Shown here piece by piece: positions 1 to 64,000 of a stretch of 64,000 nt of DNA. The position numbers and the translations under genes were made by a program. How positions within the stretch are numbered: the first letter of the stretch is position 1; each line of letters begins with the position of its first letter. A model generated the notes under the pieces. That model was not told where the DNA came from, did no database searches, and worked only from the letters and a program-made list of their open reading frames with translations. The DNA comes from Verrucomicrobiota bacterium. Lineage in GTDB: Bacteria; Verrucomicrobiota; Verrucomicrobiia; Limisphaerales; VHCN01. The stretch lies in the NCBI GenBank assembly GCA_016871675.1, contig VHCN01000008.1, positions 1 through 64,000 on the forward strand. Direction: 5' to 3'.

Positions 1-385
1 ATTCGTCGGTCTCCTTGTCCTTTTCCGCCTCGAGGATGCACTCACGCAGAACGGTGAGCGTGGGGTCAATCTCCCGCTTTTTCCGCTCGTCCAGCACGAC
101 TCGGAACATCTCCCAGACGTCCTTCATGCTCTCGAAGTGGTCGCGCTTGTCGCCCATGACGTGGACCAGTCGGACGATGCCCCAACCCTGCAGTTCCTTG
201 AGGCTGGTGCTGACGTTGGAGCGGGCGACATCGAGCGTGCCGGCGATGTCCTCGGCGTTCAGCGGGCGGGGCGACATGTAGAGCAGCGCATGAATCTGGG
301 CGACGGTGCGGTTGATGCCCCAGCGCGTGCCCATCTCGCCCCAGTGGAGGATGAACTGCTGCTGGACCGTGCTGAGCGATTTCAT
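1..385 (-). CDS. GbsR/MarR-family transcriptional regulator (3' end cut by window edge)
   Basis: About 128 codons are visible, starting at the ATG at 385 and running off the left edge. The visible protein has a winged-helix layout: an N-terminal helix (QQQFILHWGEMGTRWGI), a segment reading AQIHALLYMSPRPLNAEDIA, then a recognition-helix-like LDVARSNVSTSLKELQGWGI, followed by a wing and the segment VMGDKRDHFESMKDVWEMF. This arrangement is typical of GbsR-type MarR relatives (usually 150-200 residues), so roughly the last third may be missing. A perfect palindrome sits 12 bp upstream of the start, which suggests autoregulation. The regulated pathway is not visible. The family call is firm, the ligand unknown. 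Confidence 0.8.
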   Translation of the reverse strand, partial: MKSLSTVQQQFILHWGEMGTRWGINRTVAQIHALLYMSPRPLNAEDIAGTLDVARSNVSTSLKELQGWGIVRLVHVMGDKRDHFESMKDVWEMFRVVLDERKKREIDPTLTVLRECILEAEKDKETDE

Positions 386-397
386 GGTGTCAGGTAT

Positions 398-413
398 TTC
401 TGTCGTGACAGAA
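398..413. promoter_or_regulatory. Palindromic operator candidate upstream of the GbsR-type gene
   Basis: TTCTGTCGTGACAGAA is a perfect inverted repeat (7-bp arms, 2-bp centre) ending 12 bp before the regulator start codon. A symmetric site of this size fits the dimeric winged-helix MarR/GbsR fold. Its position over the likely promoter suggests autorepression. No second copy was noticed in the window. Confidence 0.6.
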
Positions 414-564
414 CATATCGAAATCCAGGGTTCGTGCAAGCAGTTTCTTCGGCGCGCGCGGGTGCCCGGGGGGTGGGTGGGGTTGGGGCTGGTTCGAAGA
501 TCGCCGGAACGAGACGCCGGATGAACTCGGGCCGGGGCCAAGTGGGAAGTAACCGGCGGGCGGA

Positions 565-639
565 TGGTGCGCGATGCAGGAATTGAACCTGCGACCCCTT
601 CCGTGTCAAGGAAGTGCTCTACCCCTGAGCTAACCGCGC
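565..639 (-). tRNA. tRNA-Val (anticodon GAC)
   Basis: The minus strand folds into a complete cloverleaf. The acceptor stem is GCGCGGT pairing with ATCGCGC (one G-U), the D arm GCTC/GAGC, and the anticodon stem CTTCC/GGAAG with loop TTGACAC, giving anticodon GAC. The T arm is GCAGG/CCTGC with loop TTCAATT. The discriminator is A, and CCA appears to be encoded (complement of 565-568 reads ACCA). It lies alone between the regulator and the DUF1501 gene. Confidence 0.95.
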
Positions 640-885
640 AATCGGGCCGGCTTCATCGGGTTGGAACCTCGCGGTGCCGCATGAAGCCGCGCCATCACGG
701 GCGCGCACACTACGAGCCGCCTCCGGAGGCGGCAAGCTTTTTGGACCGATCGCACCGCCGCCGGGCGCGGTTGAAGCGACACGAGTTGAAGTCCGGTTTT
801 TCCGGCGGGGCCGGACCGTTCGCAGCTTGCGAAACCCGCCGGCCTTCGGCATCGTCTTACCCGGAAGCTGATATCCTGCCCGGCC

Positions 886-2292
886 ATGAAACCCGAATCC
901 TCCGACGGCCACACGCTCGTGCTCCGCGACCTGTTCCAGACGCGCCGCCAGTTTCTCTCGCGCGCCGGGATGGGGTTTGGCGCGATGGGACTCGCCGCGA
1001 TGCTGGGCGAGGAGGCGTCGGCGCAGGACGCGCTCTCGCCACTCGCGCCCAAAAAGCCGCACTTCAACGCCAAGGCGAAGCGCGTCGTGCACATCTTCGC
1101 GCAGGGCGCGCCGTCGCAAGTGGACACCTGGGATCCGAAGCCGGCGTTGACGCGCCACGACGGCAAGTCCATCCCCGGCCATAACGGGGTGGCGATGGGC
1201 TCGCCCTTCAAGTTTACGCGGCAGGGCCGGTCGGGAATCGAGGCGTGCGAGGTGTTTCCGCAGCTCGGCAAGCAGGTGGACCAGATGACCGTGGTGCGCT
1301 CGATGTTCACTGACATCCCGGCGCACGATGTGGCGACGGTCTTCATGAACACCGGCTCGCTCCGTCTCGCGAAGCCTTCGCTCGGCTCGTGGGTGCTCTA
1401 TGGACTGGGCACGGAGAATCAGAGCATGCCGGGCTTCATTTCGCTCCGGCCCGGCGGCGCCCCCCCGGGCGGCTCGGCCAACTGGCAGTCGGCGTTCCTG
1501 CCGGGGGTCTTCCAGGGCAGCAGCGTCAACACGCGCATGCCAAGCGTGGAGCAGATGATCGAGAACATCCGCAATTACTACCTCCATCAGCCGGAGCAGC
1601 GGCGCCAGCTTGACCTCGTCCACCACCTCAACGCGATTCACAGCCAGAACCTGCAGAAGGACGCCCAGCTCGAGGCGCGCATCGAGACCTTCGAGATGGC
1701 CTACAAGATGCAGATGGCGGCGACGGACGCCTTCGACGTGAGCAAGGAGCCGCAGAACATCCGCGACCTCTACGGCGCGGGAACGCAAGGCACGCAGATG
1801 CTCATCGCGCGGCGGCTGCTCGAGCGCGGCGTGCGCTTCGTGCAGGTGTGGGCCAGCGGGTGGGACCACCACAACGATCTCGAGGACCGGCTGCGCAACC
1901 AGGCGCGAGAGATCGACCAGCCGGCCGCGGCGTTTCTCACCGACCTCAAGCAGCGCGGCCTGCTCGACAGCACACTCGTCGTGTGGGGCGGCGAGTTCGG
2001 GCGCAAACCCGTGCGCGACCGCAATGGCAACGACGACCCCGGTCGCGACCACAACAACCGCGGCTTCTGCGCGTGGCTCGCAGGCGGCGGAGTGAAAGGC
2101 GGCACGGTGTGGGGCGCGACCGATGAGTTCGGCGGCGCGGCCGTGAAGGACAAGGTCCACGTGCACGACCTCCATGCGACCCTGCTGCACCTGCTCGGCT
2201 TCGACCACGAGAAGCTCACGTATCGCTACAACGGCCGCGACTTCCGCCTCACGGACAATTTCGGCAAGGTGCAGAAAGGCATCATCGCGTGA
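886..2292 (+). CDS. DUF1501 family protein (alkaline-phosphatase/sulfatase-fold), Tat-exported
   Basis: A 468-residue protein of the DUF1501 family, which belongs to the alkaline-phosphatase-like superfamily and is very common in planctomycetes and verrucomicrobia. A twin-arginine-like signal is visible (R20-R21-QFL followed by a hydrophobic stretch, cleavage after about residue 47). The characteristic AQGAPSQVDTWDPKP segment falls near residues 70-86, and the acidic/His-rich GEFGRKP...GRDHNN region near 368-390. It is followed 34 bp downstream by a PSD1 gene, the usual partner. The substrate of these pairs is not established; a periplasmic hydrolase role in polymer breakdown is inference. 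A hairpin after the PSD1 gene probably ends the operon. Confidence 0.9.
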   Translation: MKPESSDGHTLVLRDLFQTRRQFLSRAGMGFGAMGLAAMLGEEASAQDALSPLAPKKPHFNAKAKRVVHIFAQGAPSQVDTWDPKPALTRHDGKSIPGHNGVAMGSPFKFTRQGRSGIEACEVFPQLGKQVDQMTVVRSMFTDIPAHDVATVFMNTGSLRLAKPSLGSWVLYGLGTENQSMPGFISLRPGGAPPGGSANWQSAFLPGVFQGSSVNTRMPSVEQMIENIRNYYLHQPEQRRQLDLVHHLNAIHSQNLQKDAQLEARIETFEMAYKMQMAATDAFDVSKEPQNIRDLYGAGTQGTQMLIARRLLERGVRFVQVWASGWDHHNDLEDRLRNQAREIDQPAAAFLTDLKQRGLLDSTLVVWGGEFGRKPVRDRNGNDDPGRDHNNRGFCAWLAGGGVKGGTVWGATDEFGGAAVKDKVHVHDLHATLLHLLGFDHEKLTYRYNGRDFRLTDNFGKVQKGIIA

Positions 2293-2326
2293 GCGGCCCC
2301 GGCGGCATCCGGCGGACTCCACTGTC

Positions 2327-4933
2327 ATGAAACGCGCCATCCTCCCCGTCGCCGCGCTGTCGCTCGTGCTCGCGGCCACCACGCTGGTTCCCGATCGGTT
2401 CGCGAACGCGGCCGACGCACCCAAGAAAAAGAAGAAGCCCGCGCCGCCCGCCGCCCCGCCGGCGGCACCCGCGCCCAAGCCCGCCGCGCCCGCCGCGCAG
2501 TCCGCACCGCCGCCGACCGCCGCACCGGCTCAACTCACCGCGTCGCAGGTGCAGTTCTTCGAGAACAACATCCGGCCGCTGCTCGCGGCGCATTGCTACA
2601 AGTGCCACAACGCCGCAGAGGGCAAGATCAAGGGCGGCCTCGCGCTCGATTCGCGCGATGGTTTGCTCAAGGGGGGCGACCACGGCGCGGCGATCGTCCC
2701 CGGCAATCCCGACAAGAGCCTCCTGATCAAAGCCGTGAAGTATGGCGACCCGGACCTGCAGATGCCGCCGAAGGGCGAGAAACTCTCCGACCGGCAGGTC
2801 GCCGACCTCGCGGCTTGGATCAAGATGGGCGCACCCGACCCGCGCGAGGCCACCGCGCCCGGCGGCAAATACGGCGGCAGCGGCAGCGACAAGCGCAGCC
2901 ACTGGTCCTTCCAGGCCGTGCGCAAACCCGCCGTGCCCGCGGTGAACACCAAGGACTGGGTTACGAATCCCGTGGACAACTTCATCCTCGCCAAGCTCGA
3001 GGAGAAAAACCTCAGGCCCAACGCCCCCGCCGACCGGCGCGCGCTCATCCGCCGGCTCTACTTCGACCTCGTCGGCCTGCCGCCGTCGCCCGCGGAGGTG
3101 AACGCGTTCGTCGCGGACAAGTCTGCGAAGGCATTCGAGTCGCTCGTGGACAAACTGCTGGCATCGCCCCAATACGGCGAGCGCTGGGCGCGGCACTGGC
3201 TCGACGTGGCGCGCTACTCGGACACCGTCGGCGATCCCGCGCGCCGTCGCGAGACTCCGGCGTATCCGTTCGCGTGGACGTATCGGGACTACGTGATCAA
3301 GGCGCTCAACGACGACAAGCCTTACGACCAGTTCATCCTCGAGCAGATCGCCGCGGACAAGCTGCCCGCGCCGCGCAACGCCGACCGTTCGCCGCTCGCC
3401 GCGCTCGGGTTCCTCACGCTCGGGGACCACTTCGGCGGGAACAACAACGACGTCATCAACGACCGCATTGACGTGGTGACCAAGGGATTTCAGGCGCTCA
3501 CCGTCTCGTGCGCCCGCTGCCACGACCACATGTTCGACCCGATCCCGACCAGGGACTACTATTCCCTGCACGGCGTCTTCGCCAGCAGCCAGGAGCCTGC
3601 CGACCGCCCGATCATCAAGCTGCCGGACGATCGCGCCGCGTTCCAGACCTACCAGAAGGAACTCGCGGAGATTGAGAAGTCCGCCGCCGCGCTCAAGGGC
3701 AAGGCCGCGGCCGGTGGCGCGGCGAACAAGAAGGCCATTCAACAGGAGAGCCTCCAGCTTCGGGCGAAGCGGGACGCGCTCGACATCAACCACCCCGGAG
3801 CGCCCGTTCGCGCGATGGCCATCGAGGACAAGCCGCGACCGGCGGACTCGCCGGTGTTCCTCCGCGGCGAGGCCGAGAACAAGGGCCCCGTCGCGCCGCG
3901 CCGATACCTCGAACTCGTCTCCGGCCCGAATCGCAAGCCGTTCGCGCAAGGCAGCGGCCGCCTCGAACTCGCCCAGGCCATCGCCAGCAAATCCAACCCG
4001 CTCACCGCGCGCGTGATGGTCAACCGCGTGTGGCTCCATCATTTCGGCGAGGGCATCGTCACCACGCCCGACGACTTCGGCACCATGAGTTCGCCACCGA
4101 GCCACCCGGAATTGCTCGACTGGCTCGCGAGTTACTTCATGGACAACGGCTGGTCGTTGAAGAAACTCCACAAAGTCATCCTCCTCTCCAGCACGTGGCA
4201 GCAGGGCGTGGAGAACAACCCGCGGTTCGCGCAAGTGGACCCGTTCAACCGGCTGCTCTGGCGCCAAAATGTCCGCCGACTCGAACTCGAGCCGCTGCGG
4301 GACTCAATCCTCTCCATGGCCGGCACCCTCGACACCACGATGGGCGGCAAACCCGTGAGCCTCGGCAATGCCGGCGGCGCGCAACGCAACGCGAAGATCG
4401 GCGGCAAGATGGCCGAGGCGCTCCGCCCGAGCGGTTATTCCACCCGCCGGACCATCTACGGCTACATCGACCGCGCGGGCGTGCCCGAGGTGTTCAACCA
4501 CTTCGATGTCGCCACGCCGGAGATGCCCACGGGCAAGCGTTACCAGACGACCGTGCCGCAACAGGCGCTCTTCCTCATGAACAGCCCGCTCGTCATCGAA
4601 CAGGCGCGCGCGATGGTCGAGCGCACCGCGTTCAAGTCGCTCACCGACCCGGAGGCGCGCGTGCGCTGGCTTTACGAGCTCATCTTCCAGCGCCCGCCCA
4701 ACGACGTCGAAATCAAACTCGCCCTGAACTTCTTTGAGGACGCCCCCGCCGGCAGCGCCGTCTCAGCGCCGGCGGCGCCGCCCGTGCAAGTCGCGCAGGC
4801 GTTGCCCCAGGGCAAGAAAGGCGCCGCCCGCCCGCCCCAAGGCCGGCCTGCCGCGGCCGTCAAGCCGCTCAGCGTGTGGGCCGAATACGCGCATGCGTTG
4901 CTGCTCGCGAACGAGGCGTCGTTCGTGAACTGA
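2327..4933 (+). CDS. PSD1 protein: planctomycete cytochrome c + DUF1549 + DUF1553
   Basis: An 868-residue exported protein. The start at 2327 was chosen because it gives a clean signal peptide (MKRAILPVAALSLVLAATTL); the open frame extends upstream but overlaps the DUF1501 gene. After a Lys/Pro/Ala-rich linker comes a planctomycete-type cytochrome c domain with heme motif C90-YK-C93-H94. Next is a DUF1549 region with a second CxxCH (C395-AR-C398-H399), then DUF1553 from about residue 540 to the end. Near the C-terminus a low-complexity Ala/Pro/Gln segment interrupts the domain. It pairs with the DUF1501 gene just upstream. A periplasmic redox function is inferred from the heme motifs; the reaction is unknown. 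Confidence 0.9.
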   Translation: MKRAILPVAALSLVLAATTLVPDRFANAADAPKKKKKPAPPAAPPAAPAPKPAAPAAQSAPPPTAAPAQLTASQVQFFENNIRPLLAAHCYKCHNAAEGKIKGGLALDSRDGLLKGGDHGAAIVPGNPDKSLLIKAVKYGDPDLQMPPKGEKLSDRQVADLAAWIKMGAPDPREATAPGGKYGGSGSDKRSHWSFQAVRKPAVPAVNTKDWVTNPVDNFILAKLEEKNLRPNAPADRRALIRRLYFDLVGLPPSPAEVNAFVADKSAKAFESLVDKLLASPQYGERWARHWLDVARYSDTVGDPARRRETPAYPFAWTYRDYVIKALNDDKPYDQFILEQIAADKLPAPRNADRSPLAALGFLTLGDHFGGNNNDVINDRIDVVTKGFQALTVSCARCHDHMFDPIPTRDYYSLHGVFASSQEPADRPIIKLPDDRAAFQTYQKELAEIEKSAAALKGKAAAGGAANKKAIQQESLQLRAKRDALDINHPGAPVRAMAIEDKPRPADSPVFLRGEAENKGPVAPRRYLELVSGPNRKPFAQGSGRLELAQAIASKSNPLTARVMVNRVWLHHFGEGIVTTPDDFGTMSSPPSHPELLDWLASYFMDNGWSLKKLHKVILLSSTWQQGVENNPRFAQVDPFNRLLWRQNVRRLELEPLRDSILSMAGTLDTTMGGKPVSLGNAGGAQRNAKIGGKMAEALRPSGYSTRRTIYGYIDRAGVPEVFNHFDVATPEMPTGKRYQTTVPQQALFLMNSPLVIEQARAMVERTAFKSLTDPEARVRWLYELIFQRPPNDVEIKLALNFFEDAPAGSAVSAPAAPPVQVAQALPQGKKGAARPPQGRPAAAVKPLSVWAEYAHALLLANEASFVN

Positions 4934-4951
4934 CCTCCGATCCGGCGACCG

Positions 4952-4974
4952 GCGCCCCAGCTTCGTTGGGGCGC
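4952..4974 (+). terminator. Hairpin after the DUF1501-PSD1 operon
   Basis: GCGCCCCAG and TTGGGGCGC (one G-T pair) form a 9-bp stem around the loop CTTCG, starting 19 bp after the PSD1 stop. There is no T-run, so it is either a weak intrinsic terminator or an mRNA 3'-end stabiliser. It sits just before the promoter of the next gene. Confidence 0.55.
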
Positions 4975-4984
4975 GCCGCAGCCT

Positions 4985-5014
4985 TTGACACCGCGGCGCG
5001 GCCGTGGCTACTCT
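4985..5014 (+). promoter_or_regulatory. Sigma70-type promoter for the Gfo/Idh/MocA gene
   Basis: TTGACA (4985-4990), an 18-bp spacer and TACTCT (5009-5014). The -35 box is a perfect match. The start codon at 5029 is 14 bp after the -10 box, so the leader would be only about 8 nt. Confidence 0.55.
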
Positions 5015-5028
5015 CACCACCACATTCC

Positions 5029-6009
5029 ATGAAACTCTCCGCCCTCCTGCTCGCCCCGTGCCTCGCACTCGCCGTCGCTTCCGCCGCGGACCTGCGCCTC
5101 GGGATGATCGGCCTCGACACCTCCCACGTCACCGCCTTCACCGGCATCCTCAACGACCCGGCCAACAAGAACCACATCCCCGGCGCGAAAGTCGTCGCCG
5201 CCTTCAAGGGCGGCAGCCCCGACCTCCCCTCGAGCGCCGACCGCGTCGAGGGCTTCACCAAGACCCTCACCGAGAAATACGGCGTCAAGCTCTACGACTC
5301 CATCGAGGCCATGTGCCGCGACGTGGACGCCGTCCTCCTCGAGAGCGTGGACGGCCGCCCGCACCTCGCGCAGGCCCGCCCCGTGATCGCCGCGAAGAAG
5401 CCGCTGTTCATTGACAAACCCGTCGCCGGCTCGCTTCGCGACGCGATCGAGATCTTCCGGCTCGCGAAGGAGGCCAACGTGCCCGTCTTCAGCTCCTCCT
5501 CGCTCCGCTACTACCCGGGACTCGTCGAATTGAAGTCGAACACGGCGCTTGGCGAAATCCGCGGCGCCCTTTCCACCGGGCCCTGTTCGCTCGAAAAGTC
5601 GCACCCCGACCTCTTCTGGTATGGCGTCCACGCGGCCGAGGCCCTTTACACCGTCATGGGGACCGGCTGCGAAACCGTCACCCGCACCTCCACCCCCGGC
5701 ACCGACATCGTCACCGGCGTCTGGAAGGGCGGCCGCGTCGGCATCTTCCGCGGCATCCGCGACGGCTCCGCGCCGTATCGCGTCACCGCCTACGGCAGCA
5801 AGACCGTGCTCGACCAGAAACCCGGCGGCGACTACTCGGGCCTGCTGCGCGAGATCGTGAAGTTCTTCCAGACCGGCGTCCCGCCCGTGCCCGCGGAGGA
5901 AACCCTCGAACTGTTCGCCTTCATGGAAGCCGCCGACGAAAGCAAGCGCCAGGGCGGCACGCCCGTGAAGCTCTCGGACGTGATGAAAAAGGCCGGCGCG
6001 AAGAAGTGA
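5029..6009 (+). CDS. Exported Gfo/Idh/MocA-family oxidoreductase
   Basis: A 326-residue protein. The ATG at 5029 is preferred because it begins a signal peptide (MKLSALLLAPCLALAVASA) and follows a good promoter. The mature part opens with DLRLGMIGLD, the first strand of a Rossmann fold. Around residue 105-130 it shows the family pattern SVDGRPHLAQARPVI and FIDKPVAGS, equivalent to the EKP motif of sugar dehydrogenases. It is short for the family and lacks the usual glycine-rich GxGxxG, so cofactor binding is uncertain. Exported relatives are frequent in planctomycetes and verrucomicrobia; a role in modifying sugars is inference. Confidence 0.8.
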   Translation: MKLSALLLAPCLALAVASAADLRLGMIGLDTSHVTAFTGILNDPANKNHIPGAKVVAAFKGGSPDLPSSADRVEGFTKTLTEKYGVKLYDSIEAMCRDVDAVLLESVDGRPHLAQARPVIAAKKPLFIDKPVAGSLRDAIEIFRLAKEANVPVFSSSSLRYYPGLVELKSNTALGEIRGALSTGPCSLEKSHPDLFWYGVHAAEALYTVMGTGCETVTRTSTPGTDIVTGVWKGGRVGIFRGIRDGSAPYRVTAYGSKTVLDQKPGGDYSGLLREIVKFFQTGVPPVPAEETLELFAFMEAADESKRQGGTPVKLSDVMKKAGAKK

Positions 6010-6162
6010 ACGAAACCGGCCAGCCGCCTCACCCGGCTTGCCAACGTGAAGGGCGCCGCCATCATCGCGCAGTTGGATTACGGCATGGACGTGGTCAACC
6101 GCCGCACCAACCGCGTCGAGCAGCTCACCTCCGGCGGCCCCGTCACCGACACCTTCAAATAG
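6010..6162 (+). pseudogene. Orphan coding-like tail, in frame after the Gfo/Idh/MocA stop
   Basis: Directly after the TGA at 6007-6009 the same frame stays open for 50 codons to a TAG at 6160. The translation includes GAAIIAQLDYGMDVVNRRTN and ends GGPVTDTFK. Third codon positions are almost all G or C, as in neighbouring real genes. There is no ATG near the beginning; a GTG at 6046 could start a 38-residue peptide. I do not recognise the family. It is probably the C-terminal remnant of a deleted gene, less likely a short independent gene or a read-through extension. Confidence 0.4.
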
Positions 6163-6278
6163 GGTGCCATCGAACCCGTCGGCGCTGAACGGTTCACACG
6201 AGTGGACTGTTTGGCGCGGGCAGCCGTTCCCTCGTTTTCGCCTTCCCAATGCGCCCTCCGCGAGGGCAGTCTCCACGC

Positions 6279-8060
6279 ATGAAATCCGTGCTGTCGTGGC
6301 TCGCCGTTGCCTTGTTGCTGGCCTCGTGCGCCGCGCCACAGCCGCCGCCGCGCGTCACCTTCACCGACCACGACGTTCAGTTCGACCGGCTGGCCGACGA
6401 GTTCATCTCCGGCTGGCTGGCGTGGCGTCCGCAGCTCGGCACGGCGCTCGGGCTCCACGCTTACGACGGGCGCGTGACAGATTTCAGCCGCGCGTCGCTC
6501 GACGCGGAACTCGCGCGGTTGAAGCGGTTCGAAGAGCGGCTTGTGGCCGCCGCCGCGCGCCCGCTCGGCCCGCGCGCCCGTCACGACCTGCGCCTCCTGC
6601 AAACGGCCGTGCGCGGGGAGCTGTTCCAGTTCGAGGACGCCGCCGCGTTCCGGCGCAACCCGATGACCTACGCGGGTGTGCTGGACGTGAACATCTACAT
6701 CAAGCGCAACTTCGCGCCCATCGGCCAGCGCGTGCGCTCGATCACGTCCATCCTTGCGGGCGCGCCCGCGCTGTTCGCCGCCGCGCGGGCGAACCTCGAC
6801 GCGGAGCTGCCCCGGCCGTTTGTCGAGACGGCCATCGAAATCGCGACCGCCGGCGCGGATTTCCTTGCGAAGGATCTTGTCGCCGCGCTCGAGGAGGTTC
6901 ACGACGAGTCGCTCATGGCGGCCTTCGCCGCGGCGAACACGAACGCGGTCGCCGAGCTGCGCGGCTTTGCGTCGTGGCTCGAGAAGGAGCGGCTGCCGCG
7001 CGCCACGGCGGGCTTCGCGCTCGGCCGGGAGAAGTTCGCCCGGATGCTGCGCGTGTCGGAGTTGATCGAGCCCGCGCCCGACGAACTGCTGGCCGTGGCG
7101 ATGCGCGAGTTGCAGCGCGAGCAGGCGGTGTTCGCCGCGACCGCGAAGCTCATTGCCCCGGACAAGCCCGCGATCGAGGTGTTCAAGGCGATCCAGAAAG
7201 ATCACCCGACCGAGGCGGGGCTCATCCCGGACACGCGCCGCAACCTCGAGGCCATCCGGCGGTTTTGCGTGGATCGCGACGTGATCACCTTCCCGAGCGC
7301 GGTGCGCGCGCGCGTGGAGGAGACGCCGGCGTTCCTGCGGGCGACGAGCTTCGCCTCGATGGACACGCCGGGGCCGTTCGAGACGACGGCGACCGAAGCC
7401 TACTATTACGTGACGCCGACGGAGAAGGACTGGCCCGCGGCGCAGAAGGAGGAGTGGCTCACGGCGTTCAACTACTACACCACCGACGTGGTGAGCATCC
7501 ACGAGGCGTATCCCGGGCATTACGCGCAATTCCTGCACCTCAACGCCTCGCAAGCCACGGCCGTGGAAAAGGTGTTCACCAGCTACGCATTCGTCGAGGG
7601 GTGGGCGCATTACACGGAGCAAATGCTGCTGGACGAGGGCTTCCCCGCCCCGCGCGGCCCCAAGCCGACCGTCGAGGACACGCTTCGCGCCGCGAAGTAC
7701 CGGCTCGCGCAGTCCGACGAGGCGCTGCTGCGATTGTGCCGGTTCGTCTGCGCGATCCGAATGCACTGCGAGGGGATGTCCGTCGAGGACGCGACGAGAT
7801 TCTTCCAGGCCAACTGCTACTACGAGGCGAAGCCCGCGCAATCCGAGGCCACGCGCGGCACCTACGACCCCGGCTATTGCCTCTACACGATCGGCAAGCT
7901 GCAGATTCTGAAACTCCGCGCCGACTGGCAGGCGCAGGAAGGCGCGAAGTATTCGCTCCGGCGCTTTCACGACACCATGCTCGGCTTCGGCGCGCCTCCG
8001 GTCCGGCTTCTGCGCGAGCGCATGCTCAAGGACCCGGCCAAGTGGGCCGAGGTTTTTTAG
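6279..8060 (+). CDS. DUF885 family zinc metallopeptidase, lipoprotein
   Basis: A 593-residue protein starting at the ATG at 6279, which gives a lipoprotein signal ending in LLASC-AAPQ (lipidated Cys about residue 18); an ATG 30 bp upstream would spoil this. It belongs to the DUF885 family of predicted zinc peptidases. The metal-site segment H408-EAYPG-H414 is followed by E440 in VEGWAHYTEQMLLDEG, both hallmarks of the family. It is likely anchored in the periplasm and degrades peptides. The gene stands alone, with clpB 198 bp downstream. Confidence 0.9.
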   Translation: MKSVLSWLAVALLLASCAAPQPPPRVTFTDHDVQFDRLADEFISGWLAWRPQLGTALGLHAYDGRVTDFSRASLDAELARLKRFEERLVAAAARPLGPRARHDLRLLQTAVRGELFQFEDAAAFRRNPMTYAGVLDVNIYIKRNFAPIGQRVRSITSILAGAPALFAAARANLDAELPRPFVETAIEIATAGADFLAKDLVAALEEVHDESLMAAFAAANTNAVAELRGFASWLEKERLPRATAGFALGREKFARMLRVSELIEPAPDELLAVAMRELQREQAVFAATAKLIAPDKPAIEVFKAIQKDHPTEAGLIPDTRRNLEAIRRFCVDRDVITFPSAVRARVEETPAFLRATSFASMDTPGPFETTATEAYYYVTPTEKDWPAAQKEEWLTAFNYYTTDVVSIHEAYPGHYAQFLHLNASQATAVEKVFTSYAFVEGWAHYTEQMLLDEGFPAPRGPKPTVEDTLRAAKYRLAQSDEALLRLCRFVCAIRMHCEGMSVEDATRFFQANCYYEAKPAQSEATRGTYDPGYCLYTIGKLQILKLRADWQAQEGAKYSLRRFHDTMLGFGAPPVRLLRERMLKDPAKWAEVF

Positions 8061-8257
8061 GCTGCTTCGTTTCCCCGCGCTTGTTGAAGTGAGCGTCGGC
8101 TCCTGGCCGCGCCTTCCGGGTGGTGCTGCGTGCCAATCCTGCGCGCTTCCCACTCCACTGTCACAGCCGGTGATTCCCTCCCCCACGCCAATTCCCGCGC
8201 AATCCCGGCCAATTCCAGCCCCGCGCCGCTGGCATCGCGGCTGCAACTTGATTCGCC

Positions 8258-10864
<2,607 letters not shown>

Positions 10865-10881
10865 TCTCGATACGCCTGGTG

Positions 10882-12282
10882 TCAGGGGGAAGCCACGACC
10901 GGCGGAGGCTCAGACTTTTCCAGCGGCGTCACCGGGTCGATTAGCAGCCAGAAAAACGCGCCGAGGAAGTAGATAGCCGACGAGATGGCGAAGACCAGTT
11001 CCCAGTTCTTTATCGTGCCCGCGGCGGTTGTCACCGTCGTCGCCGCCAGCACGAGGCCGACGACCCACGGGCCGACCATGCCGCCGAAGTTGCCCATCAT
11101 GTTCATGCTGCCTGAGACGGTGCCGGCATATTTGCCGCCGATGTCCATGCACGACGCCCAACTGCCCGGCATCGTCAGATCGTTGCAGAAGCTCGCCATG
11201 CCCATCGCGAGCATCGCGAGCAACGGATCCTGGATGTAGAACGAGGTCATCAGCAGCGCCGAGGCGCCCGCGAAGCCGACGAACCCGAAGGTCCGCCGCA
11301 CCGGCACCACGCGGAAGCCCCGCGCGATGAGTCTGCTCTGGATGAGGCCCGCGAACAGCGAGCCGAAGCCGCCGAAGAACAGCGGCACGCCCGCCAGCAC
11401 CGCCTTGAGGATCGGCTGGATGAGATCGGGCCGCACCGTGCCCTCCATCTGCGTGGCGAGCCACCGCAGGAAATCGTTCGAAAGGATCGGCCGGCCGCTG
11501 GTGTTGAGGTAGTCGGGCAGCCACGTGACGAAGAAATACCAGCCGTAGCTCAGGCAGAAATACTGGCCCCACAGCAGCCACATGCTCGGGCGCGCGATGA
11601 GCTTGAGCCACGGCACATCGCCGTGACCGGACACGTTGCCTTCGTTTTCCTTGAGCAGCTCAAGTTCGGCGGCATTGACCTTGGGATGATCACGCGGGTA
11701 GTCCCTAAACCAGCGCCAAAACACGATCGCCCACACCACGCCCAGCAGGGCGAAAAACTGGAACGCCGTCCGCCAGGTCACGAACGCCATCACGCACACC
11801 ACGAGCAGCGGCGTGAATGCCCCGCCCCACCGCGCGCCCATCCACATCATGGCCTGCGCGCGCGTGCGTTCATCGCGCGGCAGCCACGCGCTGAACGCCT
11901 TCGTAAGGTTTGGGAAGCAGCCTGCCTCACCCGCCCCGAACAGGAAGCGCGCGATCCACATCGACATGAAATTCCACGCCCAGCCCGTCACCGCCGTGAA
12001 AAACGACCACCACAGCACCACGCGGATGAGGACCTTCTTCGCGCCCAGCTTGTCGCCGAGCCAGCCGGTCGGGATTTCGAACAACGCATACGACAGCCCG
12101 AACGCCGCGAAGATCGCGCCCATCTGCGCGTCGGTAAAATGCAGGTCGCGCACGATGCCATCCTTGGACTGCGAGATCGCCACGCGATCGATGTATTGAA
12201 TGACGGCGAGGACGATCGCGAAAACGACGACCCAATAACGGGTGCGCGTTGGGCTGACGCCGGAACTGGCGGCGGGAATCAC
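10882..12282 (-). CDS. MFS transporter of the anion:cation symporter (hexuronate/sugar-acid) type
   Basis: A 466-residue membrane protein with about 12 hydrophobic segments. I place the start at the GTG at 12282, just after a promoter; the longer open frame would overlap the divergent gene. Helix 1 carries YIDRVAISQ, and the loop between helices 2 and 3 has GWLGDKLGAKKVL, the MFS signature. The region FLFGAGEAGCFPNLTKAFSAW is characteristic of the anion:cation symporter branch that imports glucarate, hexuronates and galactonate. It is divergent from a sugar-acid dehydratase, so uptake of an aldonate such as xylonate is a reasonable inference. The stop lies 17 bp from the clpB stop (convergent). 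Confidence 0.85.
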   Translation of the reverse strand: MIPAASSGVSPTRTRYWVVVFAIVLAVIQYIDRVAISQSKDGIVRDLHFTDAQMGAIFAAFGLSYALFEIPTGWLGDKLGAKKVLIRVVLWWSFFTAVTGWAWNFMSMWIARFLFGAGEAGCFPNLTKAFSAWLPRDERTRAQAMMWMGARWGGAFTPLLVVCVMAFVTWRTAFQFFALLGVVWAIVFWRWFRDYPRDHPKVNAAELELLKENEGNVSGHGDVPWLKLIARPSMWLLWGQYFCLSYGWYFFVTWLPDYLNTSGRPILSNDFLRWLATQMEGTVRPDLIQPILKAVLAGVPLFFGGFGSLFAGLIQSRLIARGFRVVPVRRTFGFVGFAGASALLMTSFYIQDPLLAMLAMGMASFCNDLTMPGSWASCMDIGGKYAGTVSGSMNMMGNFGGMVGPWVVGLVLAATTVTTAAGTIKNWELVFAISSAIYFLGAFFWLLIDPVTPLEKSEPPPVVASP

Positions 12283-12291
12283 GGCGCGACG

Positions 12292-12321
12292 ATAATGGCT
12301 TGTCGTGTCGAGGCGAGACAA
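12292..12321 (-). promoter_or_regulatory. Promoter candidate for the MFS transporter
   Basis: On the minus strand: TTGTCT (12321-12316), an 18-bp spacer and CATTAT (12297-12292), 9 bp before the GTG start at 12282. The match is moderate. The short distance implies a leaderless or nearly leaderless transcript. Confidence 0.4.
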
Positions 12322-12377
12322 TTTCCCCCGAAACTTCAAGGAGCCTGACCGCGCAGGCGTCGCGGTGCACTTGGCCA

Positions 12378-12406
12378 TTGGCAACCGTCGCCGCACGCCG
12401 TTCAAT
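12378..12406 (+). promoter_or_regulatory. Promoter candidate for the YjhG-type dehydratase
   Basis: TTGGCA (12378-12383), a 17-bp spacer and TTCAAT (12401-12406), only 6 bp before the ATG at 12413. The transcription start would coincide with the start codon (leaderless). Confidence 0.4.
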
Positions 12407-12412
12407 CCGCGC

Positions 12413-14359
12413 ATGACGCTTCACGAGCTGTTCGCCGCGCCGCCGGACATCTGCCGCCTCCGCTCGAAGGCGCCCGGTCCCGCGGGCAAATTGCCGCTCG
12501 ACGCGGACATGCTGCTCAACCGCCCGAGCGGCGACCTCTTCGGTCTCACGCAAAACGTCGGCATGGGCTGGAACCCCGACGCATTGCGCGGGAAACAATA
12601 TCTCATCATCAGCACGCAGGGCGGACTGCGCGCGCCGGACGGACGGCCCGTCGCGCTCGGCTATCACACGGGCCACTGGGAGATTGGTTTGCTCGTCGCC
12701 GCGGCAGCGGAGGAGTTGCGGCGACTGCAAGGCGTTCCCTTCGCCGCGTATTGCTCGGACCCGTGCGACGGCCGGACGCAGGGCACGGTCGGAATGTTCG
12801 ACTCGCTGCCGTATCGCAACGACGCCGCGCAGATTTTCCGACGGCTCATCCGCTCGCTGCCCACGCGCGCGGGCGTGCTCGGCGTCGCCACGTGCGACAA
12901 GGGCCTGCCCGCGATGATGATGGCGCTCGCCGGAATGCGCGACCTGCCATGCGTGCTCGTGCCCGGCGGCGTCACGCTTCCGCCGACAGACGGCGAGGAC
13001 GCCGGCGCCGTGCAGACCATCGGCGCGCGGTTCGCGCACGGCATGATTTCGCTCGAGCAAGCCGCGGAACTCGGCTGCCGCGCGTGCGGCTCGCCCGGCG
13101 GCGGCTGTCAATTCCTGGGAACCGCCGCGACGTCACAAGTCGTCGGTGAGGCGCTCGGCCTCTCGCTCCCACATTCCGCGCTCGCGCCATCCGGCGAGCC
13201 GGTGTGGACCGATCTCGCCGTGCAATCGGCCCGCGCGCTCGTGGCGTTGGAACAGCGCGGCCTCAAGTCGCGCGACTTGCTCACGGACGCCAGCATCCGC
13301 AACGCAATGGTCGTCCACGCGGCGTTCGGCGGCTCGACGAATCTGCTGCTGCACATTCCCGCCATCGCGCACGCCGCGAAGCTGCGCCGCCCAACGGTCG
13401 AGGATTGGATCGAAGTGAACCGCAACGTCCCGCGCCTCGTGAGCGTGCTGCCCAACGGCCCGGTGTATCACCCAACCGTGCGCGTGTTCCTCGCGGGTGG
13501 CGTGCCGGAAGTGATGCTGCACCTCCGCCGGCTCGGCTTGCTCGAACTCGATGTGCTGTCCGCGAGCGGTTCCACGCTGGGCGCAGTGCTCGATGCGTGG
13601 GAGAAGTCCGAACGGCGCGCGAAGTTTCGCGAGATTCTCCGCGAGCAGGACGGCGTTGAACCCGACGACGTCATCATGCCGCCGGAACAGGCGAAGGCTC
13701 GAGGGCTGACCAGCACCGTGGCGTTTCCGCGCGGCAACATCGCGCCGGAGGGCGCGGTCATCAAGGCCACGGCGATTGACGCGAGCGTCGTGGACGCCGA
13801 CGGCGTGTATCGCAAGGAAGGGCCGGCGCGCGTGTTCACGAGCGAGCGCGAAGCCATCCGTGCGACCAAGCGCGGCGACATCAAGGCCGGCGACGTGATT
13901 GTGCTCGCGGGCGCCGGCCCGATGGGCACGGGGATGGAGGAAACCTACCAACTCACCGGTGCGCTCAAGCACCTGCCCTTCGGCAAGCACGTCGCGCTTG
14001 TGACGGACGCGCGCTTCAGCGGCGTCTCGACCGGCGCGTGCATCGGCCACGTCGGCCCCGAGGCGCTCGCGGGCGGCCCCATCGGCAGGCTGCGTGACGG
14101 CGATGTGCTGCGCATTGTCGTGGACCGGACCAAGCTCGACGCGACCGTGGATTTCATTGGCGAAGGCGGCCGCAAATTCACTCCCGGGGAAGGCGCGGAG
14201 ATTCTTGCCGCGCGCGCGCCGCGGGAAGACCTCGCGCCGCATCCGCAATTGCCCGACGACACGCGCCTGTGGGCCGCGCTGCAAGCGGCCAGCGGTGGCA
14301 CCTGGGGCGGATGCGTGTTCGACGCGGACAGCATCGCTTCGGCGCTCGCCCGCGAGTGA
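12413..14359 (+). CDS. yjhG: IlvD/Edd-family dehydratase of the YjhG/YagF (D-xylonate dehydratase) type
   Basis: A 648-residue Fe-S dehydratase. The ATG at 12413 aligns with the start of the known YjhG/YagF proteins, and similarity runs over the whole length. Fe-S ligand candidates are C118 ([11 protein letters not shown]), C161 (ATCDKGLPA) and C232 (GGGCQFLG). Other family signatures are [37 protein letters not shown] and [21 protein letters not shown]. coli YjhG and YagF convert D-xylonate to 2-dehydro-3-deoxy-pentonate in the non-phosphorylating xylose route. The substrate here could be another aldonate. The divergent MFS sugar-acid transporter supports a catabolic role. No aldolase gene is nearby. 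Confidence 0.88.
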
Positions 14360-14474
14360 CGGCGTGTGGTGCCGATTCGGCCGGAGCACGGCCCGGTTGA
14401 AACTTCCGCTTGCGTCGCAGCGCGGGCTCCGAGAAACATCCGGCAGCACTCAGAAATCTTCACCTCCTCGCATC

Positions 14475-17400
14475 ATGTCCATTTGCCCGCCCACTCGCCC
14501 GCTCGCCTCGTCGCTCGTCCTCTCCGCCGTCGCCTGCTTCGCCGCCGCGAGTTTCGCGGCGGATCCAAGGAAGGAGGCGCAAAAGTCTCCGCCGCCACCA
14601 CTGCTGCTTACCAAGCCCACGCTGTCGCAGTCGCACGTGGCGTTCGTCCATGCGCGCGACCTGTGGATCGTGCCACGCTCAGGTGGCGAGGCGCGGCGGC
14701 TCACCACGGGGGTCGGCGTGGAGACGGACCCGTTCTTTTCGCCCGACGGCAAGCTCATCGCGTTCACCGGCGAGTATGACGGCAACGTGGATGTTTACAC
14801 CGTTCCCGCAACGGGCGGCGTGCCGCAGCGGCTGACGTGGCACCCGGGCACGGACACGGTCGCCGGCTGGTCGCCCGACGGGAAGTCCATCCTCTTCCGC
14901 TCGGGGCGCGCGAGCTACAACCGCTTCAACCGCCTCTTCACGCTTCCGCTCGACGGCGGGTTCCCGTCCGAACTGCCGCTCGCGATGGCGGAGGAAGGCT
15001 GCTTCTCGCCCGACGGCAGGCGCATGGCGTATCTGCCCATCGCGCGGGCGTTCCAATCGTGGAAGCGTTACGCCGGCGGCCGCACGACAAAGATCTGGCT
15101 CGCGGACCTCTCCGATTCGCGCATCGAGAAGATCCCGCGCGACAACTCGAATGACTTCAACCCGATGTGGGCAGGCGACAAGGTGTATTTCCTCTCGGAC
15201 CGCAGCGGCCCAGTGACGTTGTTCAGCTACGACACGAAGACGAAGAAGGTGAAGCAGGAGATGGCGAACGCGGGCCTCGACGTGAAGTCCGCGTCGCTCG
15301 GGCCGGGTGCGATCGCGTTCGAGCAGTTCGGCGCGTTGAATCTCTTCGATCTCCGGTCGGCCAAGGCGAAGCGGCTCGACGTGGCGCTCGCGGGCGATTT
15401 GCCCGAGCTGCGCGCGCGGTTCGAAAAGGTCGGCACGCGCATCAGCGGCTCCGCGATTTCGCCGACAGGCGCGCGCGCAGTGTTCGAGGCGCGCGGCGAC
15501 ATCTTCACCGTGCCCTCCGAGAAGGGCGACGTGCGCAACCTGACCGCGACGCCCGGCGCCGCCGAGCGCGACCCCGCGTGGTCGCCGGACGGCCGCTGGA
15601 TCGCGTTCTTCAGCGACGAGTCGGGCGAATACGCGCTGCATCTGCGCGAGCAGTCCGGCCGCGGCGAGGTGCGGAAGATCCCGCTGCCGGAGCCGTCGTT
15701 CTACTACAGCCCCGTGTGGTCGCCGGACTCGAAGAAGATCGCGTTCAGCGACAAGCGGCTGAACTTGTGGACGCTCGACATCGAGACGCGCGCGGCGAAG
15801 AAGGTGGACACAAACCTGTTCAACTTCGGCGGCAGCGGCTTCAGCCCGGTGTGGTCCGCCGACTCGCGCTGGCTCGCCTACAACAAGCAGCTCCCGACGA
15901 TGATGCGCGCCATCTTCGTGCACTCGCTCGCCGACGCCACGAGCCGCCAGGTCACCGACGGCATGAGCGACGCGCGCACGCCGGCGTGGGATCGCACGGG
16001 CAGATACCTCTACTTCACGGCGAGCACGGACATCGGGCCGAGCATCCAGGGCTTCGAGATGACCAGCTACACGCGGCAGTCCACGCGCAGCATCTACCTC
16101 GCCGTGCTGCGGAAGGACCTGCCGTCGCCGTTCCTTCCCGAAAGCGACGAGGAAAAGGTCGAGGAGAAGAAGGACGACGCGAAGCCCGCGGACGCGAAAC
16201 CCGCCGAGCCCGCCGCCGATGCCGGCAAGGACGGCGCGAAGAAGGCCGCGCCGAGACCTCCCGCCGAGGTGAAGATTGATTTCGACAACATCAGCCAGCG
16301 CATCCTCGCGCTGCCGTTGCCGGCGCGGAATTATCTGAACCTCATCGCGGGCAGGACGAACCAGGTGTTCATCCTCGAGCGCCCCGAGCGCGGCGGCGGC
16401 GGACGCGGCGCCGCTGCCGAACCCGCGGGCCTGACGCTGAGCAAGTATGACGTTGCGCGGCGCAAGCTCGACCCCGTGGCCACCGGACTGGGCGCGTTCG
16501 AGCTTTCGGCGAACCTGGAGAAGGCGCTCATCCGCGTCGGCGAGCGCTGGGCCATCGCGAGCGCGGGCGCGGGGCCGATGAAGACGGACGAGGGCACGCT
16601 CAGGACGGCCGACATGGAGCTTCGCATCGAGCCGCAGGCCGAGTGGACGCAGATGTTCCGCGAAGTATGGCGCATCGAGCGCGACTTCTTCTACGCGCCG
16701 AATCACCACGGCCTCGACCTCAAGGCCACCGAGAAGCAATACGAGCCGTGGCTTGCCGGCCTCTCGTGCCGCGACGACCTGAACTATCTCTTTCAGGAAA
16801 TGCTCGGCGAACTTTCCGTCGGCCACCTCTACGTGCAGGGCGGCGACCGGCCCGACGCGAAGCGCGTGCGCGGCGGACTGCTTGGCGCGGATTTCAAGAT
16901 CGAGAACGGCCGGTATCGGTTCGAGCGCGTTTACAACGGCGAGAGCTGGAACCCGCAGCTCCGCGCGCCGCTCACGCAGCCCGGCGTGAACGTCGTCGCC
17001 GGCGAATACCTGCTCGCGGTGAACGGACGCAATGTCGCCGCGCCGCAGGACAACGTGTATCGGCTCTTCGAGGCCACGAGCGGCCGGAGCGTGTTGCTGC
17101 GCGTCGGCCCGAACGCGGACGGCGCCGGCTCGCGCGAGGTGACGGTCGTGCCCGTGGACGACGAGACATCGCTGCGCACACTCGCGTGGGTCGAGGACAA
17201 CCGGCGCAAGGTGGACGCGATGAGCGGCGGACGGCTCGCCTACATTCACCTGCCCGACACGGCGACGGGCGGCTTCACATTTTTCAACCGCTACTACTTT
17301 GCGCAGGTGAACAAGGACGGCGCGGTGATTGACGAGCGGTTCAACCGCGGCGGGCAGGCGGCGACCTACATCATCGATTACTTGAAGCAGGACCTCCTCA

Positions 17401-17873
17401 ACTACTGGGCGACGCGCGACGGCATGGACATGCCCACGCCCGTGGGCGCGTTGCGCGGGCCCAAGGCGATGCTCGTCAACGAATACGCCGGCTCCGGCGG
17501 CGACCTCATGCCGTGGTATTTCCGCAAGCAAGGCATCGGCCCGCTCATCGGGCAGCGCACGTGGGGCGGGCTCGTCGGCATCGGCGGCTACCCGACGCTT
17601 GTGGACGGCGGCACCGTGACCGCGCCGCACTTTGCGTTCTGGAACCCGGACGGCAAGTGGGAGATTGAGAACTTCGGCGTCGCGCCGGACATTGAAGTCG
17701 AGTTTGACCCCGCCGCCGTGCGCGCGGGCAAAGACCCGCAGCTCGAAAAAGCCGTCGAGGTGCTGCTGGAGAAGCTCAAGCAAAACCCGCCCGTGAAGCA
17801 CCAGCGCCCGCCGTATCCGGATTACCACAAGCCGCCGGTGAAAACCTCCGTGCCCGCGGGCGGCGGGCGCTGA
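14475..17873 (+). CDS. Tricorn-like S41 protease, exported
   Basis: An 1132-residue protein with signal peptide (MSICPPTRPLASSLVLSAVACFAAASFAA; start at 14475). The first half consists of WD40/PD40-type propeller repeats (SPDGKLIAFTGEYDGNVDVY, SPDGRWIAFFSDESGEY and others). An Ala/Lys/Asp-rich linker lies near residues 550-600. The second half has the Tricorn C1 region (VWRIERDFFYAPNHHGLDL), a PDZ domain (about 815-900) and the S41 core. The probable nucleophile is S1007 in NEYAGSGGDLMPWYFRK. The family degrades oligopeptides; export suggests a periplasmic peptide-processing role, unlike cytoplasmic archaeal Tricorn. It is followed by a double hairpin repeat. Confidence 0.9.
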   Translation: MSICPPTRPLASSLVLSAVACFAAASFAADPRKEAQKSPPPPLLLTKPTLSQSHVAFVHARDLWIVPRSGGEARRLTTGVGVETDPFFSPDGKLIAFTGEYDGNVDVYTVPATGGVPQRLTWHPGTDTVAGWSPDGKSILFRSGRASYNRFNRLFTLPLDGGFPSELPLAMAEEGCFSPDGRRMAYLPIARAFQSWKRYAGGRTTKIWLADLSDSRIEKIPRDNSNDFNPMWAGDKVYFLSDRSGPVTLFSYDTKTKKVKQEMANAGLDVKSASLGPGAIAFEQFGALNLFDLRSAKAKRLDVALAGDLPELRARFEKVGTRISGSAISPTGARAVFEARGDIFTVPSEKGDVRNLTATPGAAERDPAWSPDGRWIAFFSDESGEYALHLREQSGRGEVRKIPLPEPSFYYSPVWSPDSKKIAFSDKRLNLWTLDIETRAAKKVDTNLFNFGGSGFSPVWSADSRWLAYNKQLPTMMRAIFVHSLADATSRQVTDGMSDARTPAWDRTGRYLYFTASTDIGPSIQGFEMTSYTRQSTRSIYLAVLRKDLPSPFLPESDEEKVEEKKDDAKPADAKPAEPAADAGKDGAKKAAPRPPAEVKIDFDNISQRILALPLPARNYLNLIAGRTNQVFILERPERGGGGRGAAAEPAGLTLSKYDVARRKLDPVATGLGAFELSANLEKALIRVGERWAIASAGAGPMKTDEGTLRTADMELRIEPQAEWTQMFREVWRIERDFFYAPNHHGLDLKATEKQYEPWLAGLSCRDDLNYLFQEMLGELSVGHLYVQGGDRPDAKRVRGGLLGADFKIENGRYRFERVYNGESWNPQLRAPLTQPGVNVVAGEYLLAVNGRNVAAPQDNVYRLFEATSGRSVLLRVGPNADGAGSREVTVVPVDDETSLRTLAWVEDNRRKVDAMSGGRLAYIHLPDTATGGFTFFNRYYFAQVNKDGAVIDERFNRGGQAATYIIDYLKQDLLNYWATRDGMDMPTPVGALRGPKAMLVNEYAGSGGDLMPWYFRKQGIGPLIGQRTWGGLVGIGGYPTLVDGGTVTAPHFAFWNPDGKWEIENFGVAPDIEVEFDPAAVRAGKDPQLEKAVEVLLEKLKQNPPVKHQRPPYPDYHKPPVKTSVPAGGGR

Positions 17874-17882
17874 GGTCGTAGT

Positions 17883-17948
17883 CCGACATTCCCATGTCGA
17901 ACTCGGACACGCATCGCATATGCTCGTTCCCGACATCGGAATGTCGGG
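17883..17948. repeat. REP-like tandem hairpin element
   Basis: Two small hairpins share one core. The first (17884-17899) is CGACAT, loop TCCC, ATGTCG. The second (17929-17948) is CCCGACAT, loop CGGA, ATGTCGGG. In addition CCGACATTCC (17883-17892) and GGAATGTCGG (17938-17947) are exact reverse complements, so the whole unit can fold as one larger structure. It lies between the protease stop and the next gene, where REP/BIME-type elements usually occur, and may also act as a terminator. Confidence 0.65.
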
Positions 17949-18008
17949 CTGCCGAACCGCCGCAGTTTCCCGTGTCTCCACGCGTCCGCTTCGGATAGCG
18001 TCCCGCCC

Positions 18009-19385
18009 GTGCGCATCCTGAACCTGAACCCGGACACGGACATCGGCGCGAGCGCGTGGTTCGTGGAGATGGACGGTCACCGGCTGCTGCTGGACGCCGG
18101 GGTCCATCCCAAACACGAGGGCCGCGCCAGCCTCCCGCTCTACAGGCATATCCGTGACGCCGACCTCGACGCGATCGTCATCTCGCACTGCCATCACGAC
18201 CACGTGGGCTCGCTGCCCGTGGCCGTGCGCGAGCATCCGCGCGCGCGCGTGCTCATGACGGGACTGAGTTACTTCATCGCCGAACGCGTGCTGCACAACT
18301 CCGTGAACGTCATGGAACGCCAGGCCGAGGAAACCGGACGGCGGACGCCGCCGCTCTTCTCGCACCGCGAAGTGGATGCGATCGCGCCGTCGTTTCAAGG
18401 CGTCCGCTACAACCGTGAAATCGAGTGGGGCGCGCCGCGCAAGGGCCGCAACCCGACGCCGTCGCCGACGCTCGAGTTTTTCGACGCCGGTCACGCCCTC
18501 GGGTCGGCCGGGGTGCTGGTGCGCGGGCGCAAGGAGACGCTCTTTTACTCGGGCGATGTGTGTTTCCACGACCAGACCCTGCTCCGCCGCGCACGGTTCG
18601 ACGGCGTGAAGGCCGGGGTGCTCATTCTCGAGACCACGCGCGGCAACCATCCGAAGCCGAAGGGCTTCACGCGCGAGCGCGAGGTGGAGCGGCTCTGCCG
18701 CGCGATTGAGGGTGTGTTCGCGCGCAAAGGCTGCGTGCTCATCCCGGCGTTTGCGCTGGGCCGCACGCAGGAGATCCTCGCGCAACTCGCCCTGTGGATG
18801 CGCGCGGGCCGGCTGCGCCGCCAGCCGGTTTTCATCGGCGGGCTCGGGCGCGTCTTCACCGAGGTTTATGATCTCGAGGCGCCGCGCACGCACCGGCATC
18901 ACCCCGGGTTGCAGCTCGACGTGGCGCTCGACTTGCAGGTGCTCGAACGCGGGCAGGCCGCGGAGATGCGGCTCGCGCCGGGACAGCTCTTCGTCGTCAC
19001 GGCCGGCATGATGAGCGAGCACACCGCCGCACACGACCTCGCCGCGCGCATGATGCCCGCGCGACGCCACGGGATTTTCTTTGTCGGCTACGCGGACCCT
19101 GACACGCCGGGCGGCCGCCTGAAGGCGAGCAAGCCGGGCCAGCCGTTCCGGTTCAGCGACGCGACGGGCGTGCTCACGCGTGAGTGCGAGATGGACGGCT
19201 TCGATCTCACGGCTCACGCTCAGCGCGAGGACCTGCTTGGCTTCGTGGGCAAAGTCGCGCCGCACACGGTGTTGCTCGGCCACGGCGACGCGCCTGCGCG
19301 GCGGTGGTTTGAAGGACAGTTGCGGCGAAGGCATCCGAAGCTGCGCATCGTGCAACCCGAGCCGGGCCGTGACGTGCGCGCGTGA
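18009..19385 (+). CDS. Metallo-beta-lactamase-fold beta-CASP hydrolase (RNase/exonuclease-like)
   Basis: A 458-residue protein with GTG start at 18009. The zinc motif H60-C-H62-H63-D64-H65 opens the metallo-beta-lactamase domain. DAGHALGSAGVLV and FYSGDVCFHD follow as further metal-site segments. A beta-CASP insertion (ILETTRGNH, PAFALGRTQEIL) and the final FDLTAHAQREDLL segment match the CPSF73/YsH1-like group of RNA-processing enzymes. Such proteins in bacteria are endo- or exoribonucleases; the target here is unknown. A weak -10 box (TAGCGT, 17996-18001) lies 7 bp before the start. Confidence 0.85.
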   Translation: MRILNLNPDTDIGASAWFVEMDGHRLLLDAGVHPKHEGRASLPLYRHIRDADLDAIVISHCHHDHVGSLPVAVREHPRARVLMTGLSYFIAERVLHNSVNVMERQAEETGRRTPPLFSHREVDAIAPSFQGVRYNREIEWGAPRKGRNPTPSPTLEFFDAGHALGSAGVLVRGRKETLFYSGDVCFHDQTLLRRARFDGVKAGVLILETTRGNHPKPKGFTREREVERLCRAIEGVFARKGCVLIPAFALGRTQEILAQLALWMRAGRLRRQPVFIGGLGRVFTEVYDLEAPRTHRHHPGLQLDVALDLQVLERGQAAEMRLAPGQLFVVTAGMMSEHTAAHDLAARMMPARRHGIFFVGYADPDTPGGRLKASKPGQPFRFSDATGVLTRECEMDGFDLTAHAQREDLLGFVGKVAPHTVLLGHGDAPARRWFEGQLRRRHPKLRIVQPEPGRDVRA

Positions 19386-19402
19386 CCGGCGTCGAACGTC
19401 CG

Positions 19403-20899
19403 TCACTTCGCCAGTTTGCGGAAGTTCTCCAACTGCGGGTCGTCGGTCTTCTCCATGTGCGCAAGCAGGAGCTTCTTCAGCCGCGCGATTTCGGCCTCGT
19501 GCTTCCGCCCGGCGATGAGGTTCACGCGCTCGTCCGGGTCGGTCCGGAGGTCGAAGAACTGCTCGGGCACGCCGACTTGCAGTTGCTCCACGCGCGACTT
19601 GATCCGCGCGTCGCTCCCGGCGGCCTTCGACATCGCGGCGAAGGTCAGCCCGTTCATCGCCTCGACGCGGAAGTGCGGCGTGCCGTCGGGCCACGCGTGG
19701 AACTGGTAGCTGAAGTCCTTTGTCCGGACGCAGCGCTGCGGGAAGCTCTTGCCGCTGCTCACGGAGTTGACGTGCGTGATGACGAAGTCGCGGCCGGGTT
19801 GCGTCTCGCCGCGCAGCAGCGGCAGCCATGAGCGGCCGTCCAGACTCGCGGGGGGCGCGACCTTCAGCACGTCGAGCAGCGTGGGCAGGATGTCCACGCT
19901 GCTGACGAATTCCTCGCGCCGCTGCGGCTTGCCCATCGCCGGCCACCGCACGAGCACGGGCACCCATGTGCCGTTGCGATAGACCGTGGCCTTCGAGAAG
20001 GGAAACGACATGCCGTGGTCGCTGAGGAAGATGACGAGGGTGTCCGCCTCGCGCCCGGCGGCCCGGAGCGCGGCGAGCGCGCCGCCGAAGCTCGCGTCGA
20101 ATCGCCGCACACTGCTGTAATACTGTGCGACCTCGCGGCGCACTTGTGGGATGTCCTCGAGGAACGACGGCACGGTGACTTCCTCGGGCGTGAACGGCTG
20201 GGTGGAGCCTTCGCCCGCGCGCAGTTCGGACTTCTTGTTCATCTTCGCCTGCTGCGCGGCGAGTTGCTCGCTCGCGTAGAAGGGCCGGTGCGGGTCGGTG
20301 ATGTTGGCGTTGAGGAAGAACGGCTTTTTCGCTTCGGCCGCGGCCTTGAGCAGTTGCTCGACGTGCTCCTGGAACAGCGCCGGATGCTTGCCCGAGCCGC
20401 CGAGCTTCACGTCCCACGGGAACTCCGCGTCGGGCTTCATGTGCGCGTGCTTGTCAATGACGCCCGTGAAGTAGCCCGCGGCCTTGAGCACGCTGGGGAG
20501 CGTGGGCGTGCCGGGCTTGACGGGATGGAAGCCGAGCGCGCCGTTGCGGTGCGGCACGCGTCCGGTCATGAACGCCGAGCGCCCCGGCTGGCAGATGGGC
20601 ACGGTGACGTGGTTGTTGACGAACTGGTGCGCGGTCGCGGCGAAGGCGTCGAGGTTCGGCGTCGTGCCGAGCTTGCAGCCCATCCAGCCGGACGAGTCGG
20701 CGTTCATGTCGTCGGCGGTGATGAAGAGGAGATTGAGCGGCTTGTCCGCGGCGCGAAGCGGCTGGGCGCAGAAGTGACCAATGACCAATGACGCAATGAC
20801 CCATGGCCGGAGGAGCCATGTCGTAGAACGCGCTCGAATCCGTGAGTCAGGCATCAACGTCGTCATCCGGCCGTTCATTGGCATTGGTGATTGCGTCAC
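19403..20899 (-). CDS. Exported sulfatase, N-sulfoglucosamine sulfohydrolase-like
   Basis: A 498-residue sulfatase if the GTG at 20899 is used; the ATG at 20866 is an equally plausible start. The catalytic motif C103-Q-P-G-R107 has Cys as the residue converted to formylglycine. NLLFITADDMNADSSGWMG supplies metal ligands, and LSDHGMSFPFSKATVYRNGTW is the C-terminal metal site. The pattern resembles sulfamidase (heparan N-sulfatase) relatives. The signal peptide region (WVIASLVIGHFCAQPLRA) is encoded by a short repeat that recurs inverted around the start codon. The gene lies 3 bp after the next upstream sulfatase on the same strand, so they are co-transcribed. Confidence 0.88.
   Translation of the reverse strand: MTQSPMPMNGRMTTLMPDSRIRARSTTWLLRPWVIASLVIGHFCAQPLRAADKPLNLLFITADDMNADSSGWMGCKLGTTPNLDAFAATAHQFVNNHVTVPICQPGRSAFMTGRVPHRNGALGFHPVKPGTPTLPSVLKAAGYFTGVIDKHAHMKPDAEFPWDVKLGGSGKHPALFQEHVEQLLKAAAEAKKPFFLNANITDPHRPFYASEQLAAQQAKMNKKSELRAGEGSTQPFTPEEVTVPSFLEDIPQVRREVAQYYSSVRRFDASFGGALAALRAAGREADTLVIFLSDHGMSFPFSKATVYRNGTWVPVLVRWPAMGKPQRREEFVSSVDILPTLLDVLKVAPPASLDGRSWLPLLRGETQPGRDFVITHVNSVSSGKSFPQRCVRTKDFSYQFHAWPDGTPHFRVEAMNGLTFAAMSKAAGSDARIKSRVEQLQVGVPEQFFDLRTDPDERVNLIAGRKHEAEIARLKKLLLAHMEKTDDPQLENFRKLAK
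20780..20804 (+). repeat. Short dispersed repeat, copy 1 (inside the sulfatase signal peptide)
   Basis: AATGACCAATGACGCAATGA and the following 5 bases match the reverse complement of 20883-20907 at 22 of 25 positions. The preceding bases repeat TGACCAA once more. On the coding strand it encodes the hydrophobic core ASLVIGH of the signal peptide of the sulfatase at 19403-20899. Confidence 0.6.
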
Positions 20900-20907
20900 T
20901 GGTCATT
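20883..20907 (-). repeat. Short dispersed repeat, copy 2 (inverted, at a gene junction)
   Basis: Inverted copy of 20780-20804 with three mismatches, 78 bp away. It contains the stop codon of the sulfatase at 20903-22333 and the GTG start of the one at 19403-20899. The two copies could form a long stem in the shared mRNA. Confidence 0.6.
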
Positions 20908-22333
20908 CTTGCTTCGCCTTCTTTTTCTTCGCCTCGCCTTCACCCTTGCCTGCGGCCGGGCCGATGTCGGCCTTGTTGTCCTTCGGAAGGTGTTGCGCGA
21001 GTTCGGCCTTCTTCCCGGCGAACTCCGGCTGCTGCGCGAGATTGGTCCATTCGAGCGGGTCTTTCGTTTCGTCGTAGAGTTCCTCGCCGCCATCGGCGTA
21101 GCGGATGTAGCGCCAACCCTCGGTGCGGATGCCGTGGTTCATGTAGCGAAAGGTCGTGATTCCGGGCCTGTCCCACGCGGCCTTCGGGTCCGCGAGCAGC
21201 GCGCGGAGGCTCGGCCCCTCGACGTGCTTCGGGGTCGGGATGCCGCAGAGGTCGGTGAGCGTGGGGTAGATGGACATGAAATCCACGGTGCGGTCGCAGA
21301 CGCTGTCGCGCTTGGTGAGGCCGGGCGCGACCCAGATGAGCGGCGCGCGCGTGGCCTCCTCCCACAACGCGAACTTGCGCCAGTGCTCCTTCTCGCCGAG
21401 GTGCCAGCCGTGGTCGCCCCAGAAGCAGATGATCGTGTTGTCCTTGTAGGCGGACTTGTCGAGCGCGGCGATGAGCCGGCCGATGTTCATGTCGCAATAG
21501 GCGATCGCGGCGAGGTAGCCCTGCACGGCTTCCTTCCAGCGGCCGGACTCGAGGATGGCCTTGTGGTCGCCCTCGGGCTTGGCCATGCGCACGCCGCCGG
21601 GCGGCACGTCCGCCAGGTCGCCCGCGCTGTGCGGCGGCAACTGGATCGTGTCGAGCGGGAACATGTCGTAATACTTCTGCGGCACGTTCCATGGCATGTG
21701 CGGCTTGTGCAATCCGACGGCGAGGAAGAACGGCTTGTCGTGCTTCTTGCCGAGTTGCGCGATGCCGTAGTCGGTGATCCGGTAATCGGGCAGCGCAGCA
21801 TCCTCGCAGTCGAGAGGCGCGAACTTGATGCCGCCGACGCCGTCGTTCTTCGCCTTCGCCGAAAGCTTCGGCTCCGCGCGGCCTCCGCCCTCGTTCCGGA
21901 GATAGTCGTCCCACTCGCTGAACCGCTCGTAGGCGCCGTGGTAAATCTTCCCCGCGCCCGCGACGAAGTAGCCGGCCTTGCGGAAGGCCGTCGTCATCGG
22001 CAGGTCCGGCGTGATGACGGTGCGCCAGTCGTTGCCGTTGTCATACACGCCGCTGGTGAACGGCCGCAGCCCCGACATCAACGCGGCGCGCGACGGATTG
22101 CAGACCGGCGCGGCGCAGTAGCTGCGCGTGAAGCGCACGCCGCGTTTGGCGAGCGCGTCAATGTTCGGCGTCTTCGTCTGCGGATTGCGGCCGAGATAGC
22201 CGACCCAATGATTGAGATCGTCCACCGCGATGAAGAGCACGTTGGGCTTGGAGCCTTGCCCGGGTGAATCGGCGGCCGATGCGGGAAACGCGAGAGCGCA
22301 GGCGAGCGTGGCAATGCAGAGGCGGGGTTTCAT
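20903..22333 (-). CDS. Exported sulfatase, iduronate-2-sulfatase-like
   Basis: A 476-residue protein. The ATG at 22333 starts a good signal peptide (MKPRLCIATLACALAFPASAA); the frame extends 12 codons further without improving it. Metal-site segment NVLFIAVDDLNHWVGYLG and catalytic motif C78-N-P-S-R82 are present. The order NPQTKTPNIDALAKRG, then YCAAPVCNPSR and GLRPFTSGVYDN, is typical of iduronate-2-sulfatase-like enzymes. FWGDHGWHLGEKEHW gives the second metal site. It heads a two-gene unit with the sulfatase at 19403-20899 and is divergent from a third sulfatase. The C-terminus is a Lys-rich tail. Likely removes sulfate from sulfated polysaccharide in the periplasm. Confidence 0.9.
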   Translation of the reverse strand: MKPRLCIATLACALAFPASAADSPGQGSKPNVLFIAVDDLNHWVGYLGRNPQTKTPNIDALAKRGVRFTRSYCAAPVCNPSRAALMSGLRPFTSGVYDNGNDWRTVITPDLPMTTAFRKAGYFVAGAGKIYHGAYERFSEWDDYLRNEGGGRAEPKLSAKAKNDGVGGIKFAPLDCEDAALPDYRITDYGIAQLGKKHDKPFFLAVGLHKPHMPWNVPQKYYDMFPLDTIQLPPHSAGDLADVPPGGVRMAKPEGDHKAILESGRWKEAVQGYLAAIAYCDMNIGRLIAALDKSAYKDNTIICFWGDHGWHLGEKEHWRKFALWEEATRAPLIWVAPGLTKRDSVCDRTVDFMSIYPTLTDLCGIPTPKHVEGPSLRALLADPKAAWDRPGITTFRYMNHGIRTEGWRYIRYADGGEELYDETKDPLEWTNLAQQPEFAGKKAELAQHLPKDNKADIGPAAGKGEGEAKKKKAKQE

Positions 22334-22418
22334 GATTCGGGAGAAGTCTCCCGCGAGAGACGGAGACACGCAATGTGAAGTTACCGGGGCGGGCGACCCG
22401 GGCCTCCCAAACTTGGCG

Positions 22419-22446
22419 TTGCATCGCGTTCCGTGCGCGGTAGAAA
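22419..22446 (+). promoter_or_regulatory. Promoter candidate for the sulfatase at 22456
   Basis: TTGCAT (22419-22424), a 16-bp spacer and TAGAAA (22441-22446), 9 bp before the ATG at 22456. Short leader expected. Confidence 0.4.
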
Positions 22447-22455
22447 CTGCGCTCG

Positions 22456-23934
22456 ATGAATCCCCTCGATCCGTTCCGCGCCCCGGCCACGCTCGCAGGG
22501 CGAGCTGTGCTGCTGCTCGTGTTGATGCTCCACGTCGCGCCGCGAACCGCCGCCGCGCCGCCCAAGCCCAACGTCCTGTGGATTGTCGCCGACGACTTGA
22601 ACACGCGGCTCGGCTGCTACGGCGACGCGCTCGCGCACTCGCCGAACATTGACGCGCTCGCCAGGCGCGGCGTGAAGTTCGACCGCGCGTATTGCCAGTA
22701 TCCCCTGTGCAACCCGTCGCGCGCGTCGTTCATGACCGGCTTGCGGCCCGACACCACGCGCGTCCTTGAGAACGTCACACACTTCCGGAAGGCCGTTCCC
22801 GACGCGCAGTCCGTGGGGCAGACGTTTCAGCATGCCGGCTACCGCGTGACGCGCGTCGGCAAGCTCTATCACTACGGCGTGCCCGCGCAAATCGGCACGG
22901 ACGGCTTCGACGACGCGCCGTCGTGGCAGCGGACCATCAACCCGAAGGGCCGCGACAAGGACGAGGAGGCCGACCTCATCAACTTCACCCCCAAGATCGG
23001 GCTCGGCGCCGCGCTCGCGTGGCGCGAGACGCAGGGCAACGGCGAGGACCACACCGACGGCCTCATCGCCACGGAGGTCATCAAGCTCCTCGACCAACAC
23101 GCCGCGCAACCGGACAAGCCGTTTTTCATCGGCTGCGGGTTTTTCCGCCCGCACGTGCCGGTGCTTGCGAGCGCGAATTACTTCGCGCTGCACGCCCCCG
23201 GCAAGGTGCAGCTCCCGAGGGAACCGAAGGACCACCTCGCCGGCATCCCGCCCGCCGCGCTGCTGGTCAAGCCGCCGAGCTACGGTGTGCCCGAGGAGCA
23301 GCTTCTCGTTTTCCTCCGCGCCTACTACGCGAGCGTGAGCTTGATGGACGCGCAGGTCGGCCGCGTGCTTGCGGCGCTCGACCGCCTCAAGCTGCGCGAC
23401 CACACCATCGTCGTCTTCCACAGCGACCACGGCTGGCTGCTTGGCGAGCACGGCGGCCAGTGGCAGAAGCGCAGCCTCTTCGAGGAATCCGCGCGCGTGC
23501 CGCTCATCCTCGCCGCGCCCGGCGCGAAGGCCACCGGCCGCGCGTGCGGGCGCACCGTCGAGTTGGTGGACCTGCATCCCACCGTCGCGGACCTCTGCCG
23601 CCTGCCCGCGCCCGCGAAGCTCGAAGGCCGCAGCCTGCGCCCGCTGCTCTACGACGTGAACGCACCGTGGGACAAGCCCGCCTTCACGCAAGTCACGCGC
23701 AACGCCGAGACAAGCCTGACCGTGACCGTGGACCCGGCGAAGAAAACCTTCATGGGCCGGAGCGTCCGCACCGAGCGCTGGCGCTACACCGAGTGGGATG
23801 AAGGCCGCGAAGGCGCCGAGCTTTACGACCACGCCGCCGACCCGCGCGAGTGGAACAACCTCGCCAAAGACCCGAAGCACGCGAAGACGACGGAGCAAAT
23901 GAAGAAGCTGCTGCATCCGTCTCGCGATAACTGA
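22456..23934 (+). CDS. Exported sulfatase, iduronate-2-sulfatase-like
   Basis: A 492-residue protein with a signal sequence (hydrophobic residues 17-34, cleavage near TAAA-PPKP). NVLWIVADDLNTRLGCYG is the first metal site and C85-N-P-S-R89 the formylglycine motif. FHSDHGWLLGEHGGQWQK is the second metal site, and the C-terminal segment reads RTERWRYTEWDEGREGAELY. It resembles the divergent neighbour at 20903-22333 in domain order but is clearly a separate paralogue. The enzyme needs a formylglycine-generating enzyme or an anaerobic equivalent, not identified in this window. Confidence 0.9.
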   Translation: MNPLDPFRAPATLAGRAVLLLVLMLHVAPRTAAAPPKPNVLWIVADDLNTRLGCYGDALAHSPNIDALARRGVKFDRAYCQYPLCNPSRASFMTGLRPDTTRVLENVTHFRKAVPDAQSVGQTFQHAGYRVTRVGKLYHYGVPAQIGTDGFDDAPSWQRTINPKGRDKDEEADLINFTPKIGLGAALAWRETQGNGEDHTDGLIATEVIKLLDQHAAQPDKPFFIGCGFFRPHVPVLASANYFALHAPGKVQLPREPKDHLAGIPPAALLVKPPSYGVPEEQLLVFLRAYYASVSLMDAQVGRVLAALDRLKLRDHTIVVFHSDHGWLLGEHGGQWQKRSLFEESARVPLILAAPGAKATGRACGRTVELVDLHPTVADLCRLPAPAKLEGRSLRPLLYDVNAPWDKPAFTQVTRNAETSLTVTVDPAKKTFMGRSVRTERWRYTEWDEGREGAELYDHAADPREWNNLAKDPKHAKTTEQMKKLLHPSRDN

Positions 23935-24060
23935 ACCACGTCATCCGGGAGCAGACCACAACGGAAACAGAACCTCGCCGCGCTGCCGGAGTTCCTTCCC
24001 GTGCGCGAGTTCATCCAGCAGGCGGTCACGAATCAGCGCGCACCGGCACCGAGGCCGACA

Positions 24061-25299
24061 CTATTTCTTGCCGATGGCGAACAGGTGCTTGTCGCCGCGG
24101 ATGAAGATCTGTCCATTGCTGATTGCGGGCGACGCGAACACCTGTGCGCCGAGCGGGTTTGTCGCGACGGCTTCGTAAGCGGGGCCGGGTTTCACCACCG
24201 TTGTCACGCCGTTGTCCGCGATGAAATAGACGAGTCCGTTGGCCGACACGAGTGACGCGTGGTGCGCGCCGAGCTTCTGGTCCCACTTCAACTCGCCGGT
24301 CTTCGCGTTGAAACAGCAGGCGTAGCCCTGGTCGCTAACGATCAGGAAGTAATCCCCCTCGCTGATTGGCGACGGCACATAGCTGACCCACGACGGCCGG
24401 GTGTGGTGCCATGCGAACTCCTTCTCGCCAATGAGCCCGCTGCCGTTGTGGCGCAGGCCGAAGATGTGGTGATCGGGAAAGCCGCCGGTGACGAAGAGCA
24501 GGTCCGCGCGCGGGTTGTAGACGATGCTCGCGACCCATTGCTCGGTGGGGCCGTCGAGGATCCAGTGCAGCTTCCCCGTGTCGGGGTTGTAGCTGGCGAC
24601 GGACTTGTCCCCGGACAGGATCATCTGCGTGCGGCCGCTCAACTCGCGGATGATCGGCACGCAATAACTGCGGGTCTTGTTGGCGCGCGGCGTTTTCCAG
24701 GCCGTCGCGCCCGTCGCGCGGTCGAGGGCGACGATGTAGGAAGCGCCGTCGTGGTCGCCGTTCACAATGAGCTTGTCCTTGTAGATGACCGGTGAACTGC
24801 AGAAGCCATGCACGCTGCTGAACGCGCCCGGCCGCACAAGCCACTTCGGGTTGCCCTCGAAATCGTAGGCCGCCACGACCATGTCACGCACGTCGAGGAA
24901 CGCGACATAGACCAGCTTGCCGTCGGTTGCGGGCGTGCTCGACGCGTGGCTGTTGAGTTTGTGCTTCCGCTCGAAGGGCGAGGTGATGACGGTCTTCTGC
25001 CAAATCACGCGGCCTGACTTGCGATCCAGGCAGACGAGGTCGCGGCCTTCCGTCTCCGCCACGGCCGTGACGGTGAATACGCGGTCGCCCCACACGATGG
25101 GCGAGGCGTGGCCGCCGCCGGTGATCGGGGTTTTCCAGGCGATGTTCTCGGTGGCGCTCCACTTCACCGGCACGGTCTTCTCGGAACTCGAACCGTCGCC
25201 CCGCGGACCGCGCCAGCCGGGCCAGTCCTCGGCGAATACGCCGGATGGGCTCACAAGGATGAACGCGACGAGGAGCGCGGCACGGCCGGGTATTTGCAT
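24061..25299 (-). CDS. Exported PQQ-type beta-propeller protein
   Basis: A 412-residue protein. The ATG at 25299 begins a signal peptide (MQIPGRAALLVAFILVSPSGVFA); the frame continues 83 codons upstream through sequence that does not look coding. The mature part starts DWPGWRGPRGDG, the usual opening of verrucomicrobial and planctomycete PQQ-like propellers. Repeats of the kind LVCLDRKSGRVIWQK, IVALDRATGATAWKT and CFNAKTGELKWDQKL run to the end. The closest general relatives are BamB-like scaffolds and quinoprotein-like propellers. Catalytic residues of quinoprotein dehydrogenases are not evident, so it may be structural. Confidence 0.85.
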   Translation of the reverse strand: MQIPGRAALLVAFILVSPSGVFAEDWPGWRGPRGDGSSSEKTVPVKWSATENIAWKTPITGGGHASPIVWGDRVFTVTAVAETEGRDLVCLDRKSGRVIWQKTVITSPFERKHKLNSHASSTPATDGKLVYVAFLDVRDMVVAAYDFEGNPKWLVRPGAFSSVHGFCSSPVIYKDKLIVNGDHDGASYIVALDRATGATAWKTPRANKTRSYCVPIIRELSGRTQMILSGDKSVASYNPDTGKLHWILDGPTEQWVASIVYNPRADLLFVTGGFPDHHIFGLRHNGSGLIGEKEFAWHHTRPSWVSYVPSPISEGDYFLIVSDQGYACCFNAKTGELKWDQKLGAHHASLVSANGLVYFIADNGVTTVVKPGPAYEAVATNPLGAQVFASPAISNGQIFIRGDKHLFAIGKK

Positions 25300-25618
25300 G
25301 GATTCTGGACGACACAGACGGATGGCGTGTTCGAGGGACACATCGTGCGCGAGGAGTCCCGCCGGGCCGGGCGCGCACGGGCCAGCCCTTGAACGGCCGC
25401 GCGCACATTTCCCCCGCGCGCGTGGGCGGTGCCCGCCGGCATTGAGCGCCGTCAGCGACAGCGAGCTGCCGCGTCGAGCGACCGGTTCCATCGGGTTTTC
25501 TCCATAGAATCGTGAGGTGAGGTGCAGCGTCACCGGCACGGTGCGCATCTCAAATCCTGCTGGCCGCGAGGCCAGTTTGGGCTATCCGCATGCGGGCGGG
25601 CTGGTGTTTACTCAGCGC
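25300..25618. other. Divergent intergenic region, no gene seen
   Basis: 319 bp between the start codons of the propeller gene and msrA. The open frames that cross it do not look coding and no RNA fold was recognised. Near 25607-25612 a TTTACT could be a -10 box for msrA, but no convincing -35 accompanies it. Confidence 0.5.
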
Positions 25619-26326
25619 ATGAAACGCCCGTGGCTCCTCGCGCTCGCCGTCCTCGGTCCGGTGCTCGCGGGTTGCGCGCCCACCACCGCACCTGTGAATA
25701 CCGAACCAACATCCACCACATCCTCCAAGCCTTCCGCACCGGCCACCGCCGCGCCTGCCGCAACGAACGCAGACGCGGTGGCCGCACCCGTTGCCGCCGG
25801 GCCGACGCAGAAAATAGTCGTGGGCGGCGGGTGTTTCTGGTGCGTCGAGGCGGTGTTGCAGCGACTCCCGGGCGTGACGAAAGTCGTGTCCGGTTATTCC
25901 GGTGGCCACGTGCCGAACCCGACCTACGAGCAGATTTCCGAGAAGAACACCGGCCACGCGGAAGTCGTGCAGGTGGAGTTTGATCCGGCCGTCGTGCCCC
26001 TCGGAACCGTGCTCGACGTGTTCTTCCTTTCACACGATCCGACCACGTTGAACCGGCAGGGGGCGGACTCGGGACCGCAGTATCGCTCGTGCATTTTCTA
26101 CGCCGACGACGCGCAGAAGGCCGCCGCCGAGGCCGCGACGAAGCGGGCCCAACCCGACTGGCGCGTTCCCATCGTGACGGAGATCGCGCCGTTGAAGAAC
26201 TTCTACGTCGCGGAGGGCTACCACCAGAATTACTACAACCTGAACAAGAACCGGAATTCTTATTGCGCCGTCGTGATCACGCCAAAGCTCAACAAGCTGC
26301 TCAACAAGGGCGTGATCAGGGAGTAA
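25619..26326 (+). CDS. msrA: Peptide methionine sulfoxide reductase MsrA, lipoprotein form
   Basis: A 235-residue protein. The start at 25619 gives a lipoprotein signal (MKRPWLLALAVLGPVLAGC, lipidated C19), followed by a Thr/Ala/Pro-rich tether to about residue 63. The MsrA domain has the catalytic motif G71-C72-F-W-C75, then GYSGGHVPNPTYEQIS, TGHAEVVQVEFDP and HDPTTLNRQGAD. It reduces methionine-S-sulfoxide in proteins; the lipid anchor places it outside the cytoplasm. The gene is convergent with the selenoprotein candidate, with stops 9 bp apart. Both are redox proteins of the envelope, which makes their adjacency notable, although opposite strands argue against one operon. Confidence 0.95.
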   Translation: MKRPWLLALAVLGPVLAGCAPTTAPVNTEPTSTTSSKPSAPATAAPAATNADAVAAPVAAGPTQKIVVGGGCFWCVEAVLQRLPGVTKVVSGYSGGHVPNPTYEQISEKNTGHAEVVQVEFDPAVVPLGTVLDVFFLSHDPTTLNRQGADSGPQYRSCIFYADDAQKAAAEAATKRAQPDWRVPIVTEIAPLKNFYVAEGYHQNYYNLNKNRNSYCAVVITPKLNKLLNKGVIRE

Positions 26327-26335
26327 CGGGCGCGG

Positions 26336-27658
26336 TCACTGTTGCGTGGGCAACTGAAGCTCGACGCGCTGGCCGCCGCGCAGGACCGTCGCGGGAATCT
26401 TCGAGCCCGCGGGCTTGGTGAGCAGGTAGGCCAGCCACTCGGCCTCCGTCATGCGGCGCGTCCGGCCGTCGATGGCCACGATGATGTCTCCCTTGCGGAA
26501 GCCGGCGTTCTTCGCGGCGGCGTGCTCGCCGTATTCGCCGGCGTGTTTGATCTCGAGCGCGAGCTTGTCGGCGCCAAGGCCGGCCTTCGCGAGCGCTTCG
26601 CCGGCGAGCGCGTCCACCTTCAAGCCGCCCGTCGCCATCCGGCGCAGGTCCCACGAGCTGACGCGCCATCCAAAATCACTAACCCGCCGCCAGCCCGCAT
26701 CAAGCGTGAGCATGAGCGGGGTCTTCTTGCCGCCGCGAAGAACCTCGGCGTTCAACCGTGCGGGCGTCTTCGCGAACTGCATCACGAACTGCACGTCGGC
26801 GATCGAGATGATGGGTTGGCCGCCGAGCGAGGTGATTTCGTCGCCCGCCTTGAAGCCGTCCTTCTCCGCGGTGGAGCCGGGGATGACGCGGCGCACTTTT
26901 GCCTTCTCCTTTGGATCGAGGCTCAAGCCGACGACATCCGGCATCGGCCACGTGTGAAGAATCTCCTCGGGAATCGGCTGGCCCGCGGCGCGGAACATCT
27001 TGCGTTCGGCCTCGAGCGGCTGGTGGCAGTGCATGCAGCTTTGCACGGGCTTGGCGGCGTCGAGCGTGGCCTGGTAGCGGCCTTTGAGCGACGGGTATTG
27101 CTCGGGCCGGCTGAAGCGCGGCGCGGGACCGGTCTTCGCAACGAACGCCGACTGGTTCGCCGGGTAGCCCTTGTGCAATTCGAGCGCGGCCGCGAGCGTT
27201 TTGCCGAGTCCGTCGATCGAGATCTCCCGGTCGGCTTTCTTCATGTCCGAGCGCGTGCCGAAGCGGCCGTAGATGGTGCCGTCGGCGTTCATGAAGAACA
27301 TCGCGAACGTCTGGTCGTAGTCGAACTGGAACCGCGCCAGGTCGGTGCCGTTGAATTGCACCACGCGCACGCCGACGAACTCCTTCATCAGTGACTGGAT
27401 TTTCGGGTCGTGACGGACCAACTGGTCGTCAATGCCGCGGCACTCCACTCAGGGCACTCACCGGAAGACGATGGCGAGCGGCTTGCCCGTGCGGCGCGCC
27501 TCGGCGAAGCCCTGGTTGAGGTCGTTGTAAACCCAGAGGCCGCCGGCGGTCACGTCGGCGCGGTCTTTTTGGACGCGTTCGAGGCGGTTCTCGGCGGCGT
27601 CGAGTGCGCCCGTGCCGGCGAGCAGCAGGCCCGTGAGGAGGATGGTGCGTTGGAGCAT
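26336..27658 (-). CDS. Predicted double-selenocysteine Trx-fold/CxxCH/PDZ-PDZ protein (two in-frame UGA)
   Basis: Read from the ATG at 27658 through two TGA codons (27460-27458 and 27451-27449), this gives 440 residues. Order: signal peptide (1-21); thioredoxin-like domain (about 30-160) with FR-U67-V-P-U70-V-E-C73; a CxxCH heme-type motif (C208-MH-C211-H212); PDZ domain (about 240-322); an odd linker RRVSDFGWRVSSWDLRR; second PDZ (about 345-438). The next gene has the same layout and the same TGA positions. Without recoding, the upstream piece is a 66-residue stub and the downstream piece has no good start. TGA is an ordinary stop in most neighbours, so general reassignment is excluded. Function inferred: periplasmic thiol/selenol redox. 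The alternative, two parallel nonsense pairs, is unlikely. Confidence 0.8.
27411..27431 (-). promoter_or_regulatory. SECIS-like hairpin downstream of the second UGA (first paralogue)
   Basis: On the minus strand TGACG-ACC, loop AGTT, GGT-(bulged C)-CGTCA: eight pairs, 17 nt after the second UGA. Bacterial SECIS elements are hairpins just 3' of the UGA with G/GU in the apical loop, and here GU is in the loop. A smaller hairpin (GTGC, loop CGCG, GCAT; 27443-27432) lies 14 nt after the first UGA. Thermodynamics not computed. Confidence 0.5.
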
Positions 27659-27799
27659 GGCGGGATTACGTGTTGCGGGCGGTTTCCTGGCAAGGCATTT
27701 GAGTGGGGGGAGTATTCAGAGTTCAGTCGGGCACGCCATCGTCGTCGCTCAAGTTGTCTGAACCGAACCCTCACCGTTGAAAACCGAAAACGCTCCCCA

Positions 27800-28780
27800 T
27801 CATTTCGGCGGCTTGCGCCAATCGGCCGCGAGGGTCAGCGGAAGGGTGATGCGTTTGCCTGCGCGCAGCACGTCGGCCTTCAACTTCGTCGGGGCGATTG
27901 CGTTGTGCGTGACCCATTGGATGTCCGCGATGCTCAGGATGGGCTGTCCTTCGAGGGTGAGGATGTCATCGCCGACCTTGAAGCCGTCGCGCGCGGCGGT
28001 CGTGTCGTCCCGGACGCGGGAGACTCGTGCCTTCTGCTTGGGATCCAGGCCGAGTCCGAACACCTCGGGCATGGGATACGGCAGCTTGAGCGCCAGCGGC
28101 ATGTCGCGCTTGGCACCCTCGTGCTCGCGCTTCTGCGCCTGCGAAATCTGATGGCAGTGGATGCAGTTGCGGTCGCCGACAACCGGGCGTTCGCCCGGGC
28201 GCCCAAATTTCGCGGCGAGCGACGGATAATCCTCCGGCACCTTGCGGCTGACGGGCAGGGGCTGCTTGCCAAGGAGCGAGGGTTTGTTGGCCGGGTAGCC
28301 CTTGTGGATTTCCAGCGCGGCCTCGAGCGCCTTGCCGAAGCTCTCGATGCCCGTCGCCTGCGAGGCCTGCCGGCGGCCCGTGCGCGAGGCGTATCGGCCG
28401 TAGATGGTGCGGTCGGCGTTCAGCATGAACGCGGCAAAGGTGAGGTCGTAGTCGAACTGGAAGAGGGTGAGGTCCATTCCGTTTGCCTGCACGATGCGCA
28501 CGCACACGAACTGGTCGAGGAGCTTCTGAACTTTCGGATCGCGACGAACAACCTGCTCGTCAAAGGACTGGCAGTCCACTCAGGGCACTCACCTGAACAC
28601 CACGAGCATGGGCTTGCCGGTGCGCGCGGCCTCGGCGAATCCGCGCGGCAGGTCGTTGTAGATCCAGCTCCCCGCCGCGACGGCCTCGGCGCGGTCGGCG
28701 GTGAGGAGGTTGTCGCGCGGTTGCGCGAGCGTGGTCGCGGGGGCGAGGATGGCGACGGCGAGGAACACGAGTCGTTTCAT
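27800..28780 (-). CDS. Predicted double-selenocysteine Trx-fold/CxxCH/PDZ protein (two in-frame UGA)
   Basis: From the ATG at 28780 through TGA codons at 28591-28589 and 28582-28580 this reads 326 residues. There is a signal peptide (MKRLVFLAVAILAPATTLAQ), then a thioredoxin-like domain with FR-U64-V-P-U67-V-D-C70. Next come a CxxCH motif (NCIHCHQ, about residue 205) and one PDZ domain (LTLEGQPILSIADIQWV) at the end. It matches the first paralogue on both sides of the UGAs: DLPRGFAEAARTGKP before, and LFQFDYDLTFAAFMLNAD and LEIHKGYPAN after. It lacks the second PDZ. It sits 141 bp upstream of its paralogue on the same strand, so co-transcription is likely. Redox partner unknown. Confidence 0.8.
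28543..28561 (-). promoter_or_regulatory. SECIS-like hairpin downstream of the second UGA (second paralogue)
   Basis: GACGAGCA, loop GGT, TGTTCGTC: an 8-bp stem with one G-T pair, 18 nt after the second UGA. Opening one pair gives the loop AGGTT, close to the GGU-containing apical loop of the classical fdhF SECIS. It lies at the same offset as the hairpin in the paralogue, although the bases differ at several paired positions. Confidence 0.55.
28565..28577 (-). promoter_or_regulatory. SECIS-like hairpin downstream of the first UGA (second paralogue)
   Basis: GGACT, loop GCC, AGTCC: a perfect 5-bp stem starting 11 nt after the first UGA, within the usual bacterial SECIS distance. The second UGA lies between the first UGA and this stem. 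The loop lacks the typical GU, so it may act together with the next hairpin. Confidence 0.4.
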
Positions 28781-28826
28781 GGGTGGTCAGACGGAGGTTG
28801 ATCGGATTCGTTACGGCACTGGCGTT

Positions 28827-30275
28827 TCAAGGCGATGGCGCAGGTTGCTCCTCGGCGACGTAAATGACGAGGCGAAATCCGATCTCCGGAGTGCGCCGCA
28901 CGGGGATCTTGTTCCCGCGGAACGAGGAGAGAAGGTTGTCCGACGCAACATCCGCATACGAGCCGCCCCGCACGGCGCGGGCGGTCTGGTAGTTGTCCAT
29001 CCAGTCGAGGCACCATTCGGCTGCGTTCCCGGCGAGGTCGTGAATGCCAAATTCATTCGGCGGAAAACTCATCACCGGCGCCGTGAACTCGAATCCGTCC
29101 AGGCCCAACCCCTGCGCGAAATTGCCCGAAGCCTCTGCGGGCGGCCAGTTGGTGCCCCACGGATACAACCGGCGCGTGCGCTTGTTGCGCTCGGAGGGCG
29201 TGCTGCCCGGCTCTTTCAGAATGCCGGCCGCCGCGCTCCAGCCGAGGTCTGAGGGGAGCCGGTATTCGTCGTGCGGGCCGAGCTGGCCGGAGACGCGTTC
29301 GCGCGCCGTGAGCCAGCGCGCAAAGGCCATCGCCTCGTCCCACATCACGTTTACCACGGGATGCGTCGGCCCCTGATCGAACTGCGGCCGTATCCAGTCG
29401 CGCCGCGTGGACTCGATAAACTTCGCGAAATCCATCACGCGCGTCTCGTGCGCGCAAAAGAGGACTTTGGTGCCGACGATGGGGACGAACTTCATCCCGA
29501 GCGTGTTCGTCCAGCTGGTGCCGAGTTCGGAGAGCTGCTCCACGCGCCTCGGCTTTGCCGCGGCCGCGGCCTTTTGCTCGGCCTCTTTCTTGGCGAGCTG
29601 GTCGGCGCGTTCGCGCGCCCGGGCCTCGTCCGCGAGCCGGCGTGCCTCGGCCTCTTCCTTTTCCTTTGCCGCGGCCGATTCGGCCATGCGGCGGTTCGGC
29701 AAGACCACGCCCCACAGAATTCCCGCCGCGACCGCGCAAACGACGAGCAGGCAACCCGCAATCAACGTCCGCCTGTTGAAGCGCGCGCGGCTGCGACCGT
29801 TGCCCGCGCCGGTGGGCGTGTCCGGCGACGCGTCCGGCTTGCCCGCGCGCGGGCGGAATCCCGTCGGCAAGCCCGCAGCGCCCGAGTCCGCGCCGCGGAT
29901 GGGCCCCGTCTTGTTCGCGGGCGGGTGGAACTCGATGTCGATGGGCGCGGTGGGTTTGGAGTAAGCCTTCGGCGCGGGCTGCCCCGACGGGACCGGCGCG
30001 CTTGCCGCCGCGGGCTTCGACGGCGACTTGGGAGTCACCTTGATGGGGCCCGGGCCCTTCGGCGGATCGATCGGACCGGAGCTGATCGGGCCCGTTGCGG
30101 CTGCGCCCGACTTCCCCTTGCGCATGACCATCGACGCGGGGAGGAAATCGTCGCTGTCCTCGCGCCGGATCAACACGTTGGCGGAAAGTTCCTCGGCCTT
30201 GATCTTTAGGATGATCTCGCGATCCGTGCACGGGCCGTGCTCGGCGCCGTCGTGGAAGTAAAACCACTTCTTCAT
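28827..30275 (-). CDS. GYF_2 domain - transmembrane - FGE-fold (SUMF1) protein
   Basis: A 482-residue protein (ATG at 30275; a GTG two codons upstream is also possible and would overlap the preceding stop). The N-terminal 50 residues (WFYFHDGAEHGPCTDREI) are a GYF_2 domain. A Pro/Lys/Ala linker follows, then a transmembrane helix (about 170-193), a charged coiled coil (about 196-243) and a C-terminal FGE-sulfatase/SUMF1 fold (GMKFVPIVG..., FGIHDLAGNAAEWCLDW, VRGGSYADVASD). The Cys pair that true formylglycine-generating enzymes carry after RGGS is absent, so it probably does not activate the sulfatases here. It follows the kinase-tail/FHA-like gene directly and may be part of that signalling unit. 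Confidence 0.8.
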   Translation of the reverse strand: MKKWFYFHDGAEHGPCTDREIILKIKAEELSANVLIRREDSDDFLPASMVMRKGKSGAAATGPISSGPIDPPKGPGPIKVTPKSPSKPAAASAPVPSGQPAPKAYSKPTAPIDIEFHPPANKTGPIRGADSGAAGLPTGFRPRAGKPDASPDTPTGAGNGRSRARFNRRTLIAGCLLVVCAVAAGILWGVVLPNRRMAESAAAKEKEEAEARRLADEARARERADQLAKKEAEQKAAAAAKPRRVEQLSELGTSWTNTLGMKFVPIVGTKVLFCAHETRVMDFAKFIESTRRDWIRPQFDQGPTHPVVNVMWDEAMAFARWLTARERVSGQLGPHDEYRLPSDLGWSAAAGILKEPGSTPSERNKRTRRLYPWGTNWPPAEASGNFAQGLGLDGFEFTAPVMSFPPNEFGIHDLAGNAAEWCLDWMDNYQTARAVRGGSYADVASDNLLSSFRGNKIPVRRTPEIGFRLVIYVAEEQPAPSP

Positions 30276-30277
30276 GC

Positions 30278-30958
30278 TCACGACCGCATGAAGTCGAACG
30301 CGGCGAGGCGTCCGCCGGGTTCCTCCGAGAGCAGCAGGCGCAGACCCGGCACGATCTCGACGTGCTCGCCGTGGCGCACGTAGGCGCCGTCAATGATGCA
30401 CATGTCGTGGCCGCTCTGGTTCACGAGCCACCACCGGCCCTGGTGAAAGCTGAAGTAGCCCTGGGGCGTGCGGTCCGCGTCCAGTGGCGACACGTTCGAG
30501 AACAGGTGCCACTTGTAGATATACATGTTGTGCCAGATGGTCAGCGAGTGGCCTTCCGCCTTGAACGCGCGTTCCCCGGGGCTCTTCTCCCGGTAAAATT
30601 CAGCGAACGGCACCGGCGCTGTCAAGCGCGACCCCGTGAACGGGCAGTTCATCGGCATCCCCGGCGCCAGCACGAACCACTCGTGCCCGCCCGGCGACGG
30701 ATGAATGAGGTCGAACGTCTTGCTCAACGCCTTCTCCCACTCGCTCGCGCTCGCGCGTCGCTGCGGCGCATGCAACGCCTCGACGAATGTCTTGAGAAAG
30801 AGCGGTTCGAGACACGGGCCAAGCAGGGCGACGGGCGCGGTCGCGGCTGGCGTCGCGGTATCGGACGCCTTGCCCGGGTCGGCTGCGGCGGGCTTTTTCT
30901 CCGCCTTGTCTTCGGCAGGCTTGGCGGCGGAACCGGCAGTGAGACGATCGGTGTTCAT
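30278..30958 (-). CDS. YegI/TerY-type kinase tail with C-terminal FHA-like domain (no kinase domain)
   Basis: A 226-residue protein (ATG at 30958). After an Ala/Lys-rich lead of about 45 residues, LFLKTFVEALHAPQRRASAS and EWEKALSKTFDLIHP resemble the segment that follows the C-lobe of the Ser/Thr kinases in TerY/YegI clusters. There, an EW..AL motif precedes a Cys/His-containing element, here EWFVLAPGMPMNCPF. No nucleotide loop or catalytic HxD is present. The last 90 residues (YFSFHQGRWWLVNQSGHDMC..DGAYVRHGEHVEI) look FHA-like. It lies between a VWA gene and a GYF/FGE gene on the same strand. I infer a phospho-signalling adaptor derived from a kinase; confidence is moderate. Confidence 0.5.
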   Translation of the reverse strand: MNTDRLTAGSAAKPAEDKAEKKPAAADPGKASDTATPAATAPVALLGPCLEPLFLKTFVEALHAPQRRASASEWEKALSKTFDLIHPSPGGHEWFVLAPGMPMNCPFTGSRLTAPVPFAEFYREKSPGERAFKAEGHSLTIWHNMYIYKWHLFSNVSPLDADRTPQGYFSFHQGRWWLVNQSGHDMCIIDGAYVRHGEHVEIVPGLRLLLSEEPGGRLAAFDFMRS

Positions 30959-31000
30959 CCCGGCCGAATCAGGGAGCAAACGACGGCAACCGCGCGAGCC

Positions 31001-31324
31001 TCACGCCGCGGCGATGCGCTGCAGCAGATGCCAGATTTCGTCGGCGATGGGCGCGTAGCGTTCGGGCGGCCCTGCGGTGCCGACGTCAAACCAGCACACG
31101 AACTCCTCATGCACGACGCGGCAGACGTCCGCCTCGGACCGGCAGGCGCGCAGCCGCGGCAGGATGGTGCCAACTTCCGGCTCATACTCGTCGGGGTTGT
31201 GCCTGGAGCGGATGCCGACGGGGTCGTGCCGGAAGAGCAGCGCCGCGACCGAGTCGTAAAGTTCGCCATACTGTTCCTTCAGGCGCTGTCGTTCTTCGAG
31301 GACTTGCTCGCGGGTTAGCGGCAT
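31001..31324 (-). CDS. Hypothetical protein, conserved-looking small acidic protein
   Basis: 107 residues beginning MPLTREQVLEERQRLKEQYG. Mostly helical by eye, with the segments LLFRHDPVGIRSRHNPDEYE and VGTILPRLRACRSEADV. The DPxGI...NxDEY pattern suggests a conserved small family, but I cannot name it. It is placed 42 bp upstream of the kinase-tail gene and 46 bp downstream of the VWA gene on the same strand, so it is most likely part of that operon. No signal peptide or membrane segment. Confidence 0.65.
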   Translation of the reverse strand: MPLTREQVLEERQRLKEQYGELYDSVAALLFRHDPVGIRSRHNPDEYEPEVGTILPRLRACRSEADVCRVVHEEFVCWFDVGTAGPPERYAPIADEIWHLLQRIAAA

Positions 31325-31370
31325 GGCGGTTGGTGCCGGCGGTGAGCCACGCGGCGCGCCGGTGTTGAGC

Positions 31371-31976
31371 TCACGGGTGAATCACAATCTGCGGCGGCGG
31401 CGGCGCGATGCCCTCGGCGGGCGCGGCGGGCGAGGCGCTGACCCACTTGAAGAACGCCCTGAACGCGTCGGGCGTCATCTCCTTCATCACGAGCACGGGC
31501 GCGGTCACATTCTTCAGGATGTCCGCGTCCGCCTGGTCGCCGCAGGCGACGGCGATGATGTTGCCGGGGCGCTTCGCCTTGAGGTCGGCGGCGGAAGTGT
31601 CCCAACGATCCGTCGGCGCGCCGCCGGTGAAGATGAACACGAGCGGCTTCCAATCGCCTTTCTTCTCGGGCGTGGTCTTCTGCACCTCGCGCTCGACGCA
31701 GTCTTGCAGGAGCTTGGGCGCCGCTCCAAACGCCGTGGTGCCGACCGCGCGGATGTCGGGCGGGTTGAACTGCGCGAGCTCGGTCAGCGGCACGACCTGC
31801 TGCGCGTTGCTGTCGAAGGTGATCACGGACAGGGAGGCGCACTCGACCGCGCTGGGATCGCCCATCAGCTCGTCGCGGAGCGCGCGGATGCCGCTCTTGA
31901 CGGATTCGATGGGGTTGCCCTGCATGGAACCGGAGCAGTCAGCCAGAGTGTAAACAGGAAGTCGTCGCACACTCAT
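31371..31976 (-). CDS. VWA domain protein of the TerY/YegL type
   Basis: A 201-residue von Willebrand A domain protein. The metal-site motif D13-C-S15-G-S17 starts the domain (YTLADCSGSMQGNPIESVKS), followed by ITFDSNAQQVVPLTEL and GTTAFGAAPKLLQDCVEREV. The third metal-site segment reads FIFTGGAPTDRWD, with Gly where TerY proteins usually have Asp. TerY/YegL proteins act with a PP2C phosphatase and a Ser/Thr kinase. Here only a kinase-tail protein follows, with no phosphatase or kinase catalytic domain. It is the first gene of a four-gene minus-strand unit and is divergent from uvrA. Confidence 0.85.
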   Translation of the reverse strand: MSVRRLPVYTLADCSGSMQGNPIESVKSGIRALRDELMGDPSAVECASLSVITFDSNAQQVVPLTELAQFNPPDIRAVGTTAFGAAPKLLQDCVEREVQKTTPEKKGDWKPLVFIFTGGAPTDRWDTSAADLKAKRPGNIIAVACGDQADADILKNVTAPVLVMKEMTPDAFRAFFKWVSASPAAPAEGIAPPPPQIVIHP

Positions 31977-32079
31977 ACGTGAGGGTCTGTTGTGCGCGGA
32001 GTGTTCGGGAAAGCCCCCGGAGCGGCAAGGAAAAAGGCTCGCGGAGCGGATTGTTCCCGCTCATCGCGGGAGAATCTTG

Positions 32080-32108
32080 CGGACATCCACGCGCCGCGCC
32101 GCTATGCT
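32080..32108 (+). promoter_or_regulatory. Promoter candidate for uvrA
   Basis: CGGACA (32080-32085), a 17-bp spacer and TATGCT (32103-32108), 30 bp before the uvrA ATG. No LexA-type box was recognised; the SOS operator of this phylum is not something I can identify by eye. Confidence 0.4.
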
Positions 32109-32138
32109 CTCCCTTCGCCGTCATCACGAAATTCGCAC

Positions 32139-35159
<3,021 letters not shown>

Positions 35160-35169
35160 GAAGTGACCC

Positions 35170-37851
35170 GTGAACCTCGTGAGCCCCAATCCAAGGCAAT
35201 CCGCCCGGCGGCTGGCGGCGTTGCTGCTTTGCGCGGCGGCGGGATTGGCCGCGCAACCCCACTTCGCGGCGGATGCGACTCCCGAGGAGCGGCGCGCGTT
35301 CGACGTTGCGCTCAAGGCGTTTCAGGACGGCGTGCTCGGCTACGCGCGGGCGGAGCGCGAGTTCGGCGACTTCGTGAAGAGTTTTCCCGCGTCCCACCGC
35401 CACAGCGAGGCGGTCCTGCGGCAGGCGCAGTCCCGCTACCACATGACGAACGCGGCGGGCGCGGCCGAGTTGCTCACGGCCAATCTCGCGGAGGCGGGGA
35501 AGTTCGCGGACGAATACCAGTTCTGGCTCGGCGAGGCGCTGTTCCTCGGCGGCAAGTTCGCGCCCGCGGCTGAAGCCTACGCGAAGCTCGTCGCCACCTT
35601 CCCGTCGTCCACGAATCTCCTCGCCGCGAGCTACAACGAGGCGCTGTGCCGCTCGAAGCTCGGCGAATTGCGCAGGGTCGTCGACCTGCTCCAGCCGGCG
35701 GCAAGCGCGTTCCAGCGCGCCGCGAAGGCGCGGCCGCGCGACGAGTGGGTTGCGCGCGGCGGCCTGTTGCTCGCCTCGACGTTGCTGGACTTGAAGGATC
35801 CGAAAGCGGGCGAGGCGGCGCTGAACTTTCCCGAGTCCCTCAAGCTCACGCCCGATCTCGCGTGGCGGCGGCAGTATCTCGTGTGCCGGTTGCAGTCCGC
35901 CGACCACCGCGACGAGCTCGCGCTCGGCAACACCACCGCGCTGCTCTCGCTGGCGAGCGCGGCAAAGAACCCGCGCTACAGCGCGGAGTCCGTCGCCTTG
36001 CGCGGCAGCCTGCTGGCCAAGCTCAAGCGCTACGATGAGGCGATCGCGGTCTACTCGGTGAACCTGACGACGAACGCGCCGCCGGAGTTCCGCCGGCAGG
36101 CGCTGCTCACGAACATCGAGCTCACGTTCGCGCAGAACAAGGTCGCCGACACCATCCGCATGCTCGAGGAGTTTTCCGCGCAGCAACCGAACGACCCCGC
36201 GCTCGATGTCGCGCAGGTGACGCTCGGCGAGTTGCGGCTCAAAGACTATTTCACGCATCTCGACGCGTCCACGAACGCGCCGCCGCCCGCCGCGACGAGC
36301 CTGCTGCACCTGGCGCTGACCAACTCGGCACGGGTGATCACGGGCTTCACCAACAGCCCGTTGCTCGGGCGCGCGCACTACACGCGCGGCTGGGCGCTGT
36401 GGAACCTCGGCGACCCGGCGTCGAGCCTCGCGGATTTCCGCCACGCGGCGGAGCGGCTGCCGAAGTCCGAGGAGCAGGCCATCGCGCGCTACAAGCTCGG
36501 CGAGGCACAGATGCTCCTGCGCGACTTCACCAACGCGATCACGAACTTCGGGCGGGTCATCGACCAGTTCGCCGACCTGCCGCGGGTTCAGAGCACGCTC
36601 TTTGACCAGGCGCTCTACAAGATGCTGCGCGCAGCCATTGCCGTCGGCGACCTGCGCGCGGCCACGGAGGCGACGCGCAAGATCCTGCTGTGGTATCCGG
36701 AGAGTTACTTCAGCGACCGCAGCCAGTTGCTGCTCGGGCAGGCGATGAATCTTCAGGGCCGGCCCGAGGATGCGCGCGCGGTGTTCACCAACCTGCTCGC
36801 CCACTTCCCGCAAAGCCCGCTCGCGGCCGACGTGCACCGGGCCGTCGCGCGGACGTTCCAGCAGGAGGGGAACTGGTCCGCCGCCGCCGCCGAACTCAAC
36901 CGGTGGGTCGCGAGGTTTCCTTCCAACGCGGCGCTGCCGGACGTGGAATACGAGCGCGCGGTGCTGCTGGACCGGTCGCTTGCCACGACGAACGCATTTC
37001 GCCTGTTCACGAACTTCGTCGCCCGGTTCCCCGCGCACTCCAACGCGCCGAGCGCGCAGTTCTGGGTGGCGACGCATCATTACAACGAGGGCGAGTTCGC
37101 GGCGGCCGAGGCGAACTACCAGCGTGTCTTCCAGAACACGAACTGGCAGCAGGGGCTGCTGCCGTTCGAGGCGCGGTTCGCCGCCGGGCGCTGCGCCTAC
37201 TTCCGGGGCGAGTTCAAGCAGGCGACCAACTACTTCCTCGCGATCATCAACATGGTCAACGACGGCGCGTGCCCCGTGGAGTTCAAGCCGCGCGCCTACT
37301 TCGCGCTCGGGGACACTTACTTCGAGGCGCGGTTCAAGGAGAGCGACCCCATCGGCGACGCGATCAACGCGTTCACCGCCATCACGAACAATTTCCCCAC
37401 CAACGCCATCGCGCCGCTCGCCGCCGCCCGCATCGGCGACATGCACTACGTCCGCGCCGGGACCGCCCTGGATGGCGCGGCGCATTACCAGAACGCGACC
37501 AACGCCTATCTGAAGGCCATGACGTGGCCGGGCGCGGACCTCATCGCGCGCAGCAACGCGGAGATCGGGCTCGCGCGCGCGCTGGACAAACTCAAGCGCA
37601 CCGCGGACGCCGTGAACCACCTGCTCAACGTCGTTTACGGGAAGAACCTCCGCGACGGCGAGCAACCCGACCCCGGCGCGATGAAGACGGCAGGCTTCGA
37701 GGCGGCGCGGTTGCTCGAGGAGACGCAGTCATGGGCCGAGGCGCTCAGGCTTTATCAGAGGCTGCTGGAGCTGTTCCCGCCCCTGCGCGCGACGCTGGAG
37801 AAGAAAGCCGAGAACGCGCGCAAGATGCTCGACGCATCCGGCAAGCAGTAA
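35170..37851 (+). CDS. Exported tetratricopeptide-repeat protein
   Basis: An 893-residue protein with GTG start at 35170, 10 bp after uvrA. A signal-like segment (RRLAALLLCAAAGLAAQPHFAA) leads into more than ten TPR-like units. Examples are FQDGVLGYARAEREFGDFVK, EALFLGGKFAPAAEAYAKLV, YKLGEAQMLLRDFTNAITNF and AAAELNRWVARFPSN; spacing is about 34-40 residues with Ala/Leu/Tyr at helix contacts. Proteins of this type (YbgF/BamD-like arrays) act as envelope scaffolds. A partner is not visible. Although close to uvrA, a shared function is unlikely. Confidence 0.8.
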   Translation: MNLVSPNPRQSARRLAALLLCAAAGLAAQPHFAADATPEERRAFDVALKAFQDGVLGYARAEREFGDFVKSFPASHRHSEAVLRQAQSRYHMTNAAGAAELLTANLAEAGKFADEYQFWLGEALFLGGKFAPAAEAYAKLVATFPSSTNLLAASYNEALCRSKLGELRRVVDLLQPAASAFQRAAKARPRDEWVARGGLLLASTLLDLKDPKAGEAALNFPESLKLTPDLAWRRQYLVCRLQSADHRDELALGNTTALLSLASAAKNPRYSAESVALRGSLLAKLKRYDEAIAVYSVNLTTNAPPEFRRQALLTNIELTFAQNKVADTIRMLEEFSAQQPNDPALDVAQVTLGELRLKDYFTHLDASTNAPPPAATSLLHLALTNSARVITGFTNSPLLGRAHYTRGWALWNLGDPASSLADFRHAAERLPKSEEQAIARYKLGEAQMLLRDFTNAITNFGRVIDQFADLPRVQSTLFDQALYKMLRAAIAVGDLRAATEATRKILLWYPESYFSDRSQLLLGQAMNLQGRPEDARAVFTNLLAHFPQSPLAADVHRAVARTFQQEGNWSAAAAELNRWVARFPSNAALPDVEYERAVLLDRSLATTNAFRLFTNFVARFPAHSNAPSAQFWVATHHYNEGEFAAAEANYQRVFQNTNWQQGLLPFEARFAAGRCAYFRGEFKQATNYFLAIINMVNDGACPVEFKPRAYFALGDTYFEARFKESDPIGDAINAFTAITNNFPTNAIAPLAAARIGDMHYVRAGTALDGAAHYQNATNAYLKAMTWPGADLIARSNAEIGLARALDKLKRTADAVNHLLNVVYGKNLRDGEQPDPGAMKTAGFEAARLLEETQSWAEALRLYQRLLELFPPLRATLEKKAENARKMLDASGKQ

Positions 37852-37964
37852 CCCGCGCGACCGTGCGGCTCATGAGTCCCGCGGCACGGATGCGACTCCG
37901 CACTAGGGGTTTCACTTAGCCACGCTACGAAGTTCCCATCGATCTCGTTCAGGCGGCTCACCCA

Positions 37965-37994
37965 TTGTTGGCGGAGCCTTGCCGACCGTAAATT
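37965..37994 (+). promoter_or_regulatory. Promoter candidate for the PocR-AraC regulator
   Basis: TTGTTG (37965-37970), an 18-bp spacer and TAAATT (37989-37994). The ATG at 38001 is 6 bp after the -10 box, so the transcript would begin at or next to the start codon. Confidence 0.45.
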
Positions 37995-38000
37995 GTGGCC

Positions 38001-39023
38001 ATGCAAACAACTCTTGCGAACACGATTACGACAGTCGACACGACGCCCGCCACCCACGCCCTGCAAGCCGCCGCCCTGACCATCCCGGCGCAATCGGACC
38101 CCGCGCTCGCCCAGGCCGGCGCGCCGGGCGCCCACGCCGCGCACAACGGCAACCACCAACTCGTCGAGGCGCTCGCCCAGGCGCCGCTGTTCCGCGACTA
38201 CGAGCGCGCGTTCAGCGAGGCGACCGGGATGCCCGTCGCGCTGCGACCCGTCGAGTCGTGGCAGCTTCCCCATCACCGTCAGCGGAAGGAGAATCCCTTC
38301 TGCGCGATGATGGCCGGGCGGAGCAAGGCGTGCGCGGCGTGCCTGCAAATCCAGCAGCAGCTCGCGGAGCGCGCCACGGAGGAACCTTGCACCATCACCT
38401 GCCACTTCGGCCTCTGCGACACCGCGGTGCCCGTGCGCACAGGCGACAAGCTCGTGGGCTTCCTGCAGACCGGTCAGGTCTTCCGCAAGAAGCCGACCGA
38501 GGCGCAATTCAGCCGGGTCGAAAAACAAGCCGCCGAATGGGGCGTCGAGGCGGACCGAGGCTCGATGAAAAAGGCGTGGATGGGCAGCCGAGTGCTCAAC
38601 ACGCGCGAGCACGAGTCCACCGTCAAGCTCCTGCAGATCTTCGCGCAACACCTCGCGATGGTGAGCAACCAGATTCTCGTGCGGCAGGCCAACGCCGAGC
38701 CGCCGGTGATCACGCGCGCGCGGCAGTTCATCCACGAGCACCAGCACGAGGACCTTTCGCTCGGGCAGGTGTCCAAGGCCGTCCACACGAGCACGTTTTA
38801 CTTCTGCAAGCTGTTCAAAAAGTCCACCGGCATCAACTTCACCGACTACCTCTCGCGCGTGCGCATCGAGAAGGCACGCCAGCTCCTGCTCAACCCGAAC
38901 CTGCGCGTGAGCGAGATCGCCTACGACGTGGGCTTCCAGTCGCTCACGCACTTCAACCGCGTCTTCAAGCGCATCGTCGGGCAGTCGCCCACGCAGTATC
39001 GCGCGAAGCTGCCCGCGGTCTGA
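38001..39023 (+). CDS. PocR sensory domain - AraC-family transcriptional regulator
   Basis: A 340-residue regulator (ATG 38001; a GTG two codons upstream overlaps the -10 box). Residues about 52-195 form a PocR domain with its Cys-rich core: FCAMMAGRSKACAACLQIQQ, then CTITCHFGLCD and FLQTGQVF. PocR senses small organic ligands, originally propanediol in cobalamin/Pdu regulation. A C-terminal AraC HTH pair (about 232-335) reads HEHQHEDLSLGQVSKAVHTS and SEIAYDVGFQSLTHFNRVFK. It is followed by a PAS kinase/NarL pair with its own promoter. Regulated genes unknown. Confidence 0.9.
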   Translation: MQTTLANTITTVDTTPATHALQAAALTIPAQSDPALAQAGAPGAHAAHNGNHQLVEALAQAPLFRDYERAFSEATGMPVALRPVESWQLPHHRQRKENPFCAMMAGRSKACAACLQIQQQLAERATEEPCTITCHFGLCDTAVPVRTGDKLVGFLQTGQVFRKKPTEAQFSRVEKQAAEWGVEADRGSMKKAWMGSRVLNTREHESTVKLLQIFAQHLAMVSNQILVRQANAEPPVITRARQFIHEHQHEDLSLGQVSKAVHTSTFYFCKLFKKSTGINFTDYLSRVRIEKARQLLLNPNLRVSEIAYDVGFQSLTHFNRVFKRIVGQSPTQYRAKLPAV

Positions 39024-39044
39024 CGCGGCGCGGACGATTGGAAA

Positions 39045-39073
39045 TTGGCCAACGGCGCCGGCGCCGCTAGACT
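39045..39073 (+). promoter_or_regulatory. Promoter candidate for the PAS histidine kinase operon
   Basis: TTGGCC (39045-39050), a 17-bp spacer and TAGACT (39068-39073), 7 bp before the ATG at 39081: probably leaderless. Confidence 0.45.
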
Positions 39074-39080
39074 GGCGCCG

Positions 39081-40157
39081 ATGACCGGCCTGTCACGGAT
39101 GAAGAAGTCCGAGCTGCTGGCGCGCCTGCGGGACGACGCCTCGAGGCAGGAGCTGCGCGACGTGAAGGCCGCGCTCGACGCGCACTCGATCGTCGCGATC
39201 ACCGACCCGCGCGGGCGCATCACGTATGTGAACGACAAGTTCTGCGAGATTTCCAAATACAGCCGCGGCGAACTGATCGGGCGGGACCATCGGATCATCA
39301 ACTCCGGGTTTCATCCCAAGTGCTTCTTTAAGGAATTGTGGGCCACCATCGGGCGCGGGCGCGTCTGGCGCGCTGAAATCCGCAACCGCGCCAAGGACGG
39401 CACCTACTACTGGGTGGACACGACGATCTTTCCGTTTCTCGACGCCCACGGCCGGCCCAAGCAGCACGTCGCCATCCGCACCGACATCACGGAACGCAAG
39501 CGGCTCGAGCAGGAAATCCTCGAAGTGAGCGAGCGCGAGCAGACACGCATCGGGCAGGACTTGCACGACGGGCTCGGCCAGCAACTCGCGGGCATCGAGC
39601 TGATGGCGCAGGTGCTCCAGCAACAACTCGCCGCGGAATCCAAGCCCGCCTCGGCCCGGGCCGGAGAGATCGCCCGCCTCGTGCGGCAGGCCATCGGCCA
39701 CACACGCGACCTCGCGCGCGGCCTCTCGCCGGTCATGCACGAGTCGGACGGACTGATGGCCGCGCTTCGGGAGCTGGCGGCTTCCACCAACGAGGTCACC
39801 AAGGTTCGCTGCAGGTTTGTGTGCGACCGTCCCGTGCCCGTCTCCGATCCGAACACCGCGACGCATCTGTTCCGCATCGCGCAGGAGGCCGTGTCCAACG
39901 CGCTCAAGCACGCCAGCGCAAAGTCCATCGTGATTTCGCTCGGGTCGCTGCCCGGACGGCTGCTCCTTGCGGTGAGGGACGACGGCGCCGGGATGCCCGC
40001 GCGGGCGAAGCCGCGCACCGGGCTTGGCCTGCGCATCATGCGCCATCGCGCGGGGCTCATTGGCGGCACGCTCGCGGTCCAACGCGAGGCCGGCGGCGGC
40101 ACTGCGGTCGTCTGCACCGTCCACAGTCCACTCGCATCCCCGGCCAAGACCGAATGA
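39081..40157 (+). CDS. PAS-domain sensor histidine kinase (NarX/DegS-type HisKA_3)
   Basis: A 358-residue soluble kinase. It has a PAS domain (about 28-140; [20 protein letters not shown], ending in [17 protein letters not shown]) with its PAC tail. A HisKA_3 dimerisation domain follows with phospho-acceptor H162 ([20 protein letters not shown]), then a HATPase_c domain ([44 protein letters not shown]). No membrane segment, so it senses a cytoplasmic signal. Its stop overlaps the start of the response regulator by 4 bp (ATGA), indicating translational coupling as a two-component pair. Confidence 0.93.
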
Positions 40158-40840
40158 AACCGCGCCGCTCAACGACCGCAGTCACGGCGCGCAAGCGCAT
40201 CCTCGTGGTGGACGACCATCCCATCATGCGCGAGGGCCTGGCGCAACTCATCAACCACGAGCCCGACCTGTCGGTGTGCGGCGAGGCCGAGTCTTCGGAG
40301 CAGGCCGTGTCCGCCGTCGAGAAGTTGAGGCCCGACCTCGTGCTCGCGGACATCACGCTGCCGGGCAAGAGCGGTGTGGAACTGATCAAGGACCTGCAAG
40401 CGTTGCGACCCGGCCTCGCGGTGCTCGTGCTCTCGATGCATGACGAGTCGCTTTACGCCGAGCGCGTGCTCCGCGCGGGCGGGCGCGGCTACATCATGAA
40501 GCAGGAGGGCGGCAGGAAACTGATGGAAGCCATCCGCCACGTGCTCGGCGGGCAGGTGTATGTGAGCGCCAGAATGTCCGCGCGGATTCTCGAGCTGTTT
40601 TCCGGCCAGCCTGCCGAGTCGGAACGCTCGCCGCTCGCAAAGTTGACCGACCGCGAATTTGAAGTCTACCAACTGATCGGCGCAGGCAAATCCACCCGTG
40701 ACGTGGCGGGGCAATTGCACCTGAGCGTGAAGACCGTCGAGGTTCACCGGGCGAACATCAAGAAGAAGCTCGGCGTCCGGAGCGCGCCCGAACTCGTGCG
40801 CCACGCGGTGCGCTGGGTGGAAACGCAACGGGCCGGCTGA
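40154..40840 (+). CDS. NarL/FixJ-family response regulator
   Basis: A 228-residue regulator. The receiver domain has acidic D20-D21 and phospho-acceptor D66 ([12 protein letters not shown]). A C-terminal LuxR-type HTH follows ([37 protein letters not shown]). The start at 40154 overlaps the kinase stop. It is the cognate partner of the PAS kinase. Targets are not evident; the neighbouring PocR gene and cyclase have their own promoters. Confidence 0.93.
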
Positions 40841-40924
40841 CTCAGTCCCGGGTTCCAAGTCGGGAGACGCAGGAACCCGCGCCCGTGGGAACTCGGACCT
40901 TGCGACCTGAAACCCGGAACTCCC

Positions 40925-42820
40925 TCAGCCCTTCATCCCCTTGATTCGATACGCGGGCAGGTCGCCCTCGTGCTTGGTGCTGATGACGGTTTTTTCAGCC
41001 TGCACGACCCGGAAGACACGCTGATAAACCTCTGCGCTGATGAGCACCTCGCCCCCGCGCGCGCCGTTGCAGAAGCGGTTGCAGCGGTTCACGGCGTCGC
41101 CGATGACGGTGAATTCGAGACGTTCCTGCGCGCCGATGAAGCCGTGGAGCACGGAGCCGCAGTGGACGCCGATGCCGACCTCGACCGTGACATCGCCGCG
41201 CGCCTTGCGCTTGAGGTTGAGCTCGCACACGGCTTTCTGCATCTCGATCCCGGCCTTCACGGCCTTCTCGAACTGGTTCGGGTCCGGGTCGGGGCTGCCG
41301 AAAATCGCGAGGATGGCGTCGCCGAGGAACTTGTCGATGGTGCCGTCGTTCTTGAAGATGGGCGCGGAGAGCACGGGCAGGTAGTCGTTGACGAGGTCCA
41401 CGACGTCGCCTGCGTCCATGTTCGCGCTCATGGCGGTGAAGCCGCGCATGTCGGAGAAGAGCACGGTGACCTCGGATTTCTCGCCGCCGGGCCGGAGCTT
41501 TCCGGCGTGGGCCTTCTCGATGAGCTTGGCGCGGATGCGCGGGGAGAAGTTCATCAGCAGGCGGTCGAGGAGCTTGGCGTTGAACCGCATTTCCTCCTGC
41601 AACTGCCGGTTCGCGGTGACCATCGCCGCGTAGTTCGAGATCGCGACGAGCATGCGCAGGTCATCCGCGGTGAACGCGTTGTCACTTGACGGATTGTCCA
41701 CGCAGATGACGCCCAGCGGCCGGGCCTGCCACATCACGGGCACATACATGCCGGACTGGATCGAGAGGTTGGCGATGCTGGCCATCACGTCACCCGAGAA
41801 GCCGCCGCGCGTCCAGATGAACCCCTTCTTCTCCGTCATCGCGCGCTTGGCGAGCGTCTCGCTCACGGCGGGTTCGCCGTCGGCGATGTAGGCCGAAAGC
41901 AGGAGCTCCTGCGTGTCCTTGTTGCGCGTGAGGAACGCGCCGCGCCTGGCCGAGGAGATGGCCGTGAGCGCGTGCTCGATGATGCGATGATGAATGGCGT
42001 CGAGTCGCGCCTCGGCGTCGAACTCGTTCTGCATCTCCATGATCGGCGCGAGCCGCTTCACCATCTCGGCGTTGCTCTGGTCGTTGACGGTGAAGACCGA
42101 GCTGCCGACGTCCATCGCGACGGCGATTTCCATGTCCACGTCGTCGGCCGGCGGCTCGGACGCCGCCGCGACGGGCAGTTTCATGGCCGGCGGCATGCCG
42201 GGGCGCGGGGCGGCGGATGCGCCCTGTTCCAGGGACGTGAATTGCGGTGCGACCGGCGCGAGCGAAGAGGGTCCGACGCCTGCGGGAACCTGCGACAGTG
42301 GCGAGGGCTTCGAGGGCGCCGGGGCCGCAAGTGCGCCGGACCCGGCTGGCGTGAATCCACCCGACGAAGGCGGGGGCGCGCGGAGCATTCCGCCGCCCGG
42401 CGCGGGCGCGGGCGCGGCGACGGGCCCGCGAAAGACGGACTTGGCCGCGGGCTTCGCTGCAGGCGCGGCGGCCGGTGATGAGCCGTCCACATCGACTCCG
42501 AGTTCAAGAATGAGCGTGGTGTCACCGAGTTCGACGGTGGAGTTTTGGGGAACTTGCTGGCGGCCGTGGCCTTTGATCTCCGCATCGTTCAGCCGCGTGC
42601 CGCCCGAGCTTCCGATGTCCTCAACCCAATAAGCGGAGCCGTCGAAAGTGAACTTGCAGTGCCGCCTCGAGACGTTCAGGTCGGGATACAGGTCAAGGTC
42701 GGGCGACTGTCCGTCCTTGGGACGGCCGACGACCACCTCGTTCTTGTTGAACTCACGAAGCTGTTCCTTGCCGGCGTGAACGACTTTGATCCGGTAAATG
42801 AACTGGGCATCGGCTGGCAC
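40925..42820 (-). CDS. FHA - GAF - class III nucleotide cyclase
   Basis: A 631-residue protein with GTG start at 42820, right at the predicted transcription start. N-terminal FHA domain (about 20-105; VVVGRPKDGQSP, NVSRRHCKF, GSSGGTRLND). A long Pro/Ala linker follows, then a GAF domain (about 255-405) and a class III adenylate/guanylate cyclase domain (about 440-620). Metal-binding Asp candidates are D457 (LFSDMRGFTAMS) and D501 (IDKFLGDAILAIFG); the substrate segment reads EFTVIGDAVNRCNRFC. It probably makes cAMP in response to a phosphoprotein partner and a small ligand. The FHA domain may link it to Ser/Thr-kinase signalling. Convergent with the response regulator. Confidence 0.92.
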   Translation of the reverse strand: MPADAQFIYRIKVVHAGKEQLREFNKNEVVVGRPKDGQSPDLDLYPDLNVSRRHCKFTFDGSAYWVEDIGSSGGTRLNDAEIKGHGRQQVPQNSTVELGDTTLILELGVDVDGSSPAAAPAAKPAAKSVFRGPVAAPAPAPGGGMLRAPPPSSGGFTPAGSGALAAPAPSKPSPLSQVPAGVGPSSLAPVAPQFTSLEQGASAAPRPGMPPAMKLPVAAASEPPADDVDMEIAVAMDVGSSVFTVNDQSNAEMVKRLAPIMEMQNEFDAEARLDAIHHRIIEHALTAISSARRGAFLTRNKDTQELLLSAYIADGEPAVSETLAKRAMTEKKGFIWTRGGFSGDVMASIANLSIQSGMYVPVMWQARPLGVICVDNPSSDNAFTADDLRMLVAISNYAAMVTANRQLQEEMRFNAKLLDRLLMNFSPRIRAKLIEKAHAGKLRPGGEKSEVTVLFSDMRGFTAMSANMDAGDVVDLVNDYLPVLSAPIFKNDGTIDKFLGDAILAIFGSPDPDPNQFEKAVKAGIEMQKAVCELNLKRKARGDVTVEVGIGVHCGSVLHGFIGAQERLEFTVIGDAVNRCNRFCNGARGGEVLISAEVYQRVFRVVQAEKTVISTKHEGDLPAYRIKGMKG

Positions 42821-42826
42821 GGCGCG

Positions 42827-42855
42827 AAGCTAGTCGCCTCGTTTCGCAGCGTCAA
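42827..42855 (-). promoter_or_regulatory. Promoter of the FHA-GAF-cyclase gene
   Basis: On the minus strand TTGACG (42855-42850), a 17-bp spacer and TAGCTT (42832-42827). The GTG start codon at 42820 lies 6 bp after the -10 box, so the mRNA is expected to start at the GTG itself. Confidence 0.6.
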
Positions 42856-43106
42856 TGCCGTGACGTAGTCGTGTGTGGGCGAATTGGAAATGTCCCGCGC
42901 GGCCGGCACTGGCCCAGGCTCGCCGCCTTCCTGGGAACTTTGAAGTGAGCGGGAATGGGCGGCGACCCGGCCGGCTCGAACCTTCCGCCGCCCGAGGTGG
43001 TGAATGCCGTTGACGCAGCAACCGGTTAAGTGCAGAACATGCTTGGACCATGAAACTCAACCCACCCACCTGTCAGGAACGGTCCGACGAACGCCACTGA
43101 AACCGC

Positions 43107-43676
43107 ATGAAGACGCAAGTCCCTGACGAGATCATCTACGCCATCGAGCGGCCGTGCCGGCAGTTGATGACGTATTACTTCCTCGGCCTGCTCATCACCG
43201 GGCCGCTGTTCCCGATCCTCATCCTGCCGGCCTACTTCCGGTATCACACGATGCGCTACCGATTTGACGCGGAGGGCATCTCGATGCGGTGGGGCATCCT
43301 CTTCCGCCGTGAAGTCATCCTCAACTACTCGCGCATCCAGGACATCCACCTGACCTCGAACTTCGTCGAGCGGTGGCTAGGGCTCGCGCGCATTCAGATT
43401 CAAACCGCGGCCGGCAGCGGGGAGGCGGAGATGACCATCGAAGGGCTGCGCGAGTTCGATGCCGTCCGTGATTTTCTCTACTCGAAGATGCGCGGGATGA
43501 AGGAGCGTGTGCCTCCGGCGGCGGGCGCGGCGGCGAAGCCGGGCGTCCTGCTCGATGAAGCCGCGGCTACGGAACTTCTCGCCACGCTTCGCGCCGTGGC
43601 GTCCGAACTTCGCGGCCTTCGCGCCGATCTCGCGGCCCGCCAGCCTCCCGCACCACCCGTGGAACCCGCGCCATGA
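43107..43676 (+). CDS. bPH2 (bacterial PH, DUF304) domain membrane protein
   Basis: A 189-residue protein: IYAIERPCRQLMTYYFLGLL and GPLFPILILPAYF (membrane hairpin, about 15-48), then a bPH2 domain (YRFDAEGISMRWGILFRREV, LNYSRIQDIHLTSNFVERWL, ARIQIQTAAGSGEAEMTI). The C-terminal 60 residues are Ala/Leu-rich and helical. It overlaps the next gene by 4 bp; that gene has the same domain. Pairs of bPH2 proteins (YdbS/YdbT type) are common but their function is not settled. The 286 bp upstream of this gene hold a TTGACG but no full promoter. Confidence 0.85.
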   Translation: MKTQVPDEIIYAIERPCRQLMTYYFLGLLITGPLFPILILPAYFRYHTMRYRFDAEGISMRWGILFRREVILNYSRIQDIHLTSNFVERWLGLARIQIQTAAGSGEAEMTIEGLREFDAVRDFLYSKMRGMKERVPPAAGAAAKPGVLLDEAAATELLATLRAVASELRGLRADLAARQPPAPPVEPAP

Positions 43677-44407
43677 TGAACCGGCTGAGATCTCTGCTGC
43701 TGCGGTTGATGAAGGTTCCGCCCGAGCCGGAGCCGCCCGCAGGCGCGCCGGAATCCATCCGCATTTTCCGCGCCGGGAATAATTACTACCGACTGCTGCA
43801 AATCCGGTGGGCGCTCGCGCAGCTCTCTGCGGTCGCGGCGATCCTGCTGCTGCTGCTCGGCGGCTTCATCACCTTCAAGTCGGCGTGGATGCAGCGGGCG
43901 TTTCACGCGCTCGAGTGGTTCGGCTTGGCGAGCCTTGTGGCGCAGATGCCCTTCACGTTCCTGCTGGTGAAGTTGAACTACGAGCTGCGCTGGTACGTGG
44001 TGACCGACCGCAGCCTGCGCATCCGGCACGGGCTGCAGTCCGTGCGAGAGATCACGATGACCTTCGCGAACATCCAGCAAATCGTCGTGCACCAGGGGCC
44101 GTTGCAGCGGCTGCTCGGCATCGCCGATGTCGAAGTGCGGACCGCCGGCGGCGGCGGCCAGGAGGGACACCAGCGCGGCGAACACGGTGACTCGGGTCAC
44201 ATCGCCTACTTCCACGGCGTGGACAACGCGGAGGAAATCCGCGACCTCATCCTCGACCGCATGCGCCGGCTGCGCGACGCGGGCCTCGGTGACACGGACG
44301 ACGTTGACGCCGAACCCGCGGCCGGCACGGGAGCGACGCATCCCGTGTGCATGGCCGCATCCGAATTGCTCGGCGAAGTGCGCGCACTGAGGAAGTCGCT
44401 GGCTTGA
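43673..44407 (+). CDS. bPH2 (bacterial PH, DUF304) domain membrane protein
   Basis: 244 residues; two start codons in a row (ATGATG) at 43673. Two transmembrane helices (about 45-70 and 80-105) precede a bPH2 domain (LRWYVVTDRSLRIRHGLQSV, MTFANIQQIVVHQGPLQRLL, IADVEVRTAGGGGQEGHQRG). The C-terminal helical tail resembles the end of the partner gene (ASELLGEVRALRKSL). Translationally coupled to the preceding bPH2 gene, so the two probably form one membrane complex. Confidence 0.85.
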   Translation: MMNRLRSLLLRLMKVPPEPEPPAGAPESIRIFRAGNNYYRLLQIRWALAQLSAVAAILLLLLGGFITFKSAWMQRAFHALEWFGLASLVAQMPFTFLLVKLNYELRWYVVTDRSLRIRHGLQSVREITMTFANIQQIVVHQGPLQRLLGIADVEVRTAGGGGQEGHQRGEHGDSGHIAYFHGVDNAEEIRDLILDRMRRLRDAGLGDTDDVDAEPAAGTGATHPVCMAASELLGEVRALRKSLA

Positions 44408-44442
44408 GTGCGAGCCACCCGGCATCCGCCGTCAAAACCCCG

Positions 44443-44471
44443 TGGACACCCGCGTTGGGCTGGATTACCTT
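44443..44471 (+). promoter_or_regulatory. Promoter candidate for the second PSD1-DUF1501 operon
   Basis: TGGACA (44443-44448), a 17-bp spacer and TACCTT (44466-44471), 13 bp before the ATG at 44485. Confidence 0.45.
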
Positions 44472-44484
44472 CCCCTGCATCCGA

Positions 44485-47229
44485 ATGAAGCGCCCGTTTG
44501 CATTCGTTGTCGTCCCCGCACTTCTCGCGGCTTCGCCGTCGCCCGCCGCCGCGCCCGCGCAGGAACTCGCGCAGCGCGCTTGGGCGGTGATTTCCCAAAA
44601 GTGCCTCGCCTGTCACGGCAACGATGCGGAGAAAATCAAGGGCGGCCTCAACCTCACCACGCGCGCCGGCGCACTCGCGGGCGGCGAAAGCGAGCGCACC
44701 GTGCTCAAGCCCGGCAAGCCCGACGAGAGCCTGCTTTACACCGCCGCGACGCGCGCCGATCCGCAGCTCCCCATGCCGCCGAAGGACAACGACGCGCTCT
44801 CGCCCGCGCAGCTCAAGATCCTGCGCGACTGGATTCTCGCCGGCGCCCCGTGGCCCGGCGAGAAACCCGCCGCCGGCTCCTGGAACGCCGCCGACGGAAT
44901 CGTCGTCAAGACCAGCGGCGGACTCTCACCCGACTGGTCAAACCGCAGATACAAACCTGAGGACGTGTGGGCGTGGCAGCCCGTTGGCACGCCAGCCGTC
45001 CCAAGCATTCGCGATTCGAAATTCACGATCCGAAATCCCATTGACGCCTTCACCGCCGCGCCGCTCGCGTTGCGGGGCATCCCGCAAGCAAAGCCCGCCG
45101 ACAAGCCCACGCTCCTGCGTCGCGCGACGTTCGACCTGCTCGGACTGCCTCCGACGCCCGCCGAATTGGATGCGTTCGTGAGGGACAAGTCGCCCGACGC
45201 CTTCGCGAAGGTCGTGAAGCGGTTGCTCGACAGCCCGCACTACGGCGAGCAGCAGGCGCGGCACTGGCTGGACGTGACGCGCTACGCCGACACCGCGGGC
45301 TTCTCGAACGACTACGAGCGGCCGCACGCGTGGCGCTATCGCGACTACGTCATCCGCAGCTTCAACGCCGACAAGCCGTATGACCGCTTCATCCTCGAAC
45401 AAATCGCCGGCGACGAGATCGAGCCGGCCAATCTCGAAATGCTAATCGCCGTCGGCTTCCTCCGCATGGGGCCGTGGGAACACACCAGCATGACCGTCGC
45501 CGCCGTCACGCGGCAGGATTTCCTCGACGACGTCACGCACCACGTCGGCGTCACGTTCCTCGGCCAGGGCCTGCGCTGCGCGCGCTGTCACGACCACAAG
45601 TTCGACCCGGTGCCGACGCGCGATTACTACCGGCTGCAGGCGGCGTTCGCCTCGACGCAGTTTGCCGAGCGGCCGTCACCGTTCCTTCCCGGCGAGCACA
45701 TCGGCGACACCACCGCGGCCCGCGCGCGCGTGGAGCAGCACTTGAGCGATGCGCGCGCAGTGCTGGCCGGCTTGAGGCAGAAAAACCAGGACGCGATCGC
45801 CGCCCACGAGAAGCAGCACGGCGCCGGGTCCGTCGCGGATCTCACGAAGTCGGACACCGCGCGCCGCGACAACTTCGGGCTGACCAAGGACGAGCTCAGC
45901 GTGCGCAAGGTGCACCAGAAGCGGCAGGACTTCTTCGAGCGCGAGCGGCAGCGCTTCGAGGCTTACGCGCTGTCGGTCTATTCCGGCCCGCCGAACAATT
46001 ACACCTCGGTGCGCCCGCTCTTTGGCGTGCCGACGAACCGCGTCGGAGTCGTGCAAGTCGTGAGCATCCTCAACGGCGGCGCGCTCGAAACGCCCGGCGA
46101 AGCGGTGAAGCCCGGCGTGCTCAGCGCGATGTCCGCGGCGAACGACCTCGACGCGAACAGCCCGTGGGCGTTGCCCGACTCCGCGAACGGCCGCCGAACG
46201 GCACTCGCGAAATGGATCGCCAGTCCTCAAAACACGCTCACCGCGCGCGTCCTCGTGAACCGCGTCTGGCAGCAGCACTTCGGCCGCGGCCTTGTGGCGA
46301 CACCGAACAACCTCGGCGCGATGGGCGGCAAGCCGACGCACCCCGAATTGCTCGACTGGCTTGCGGGCTGGTTCACCGAGAACGGCTGGAGCCTCAAGAA
46401 GCTCCACGCGCTCATCCTGAACAGCGCGACGTATCAGCAGACTTCAAGCGCGGAACGCGGAACGCGGAACGCGGAATCAGCAGACCCGCGCAACGATCTC
46501 TTGAGTCACTTTCCCACCCGCCGCCTTGCCGCCGAGGAGTTGCGCGACGCGATGCTCGCGGTGACGGGCGAACTGAATCCGCAGACAGGCGGGCCGGGCG
46601 TGTTTCCCGAGATCAACTGGGAGGTTGCCTTCCAGCCGCGGCACATCATGGGCTCGGTCGCGCCGGCGTATCAGCCGTCGCCGACGCCCGCGGAGCGCAA
46701 CCGCCGCACCCTTTACGCCTTCCGCATCCGCACGCTCGCGGACCCGATGCTCGAGGTCTTCAACCGCCCCGGCTCCGAGACAAGCTGCGAGCACCGCGAC
46801 GCCACGACCGTCACGCCGCAAGTGTTCTCGCTGATGAACGGCGGCTTCGCGAACAACCGCGCGCTTGCCTTCGCCGCCTCGCTGGAGAAGTCCGCGCCGA
46901 CGTTGAAGTCGCGCATCGAACTCGCCTTCCGTCGCGCGTTTGGCCGGCCGCCGGCGGGCAATGAAGTGAAATCCTGCGAGGCGCACTTCAACAAGATGCT
47001 CGCGCACCACCGGTTGAACGCGCCGAAGGCCAATGATCTGCCGACGAAGGTGAAGCACCACATGGTCGAGGAAATGACCGGCGAGGATTTCTTCTGGGAC
47101 GAGGAACTCGACGTGTTGAAGCACTACACCCGCGACCTGATGCCCTGGCAGGTCGGCACCGAGACCCGCGCGCTGGCCGAGGTGTGCCTCGTGTTGCTGA
47201 ACGCGAATGAATTCGTCTACGTGCGATGA
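44485..47229 (+). CDS. PSD1 protein: planctomycete cytochrome c + DUF1549 + DUF1553
   Basis: A 914-residue exported protein (signal peptide MKRPFAFVVVPALLAASPSPAAA; the longer upstream frame is not coding-like). Cytochrome c domain with C40-LA-C43-H44, then DUF1549 with second motif C365-AR-C368-H369 (followed by DHKFDPVPTRDYY), then DUF1553 to the end. Two repeat-derived insertions are visible: residues about 174-187 (PSIRDSKFTIRNPI) and about 653-668 (SAERGTRNAESADPRN). Both keep the frame and fall between recognisable blocks. Coupled by a 4-bp overlap to a DUF1501 gene. Compared with the pair at 886-4933, gene order is reversed. Confidence 0.9.
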   Translation: MKRPFAFVVVPALLAASPSPAAAPAQELAQRAWAVISQKCLACHGNDAEKIKGGLNLTTRAGALAGGESERTVLKPGKPDESLLYTAATRADPQLPMPPKDNDALSPAQLKILRDWILAGAPWPGEKPAAGSWNAADGIVVKTSGGLSPDWSNRRYKPEDVWAWQPVGTPAVPSIRDSKFTIRNPIDAFTAAPLALRGIPQAKPADKPTLLRRATFDLLGLPPTPAELDAFVRDKSPDAFAKVVKRLLDSPHYGEQQARHWLDVTRYADTAGFSNDYERPHAWRYRDYVIRSFNADKPYDRFILEQIAGDEIEPANLEMLIAVGFLRMGPWEHTSMTVAAVTRQDFLDDVTHHVGVTFLGQGLRCARCHDHKFDPVPTRDYYRLQAAFASTQFAERPSPFLPGEHIGDTTAARARVEQHLSDARAVLAGLRQKNQDAIAAHEKQHGAGSVADLTKSDTARRDNFGLTKDELSVRKVHQKRQDFFERERQRFEAYALSVYSGPPNNYTSVRPLFGVPTNRVGVVQVVSILNGGALETPGEAVKPGVLSAMSAANDLDANSPWALPDSANGRRTALAKWIASPQNTLTARVLVNRVWQQHFGRGLVATPNNLGAMGGKPTHPELLDWLAGWFTENGWSLKKLHALILNSATYQQTSSAERGTRNAESADPRNDLLSHFPTRRLAAEELRDAMLAVTGELNPQTGGPGVFPEINWEVAFQPRHIMGSVAPAYQPSPTPAERNRRTLYAFRIRTLADPMLEVFNRPGSETSCEHRDATTVTPQVFSLMNGGFANNRALAFAASLEKSAPTLKSRIELAFRRAFGRPPAGNEVKSCEAHFNKMLAHHRLNAPKANDLPTKVKHHMVEEMTGEDFFWDEELDVLKHYTRDLMPWQVGTETRALAEVCLVLLNANEFVYVR
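45004..45040 (+). repeat. Repeat insertion inside PSD1 (1)
   Basis: ATTCGCGATTCGAAATTCAC followed by GATCCGAAATCCCA, in frame. It shares the 12-mer TCCGAAATCCCA with uvrA insertion 2 (33561-33572). Confidence 0.6.
46449..46478 (+). repeat. Repeat insertion inside PSD1 (2)
   Basis: GCGGAAC three times in tandem followed by GCGGAAT. The 7-bp unit encodes a non-periodic peptide (SAERGTRNAES) without a stop. Confidence 0.65.
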
Positions 47230-48677
47230 ACGCGATGAACCCCCACCGATTCGGCTGCCAGCACTTCGCGAAACACTCGCGGCGCGACTTCGTTTACGGA
47301 CTCGGCGCGACGCTGGGCACGGTCGCCTTCAACGCGCTGCTGCGTCAGGAACTCAGCGCCGCGGACAATCCGCAATCCGCGAATCCCCTCATGCCCAAGC
47401 AGCCGCACCTCGCGGCGAAGGCCAAGGCCTGCATCTTCCTGTTCATGGAGGGCGGGCCGTCGCACCTCGACACCTTCGACCCGAAGCCGAAGCTGGCCGA
47501 ACTGCACATGAAGGAGTTCACGCGCAACGACCGCTTCGCTTCCGCGATGACGAGCGGCAAGCGCTACTTCGTCCGCAGCCCGTTTCAGTTCAAGCAGCAC
47601 GGCAGGTCGGGGCTGTGGATGTGCGACAAGTTCGAGCATCTCGCGCGAGTCGCGGACGAGTTGTGCGTGTATCGCGGTTGCCAGGTGGACTCGATTGATC
47701 ACCCGACCGCGTGCTACCAGATGAACACCGGCAACCGTTTCACCGGGGACCCGGCCGTCGGCGCGTGGACGAGCTTCGGCCTCGGCACGAGGAACCAAAA
47801 CCTGCCCGCGTTCGTCGTGCTGCCGGATGGCGCGTTCCCGCAGGGCGGCGCGGCGAACTGGTCGAACGGATTTCTGCCCGCGCACTTTCAGGGCACGCCG
47901 CTGCGCTCGCAAGGCTCGCCGATCCTCGACTTGAATCCGCCGCCGCATGTCACGCGCGACACGCAGCGCGCGAACCTCGACCTGCTCGCGAAGCTCAACG
48001 CCGACGACGCCAGGCGGCATCCGAACCAGGGCGAACTCGCCGCGCGCATGGCCGCGTATGAACTCGCCTTCCGCATGCAGGCCGAAGTGCCCGGCGTCAT
48101 CAACCTCGACAACGAGGACGCGAAGACGAAGGAGCTTTACGGCATCGGCCAGCCGGCGACGGACCGCTTCGGCCGGCGCTGCCTGCTCGCGCGCAAGCTG
48201 GTGCAGAGCGGCGTGCGCTTCGTGCAGCTCTTCGAGGGCGGCTGGGATTCGCACGACTACATTGACCGCGCGCACACGGGCCGCATCCGTTGCGTGGACA
48301 AGCCCATCGCCGCGCTGCTCACCGACCTGCGGCGGCTCGGCCTGCTCGACTCGACGCTCGTCATCTGGAGCGGCGAGTTCGGCCGCTCGCCGGACAACGG
48401 TGTGCGCGGCGGCGAGAACGTCGCGGGCCGCGACCACAATGCGAAGGGCATGGCCATGTGGCTCGCGGGCGGCGGCGTGAAGTCCGGCCACGCCATCGGC
48501 GCGACCGATGAGATTGGCGAGAAGGCCGCCGAGTGCGTCCACCACCTCCGCGACCTGCACGTGACGGTGCTGCGCCTGCTCGGCCTCGACGACAACAAGC
48601 TGACCTACTTCCACGAAGGCCGTTTCAAGCAACTCAGCCAGACCGGCGGGCAGGTGATCAACGAGCTCATCGCGTAA
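47226..48677 (+). CDS. DUF1501 family protein, Tat-exported
   Basis: 483 residues. Twin-arginine signal R19-R20-DF-VYG followed by a hydrophobic stretch. The core signature FLFMEGGPSHLDTFDPKPKL lies at about 76-95. The His/Asp region GEFGRSPDNGVRGGENVAGR DHN lies near 380-400. It overlaps the PSD1 stop by 4 bp. About as long as the DUF1501 protein at 886-2292 and clearly related to it, but with a different middle region, so the two operons are old paralogues, not recent copies. Confidence 0.9.
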   Translation: MNAMNPHRFGCQHFAKHSRRDFVYGLGATLGTVAFNALLRQELSAADNPQSANPLMPKQPHLAAKAKACIFLFMEGGPSHLDTFDPKPKLAELHMKEFTRNDRFASAMTSGKRYFVRSPFQFKQHGRSGLWMCDKFEHLARVADELCVYRGCQVDSIDHPTACYQMNTGNRFTGDPAVGAWTSFGLGTRNQNLPAFVVLPDGAFPQGGAANWSNGFLPAHFQGTPLRSQGSPILDLNPPPHVTRDTQRANLDLLAKLNADDARRHPNQGELAARMAAYELAFRMQAEVPGVINLDNEDAKTKELYGIGQPATDRFGRRCLLARKLVQSGVRFVQLFEGGWDSHDYIDRAHTGRIRCVDKPIAALLTDLRRLGLLDSTLVIWSGEFGRSPDNGVRGGENVAGRDHNAKGMAMWLAGGGVKSGHAIGATDEIGEKAAECVHHLRDLHVTVLRLLGLDDNKLTYFHEGRFKQLSQTGGQVINELIA

Positions 48678-48697
48678 ACGCCGCCGTGTCGTCGGAT

Positions 48698-50620
48698 CTA
48701 CCGCCCGCTCCCGGCCGCCGACGGGTTCGAAGGCGTCGGCGCCTTCAACAACGCCGCCAGATTGTATTTCGTGTAGCGGCAGTGGGCCGCGGGATTCTGC
48801 GAGTCGGCGTTGGCGACCCAGAAGTCGAGCGTGTCGGGCGCGAAAAGGACGGAGTGGATGTTCGAGTCCATGCAGACGGGGCGGGTCATCAGGTCGCGCG
48901 CGCGGTCGGCGTCGAACCGGCCGAAGCCGGCCTTCACGCGGCGGGCGAGTTCCTCGTAGCGGTCGTCGGCGCTCATCAGCACGGCGTCCTTGATGGGATG
49001 CGGCAGCAGCGGGTGCGCCATGTTGGGCAGGACCACCTCGAACTTCGTCGGCGTGGCGGCGATGCCGACGGCGCGCTTCGATTTGGCGTCGGAGATGACG
49101 TAGTAGTATTCGCATGTGCGCGGGCCGCGGCGCATGATTTCGACGGCTTGATCGAGGGTGCCGGCGTTCTCCATGACTTCGCGCATGAGCTGTGCCATGG
49201 GTTTGCCATCCCAATTGCCTTCGCCGCGGCCGCCCATTTCGCCGATGGAGATGTGCCTCGCGTTCATCGCGGTGACGGAACCGACGAAGCCGGCGTAGCC
49301 GACGTTGACCCACGCGTGGCCGATGTCGGGCTGGAAGACCATCACCGTGGCGTTTTGCTCGAGGCCGACGCCCTTCATGTAGTCGAGCACGCGGCCGTGA
49401 TACATGCGGCCGCCGACGGTGGCGTCGCCGAAGATGGAGAAGCCGCTGCAATGAAACAGCTCGGGGAAGAAGTTGGCGAGCCGCGCCTCCTCGCGCTCGA
49501 CTCCGGCGGCTGCGGCGAGCGCGTCCATCTCGCGGAGGTAACGGGCGTCAATGAACCTGCCGATGCGCGCCTGGCATGACTCGATCTCGCCGAAGAACCA
49601 GCGGCCCTTGTCGAAGCTGCTGCCAACGCCGACGCCGTAAAGGACGCGGTCCACGAGGTCGCGGACTTCCTTCTTCATCAAAACGCCGTGCTGGCGGCCC
49701 ATGTCCTCGGGCGTGCCCTTGAGGAAGAGCACCTTCGTGCCGTCGTGAATCTCGAGCCGGCCCGCGCCCTCGGTGGCGACGAGTCGGCGTTCGGCGGTCA
49801 CGGGGCCGAGCGGGGGGATTTTGTCGGTGAGCATCGCGGGCGCGATGTCGAGGAAGCGCAGCAAGTGGCCGAGCGCGACAGGCTCGATCTTGTCGCCGGG
49901 CGCGGCGGCAAGTTTCCACGAGGCGGCGGGCGGGGCTTCACCGAGCGTCGCGTCGCGGAGTTCGAGGACGACGTCGAGTTTCTTGCCGTCGTTGTAGCCG
50001 ATGCGCGCGGGGAGGTGGTCGGACTTGCGGAGCCACAGCGAGAGCGTGAAGGGCTGGAGCTTGAAGGCCTCGAGCGCCTGCGGTTCGGGCCGCGCGACGA
50101 TGGCGTGGCAGTCCACGCCGCCCACGTGTTCATCCGGGCGCGCCTCGACTTTGAAGAGCAGCGGGAGGACGGCCATCTGGTCGCGCGGGAGCGGGAGCTT
50201 GAAGGGGCCGAGCTTCGACGCGTCCTTCTTTTCCGGCGCGGTGGCGAACTTCACGAGGCCGGGCTGGCCGATGACGCCGAACTTTTTCCCGGGCACGTAG
50301 GCCCACAGTTCATGGCCGTCGCGGCCGAGCGAGGCGCGCGTGCCGTTGACGTCGCCGGCGAGGCGCAGGCGGTCGGGCGCCTGGAACGCGAGGTCGAAGT
50401 CGCGCCCGATCAACATGTCGGGCGCGCCGGTGGCCTTGGTGAGTTTGACCGTGGCGGTGAAACTCCGCGCGGGCGCGCCGGCTGCGGGCTCGACGAGTGC
50501 GGTGAGTTGCTTCACCGCCGCGGTGAAGAGCCCGACGGGAGTCAGTGGCGTGTCCTGCGCGCGGGCGGCGAGCGTGAGGGCGAGGGCGATTGAGAGGAGG
50601 GCGGGGCGCAGGAGTTTCAT
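48698..50620 (-). CDS. LolA-like (DUF2092) domain fused to a C45-family peptidase/acyltransferase
   Basis: A 640-residue exported protein (ATG 50620; signal MKLLRPALLSIALALTLAARA). Residues about 25-270 look like a LolA/LppX/DUF2092 fold: RSFTATVKLTKATGAPDMLI, HELWAYVPGKKFGVIG, HLPARIGYNDGKKLDVVLEL. The C-terminal half is a C45 (acyl-CoA:6-APA acyltransferase-like, Ntn-hydrolase) domain. The candidate catalytic residue is C391 in FPELFHCSGFSIFGDATVGG. DYMKGVGLEQNATVMVFQPD and SVTAMNARHISIGEMGGRGE follow. C45 enzymes normally self-cleave just before the Cys; here a whole domain precedes it, so cleavage would release the LolA-like part. Substrate unknown. Confidence 0.8.
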   Translation of the reverse strand: MKLLRPALLSIALALTLAARAQDTPLTPVGLFTAAVKQLTALVEPAAGAPARSFTATVKLTKATGAPDMLIGRDFDLAFQAPDRLRLAGDVNGTRASLGRDGHELWAYVPGKKFGVIGQPGLVKFATAPEKKDASKLGPFKLPLPRDQMAVLPLLFKVEARPDEHVGGVDCHAIVARPEPQALEAFKLQPFTLSLWLRKSDHLPARIGYNDGKKLDVVLELRDATLGEAPPAASWKLAAAPGDKIEPVALGHLLRFLDIAPAMLTDKIPPLGPVTAERRLVATEGAGRLEIHDGTKVLFLKGTPEDMGRQHGVLMKKEVRDLVDRVLYGVGVGSSFDKGRWFFGEIESCQARIGRFIDARYLREMDALAAAAGVEREEARLANFFPELFHCSGFSIFGDATVGGRMYHGRVLDYMKGVGLEQNATVMVFQPDIGHAWVNVGYAGFVGSVTAMNARHISIGEMGGRGEGNWDGKPMAQLMREVMENAGTLDQAVEIMRRGPRTCEYYYVISDAKSKRAVGIAATPTKFEVVLPNMAHPLLPHPIKDAVLMSADDRYEELARRVKAGFGRFDADRARDLMTRPVCMDSNIHSVLFAPDTLDFWVANADSQNPAAHCRYTKYNLAALLKAPTPSNPSAAGSGR

Positions 50621-51043
50621 GGTCGGGATGGCTGGGTGGAGGCTATCGCGATCCGTGCAGTAGGGAAGCGGAATTCGTCCGCGCGACTCGGATGAAAGCG
50701 GTGGAACTCGCCGGAGGGCTCGGCGACGTTCGGCCCACCACGGCGGCCGTGTCACCTGAGGTGGGGGATGGGCGGTGCTCGGTTACCGCCGGCTGAAGCC
50801 GTGCTGTCCGACCCGTCGTCGTGGTTTGGACGCGATCTGGACTTGAGCCTGTTCGCGATCGGCGGCATGGCGTTCCTGCTGTTCCTGCGGCTGAAACGCG
50901 CGCTCACGACGCTGGAGGGGGCGCATCCTCGATGCGAACCTGGGCCTGAACCCACCCGGCACCGGCGCGTCGCCTCCTTTCAACCGAATGTTGGACTTGC
51001 CATTCCGCGACTCGTCCCTAGATTTGGCGGCTCTGTTTTTGAA
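50621..51043. other. Intergenic region upstream of yajC, no confident gene
   Basis: 423 bp between divergent genes. The yajC frame stays open upstream from about 50768 and includes a hydrophobic stretch (LSLFAIGGMAFLLFLRLKRA), but homologues of YajC do not have it and a promoter lies in between. It may be a remnant of a small membrane protein. Nothing else was recognised. Confidence 0.4.
50997..51024 (+). promoter_or_regulatory. Promoter candidate for yajC-secDF
   Basis: TTGCCA (50997-51002), a 16-bp spacer and TAGATT (51019-51024), 19 bp before the ATG at 51044. Confidence 0.45.
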
Positions 51044-51391
51044 ATGACCATGCTCAACGACTTGTCCTGCCTGCTCGCGTTCTCGCCCCCGCCCCAGCCG
51101 GGGCAGAAGCCCCCGCCCATCTGGGTCACGCTCGCCCCGATCCTCTTCATGGTCGTCATCATGTATTGGATCATGATCCGTCCGCAGCAGAAGGAACAAA
51201 AGCGGCGCGAGGCGATGATCAAGGCGCTCAAGAAAGGCGACCGGGTCGTCACCAGCAGCGGCATCGTCGCCGTGGTCGTCACCATCAAGGAGAAAAGCAT
51301 CACCCTCCGGTCGGATGAGGCGAAGTTTGAGGTGCTCAAGTCCGCCGTGACCGACGTCACGGAGGTCGCCTCGGAACCCGCGAAGCCCTGA
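51044..51391 (+). CDS. yajC: Preprotein translocase accessory subunit YajC
   Basis: A 115-residue protein (ATG at 51044; 51050 is an alternative). One transmembrane helix (WVTLAPILFMVVIMYWIMIR) is followed by the family signature RPQQKEQKRREAMIKALKKG and DRVVTSSGIVAVVVTIKEKS. It associates with SecDF and the SecYEG channel in the inner membrane. The secDF gene follows 16 bp downstream, the usual arrangement. Confidence 0.95.
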   Translation: MTMLNDLSCLLAFSPPPQPGQKPPPIWVTLAPILFMVVIMYWIMIRPQQKEQKRREAMIKALKKGDRVVTSSGIVAVVVTIKEKSITLRSDEAKFEVLKSAVTDVTEVASEPAKP

Positions 51392-51407
51392 GCAGTTCCC
51401 CCTTTCT

Positions 51408-53978
51408 ATGCCCCGCAACAACACCTGGCGGCTGCTGGCGGCCCTCTTTGCCATCGGCTTCTCGCTTTACAGCGTTTACCCGCCGACGAACCGCGACTTG
51501 GTGCAGGTCTTTCAGGAGCGGGCGGCGGGGCCGGACGCCAATTTCGCCTCGATCGTCGAGCGCGCGCGCAAGCTCCAGACCGAGAAGCCGGGCAACACGT
51601 TCGGCAACCTCGTCGCGGCCGTCGGCACCAACGACCTCACGCGCTACTTCCCTTTCAAAGTCCGCGGGCAGAAGAACCCCAACCTCGCCATCCTCTACCG
51701 GCTCCAGCGCGAGGCCGCGGGCAAGATCCGGCTTGGACTCGATTTGCAGGGCGGCGTGTCCTTCACCGTGCGCATGGACCTGACGCGGTTGGAGGTGGAC
51801 GAGAAGGGCAAGACGAACATCGTCAGCCGCGGCGTCACCCATGCGCTCGCCATCGAGAACGCCGTCGAAGTCCTCCGCAAGCGCGTGGACTCACTCGGCG
51901 TGGCCGAGCCGCTCATCCAGCCGGCCGGCGAGGACCGCATCGTGGTGCAACTGCCGGGCATCGAGGAATCCGTGATGGCGATGGCGCGGCAGAACATCCA
52001 GCGCGCGGCGTTCCTCGAGTTCCGCATGCTCCGGCCGGACAGCGACGAGCTCATCCGCCAGGGCTACACGTCTTTCCCCGGATACGAGCGGATGAAGTTG
52101 CTCCACCAGAAAGGCAAGCCCGACGAGCGCGCCGAGGAAGTGTTCGTCAAGGTCAAGGCCGAGCTCGGCCTGTCCGGCAAGCACGTGGCGCGGGCCTTCC
52201 ACAGCCGGCACCACGTCAACAACGACCCGATCATCATCCTGCGCTTCGACACCGAGGGCGCGCAGCTGTTCGGCGACATCACCAAGGACAACGTAGGCCA
52301 GCGGTTCGGCATCGTGCTCGACGGCGAGTTGCTGTCCGCGCCGGTGATCCGCGAGCCGATCCTCGGGGGGAGTTGCGAGATCAGCGGGAGCTTCGACTTG
52401 AAGGAAGCCGCCGAACTCGCCAGCGCGCTCGAAAACCCGCTGGAAGCCCCCCTGTCCATCGAGGAGGAAGTCAGCGTCACGCCCTCGCTCGGCAAGGACA
52501 CGATCGAGGCGGGCATCAAATCCGCGATCTACGGCGTGATCGCCGTCGGCGTGTTCATGCTCGTTTATTACATGCTCTCCGGGCTCATCGCGAACGCGGC
52601 GTTGGTCATCAACATCCTCATCCTTCTCGGCGTGATGTGTTCCATCGGCACCACGCTGACCCTGCCGGGCATCGCGGGCATCGTGCTCACCATCGGCATG
52701 GCGGTGGACGCGAACGTGCTCATCTACGAGCGCATCCGCGAGGAACTGGCGGCCGGCAAGTCCCTCCGCGGCGCGATCAACGCCGGCTACGCGCGGGCCT
52801 TCGCGACCATCTTCGACTCGAACCTCACCACGCTCATCGCCTCGGTTCTGCTCATCTACCTCGGCACCGGGCCGGTGAAGGGCTTTGGCGTCACACTCAC
52901 CATTGGCATCACGGTGAGCATGTTCACCGCGCTCATCATCACGCGCCTCATGTTCGACTTCCTCCTCGCGCGCGGCCTGATCAAGAGCCTGCCGATGTTC
53001 CAAATCTTCCGCGACGCGAACTACAACTTCATGAAGTTCGCCAGGCCCGCGTTCATCGCGTCGTGGAGCCTCATCCTCGTCGGCCTCGTCTACGGCGTCG
53101 GCTTCCGTGGCGCGAGCGTGCTCGGCCACGAGATGCGCGGCGGCGACGAACTCTTCTTCACGTTCGCGAAGAAGGTCGAGGACCTGGAGAAAATCCGCGC
53201 CGTCGTCACCGCGGTGAAGTTCACGGATGCCAAAGGCAGGGAACATCAGGTCAAGGACGCGCTGCTCCAGTATCAGAAATCCCCCGGCGACAATTCCGAG
53301 CGCCTGCGCGTGACCGTGCTCGCGGGCGCGGGCAAGGCCGTCGCCGACTCGATCATCAAGGCGTTCCCGGACGAGAAATTCACCAACAACCAGCTCCGCA
53401 GCGTCGGCCCGACGGTCGGCGGGGAGATCCTGCGCACCGCGCTGTGGGCGGTGGTCCTGGCGCTGTTCGGCATCCTCGTTTACGTCGCGTTCCGATACGA
53501 ATTCTCGTTCGCGCTCGGCGCCGTCATCGCCATCTGCCACGACATCCTGATGACGCTGGGCATCTACTTCCTCGCCGGGCGCGAGCTCAACGGCACCGTG
53601 GTCGCGGCGCTGCTCACGATCATCGGCTTCTCCATCAACGACACCATCGTGATCTTCGACCGCATCCGCGAAGACCTGAAACTCGGCATCCGCGGCAGCT
53701 TCACCGAGCTGATGAACATCGCGCTCAACCAGACGCTCAGCCGCACGTTCATCACGTCCGGCACCGTGTTCGTCGCCACCGCGTCGCTCTACTGGTTCGG
53801 CGGCGGCGTCATCAACGACTTCGCCTTCACGTTCCTCTGGGGCATCATCATCGGCACCTACTCCTCCATTTACATCGCGAGCGCGTTTGTGCTCTGGTGG
53901 CACAAGGGCAAGCGCCCCGCGCTCGGCGGCACGGCGATGACCGCCGCGCCCGAGGCGGCGGAAGCCGCCAGGGCGTGA
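51408..53978 (+). CDS. secDF: Protein translocase SecDF (fused SecD and SecF)
   Basis: An 856-residue fusion. SecD half: first transmembrane helix (LLAALFAIGFSLYSVYP), the GLDLQGGVSFTVRMD motif, the large periplasmic domain (VDSLGVAEPLIQPAGEDRIV), and five more helices with GMAVDANVLIYERIREELAAG. SecF half from about residue 545: GGDELFFTFAKK, a short periplasmic loop, then helices with IGFSINDTIVIFDRIREDL. It uses the proton gradient to complete export through SecYEG. The single-gene fusion is known from several phyla. The many Sec-type signal peptides in this window depend on it. Confidence 0.96.
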   Translation: MPRNNTWRLLAALFAIGFSLYSVYPPTNRDLVQVFQERAAGPDANFASIVERARKLQTEKPGNTFGNLVAAVGTNDLTRYFPFKVRGQKNPNLAILYRLQREAAGKIRLGLDLQGGVSFTVRMDLTRLEVDEKGKTNIVSRGVTHALAIENAVEVLRKRVDSLGVAEPLIQPAGEDRIVVQLPGIEESVMAMARQNIQRAAFLEFRMLRPDSDELIRQGYTSFPGYERMKLLHQKGKPDERAEEVFVKVKAELGLSGKHVARAFHSRHHVNNDPIIILRFDTEGAQLFGDITKDNVGQRFGIVLDGELLSAPVIREPILGGSCEISGSFDLKEAAELASALENPLEAPLSIEEEVSVTPSLGKDTIEAGIKSAIYGVIAVGVFMLVYYMLSGLIANAALVINILILLGVMCSIGTTLTLPGIAGIVLTIGMAVDANVLIYERIREELAAGKSLRGAINAGYARAFATIFDSNLTTLIASVLLIYLGTGPVKGFGVTLTIGITVSMFTALIITRLMFDFLLARGLIKSLPMFQIFRDANYNFMKFARPAFIASWSLILVGLVYGVGFRGASVLGHEMRGGDELFFTFAKKVEDLEKIRAVVTAVKFTDAKGREHQVKDALLQYQKSPGDNSERLRVTVLAGAGKAVADSIIKAFPDEKFTNNQLRSVGPTVGGEILRTALWAVVLALFGILVYVAFRYEFSFALGAVIAICHDILMTLGIYFLAGRELNGTVVAALLTIIGFSINDTIVIFDRIREDLKLGIRGSFTELMNIALNQTLSRTFITSGTVFVATASLYWFGGGVINDFAFTFLWGIIIGTYSSIYIASAFVLWWHKGKRPALGGTAMTAAPEAAEAARA

Positions 53979-54055
53979 GTCGGTCGCTGCCTCGCCCCGG
54001 ACTTCGCGCGAGCTGACCTGGCGGGGGCCGGGCCATGTAAACCGGATCCAAAGTC

Positions 54056-55033
54056 ATGGACACCATGCCTGCATTCCTGCTGGCCCTTGTAGAGATCACG
54101 CCCCTGCACTACGCCGTCTTCATCGGCGGCGTCCTGGTGTTCCTCGCGCTTGACCTCGGCGTCTTCCACCGCAAGGCGCACGCCGTCACCTTCCGCGAGG
54201 CGTTTGCGTGGACGCTTGTGTTCTTCACGCTGGCCATGGGGTTCGCCGCGGCGCTCGTGCCGATGCGGGGCCGGGGCGAGGCGCTCGAGTTCGTCACCGG
54301 TTACATCATCGAACTCTCGCTCTCGATGGACAACGTGTTTGTCATCGCGCTCATCTTCGCCTACTTCCGCGTGCCGCCCGAGTTGCAGCATCGCGTGCTC
54401 TTCTGGGGAATCCTCGGCGCGCTCGTAATGCGCGGGCTGATGATCTGGGGCGGCGCGGTGCTGGTCTCCCGGTTCCACGGTGTGTTGTATCTGTTCGGCG
54501 GCTTCCTGCTCTTCACCGGCGTGAAGATGCTCTTCGTGGACGACGACGGCGTGCACCCGGAGAAGAACCCGGTGCTGAATCTCACGCGGCGGCTTTACCC
54601 GGTGACACGCGAGTTCGAGGGCGACCGCTTCATAACGCGCCTGGACGGCCGGCGCGCGCTCACGCCGCTGGCGCTGGTGCTGTTGATGGTGGAGACGACC
54701 GACCTCGTGTTCGCCGTGGACTCGATCCCCGCGATCTTCGCCGTCACCGAGAAGCCGTTCATCATTTTCACCTCAAACGTCTTCGCCATCCTCGGCCTGC
54801 GCTCGCTCTACTTCGTGCTCGCGGGCGCGATCCGTTACTTCCGCTACCTCAAGATCGGCCTCGCGCTCGTGCTCGCCTTCATCGGCCTGAAAATGCTCGT
54901 CAAACCCTGGCTGGACATCCCGACCGGCGCGTCGCTGCTTGTCGTTGGCGCGCTGATCCTGTTGTCCGTCCTGCTCTCAATCCTCGCGTTGCGGGCCAGT
55001 CCTCCGGCGGACCCGCCGCCGCCGGCTGCATGA
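54056..55033 (+). CDS. TerC family integral membrane protein (Alx/TerC type)
   Basis: A 325-residue protein with eight to nine transmembrane helices. Conserved acidic membrane residues are visible in IIELSLSMDNVFVIALIFAY and VETTDLVFAVDSIPAIFAVT, both diagnostic of TerC/Alx, a family implicated in manganese export and metallation of secreted enzymes. The start at 54056 is the first of two ATGs (54062 is the other). The stop overlaps recJ by 4 bp. The 77 bp upstream are too short for a yybP-ykoY Mn riboswitch. It may supply metal to exported enzymes here; that is inference. Confidence 0.92.
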   Translation: MDTMPAFLLALVEITPLHYAVFIGGVLVFLALDLGVFHRKAHAVTFREAFAWTLVFFTLAMGFAAALVPMRGRGEALEFVTGYIIELSLSMDNVFVIALIFAYFRVPPELQHRVLFWGILGALVMRGLMIWGGAVLVSRFHGVLYLFGGFLLFTGVKMLFVDDDGVHPEKNPVLNLTRRLYPVTREFEGDRFITRLDGRRALTPLALVLLMVETTDLVFAVDSIPAIFAVTEKPFIIFTSNVFAILGLRSLYFVLAGAIRYFRYLKIGLALVLAFIGLKMLVKPWLDIPTGASLLVVGALILLSVLLSILALRASPPADPPPPAA

Positions 55034-56793
55034 AATCCCGCTGGACTCTGGCCCCGCCGCAACCCCTGCTCGCGGAGCCGCTCGCGCGCGAGCTGGGCCT
55101 CTCGCCGCTGATGATCCAGTGCCTCCTCAACCGCGGCCAGTCCGATGCGGCGTCCATCCGGCAGTTTCTCGGGCCGCGCCTGCGCCAGCTTGCCGATCCC
55201 TTCCTGCTGCCCGACATGGACCGTGCGGTCGACCGCCTGCGGCTCGCGCGCGAACGCGCCGAGCCGCTCGTCATCTTTGGCGACTACGACGTGGACGGCG
55301 TCACCTCGACCGCGCTGCTCCACGAAGTGCTCTCGTCTCTCGGCTGGACTGTGCATCCCTACCTGCCACATCGCATGGACGAAGGCTACGGCCTCACGCG
55401 CGACGCCGTGGAGAACTGCCTCAACAAGTTCCCCGTCAAACTTCTGCTCGCGGTGGACTGCGGCTCGACCGCAGTCGAGACCATCGCGTGGCTTCGCGAA
55501 CGCGGCGTGGATGTGATCGTCCTCGACCACCACCAGGTCTCTTCGCCGCCGCCCGGAGCCGTGGCACTCGTGAATCCGCAGCGGCGCGGGGAACAGCCGG
55601 ACTTCCACGAACTCTGCTCCGCCGGACTCGCCTTCAAGCTCGCGCACGCGCTCGTCAAGCGCGCGCGGGAACTCGGCCTCCCCGGCGCGGACGCGTTTGA
55701 CGTGCGGCCGCTGCTCGACCTCGTTGCGCTCGGGACCATCGCCGACCTTGTCCCGCTCCGGCACGAGAACCGCATCCTCATCACGGCCGGACTCGAGCGG
55801 CTCAACGCCACGCCGCGGCCCGGGCTCGTCGCGCTCAAGCGCGTCGCGCAGGTCCGCGAGCCGGTCGGCACCTACGACGTCGGCTTCCAACTCGGCCCGC
55901 GCCTCAACGCCGCCGGCCGGCTCGAGACCGCGACCGCCGCGCTCGACCTCCTGCTCGCGCCCGACCTCGCGACGGCCGAGCCGCTCGCCCGCGGGCTCGA
56001 CGCGCGCAACCGCGAACGCCAGCAAATCGAGCGCGCCATCGCGGACGACGTCACCGGCGCGGTGCGCGCGCGCTTCAACCCGGAGACGGACTTCGTGATC
56101 GTCGAGGGGCAGTTGCTCTGGCACATCGGCGTCGTCGGCATTGTCGCCTCGCGCGTGCAGAGGGCCTTTCACCGGCCGACGATCATCCTCGGGGGCGACG
56201 CGCACGAGTGGCGCGGCTCCGGCCGGAGCATCGAGGGCTTCGATCTCGCGGCCGCGTTGCGCGAATGCGATGACCTGCTCGCGCGCCACGGCGGGCACGC
56301 GATGGCCGCGGGGCTCTCGCTGAAGCCCTCAAACGTGGACGCGCTGCGCGCCCGCTTGAACGAGCTGGCCCGCCGCGCGCTCACGGCCGAGCAACTTCAA
56401 CCCGAAGTCCGGCTCGACGCCGAGACGTCACTCGGCGAGTTGAGCCTCGGCCAACTTGCCGAGCTGGAGCGGCTTCAACCGACGGGGCAGGCGAATCCCG
56501 CCGTGAGCCTCGTCGCGCGGAACCTCTCGCTCGCGCGCCCCGTGTTTCGAATGGGCGGCGAGAAGCAGCATGCCCGTCTGCACGTGACCGATGGGCGCGA
56601 TACCCGGCAGGCCGTGATGTGGAATGTCGCCGACCCGGAACTGCCCGCGGGCCGGTTCGACCTCGCATTCTCGCCGCAGATCAACGAGTTCAACGGCACG
56701 CGCACCGTGCAGTTGAAAGTTCTCGACTGGCGCGAGGCGCGCGCGTCCGGCGACCGTGGATTCTCTTCCGCCGCGAGCCGGGTTGTGCTTTGA
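55030..56793 (+). CDS. recJ: Single-stranded-DNA exonuclease RecJ
   Basis: 587 residues starting at 55030, within the TerC stop. DHH-family motifs: FGDYDVDGVTSTALLHEVLS (about 79-98), LLAVDCGSTA, and D166-H167-H168 in VIVLDHHQVSSPPPG. Also QLGPRLNAAGRLETATAALD and a DHHA1 domain with GSGRSIEGFDLAAALRECDD and ARHGGHAMAAGLSL, followed by the C-terminal OB-fold. It degrades single-stranded DNA 5' to 3' in recombination and mismatch repair. Length and motifs are normal. Coupled to terC by position only. Confidence 0.96.
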   Translation: MKSRWTLAPPQPLLAEPLARELGLSPLMIQCLLNRGQSDAASIRQFLGPRLRQLADPFLLPDMDRAVDRLRLARERAEPLVIFGDYDVDGVTSTALLHEVLSSLGWTVHPYLPHRMDEGYGLTRDAVENCLNKFPVKLLLAVDCGSTAVETIAWLRERGVDVIVLDHHQVSSPPPGAVALVNPQRRGEQPDFHELCSAGLAFKLAHALVKRARELGLPGADAFDVRPLLDLVALGTIADLVPLRHENRILITAGLERLNATPRPGLVALKRVAQVREPVGTYDVGFQLGPRLNAAGRLETATAALDLLLAPDLATAEPLARGLDARNRERQQIERAIADDVTGAVRARFNPETDFVIVEGQLLWHIGVVGIVASRVQRAFHRPTIILGGDAHEWRGSGRSIEGFDLAAALRECDDLLARHGGHAMAAGLSLKPSNVDALRARLNELARRALTAEQLQPEVRLDAETSLGELSLGQLAELERLQPTGQANPAVSLVARNLSLARPVFRMGGEKQHARLHVTDGRDTRQAVMWNVADPELPAGRFDLAFSPQINEFNGTRTVQLKVLDWREARASGDRGFSSAASRVVL

Positions 56794-56812
56794 TGCGCGC
56801 GTGCTGATCAAG

Positions 56813-57994
56813 ATGCCGCTGTTCCAGCCCGTGCGCGCCCCGAAGCGGCCGGCGAGGCGGGGACGGCTGCTTCTCATCGCGCTTGCCGTGTGCGGCGCGC
56901 CATTTCTGGCATGGCATTTTCGGAAGCCGATCCTCGCATGGTTCACGCCGCCCGAGGTCCAGCCTCAGCCGGTCGCGAAGGCGACAAACACCCCGCCCGC
57001 CCTCGCCGCCCGGACGAATGTCGTCCCCGTGCCGCACGTGCCGGCGACGAACCCCGTCATCGCGCGCCTCGACACGAATCCGCCCCCGGCGAAGTCCACC
57101 AACACATCCCTTGCCGCGACGAACCGCGTCGAGTCGGGCAAGTTCGCGTGGCCGATGCTCGAGGCGCAACTCGCGCTCGACCGCGCGGGCTTTTCATCGG
57201 GCTCGATGGACGGGCAGTTTGGTCCGCAGACGCGCGCGGCGCTGCGGGCGTTCCAATCGCGCGAGGGGCTCAAACCCACCGGCGGCCTGGACAGCGAGAC
57301 GCAGGCGCGGCTTCAACTGACCGTGCCGCCGCTCGTGACCTACACGGTGACGAGCAACGACCTCGCGCGACTTCAACCGCTCAGCACGACGTGGCTCGGC
57401 AAGTCGCAGCAAGGCGCGCTCGATTACGAATCGATCCTCGAACTCGTCGCCGAGCGCAGCCACGCGCATCCGATCCTCATCCGGCGGCTCAACCCGGACT
57501 TGAATTGGACCAACCTCACCGCCGGGACGCCCGTGCAGGTGCTGAACGTGGGCGCGCCGGCGTTTCGCTCGAAAGCCGCGTGGGTCACCATCCATCTGGC
57601 GGGCAAGACGCTGCAGGCGTTCGACGCGGGCACGAACCTGCTCGCGCATTTCCCGTGCAGCATCGCGCAGCGCGTCGAGAAGCGGCCGACGGGCGAGCTG
57701 AACGTGGTCGCGGCGGCGGCGAATCCGAACTACACGTTCGACCCGGAGGTTTTCCCCGAGTCCGCCGAGGCCCGGCAACTGAAGACCAAGCTGATTCTCC
57801 CGCCGGGCCCGAACAACCCGGTGGGCTCGGCCTGGGTGAGCCTCAACCGGCCCGGATACGGCATCCACGGCACGGCAAAGCCCGAGGACGTCGGGCGCAC
57901 GGAGTCGCACGGCTGCTTCCGGCTGTCGAACTGGAACGCGGAACTCCTGCTCAAGCTCGTGTCGCTCGGCACGCCCGTGCTCGTGGTGGAGTGA
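56813..57994 (+). CDS. Peptidoglycan-binding L,D-transpeptidase (YkuD)
   Basis: 393 residues; ATG at 56813 (GTG at 56801 possible). A signal-anchor helix (LLLIALAVCGAPFLAWHF) is followed by a Pro/Thr/Asn-rich stretch. Next is a PG_binding_1 domain (AQLALDRAGFSSGSMDGQFG), a LysM-like spacer (RRLNPDLNWTNLTAGTPVQV) and a YkuD domain. Catalytic residues H366 and C368 lie in TESHGCFRLSNW, preceded by IHGTAKPEDVGR. It cross-links peptidoglycan 3-3 or attaches proteins. The gene follows recJ by 19 bp. Confidence 0.93.
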   Translation: MPLFQPVRAPKRPARRGRLLLIALAVCGAPFLAWHFRKPILAWFTPPEVQPQPVAKATNTPPALAARTNVVPVPHVPATNPVIARLDTNPPPAKSTNTSLAATNRVESGKFAWPMLEAQLALDRAGFSSGSMDGQFGPQTRAALRAFQSREGLKPTGGLDSETQARLQLTVPPLVTYTVTSNDLARLQPLSTTWLGKSQQGALDYESILELVAERSHAHPILIRRLNPDLNWTNLTAGTPVQVLNVGAPAFRSKAAWVTIHLAGKTLQAFDAGTNLLAHFPCSIAQRVEKRPTGELNVVAAAANPNYTFDPEVFPESAEARQLKTKLILPPGPNNPVGSAWVSLNRPGYGIHGTAKPEDVGRTESHGCFRLSNWNAELLLKLVSLGTPVLVVE

Positions 57995-58035
57995 GGCGCA
58001 CTGTCGGTTCCCGGCGGGCGGGAGCTTCGGGCAAA

Positions 58036-58983
58036 CTAGGCGAGCCTGAAAAGCTTCCTCGAATTCTCGAACAGGATTTTCCGCAGCGCGGCCGCGTTGG
58101 GCGCGAGACGCCGTAGCGCCGCGAGCGTCTGCGCGCCCTGGCAGCCGGGACCCCGGCCGAGCGTGTCGGCGCAATCGCTGCCGTAAAGAATCTTGGACTG
58201 GTGCCGGTCGAGGAAGCCGCGCGTGTGATCTTCGTCGCGGATGAGCGCATTCAGCCCCGAGCCGGCCGACATGTCCGCGAAGAAGTTCGGATACGTCCGA
58301 AGATACACATCCGTCAGGCCGCCGGCCGTGACCTTCGTCTTCGGATAAAGGTTTTTCTGGTCCGCGTGGTCCCTGTCAATGTTCGCCCACACCGTCTGCG
58401 CGTGGCCGAGGAAGTTCACCTTCGGGAAGTTCTCCAGCACCTTGTGGAAGCGCTCGTAGCCGAGGTTGTAGGTGCCGTGCTGGAAGTGCAGCAGCACCGG
58501 CACGCCGTGATCCTGCGCGAGCCGGTAGAGGTCCTGGCTCGACGCCGAGTCGCACGCCACGCCGAACTTCTGCTCGGCGATCATCTTCGCGCCGAGCTTG
58601 AGATACTTCTCAACCTCCGCGCGGGCCTCGGGATGATCCGTGATTTCGTTTGCGGCGAACAGGAACTCGCCGGGATGCTCGTCGGCGAAGCGCTTGCACC
58701 ACTCGTTGCCGCCGCACCTGGCCGCGAGTCCGTTGGACCGGCCGGCGTGCGTGCTCGGCAGCTCCGCCACGCGGCCCGCGGGCAGGAGGATCGTCGTGGT
58801 GATGCCCATCGCGCGCTGGTGCGCGAGCATCTGTCCGTCCGTGCGCCCGTGATAGTTCGTGTGTTGATGGATGTCGATGATGGGCTCGGGCTTTGACTCC
58901 TGCGCGCCGGGCCGGGGCGAAACCGAAACGAGCGCCGTGGCGGCAAGGAAAGTGCGCCGGGAGATGGGGCCGCCGGTGTTCAT
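58036..58983 (-). CDS. Tat-exported amidohydrolase-family (amidohydrolase_2/TIM-barrel) protein
   Basis: 315 residues from the ATG at 58983, which gives a twin-arginine signal (ISRRTFLAATALVSVSPRPG). Metal-site H39 and H41 lie in IIDIHQHTNYHG; further blocks are LHFQHGTYNLGYERF, FLGHAQTVWANIDRD and ILYGSDCADT. This matches the metal-dependent TIM-barrel group including amidohydrolase_2 and uronate-isomerase-like proteins. The substrate is unknown. Such secreted members are typical of planctomycetes and verrucomicrobia. Convergent with the L,D-transpeptidase gene. Confidence 0.85.
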   Translation of the reverse strand: MNTGGPISRRTFLAATALVSVSPRPGAQESKPEPIIDIHQHTNYHGRTDGQMLAHQRAMGITTTILLPAGRVAELPSTHAGRSNGLAARCGGNEWCKRFADEHPGEFLFAANEITDHPEARAEVEKYLKLGAKMIAEQKFGVACDSASSQDLYRLAQDHGVPVLLHFQHGTYNLGYERFHKVLENFPKVNFLGHAQTVWANIDRDHADQKNLYPKTKVTAGGLTDVYLRTYPNFFADMSAGSGLNALIRDEDHTRGFLDRHQSKILYGSDCADTLGRGPGCQGAQTLAALRRLAPNAAALRKILFENSRKLFRLA

Positions 58984-59202
58984 GGCGGCAGGGTGCGAGC
59001 TGGCCCCCGGGATTTCAACGGCAAAGCTGCGCAACCCCGCGCGCCCACCAGCGCATTCCGAACCTCGCGATCCTCACCCGCATCGCTTGACTCAACGTTG
59101 CGACGAAAGCCGACCCCCCGTCCACCCAATCGGAGCAAGGCCAGTCGCGGACAATTGGCTTTCATCCGGAGGGCGGATTTGGTAGGAGAAAGCCTGACGC
59201 GC

Positions 59203-59231
59203 TTGACGGGCCGCGGGCCCGCCACTACGTT
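59203..59231 (+). promoter_or_regulatory. Promoter of clpP
   Basis: TTGACG (59203-59208), a 17-bp spacer and TACGTT (59226-59231), 24 bp before the ATG at 59256. Confidence 0.6.
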
Positions 59232-59255
59232 CCGCGCGCCTCTGAGCGAAGTCTT

Positions 59256-59894
59256 ATGAACAATTTCCTGGTGCCGATGGTGGTGGAGCAGACCGGTCGC
59301 GGCGAGCGCGGCTACGACATCTATTCGCGGTTGCTGGTGGACCGCATCGTGTTCATCGGCACGCCGATTGACGACATGATCTCGAACCTGATCATCGCGC
59401 AACTGCTCTTCCTCCAGATGAGCGACCCGAAGAAGGACATTCATCTTTACATCAATTCGCCGGGCGGGAGCGTGACGGCGGGGCTGGCGATTTATGACAC
59501 GATGCAGTTCCTGACGTGCGACGTGAACACCTACTGCATCGGGCAGGCGGCGAGCATGGGCGCGGTGCTGCTCGCGGGCGGCACGAAGGGCAAGCGCTAC
59601 GCCCTGCCAAACGCGAACATCATGATCCACCAGGTGCTCGGCGGCGCGGAGGGGCAGGCGAGCGACGTGGAAATCCGCGTCAAATACATGCTCAAGCTCA
59701 AGCAGCGGCTCAACGAGATCATCGCCAAGCACACGGGCCAGCCGGTCGGGATCGTGGAGAAGGCGTGCGACCGCGACAATTTCATGTCGCCCGAGGAGGC
59801 GAAACAGTTCGGGCTCGTGGATGAGGTGGTCGCTTCGCGGAAGGAAATCCCCGGGCTCGCCGACCAGAAGCTCGCGGACTTGAAGAGCACCTGA
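59256..59894 (+). CDS. clpP: ATP-dependent Clp protease proteolytic subunit
   Basis: 212 residues. Catalytic triad visible: S100 ([14 protein letters not shown]), H125 ([15 protein letters not shown]) and D174 ([14 protein letters not shown]). [20 protein letters not shown] is the strand forming the substrate groove. It forms the tetradecameric protease that works with ClpX, encoded 18 bp downstream. The N-terminus ([20 protein letters not shown]) matches the processed form of other ClpPs, so little propeptide is present. Confidence 0.97.
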
Positions 59895-59912
59895 CGCGCA
59901 ACCCGGCTTCCC

Positions 59913-61196
59913 ATGGCACGGCCCCACAACCTGACCTTGTGCAGCTTCTGCGGGAAGTCGCACGCCGAGGTCAAGAAGCTCATCGCGGGGCCGGGCGTTT
60001 ACATCTGCGACGGGTGCATCGCCGTGTGCAAGAGCGTGCTGGACAAGGAACTCTCGGCCGACACGCGGCGGGTGACGCCGCGGATTCGCGTGGCGAAGCC
60101 CGGCGAGATCAAGCGCATCCTCGATGACCATTGCGTCGGGCAGGACGCCGCGAAGAAGGCGCTCGCCGTCGCCGTTCACAACCACTACAAGCGCATCCTG
60201 CACGCGTCCGACAGCCCCGGTCGAAACCGCCGAGGCGACGACCCGCATCCGGACGTGGAGATCGAGAAGAGCAACATCCTGCTCATCGGGCCGACGGGCT
60301 CGGGCAAGACGCTGCTGGCGCGGACCCTGGCGCGCGCGCTCGACGTGCCCTTTGCGATTGCAGACGCAACGACGCTGACCGAGGCCGGCTATGTGGGCGA
60401 GGATGTGGAGAACATCATCTTGCGATTGCTCCAGACCGCGGACTACGACGTGAAGCGCGCGCAGGTCGGCATCGTTTACATCGACGAGATCGACAAGATC
60501 GCCCGCAAGGCCGACGGCCCGTCCATCACGCGCGATGTTTCCGGCGAGGGCGTGCAGCAGGCGTTGCTGAAAATCCTCGAGGGCACGGTGTGCAATGTTC
60601 CGCCGCAGGGCGGCCGCAAGCACCCGCAGCAGGAATACATCCGGGTTGACACGACAAACATCCTGTTCATCTGCGGCGGCGCGTTCGTGGGACTCGAAAA
60701 GACGATCCACCGGCGGCTGGGCAGCCGCGTCGTCGGCTTTGGCGCGTCGCATCATTCGGCAAAGGCGGCGGCGATGGAGCAGCGGAAAGTGTTGCACAGC
60801 GTGGAGCCGGAAGACCTGCTGAACTACGGGTTCATTCCCGAGTTCGTCGGGCGGTTGCCTGTCACAAGCGTCCTTGACGAACTCTCGGAGGACCAGCTCG
60901 TGACGATCCTGACCGACCCGAAGAACGCGCTCACCAAGCAATACGCCAAGCTGCTGTGGATGGAAGGCGTGGAACTGATCTTCACGCCGGAGGCCCTGCG
61001 GGAACTGGCGCGCGAAGCCCACCGCAAGGGAACGGGCGCCCGCGCCCTCCGCGCGCTCATCGAGAAACTCATGCTCGACCTGATGTATGAGGCGCCCCAT
61101 TCGGAGGACTCGCGGATAATCACCATCACCGGCGCATCGGTGCGCGGGGAGTGTCCGCCGCTTGTTCAACGGAAGCCCGGTGCCGCCGCTGCGTGA
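59913..61196 (+). CDS. clpX: ATP-dependent Clp protease ATP-binding subunit ClpX
   Basis: 427 residues. Zinc-binding domain with C10, C13, C32 and C35 ([30 protein letters not shown]). AAA+ domain with Walker A GPTGSGKT (126-133), Walker [16 protein letters not shown] and the pore loop GYVGED. The ClpP-binding IGF-type loop appears as [10 protein letters not shown] with surrounding residues, somewhat altered. C-terminal small domain ([20 protein letters not shown]). It unfolds tagged substrates for ClpP. Probably co-transcribed with clpP. Confidence 0.97.
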
Positions 61197-61343
61197 GGCC
61201 GGTCCGAGCCTGCTTCCCTGTCGCTCCTTCCGCGGAACAGCTTCCATCCCACGGCAGGAGCGTGAGCTGGCAACGCGGTCGCGTTCTCGATGGCGACCGT
61301 GCGCTGGCGCACATCAGCCAGCCCGTGCCGGCGTCCGGCGCGC

Positions 61344-61372
61344 TTGACGCGACCTTGCGCGGCACCTAGGCT
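61344..61372 (+). promoter_or_regulatory. Promoter of tig
   Basis: TTGACG (61344-61349), a 17-bp spacer and TAGGCT (61367-61372). The GTG start is 77 bp further, so this gene, unlike many in the window, has a real leader. Confidence 0.5.
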
Positions 61373-61449
61373 CGCCCCCCGCTCGCGGCTCCGCGCGGGC
61401 CTCACCGGAACATTTTCACCGCGGAGCGTCGGCCAACGAAAGGTCCCTC

Positions 61450-62766
61450 GTGAATGTAACCGTCGAAAATCTCGCCCCGTGCCGCAAGCTCCTCCGCGTG
61501 GAGGTGGACGCGCCGGCGGTGGATGCCGCGTTCACCGCGGTGGAGCAGGAATATCAAAAAGCCGCCAAGCTCCCTGGCTTCCGCCCCGGCAAGGCCCCGC
61601 GCGCCATGGTCGTGAAGGCCTACTCGCAGGACATCGAGAAGGAGGTCAAGCGCCGGCTCATCCCCGATTCCTACAAGAAGGCCGTGGCGGAGCAGAAGCT
61701 GCGCGTGGCGACGTATCCGGACATCGAGGAAATCCAGTTCGGCCGCGGGCAGGCGCTGCAGTTCGCCGCCACGCTCGAAACGGAGCCGGAGTTCGAGATG
61801 CCCGATTACAAGCAGCTTCCCATCAAGCTGCCGTCCATCACGGTGACGGACGAGGACGTGACGAAGGCACTCGAGGCGCTGCGCGTGCAGCGGGCCAGTT
61901 ACGCGGACGTGCCGCGCGCGGTGCAGCCGGGAGATTTCGTGGTGATCAACTACACGGGCACATGCGACGGCAAGCCGATCGCGGAGCTTGCGCCGGAGAC
62001 GCGCGGGCTGGGCGAGCACAAGAATTTCTGGGTGAATGTGCAGGCGGGGCAGTTCATCCCGGGTTTCACGGAGCAGCTTGTCGGCGCGGAAGCCGGCTCC
62101 AAACGCACGGTGGGCGTGGATTTCCCCGCGGACTTCATGACGCCCGCGCTCGCGGGGCGGAAGGCCAGCTACGAGGTGGAGATCGTGCAGGTCAAGGAGC
62201 GGCACCTGCCGGACGTGAACGAGGCGTTCGCGAAGGCACTCGAGGCCGAGAGTCTCGAGGCGCTCCGCGCGGGCGTGAAGCACGACCTTGAGAACGAGGT
62301 GAAATTCCAGCGCGAGCGCAGCGCGAAGGACCAGATCGTCCGCGAACTGCTCGCCCGCGTGAAGTGCGAACTGCCCGAGAGCATCGTCAACACCGAGACG
62401 CGCAGCGCCGTTTACAACATCGTCCAGGAGCAGACCAAGCGGGGCGCGTCGCGCGAGTCCATCGAGGCGCAGAAGGACCAGATTTTCGGCTTCGCCGCCG
62501 CGAGCGCGAAGGAGCGGGTGAAGGCGAGCTTCCTGCTCGGCCGCATTGCCGAGGCGGAGAACATCCGCGTGGAGCAGTCGGAGCTGAGCCAGCGCGTGAT
62601 GATCATGGCCGCGCAATACCAGATGCCCGTGCAAAAGCTGGTGAAGCAGCTCGATGAACGCAACGGCTTCGGCGAAATTCAGGAGCAGATCCTCACCGCG
62701 AAGGTGCTGAACTTCCTCGTCGAGAACGCGAAAGTGGAGGAGTTCGTGCCGGAGAAAAAGGCCTGA
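61450..62766 (+). CDS. tig: Trigger factor (ribosome-associated chaperone)
   Basis: 438 residues, GTG start at 61450. N-terminal ribosome-binding domain with the signature FRPGKAPRAMVVKAYSQDIE (about 38-58). A FKBP-type PPIase domain follows (about 160-245; GDFVVINYTGTCDGKPIAEL, FIPGFTEQLVGAEAGSKRTV), then the helical C-terminal arms to the end (AKVLNFLVENAKVEEFV). It shelters nascent chains. In many bacteria tig precedes clpP-clpX; here it follows them with its own promoter. Length is normal. Confidence 0.95.
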   Translation: MNVTVENLAPCRKLLRVEVDAPAVDAAFTAVEQEYQKAAKLPGFRPGKAPRAMVVKAYSQDIEKEVKRRLIPDSYKKAVAEQKLRVATYPDIEEIQFGRGQALQFAATLETEPEFEMPDYKQLPIKLPSITVTDEDVTKALEALRVQRASYADVPRAVQPGDFVVINYTGTCDGKPIAELAPETRGLGEHKNFWVNVQAGQFIPGFTEQLVGAEAGSKRTVGVDFPADFMTPALAGRKASYEVEIVQVKERHLPDVNEAFAKALEAESLEALRAGVKHDLENEVKFQRERSAKDQIVRELLARVKCELPESIVNTETRSAVYNIVQEQTKRGASRESIEAQKDQIFGFAAASAKERVKASFLLGRIAEAENIRVEQSELSQRVMIMAAQYQMPVQKLVKQLDERNGFGEIQEQILTAKVLNFLVENAKVEEFVPEKKA

Positions 62767-63130
62767 GCCGGACGATTCCCGCGCCGCGAGCGGGTCGCCC
62801 ATGCCGAGCAACGCGGCGTCGAGCTTCGCGCGCAGTTCCCTCGCGAGGCCCGACCACTTCTCCACGCCGGACAGGTCGCGCCGTTCATCCGGGTCGTTCA
62901 CCAGGTCGAACAGTTGCGTGCGCTTCGCCTGCGGGTAGTGGATGAGCTTTCACGAGTCGGTTCGGATCATTCGCTGGGTGTCCGTGAAGCACGCAATGAC
63001 TTGTGGGTGAACTTCGCGGACCTTGCCTGCGAGCACCGGCGCGAGGCGCTTGGATTGCACCGTGTCCGGCACCGGCACGCCCGCGAGTTCGCACACGGTC
63101 GGGAACAAGTCGCGCACGTAGCCCGCCGCC
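62767..63130 (-). pseudogene. Sulfatase C-terminal fragment with an in-frame stop
   Basis: On the minus strand 63130 to about 62770 reads as the end of a sulfatase: VRDLFPTVCELAGVPVPDTV, QVIACFTDTQRMIRTDS-stop-KLIHYPQ, then RTQLFDLVNDPDERRDLSGV. The TGA stands where sulfatases have Trp in the RTDxWKLI motif (TGG to TGA). The N-terminal three quarters, including the CxPxR motif, are missing, because the fragment begins directly after the stop of the next gene. Its own stop is also lost, the frame running into antisense tig. It is a degenerate fourth sulfatase of this window. Confidence 0.85.
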
Positions 63131-63132
63131 GC

Positions 63133-64000
63133 TCAATGCCGGCGGAATTGCAGCCGGTGATCGGCGCGCTTCGTCTGGTGAAACTCCAGCGGCGGCAAGT
63201 CCGTGAGCGTCGGCGACTCCGTTTCGCGAAGGAGTTCCCGGGCCATCGCCTGCAACGCCTTCCACCGCGGCCAGTCCATCGCGGGCGCGTGCGCGATCTG
63301 CCGCAGCGTGCTGCGCCATTCGATGATCACGCGGTCCACGTCGCCCGCGCCGAGTTGGTCGCTGACCCAGCCGTGCTTGTTGAGCGGGTTCTTGTGCACG
63401 GAGGCGACGACCGCTTCAGCGCCGGCGCCGTATCTGGGCGGCGCGCCGTTTTCGAGATAACCGGGGATGCTCTGCATGCCGAACACCTGCCGGCACACGA
63501 CGACAAGCCGGCCTTCCCACCGGTTGTCCTCGCCGCAGAACCGGAACCCGGCGTCGAGGTTCGCAAGGTCGTAGATCAACTCGTCGAGCGGATATCGCTC
63601 GTCCTCCAGCGCCGCCGACAACGCGAGGCCGTCGCTGCCGTGGAAGAAACTGATGAGCTGCCCGCGGCGTGTCGGCACGCCCCCGGCGTCCACGAGGCCG
63701 AGCCGCCGCCACAGCAGCGCGACACCCGTGGCGGGCGCGAGCGAAAGGCAGAGCTTCGTGTGCGGGCATTGCGCGCACTCGGGCTGCATCGTCTCCCGCT
63801 CCAGCGGACGCCACAGCGCGACGCCGTGGCGATCCACGGGGACCTTCATCGTGAGGCTCGCGATGCTGACCTCGGCGACGATGCGGTGCCCGTGCTCCGC
63901 GAAGCGCACGACCGGCATCTTCTGTTGCGCGAACTTCTTCTCGACGAGCGGGCGGATTTTCTCGCGCCACACGTCCATCTCCGCCTGCCGGCCGCCCCAG
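63133..64000 (-). CDS. C-terminal part of a superfamily II helicase-like protein (5' end beyond window)
   Basis: At least 289 residues are visible; the frame is open to the right edge, so the start lies outside. Features: a Cys cluster (PECAQCPHTKLC), LVDAGGVPTRRGQLISFFHG, then GLALSAALEDERYPLDELIY and DLANLDAGFRFCGEDNRWEG. The C-terminal region includes GAGAEAVVASVHKNPLNKHG. The RRGxLxSFFxGxxGLAxxAALED pattern resembles the region after the motor domains of some bacterial Ski2-like DEAD/DEAH helicases. Motor motifs are not visible here, so this is tentative. Its stop abuts the sulfatase pseudogene. Confidence 0.5.
   Translation of the reverse strand, partial: WGGRQAEMDVWREKIRPLVEKKFAQQKMPVVRFAEHGHRIVAEVSIASLTMKVPVDRHGVALWRPLERETMQPECAQCPHTKLCLSLAPATGVALLWRRLGLVDAGGVPTRRGQLISFFHGSDGLALSAALEDERYPLDELIYDLANLDAGFRFCGEDNRWEGRLVVVCRQVFGMQSIPGYLENGAPPRYGAGAEAVVASVHKNPLNKHGWVSDQLGAGDVDRVIIEWRSTLRQIAHAPAMDWPRWKALQAMARELLRETESPTLTDLPPLEFHQTKRADHRLQFRRH

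Follow-up and report, generated by a model that had tools for sequence, protein, structure and literature searches.

The question raised by this locus was whether two adjacent genes, each carrying two in-frame TGA codons, are damaged copies or encode proteins with two selenocysteine (Sec) residues at one redox site. The window (the whole stretch of 64,000 nucleotides analyzed here, from an uncultured Verrucomicrobiota bacterium) holds the two genes on its minus strand, and an earlier note made from the sequence alone had read both as double-Sec proteins. This reading was supported by the Sec machinery of the genome, by the Cys counterparts found in relatives, by a covarying hairpin and by selection on the reading frame, and Sec very probably replaces both active-site cysteines (UxxU) in both genes. 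Beyond what the earlier note had described, the analysis brought out a SECIS element, an invariant CxxCH motif and an odd SECIS in gene 2. The genes and their TGA codons are as follows:

27800..28780, minus strand: gene 1 (P0001, 326 aa), predicted exported Trx7/PDZ-like selenoprotein with a single PDZ domain and a UVPU site
28589..28591, minus strand: TGA 1 of gene 1 (U64), in the alignment column of the first CxxC cysteine
28580..28582, minus strand: TGA 2 of gene 1 (U67), in the alignment column of the second CxxC cysteine
26336..27658, minus strand: gene 2 (P0002, 440 aa), predicted exported Trx7/PDZ selenoprotein with two PDZ domains and a UVPU site
27458..27460, minus strand: TGA 1 of gene 2 (U67), in the alignment column of the first CxxC cysteine
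27449..27451, minus strand: TGA 2 of gene 2 (U70), in the alignment column of the second CxxC cysteine

In both genes the TGA pair, three codons apart, lies inside the Thioredoxin_7 domain and gives FR-U-V-P-U-V-[DE]-C. Coordinates and frames were read directly, and placed the two TGAs of each gene at matching codons, as previously described. The two proteins share 49% identity and align without gaps across FRUVPUV[DE]C, and the flanking blocks pointed out earlier (GFAEA.RTGKP, FQFDYD.TFA.F and HKGYPAN) were all recovered in the alignment. Apart from the two TGAs, no in-frame stop was found when both frames were read. The 19-nt run spanning the TGAs (GGTGAGTGCCCTGAGTGGA) is indeed identical in the two genes, but it is not a unique island of identity: the paralogues share a second identical 19-nt run, TTCCAGTTCGACTACGACC, further downstream, so the identity over the site is weak evidence when taken alone. 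The dN/dS ratio 3' of the TGAs was about 0.5 when the paralogues were compared with each other. Against relatives it was about 0.1-0.35, with dS close to saturation. By these sequence comparisons, the frames on both sides of the TGAs are under purifying selection in both genes.

The genome of the window (3.61 Mb, 149 contigs, 97% complete) encodes the full Sec system: selA, selB, selD and tRNA-Sec, which the earlier note had proposed to look for, were all found. The tRNA-Sec (anticodon TCA), selD and selA stand side by side on contig 44, and selB lies apart on contig 27. The selD gene (L085 3257-4314, contig 44) carries one in-frame TGA of its own, at SSCAGUAAK, which is a separate indication that UGA stands for Sec in this genome.

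Outside the TGAs, the two proteins show a common domain order, with a thioredoxin domain followed by PDZ:

28415..28666, minus strand: Thioredoxin_7 domain of gene 1, residues 39-122 (Pfam)
27833..28036, minus strand: PDZ domain of gene 1, residues 249-316 (Pfam, PDZ_2 model)
27284..27535, minus strand: Thioredoxin_7 domain of gene 2, residues 42-125 (Pfam)
26714..26908, minus strand: first PDZ domain of gene 2, residues 251-315 (Pfam)
26348..26524, minus strand: second PDZ domain of gene 2, residues ~379-437 (NCBIfam, Pfam and AlphaFold2 model)

Scores for PF13899 (Thioredoxin_7) and for PDZ models exceeded the cut-offs in both proteins. The name Trx/PDZ (seleno)protein, given in the earlier note, turned out to be that of a real family, NCBIfam NF041199 (cut-off 300 bits). 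With 393.2 bits, gene 2 belongs by its model score to this Trx7/PDZ (seleno)protein family. Gene 1 scored 298.6 bits alone and 304.7 bits when joined with its frame neighbours; it is a close match to the model, borderline because it has no second PDZ domain. The AlphaFold2 model of gene 2 was of high confidence, with a mean pLDDT of 92.5. Both N-termini carry signal-like segments, as judged by eye, and both proteins look exported. Searches of the PDB by sequence and by fold matched PDZ domains only, of DegP/DegQ/RseP type, and were thus uninformative on the thioredoxin part or the region following it.

Homologues of the TGA site were sought by a DNA pattern scan of 84,980 species genomes, in which the second TGA and the SECIS apex were fixed while the first codon (TGN) and the variable stem bases were left free. 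At least 117 loci were obtained, against about 4 expected by chance (an estimate from the count of fixed bases), and 116 of the 117 listed matches were family members (the exception being L134). A TGA at the first position too (UxxU) was present in at least 29 loci, 29 of the 116 members among the matches listed. The listed UxxU loci came mostly from Poribacteria (including three chromosome-level assemblies, OX638352, OX638316 and OY282374), then from Planctomycetota, with one from Armatimonadota, and their downstream frames were mostly full-length. A protein search, not biased by the hairpin, added one more UxxU member from the window's own order (L218, on G563 contig 315); its motif, FRUVTUVAC, has VT rather than VP between the two Sec positions. 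Recurrence of chance nonsense mutations, which the earlier note had dismissed from the pair itself, is ruled out because the two-TGA site recurs in at least 29 loci of three other phyla and in one more of the window's own order; these homologous sites outside the window were decisive.

Across the 142 members sampled, 31 were CxxC, 81 CxxU and 30 UxxU. Relatives within the phylum and the order had either CxxC and no TGA or CxxU and a single TGA, so that the homologue check suggested in the earlier note returned Cys at both TGA positions or Cys followed by TGA. No UxxC member was seen, the DNA pattern scan being blind to this form since its second TGA was fixed. In a tree of the 142 rows (two motif residues masked; unrooted, so that gains and losses are not separable), at least 10 changes occurred at position 1 and at least 4 at position 2, and strongly supported branches alone forced 7 changes for UxxU. 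The nearest relatives of the window pair were CxxU proteins of Verrucomicrobiota metagenome-assembled genomes; gene 2 lay nearer to relatives than gene 1 and on a shorter branch. From these comparisons, UxxU is a recurrent variant of a known family, widespread across phyla and not private to the window.

Some members departed from the common pattern in other ways. A third Cys, located six residues beyond the first, is kept in CxxC and nearly all UxxU members, and is replaced by Gly in a CxxU clade composed mostly of Acidobacteriota (L089 and others). One CxxU member (L074/L210, on G437 contig 174) carries an extra in-frame TGA (FVCVULVQ) at a position that is Arg in all 58 aligned members, possibly a mutation or a sequence error. 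Another CxxU member (L170) belongs to a cultured organism, Roseibacillus persicicus strain KCTC 12988.

Candidate bacterial SECIS (bSECIS) elements were judged by an apex located 16-37 nt after the UGA (the published distance rule, PMC13188914), a G in the first two loop positions and a minimum free energy of -7.5 kcal/mol or lower. One hairpin of this kind was located in each gene:

28543..28561, minus strand: bSECIS hairpin of gene 1, GACGAGCAGGTTGTTCGTC (fold and covariation)
27412..27430, minus strand: bSECIS-like hairpin of gene 2, GACGACCAGTTGGTCCGTC (fold; protein search of the family)

The gene 1 hairpin (8-bp stem, GGU loop, -10.3 kcal/mol) begins 18 nt past TGA 2, with its apex 26 nt past TGA 2 and 35 nt past TGA 1. 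The gene 2 hairpin has an AGUU loop (G second), a bulged C and an energy of -9.3 kcal/mol, and its apex lies 25 nt past TGA 2 and 34 nt past TGA 1. Both hairpins satisfy the published criteria, and a single hairpin would serve both UGAs in each gene, as both distances fall within 16-37 nt. Another hairpin directly after UGA 1 of gene 1 (GGACUGCCAGUCC) was dropped, being absent from gene 2.

The Rfam scan of both genes gave no bacterial SECIS match and the z-scores of single-sequence folding were unremarkable; it is only covariation that makes the hairpin convincing. Over 66 distinct hairpins, 93.4% of the stem was paired, a value reached in none of 500 shuffles, and 40 cells had changed on both sides against 9.9 in shuffles. 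Three stem pairs were paired in 330 of 333 cases (shuffled maximum, 286), and slid controls for the stem gave 28-51% pairing versus about 93% observed. The most variable stem pair, which was left free in the search pattern, occurred as GC (28), AU (19) and CG (14). CxxC members had no such hairpin at the site. The apex CAGGTTG was found at a fixed distance in all Sec members but gene 2 (one exception in 111); it was a search condition for the pattern-scan loci, and members obtained through protein and family searches show it too. The apex of gene 2 is CAGTTGG, and among Sec members from the hairpin-independent protein search it was again the sole one to differ.

One alternative to double-Sec decoding of both genes, that gene 1 works as a double-Sec protein while gene 2 is decoded poorly or not at all, its TGAs being relics or a regulated stop, is suggested by the gene 2 SECIS lacking the apex common to every other Sec member. 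It is judged improbable: the hairpin of gene 2 still fits the published rules (AGUU with G second, 25 nt, -9.3 kcal/mol), and gene 2 is the copy that lies closer to relatives, on a shorter branch, with the full domain set and a dN/dS of about 0.1-0.35 against relatives. Because the general bSECIS rules hold and gene 2 is in other respects better conserved than gene 1, we think that gene 2 is decoded, perhaps with lower efficiency. It is less probable still, in our estimate, that Sec is inserted at the second UGA only (CxxU), with the first UGA a nonsense mutation shared through gene conversion or ancestry and the proteins mostly ending at residue 63 or 66. CxxU is admittedly the usual Sec form (81 rows against 30), TGC becomes TGA by one base change, and the paralogues share their identical 19-nt run precisely over the site; yet UxxU recurs in 29 listed loci of other phyla, mostly with full-length 3' frames, and in one of the same order. 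The tree needs no fewer than 10 changes at the first position, and branches with strong support alone demand 7 for UxxU. UGA 1 also lies within SECIS range, and purifying selection acts on the 3' frame of both genes.

That the genes are pseudogenes or products of assembly errors would be conceivable in a draft genome of 149 contigs, but is considered highly unlikely: the four TGAs sit at homologous codons of two genes that have diverged, these genes show no further lesion, and the two-TGA site also occurs on the chromosome-level OX638352, OX638316 and OY282374. A reassignment of UGA in this genome, for example to Trp, can practically be discarded: the residue that homologues have at these codons is Cys and not Trp, the genome has the complete Sec system, and genes 1 and 2, like the neighbouring sulfatase gene (22456-23934), have TGA as their terminal stop codon. 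As both genes end in ordinary TGA stops, UGA is not reassigned. Insertion of Sec at both positions of both genes stays the reading preferred here.

A further feature of the family lies between the thioredoxin and PDZ domains:

28151..28165, minus strand: CIHCH heme-c attachment motif of gene 1, C206-H210 (motif read in the alignment)
27023..27037, minus strand: CMHCH heme-c attachment motif of gene 2, C208-H212 (motif read in the alignment)

A CxxCH was found there in 142 of 142 sampled members, at least 100 residues into the extracted protein. In the 58-row alignment C208, C211 and H212 are invariant, like the pair of positions taken by Sec or Cys, and H162 is almost invariant. The AlphaFold2 model of gene 2 places a small helical region between the two domains, and proteins for cytochrome c assembly were found in the genome (two PF01578 proteins over cut-off). 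We read this as a predicted c-type heme between the thioredoxin and PDZ domains. A third redox site or a metal-binding site instead of a heme site would agree with the Pfam scan of both proteins, which gave no cytochrome domain over cut-off (a sub-threshold Cytochrome_P460 match only), and with the top PDB fold matches, which included no cytochrome. This alternative seems less likely than not, considering that the motif is present in every sampled member with its C, C and H invariant in 58 rows, in proteins that look exported, and in a genome with cytochrome c assembly genes. The heme domain is one that we infer, as searches of solved structures matched PDZ domains only.

Under the proposed mechanism, one in-frame bSECIS hairpin would recruit SelB.Sec-tRNA to both UGAs. 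In the periplasm, the two selenols would form a Se-Se or Se-S redox couple. Electrons would pass between this couple and a c-type heme attached to the invariant CxxCH in the domain that follows, and the PDZ domains would hold on to a partner or substrate protein via its C-terminal tail. The role might lie in the repair of thiols or of oxidative damage outside the cytoplasm. An exported, heme-coupled diselenide oxidoreductase with PDZ domains holding its partner or substrate is a plausible but tentative description of both proteins. The surroundings of the two genes were considered for such a partner:

25517..26326, plus strand: MsrA (TIGR00401, 186.6 bits, cut-off 108.1) with an N-terminal LAGC lipobox-like signal (by eye), converging on gene 2
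28827-30281, minus strand, as gene 1: protein with an FGE-sulfatase-like domain and a GYF_2 domain, 46 bases upstream of gene 1

The neighbouring MsrA looks like an exported lipoprotein that would need an electron donor, and is a possible redox partner. As a conserved partner it was rejected: an MsrA-like motif occurred in 1 of the 117 listed loci, so its adjacency is probably incidental. The FGE-sulfatase-like gene is possibly co-transcribed with gene 1. The neighbours of UxxU genes had no common function (DUF3500 in Poribacteria, others mixed), and no conserved gene neighbourhood pointing to a substrate was seen among the listed family loci.

Two-Sec redox sites have been described elsewhere. 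Selenoprotein L (SelL), reportedly described by Shchedrina et al. in 2007 (a paper cited in PMC2398784), is an animal UxxU family with a diselenide bond, and it offers a precedent for a diselenide in a two-Sec UxxU motif; it belongs to another family and kingdom and is not known to have PDZ or CxxCH. Among prokaryotes, Prx-like UxxU, metal-binding NF041115 UxxU and FmdB-type UxxU proteins and ferredoxin-thioredoxin reductase likewise have two UGA-encoded Sec per redox site, but in unrelated domain arrangements that are not exported Trx7/PDZ proteins. The VPGUxxT thioredoxin-like (seleno)proteins NF041382 and NF041383 show weak similarity in the thioredoxin part, with one Sec and another spacing; membership was rejected, the best scores (20.2 bits against a cut-off of 350, and 27.3 against 275) being far below.

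With NF041199 itself, the two proteins share domain order, the Trx7 active site, Sec at the second Cys position and an in-frame bSECIS. This family goes back to a study of ocean metagenomes, in which it apparently bears the name 'putative secreted serine protease MucD' (PMC2398784, PMC9402790), a link between the MucD entry and NF041199 that rests on reviews citing the ocean metagenome paper. Two reviews list the Trx7/PDZ family with one Sec, CxxU, and extra conserved Cys of unclear function are mentioned (PMC9402790). Genes 1 and 2 differ from the family as catalogued in having UGA at both positions, but with 30 of 142 sampled members being UxxU, the catalogue entry is incomplete and no bar to membership. 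The CxxCH is not mentioned in the accessible parts of the NF041199 literature, and its invariance is apparently unremarked in the open-access texts and in the family model names.

The findings may extend to a widespread class of exported proteins in which a UxxU diselenide thioredoxin site is coupled to a c-type heme on the same chain, one SECIS serves two UGAs nine bases apart, and the first position has repeatedly switched between Cys and Sec; this wider view is more speculative than the description proposed for the two proteins. Annotation easily truncates such genes at the first UGA. Double-Sec redox sites are rare, and two Sec residues come at a cost to the cell. The family offers a natural series of CxxC, CxxU and UxxU with at least 10 changes at one position, so that it can be tested directly what a second Sec contributes and how far one SECIS can act across two UGAs. 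As the invariant heme-c motif suggests, the thiol or selenol site may have a heme partner, and this redirects the search for the function of the family.
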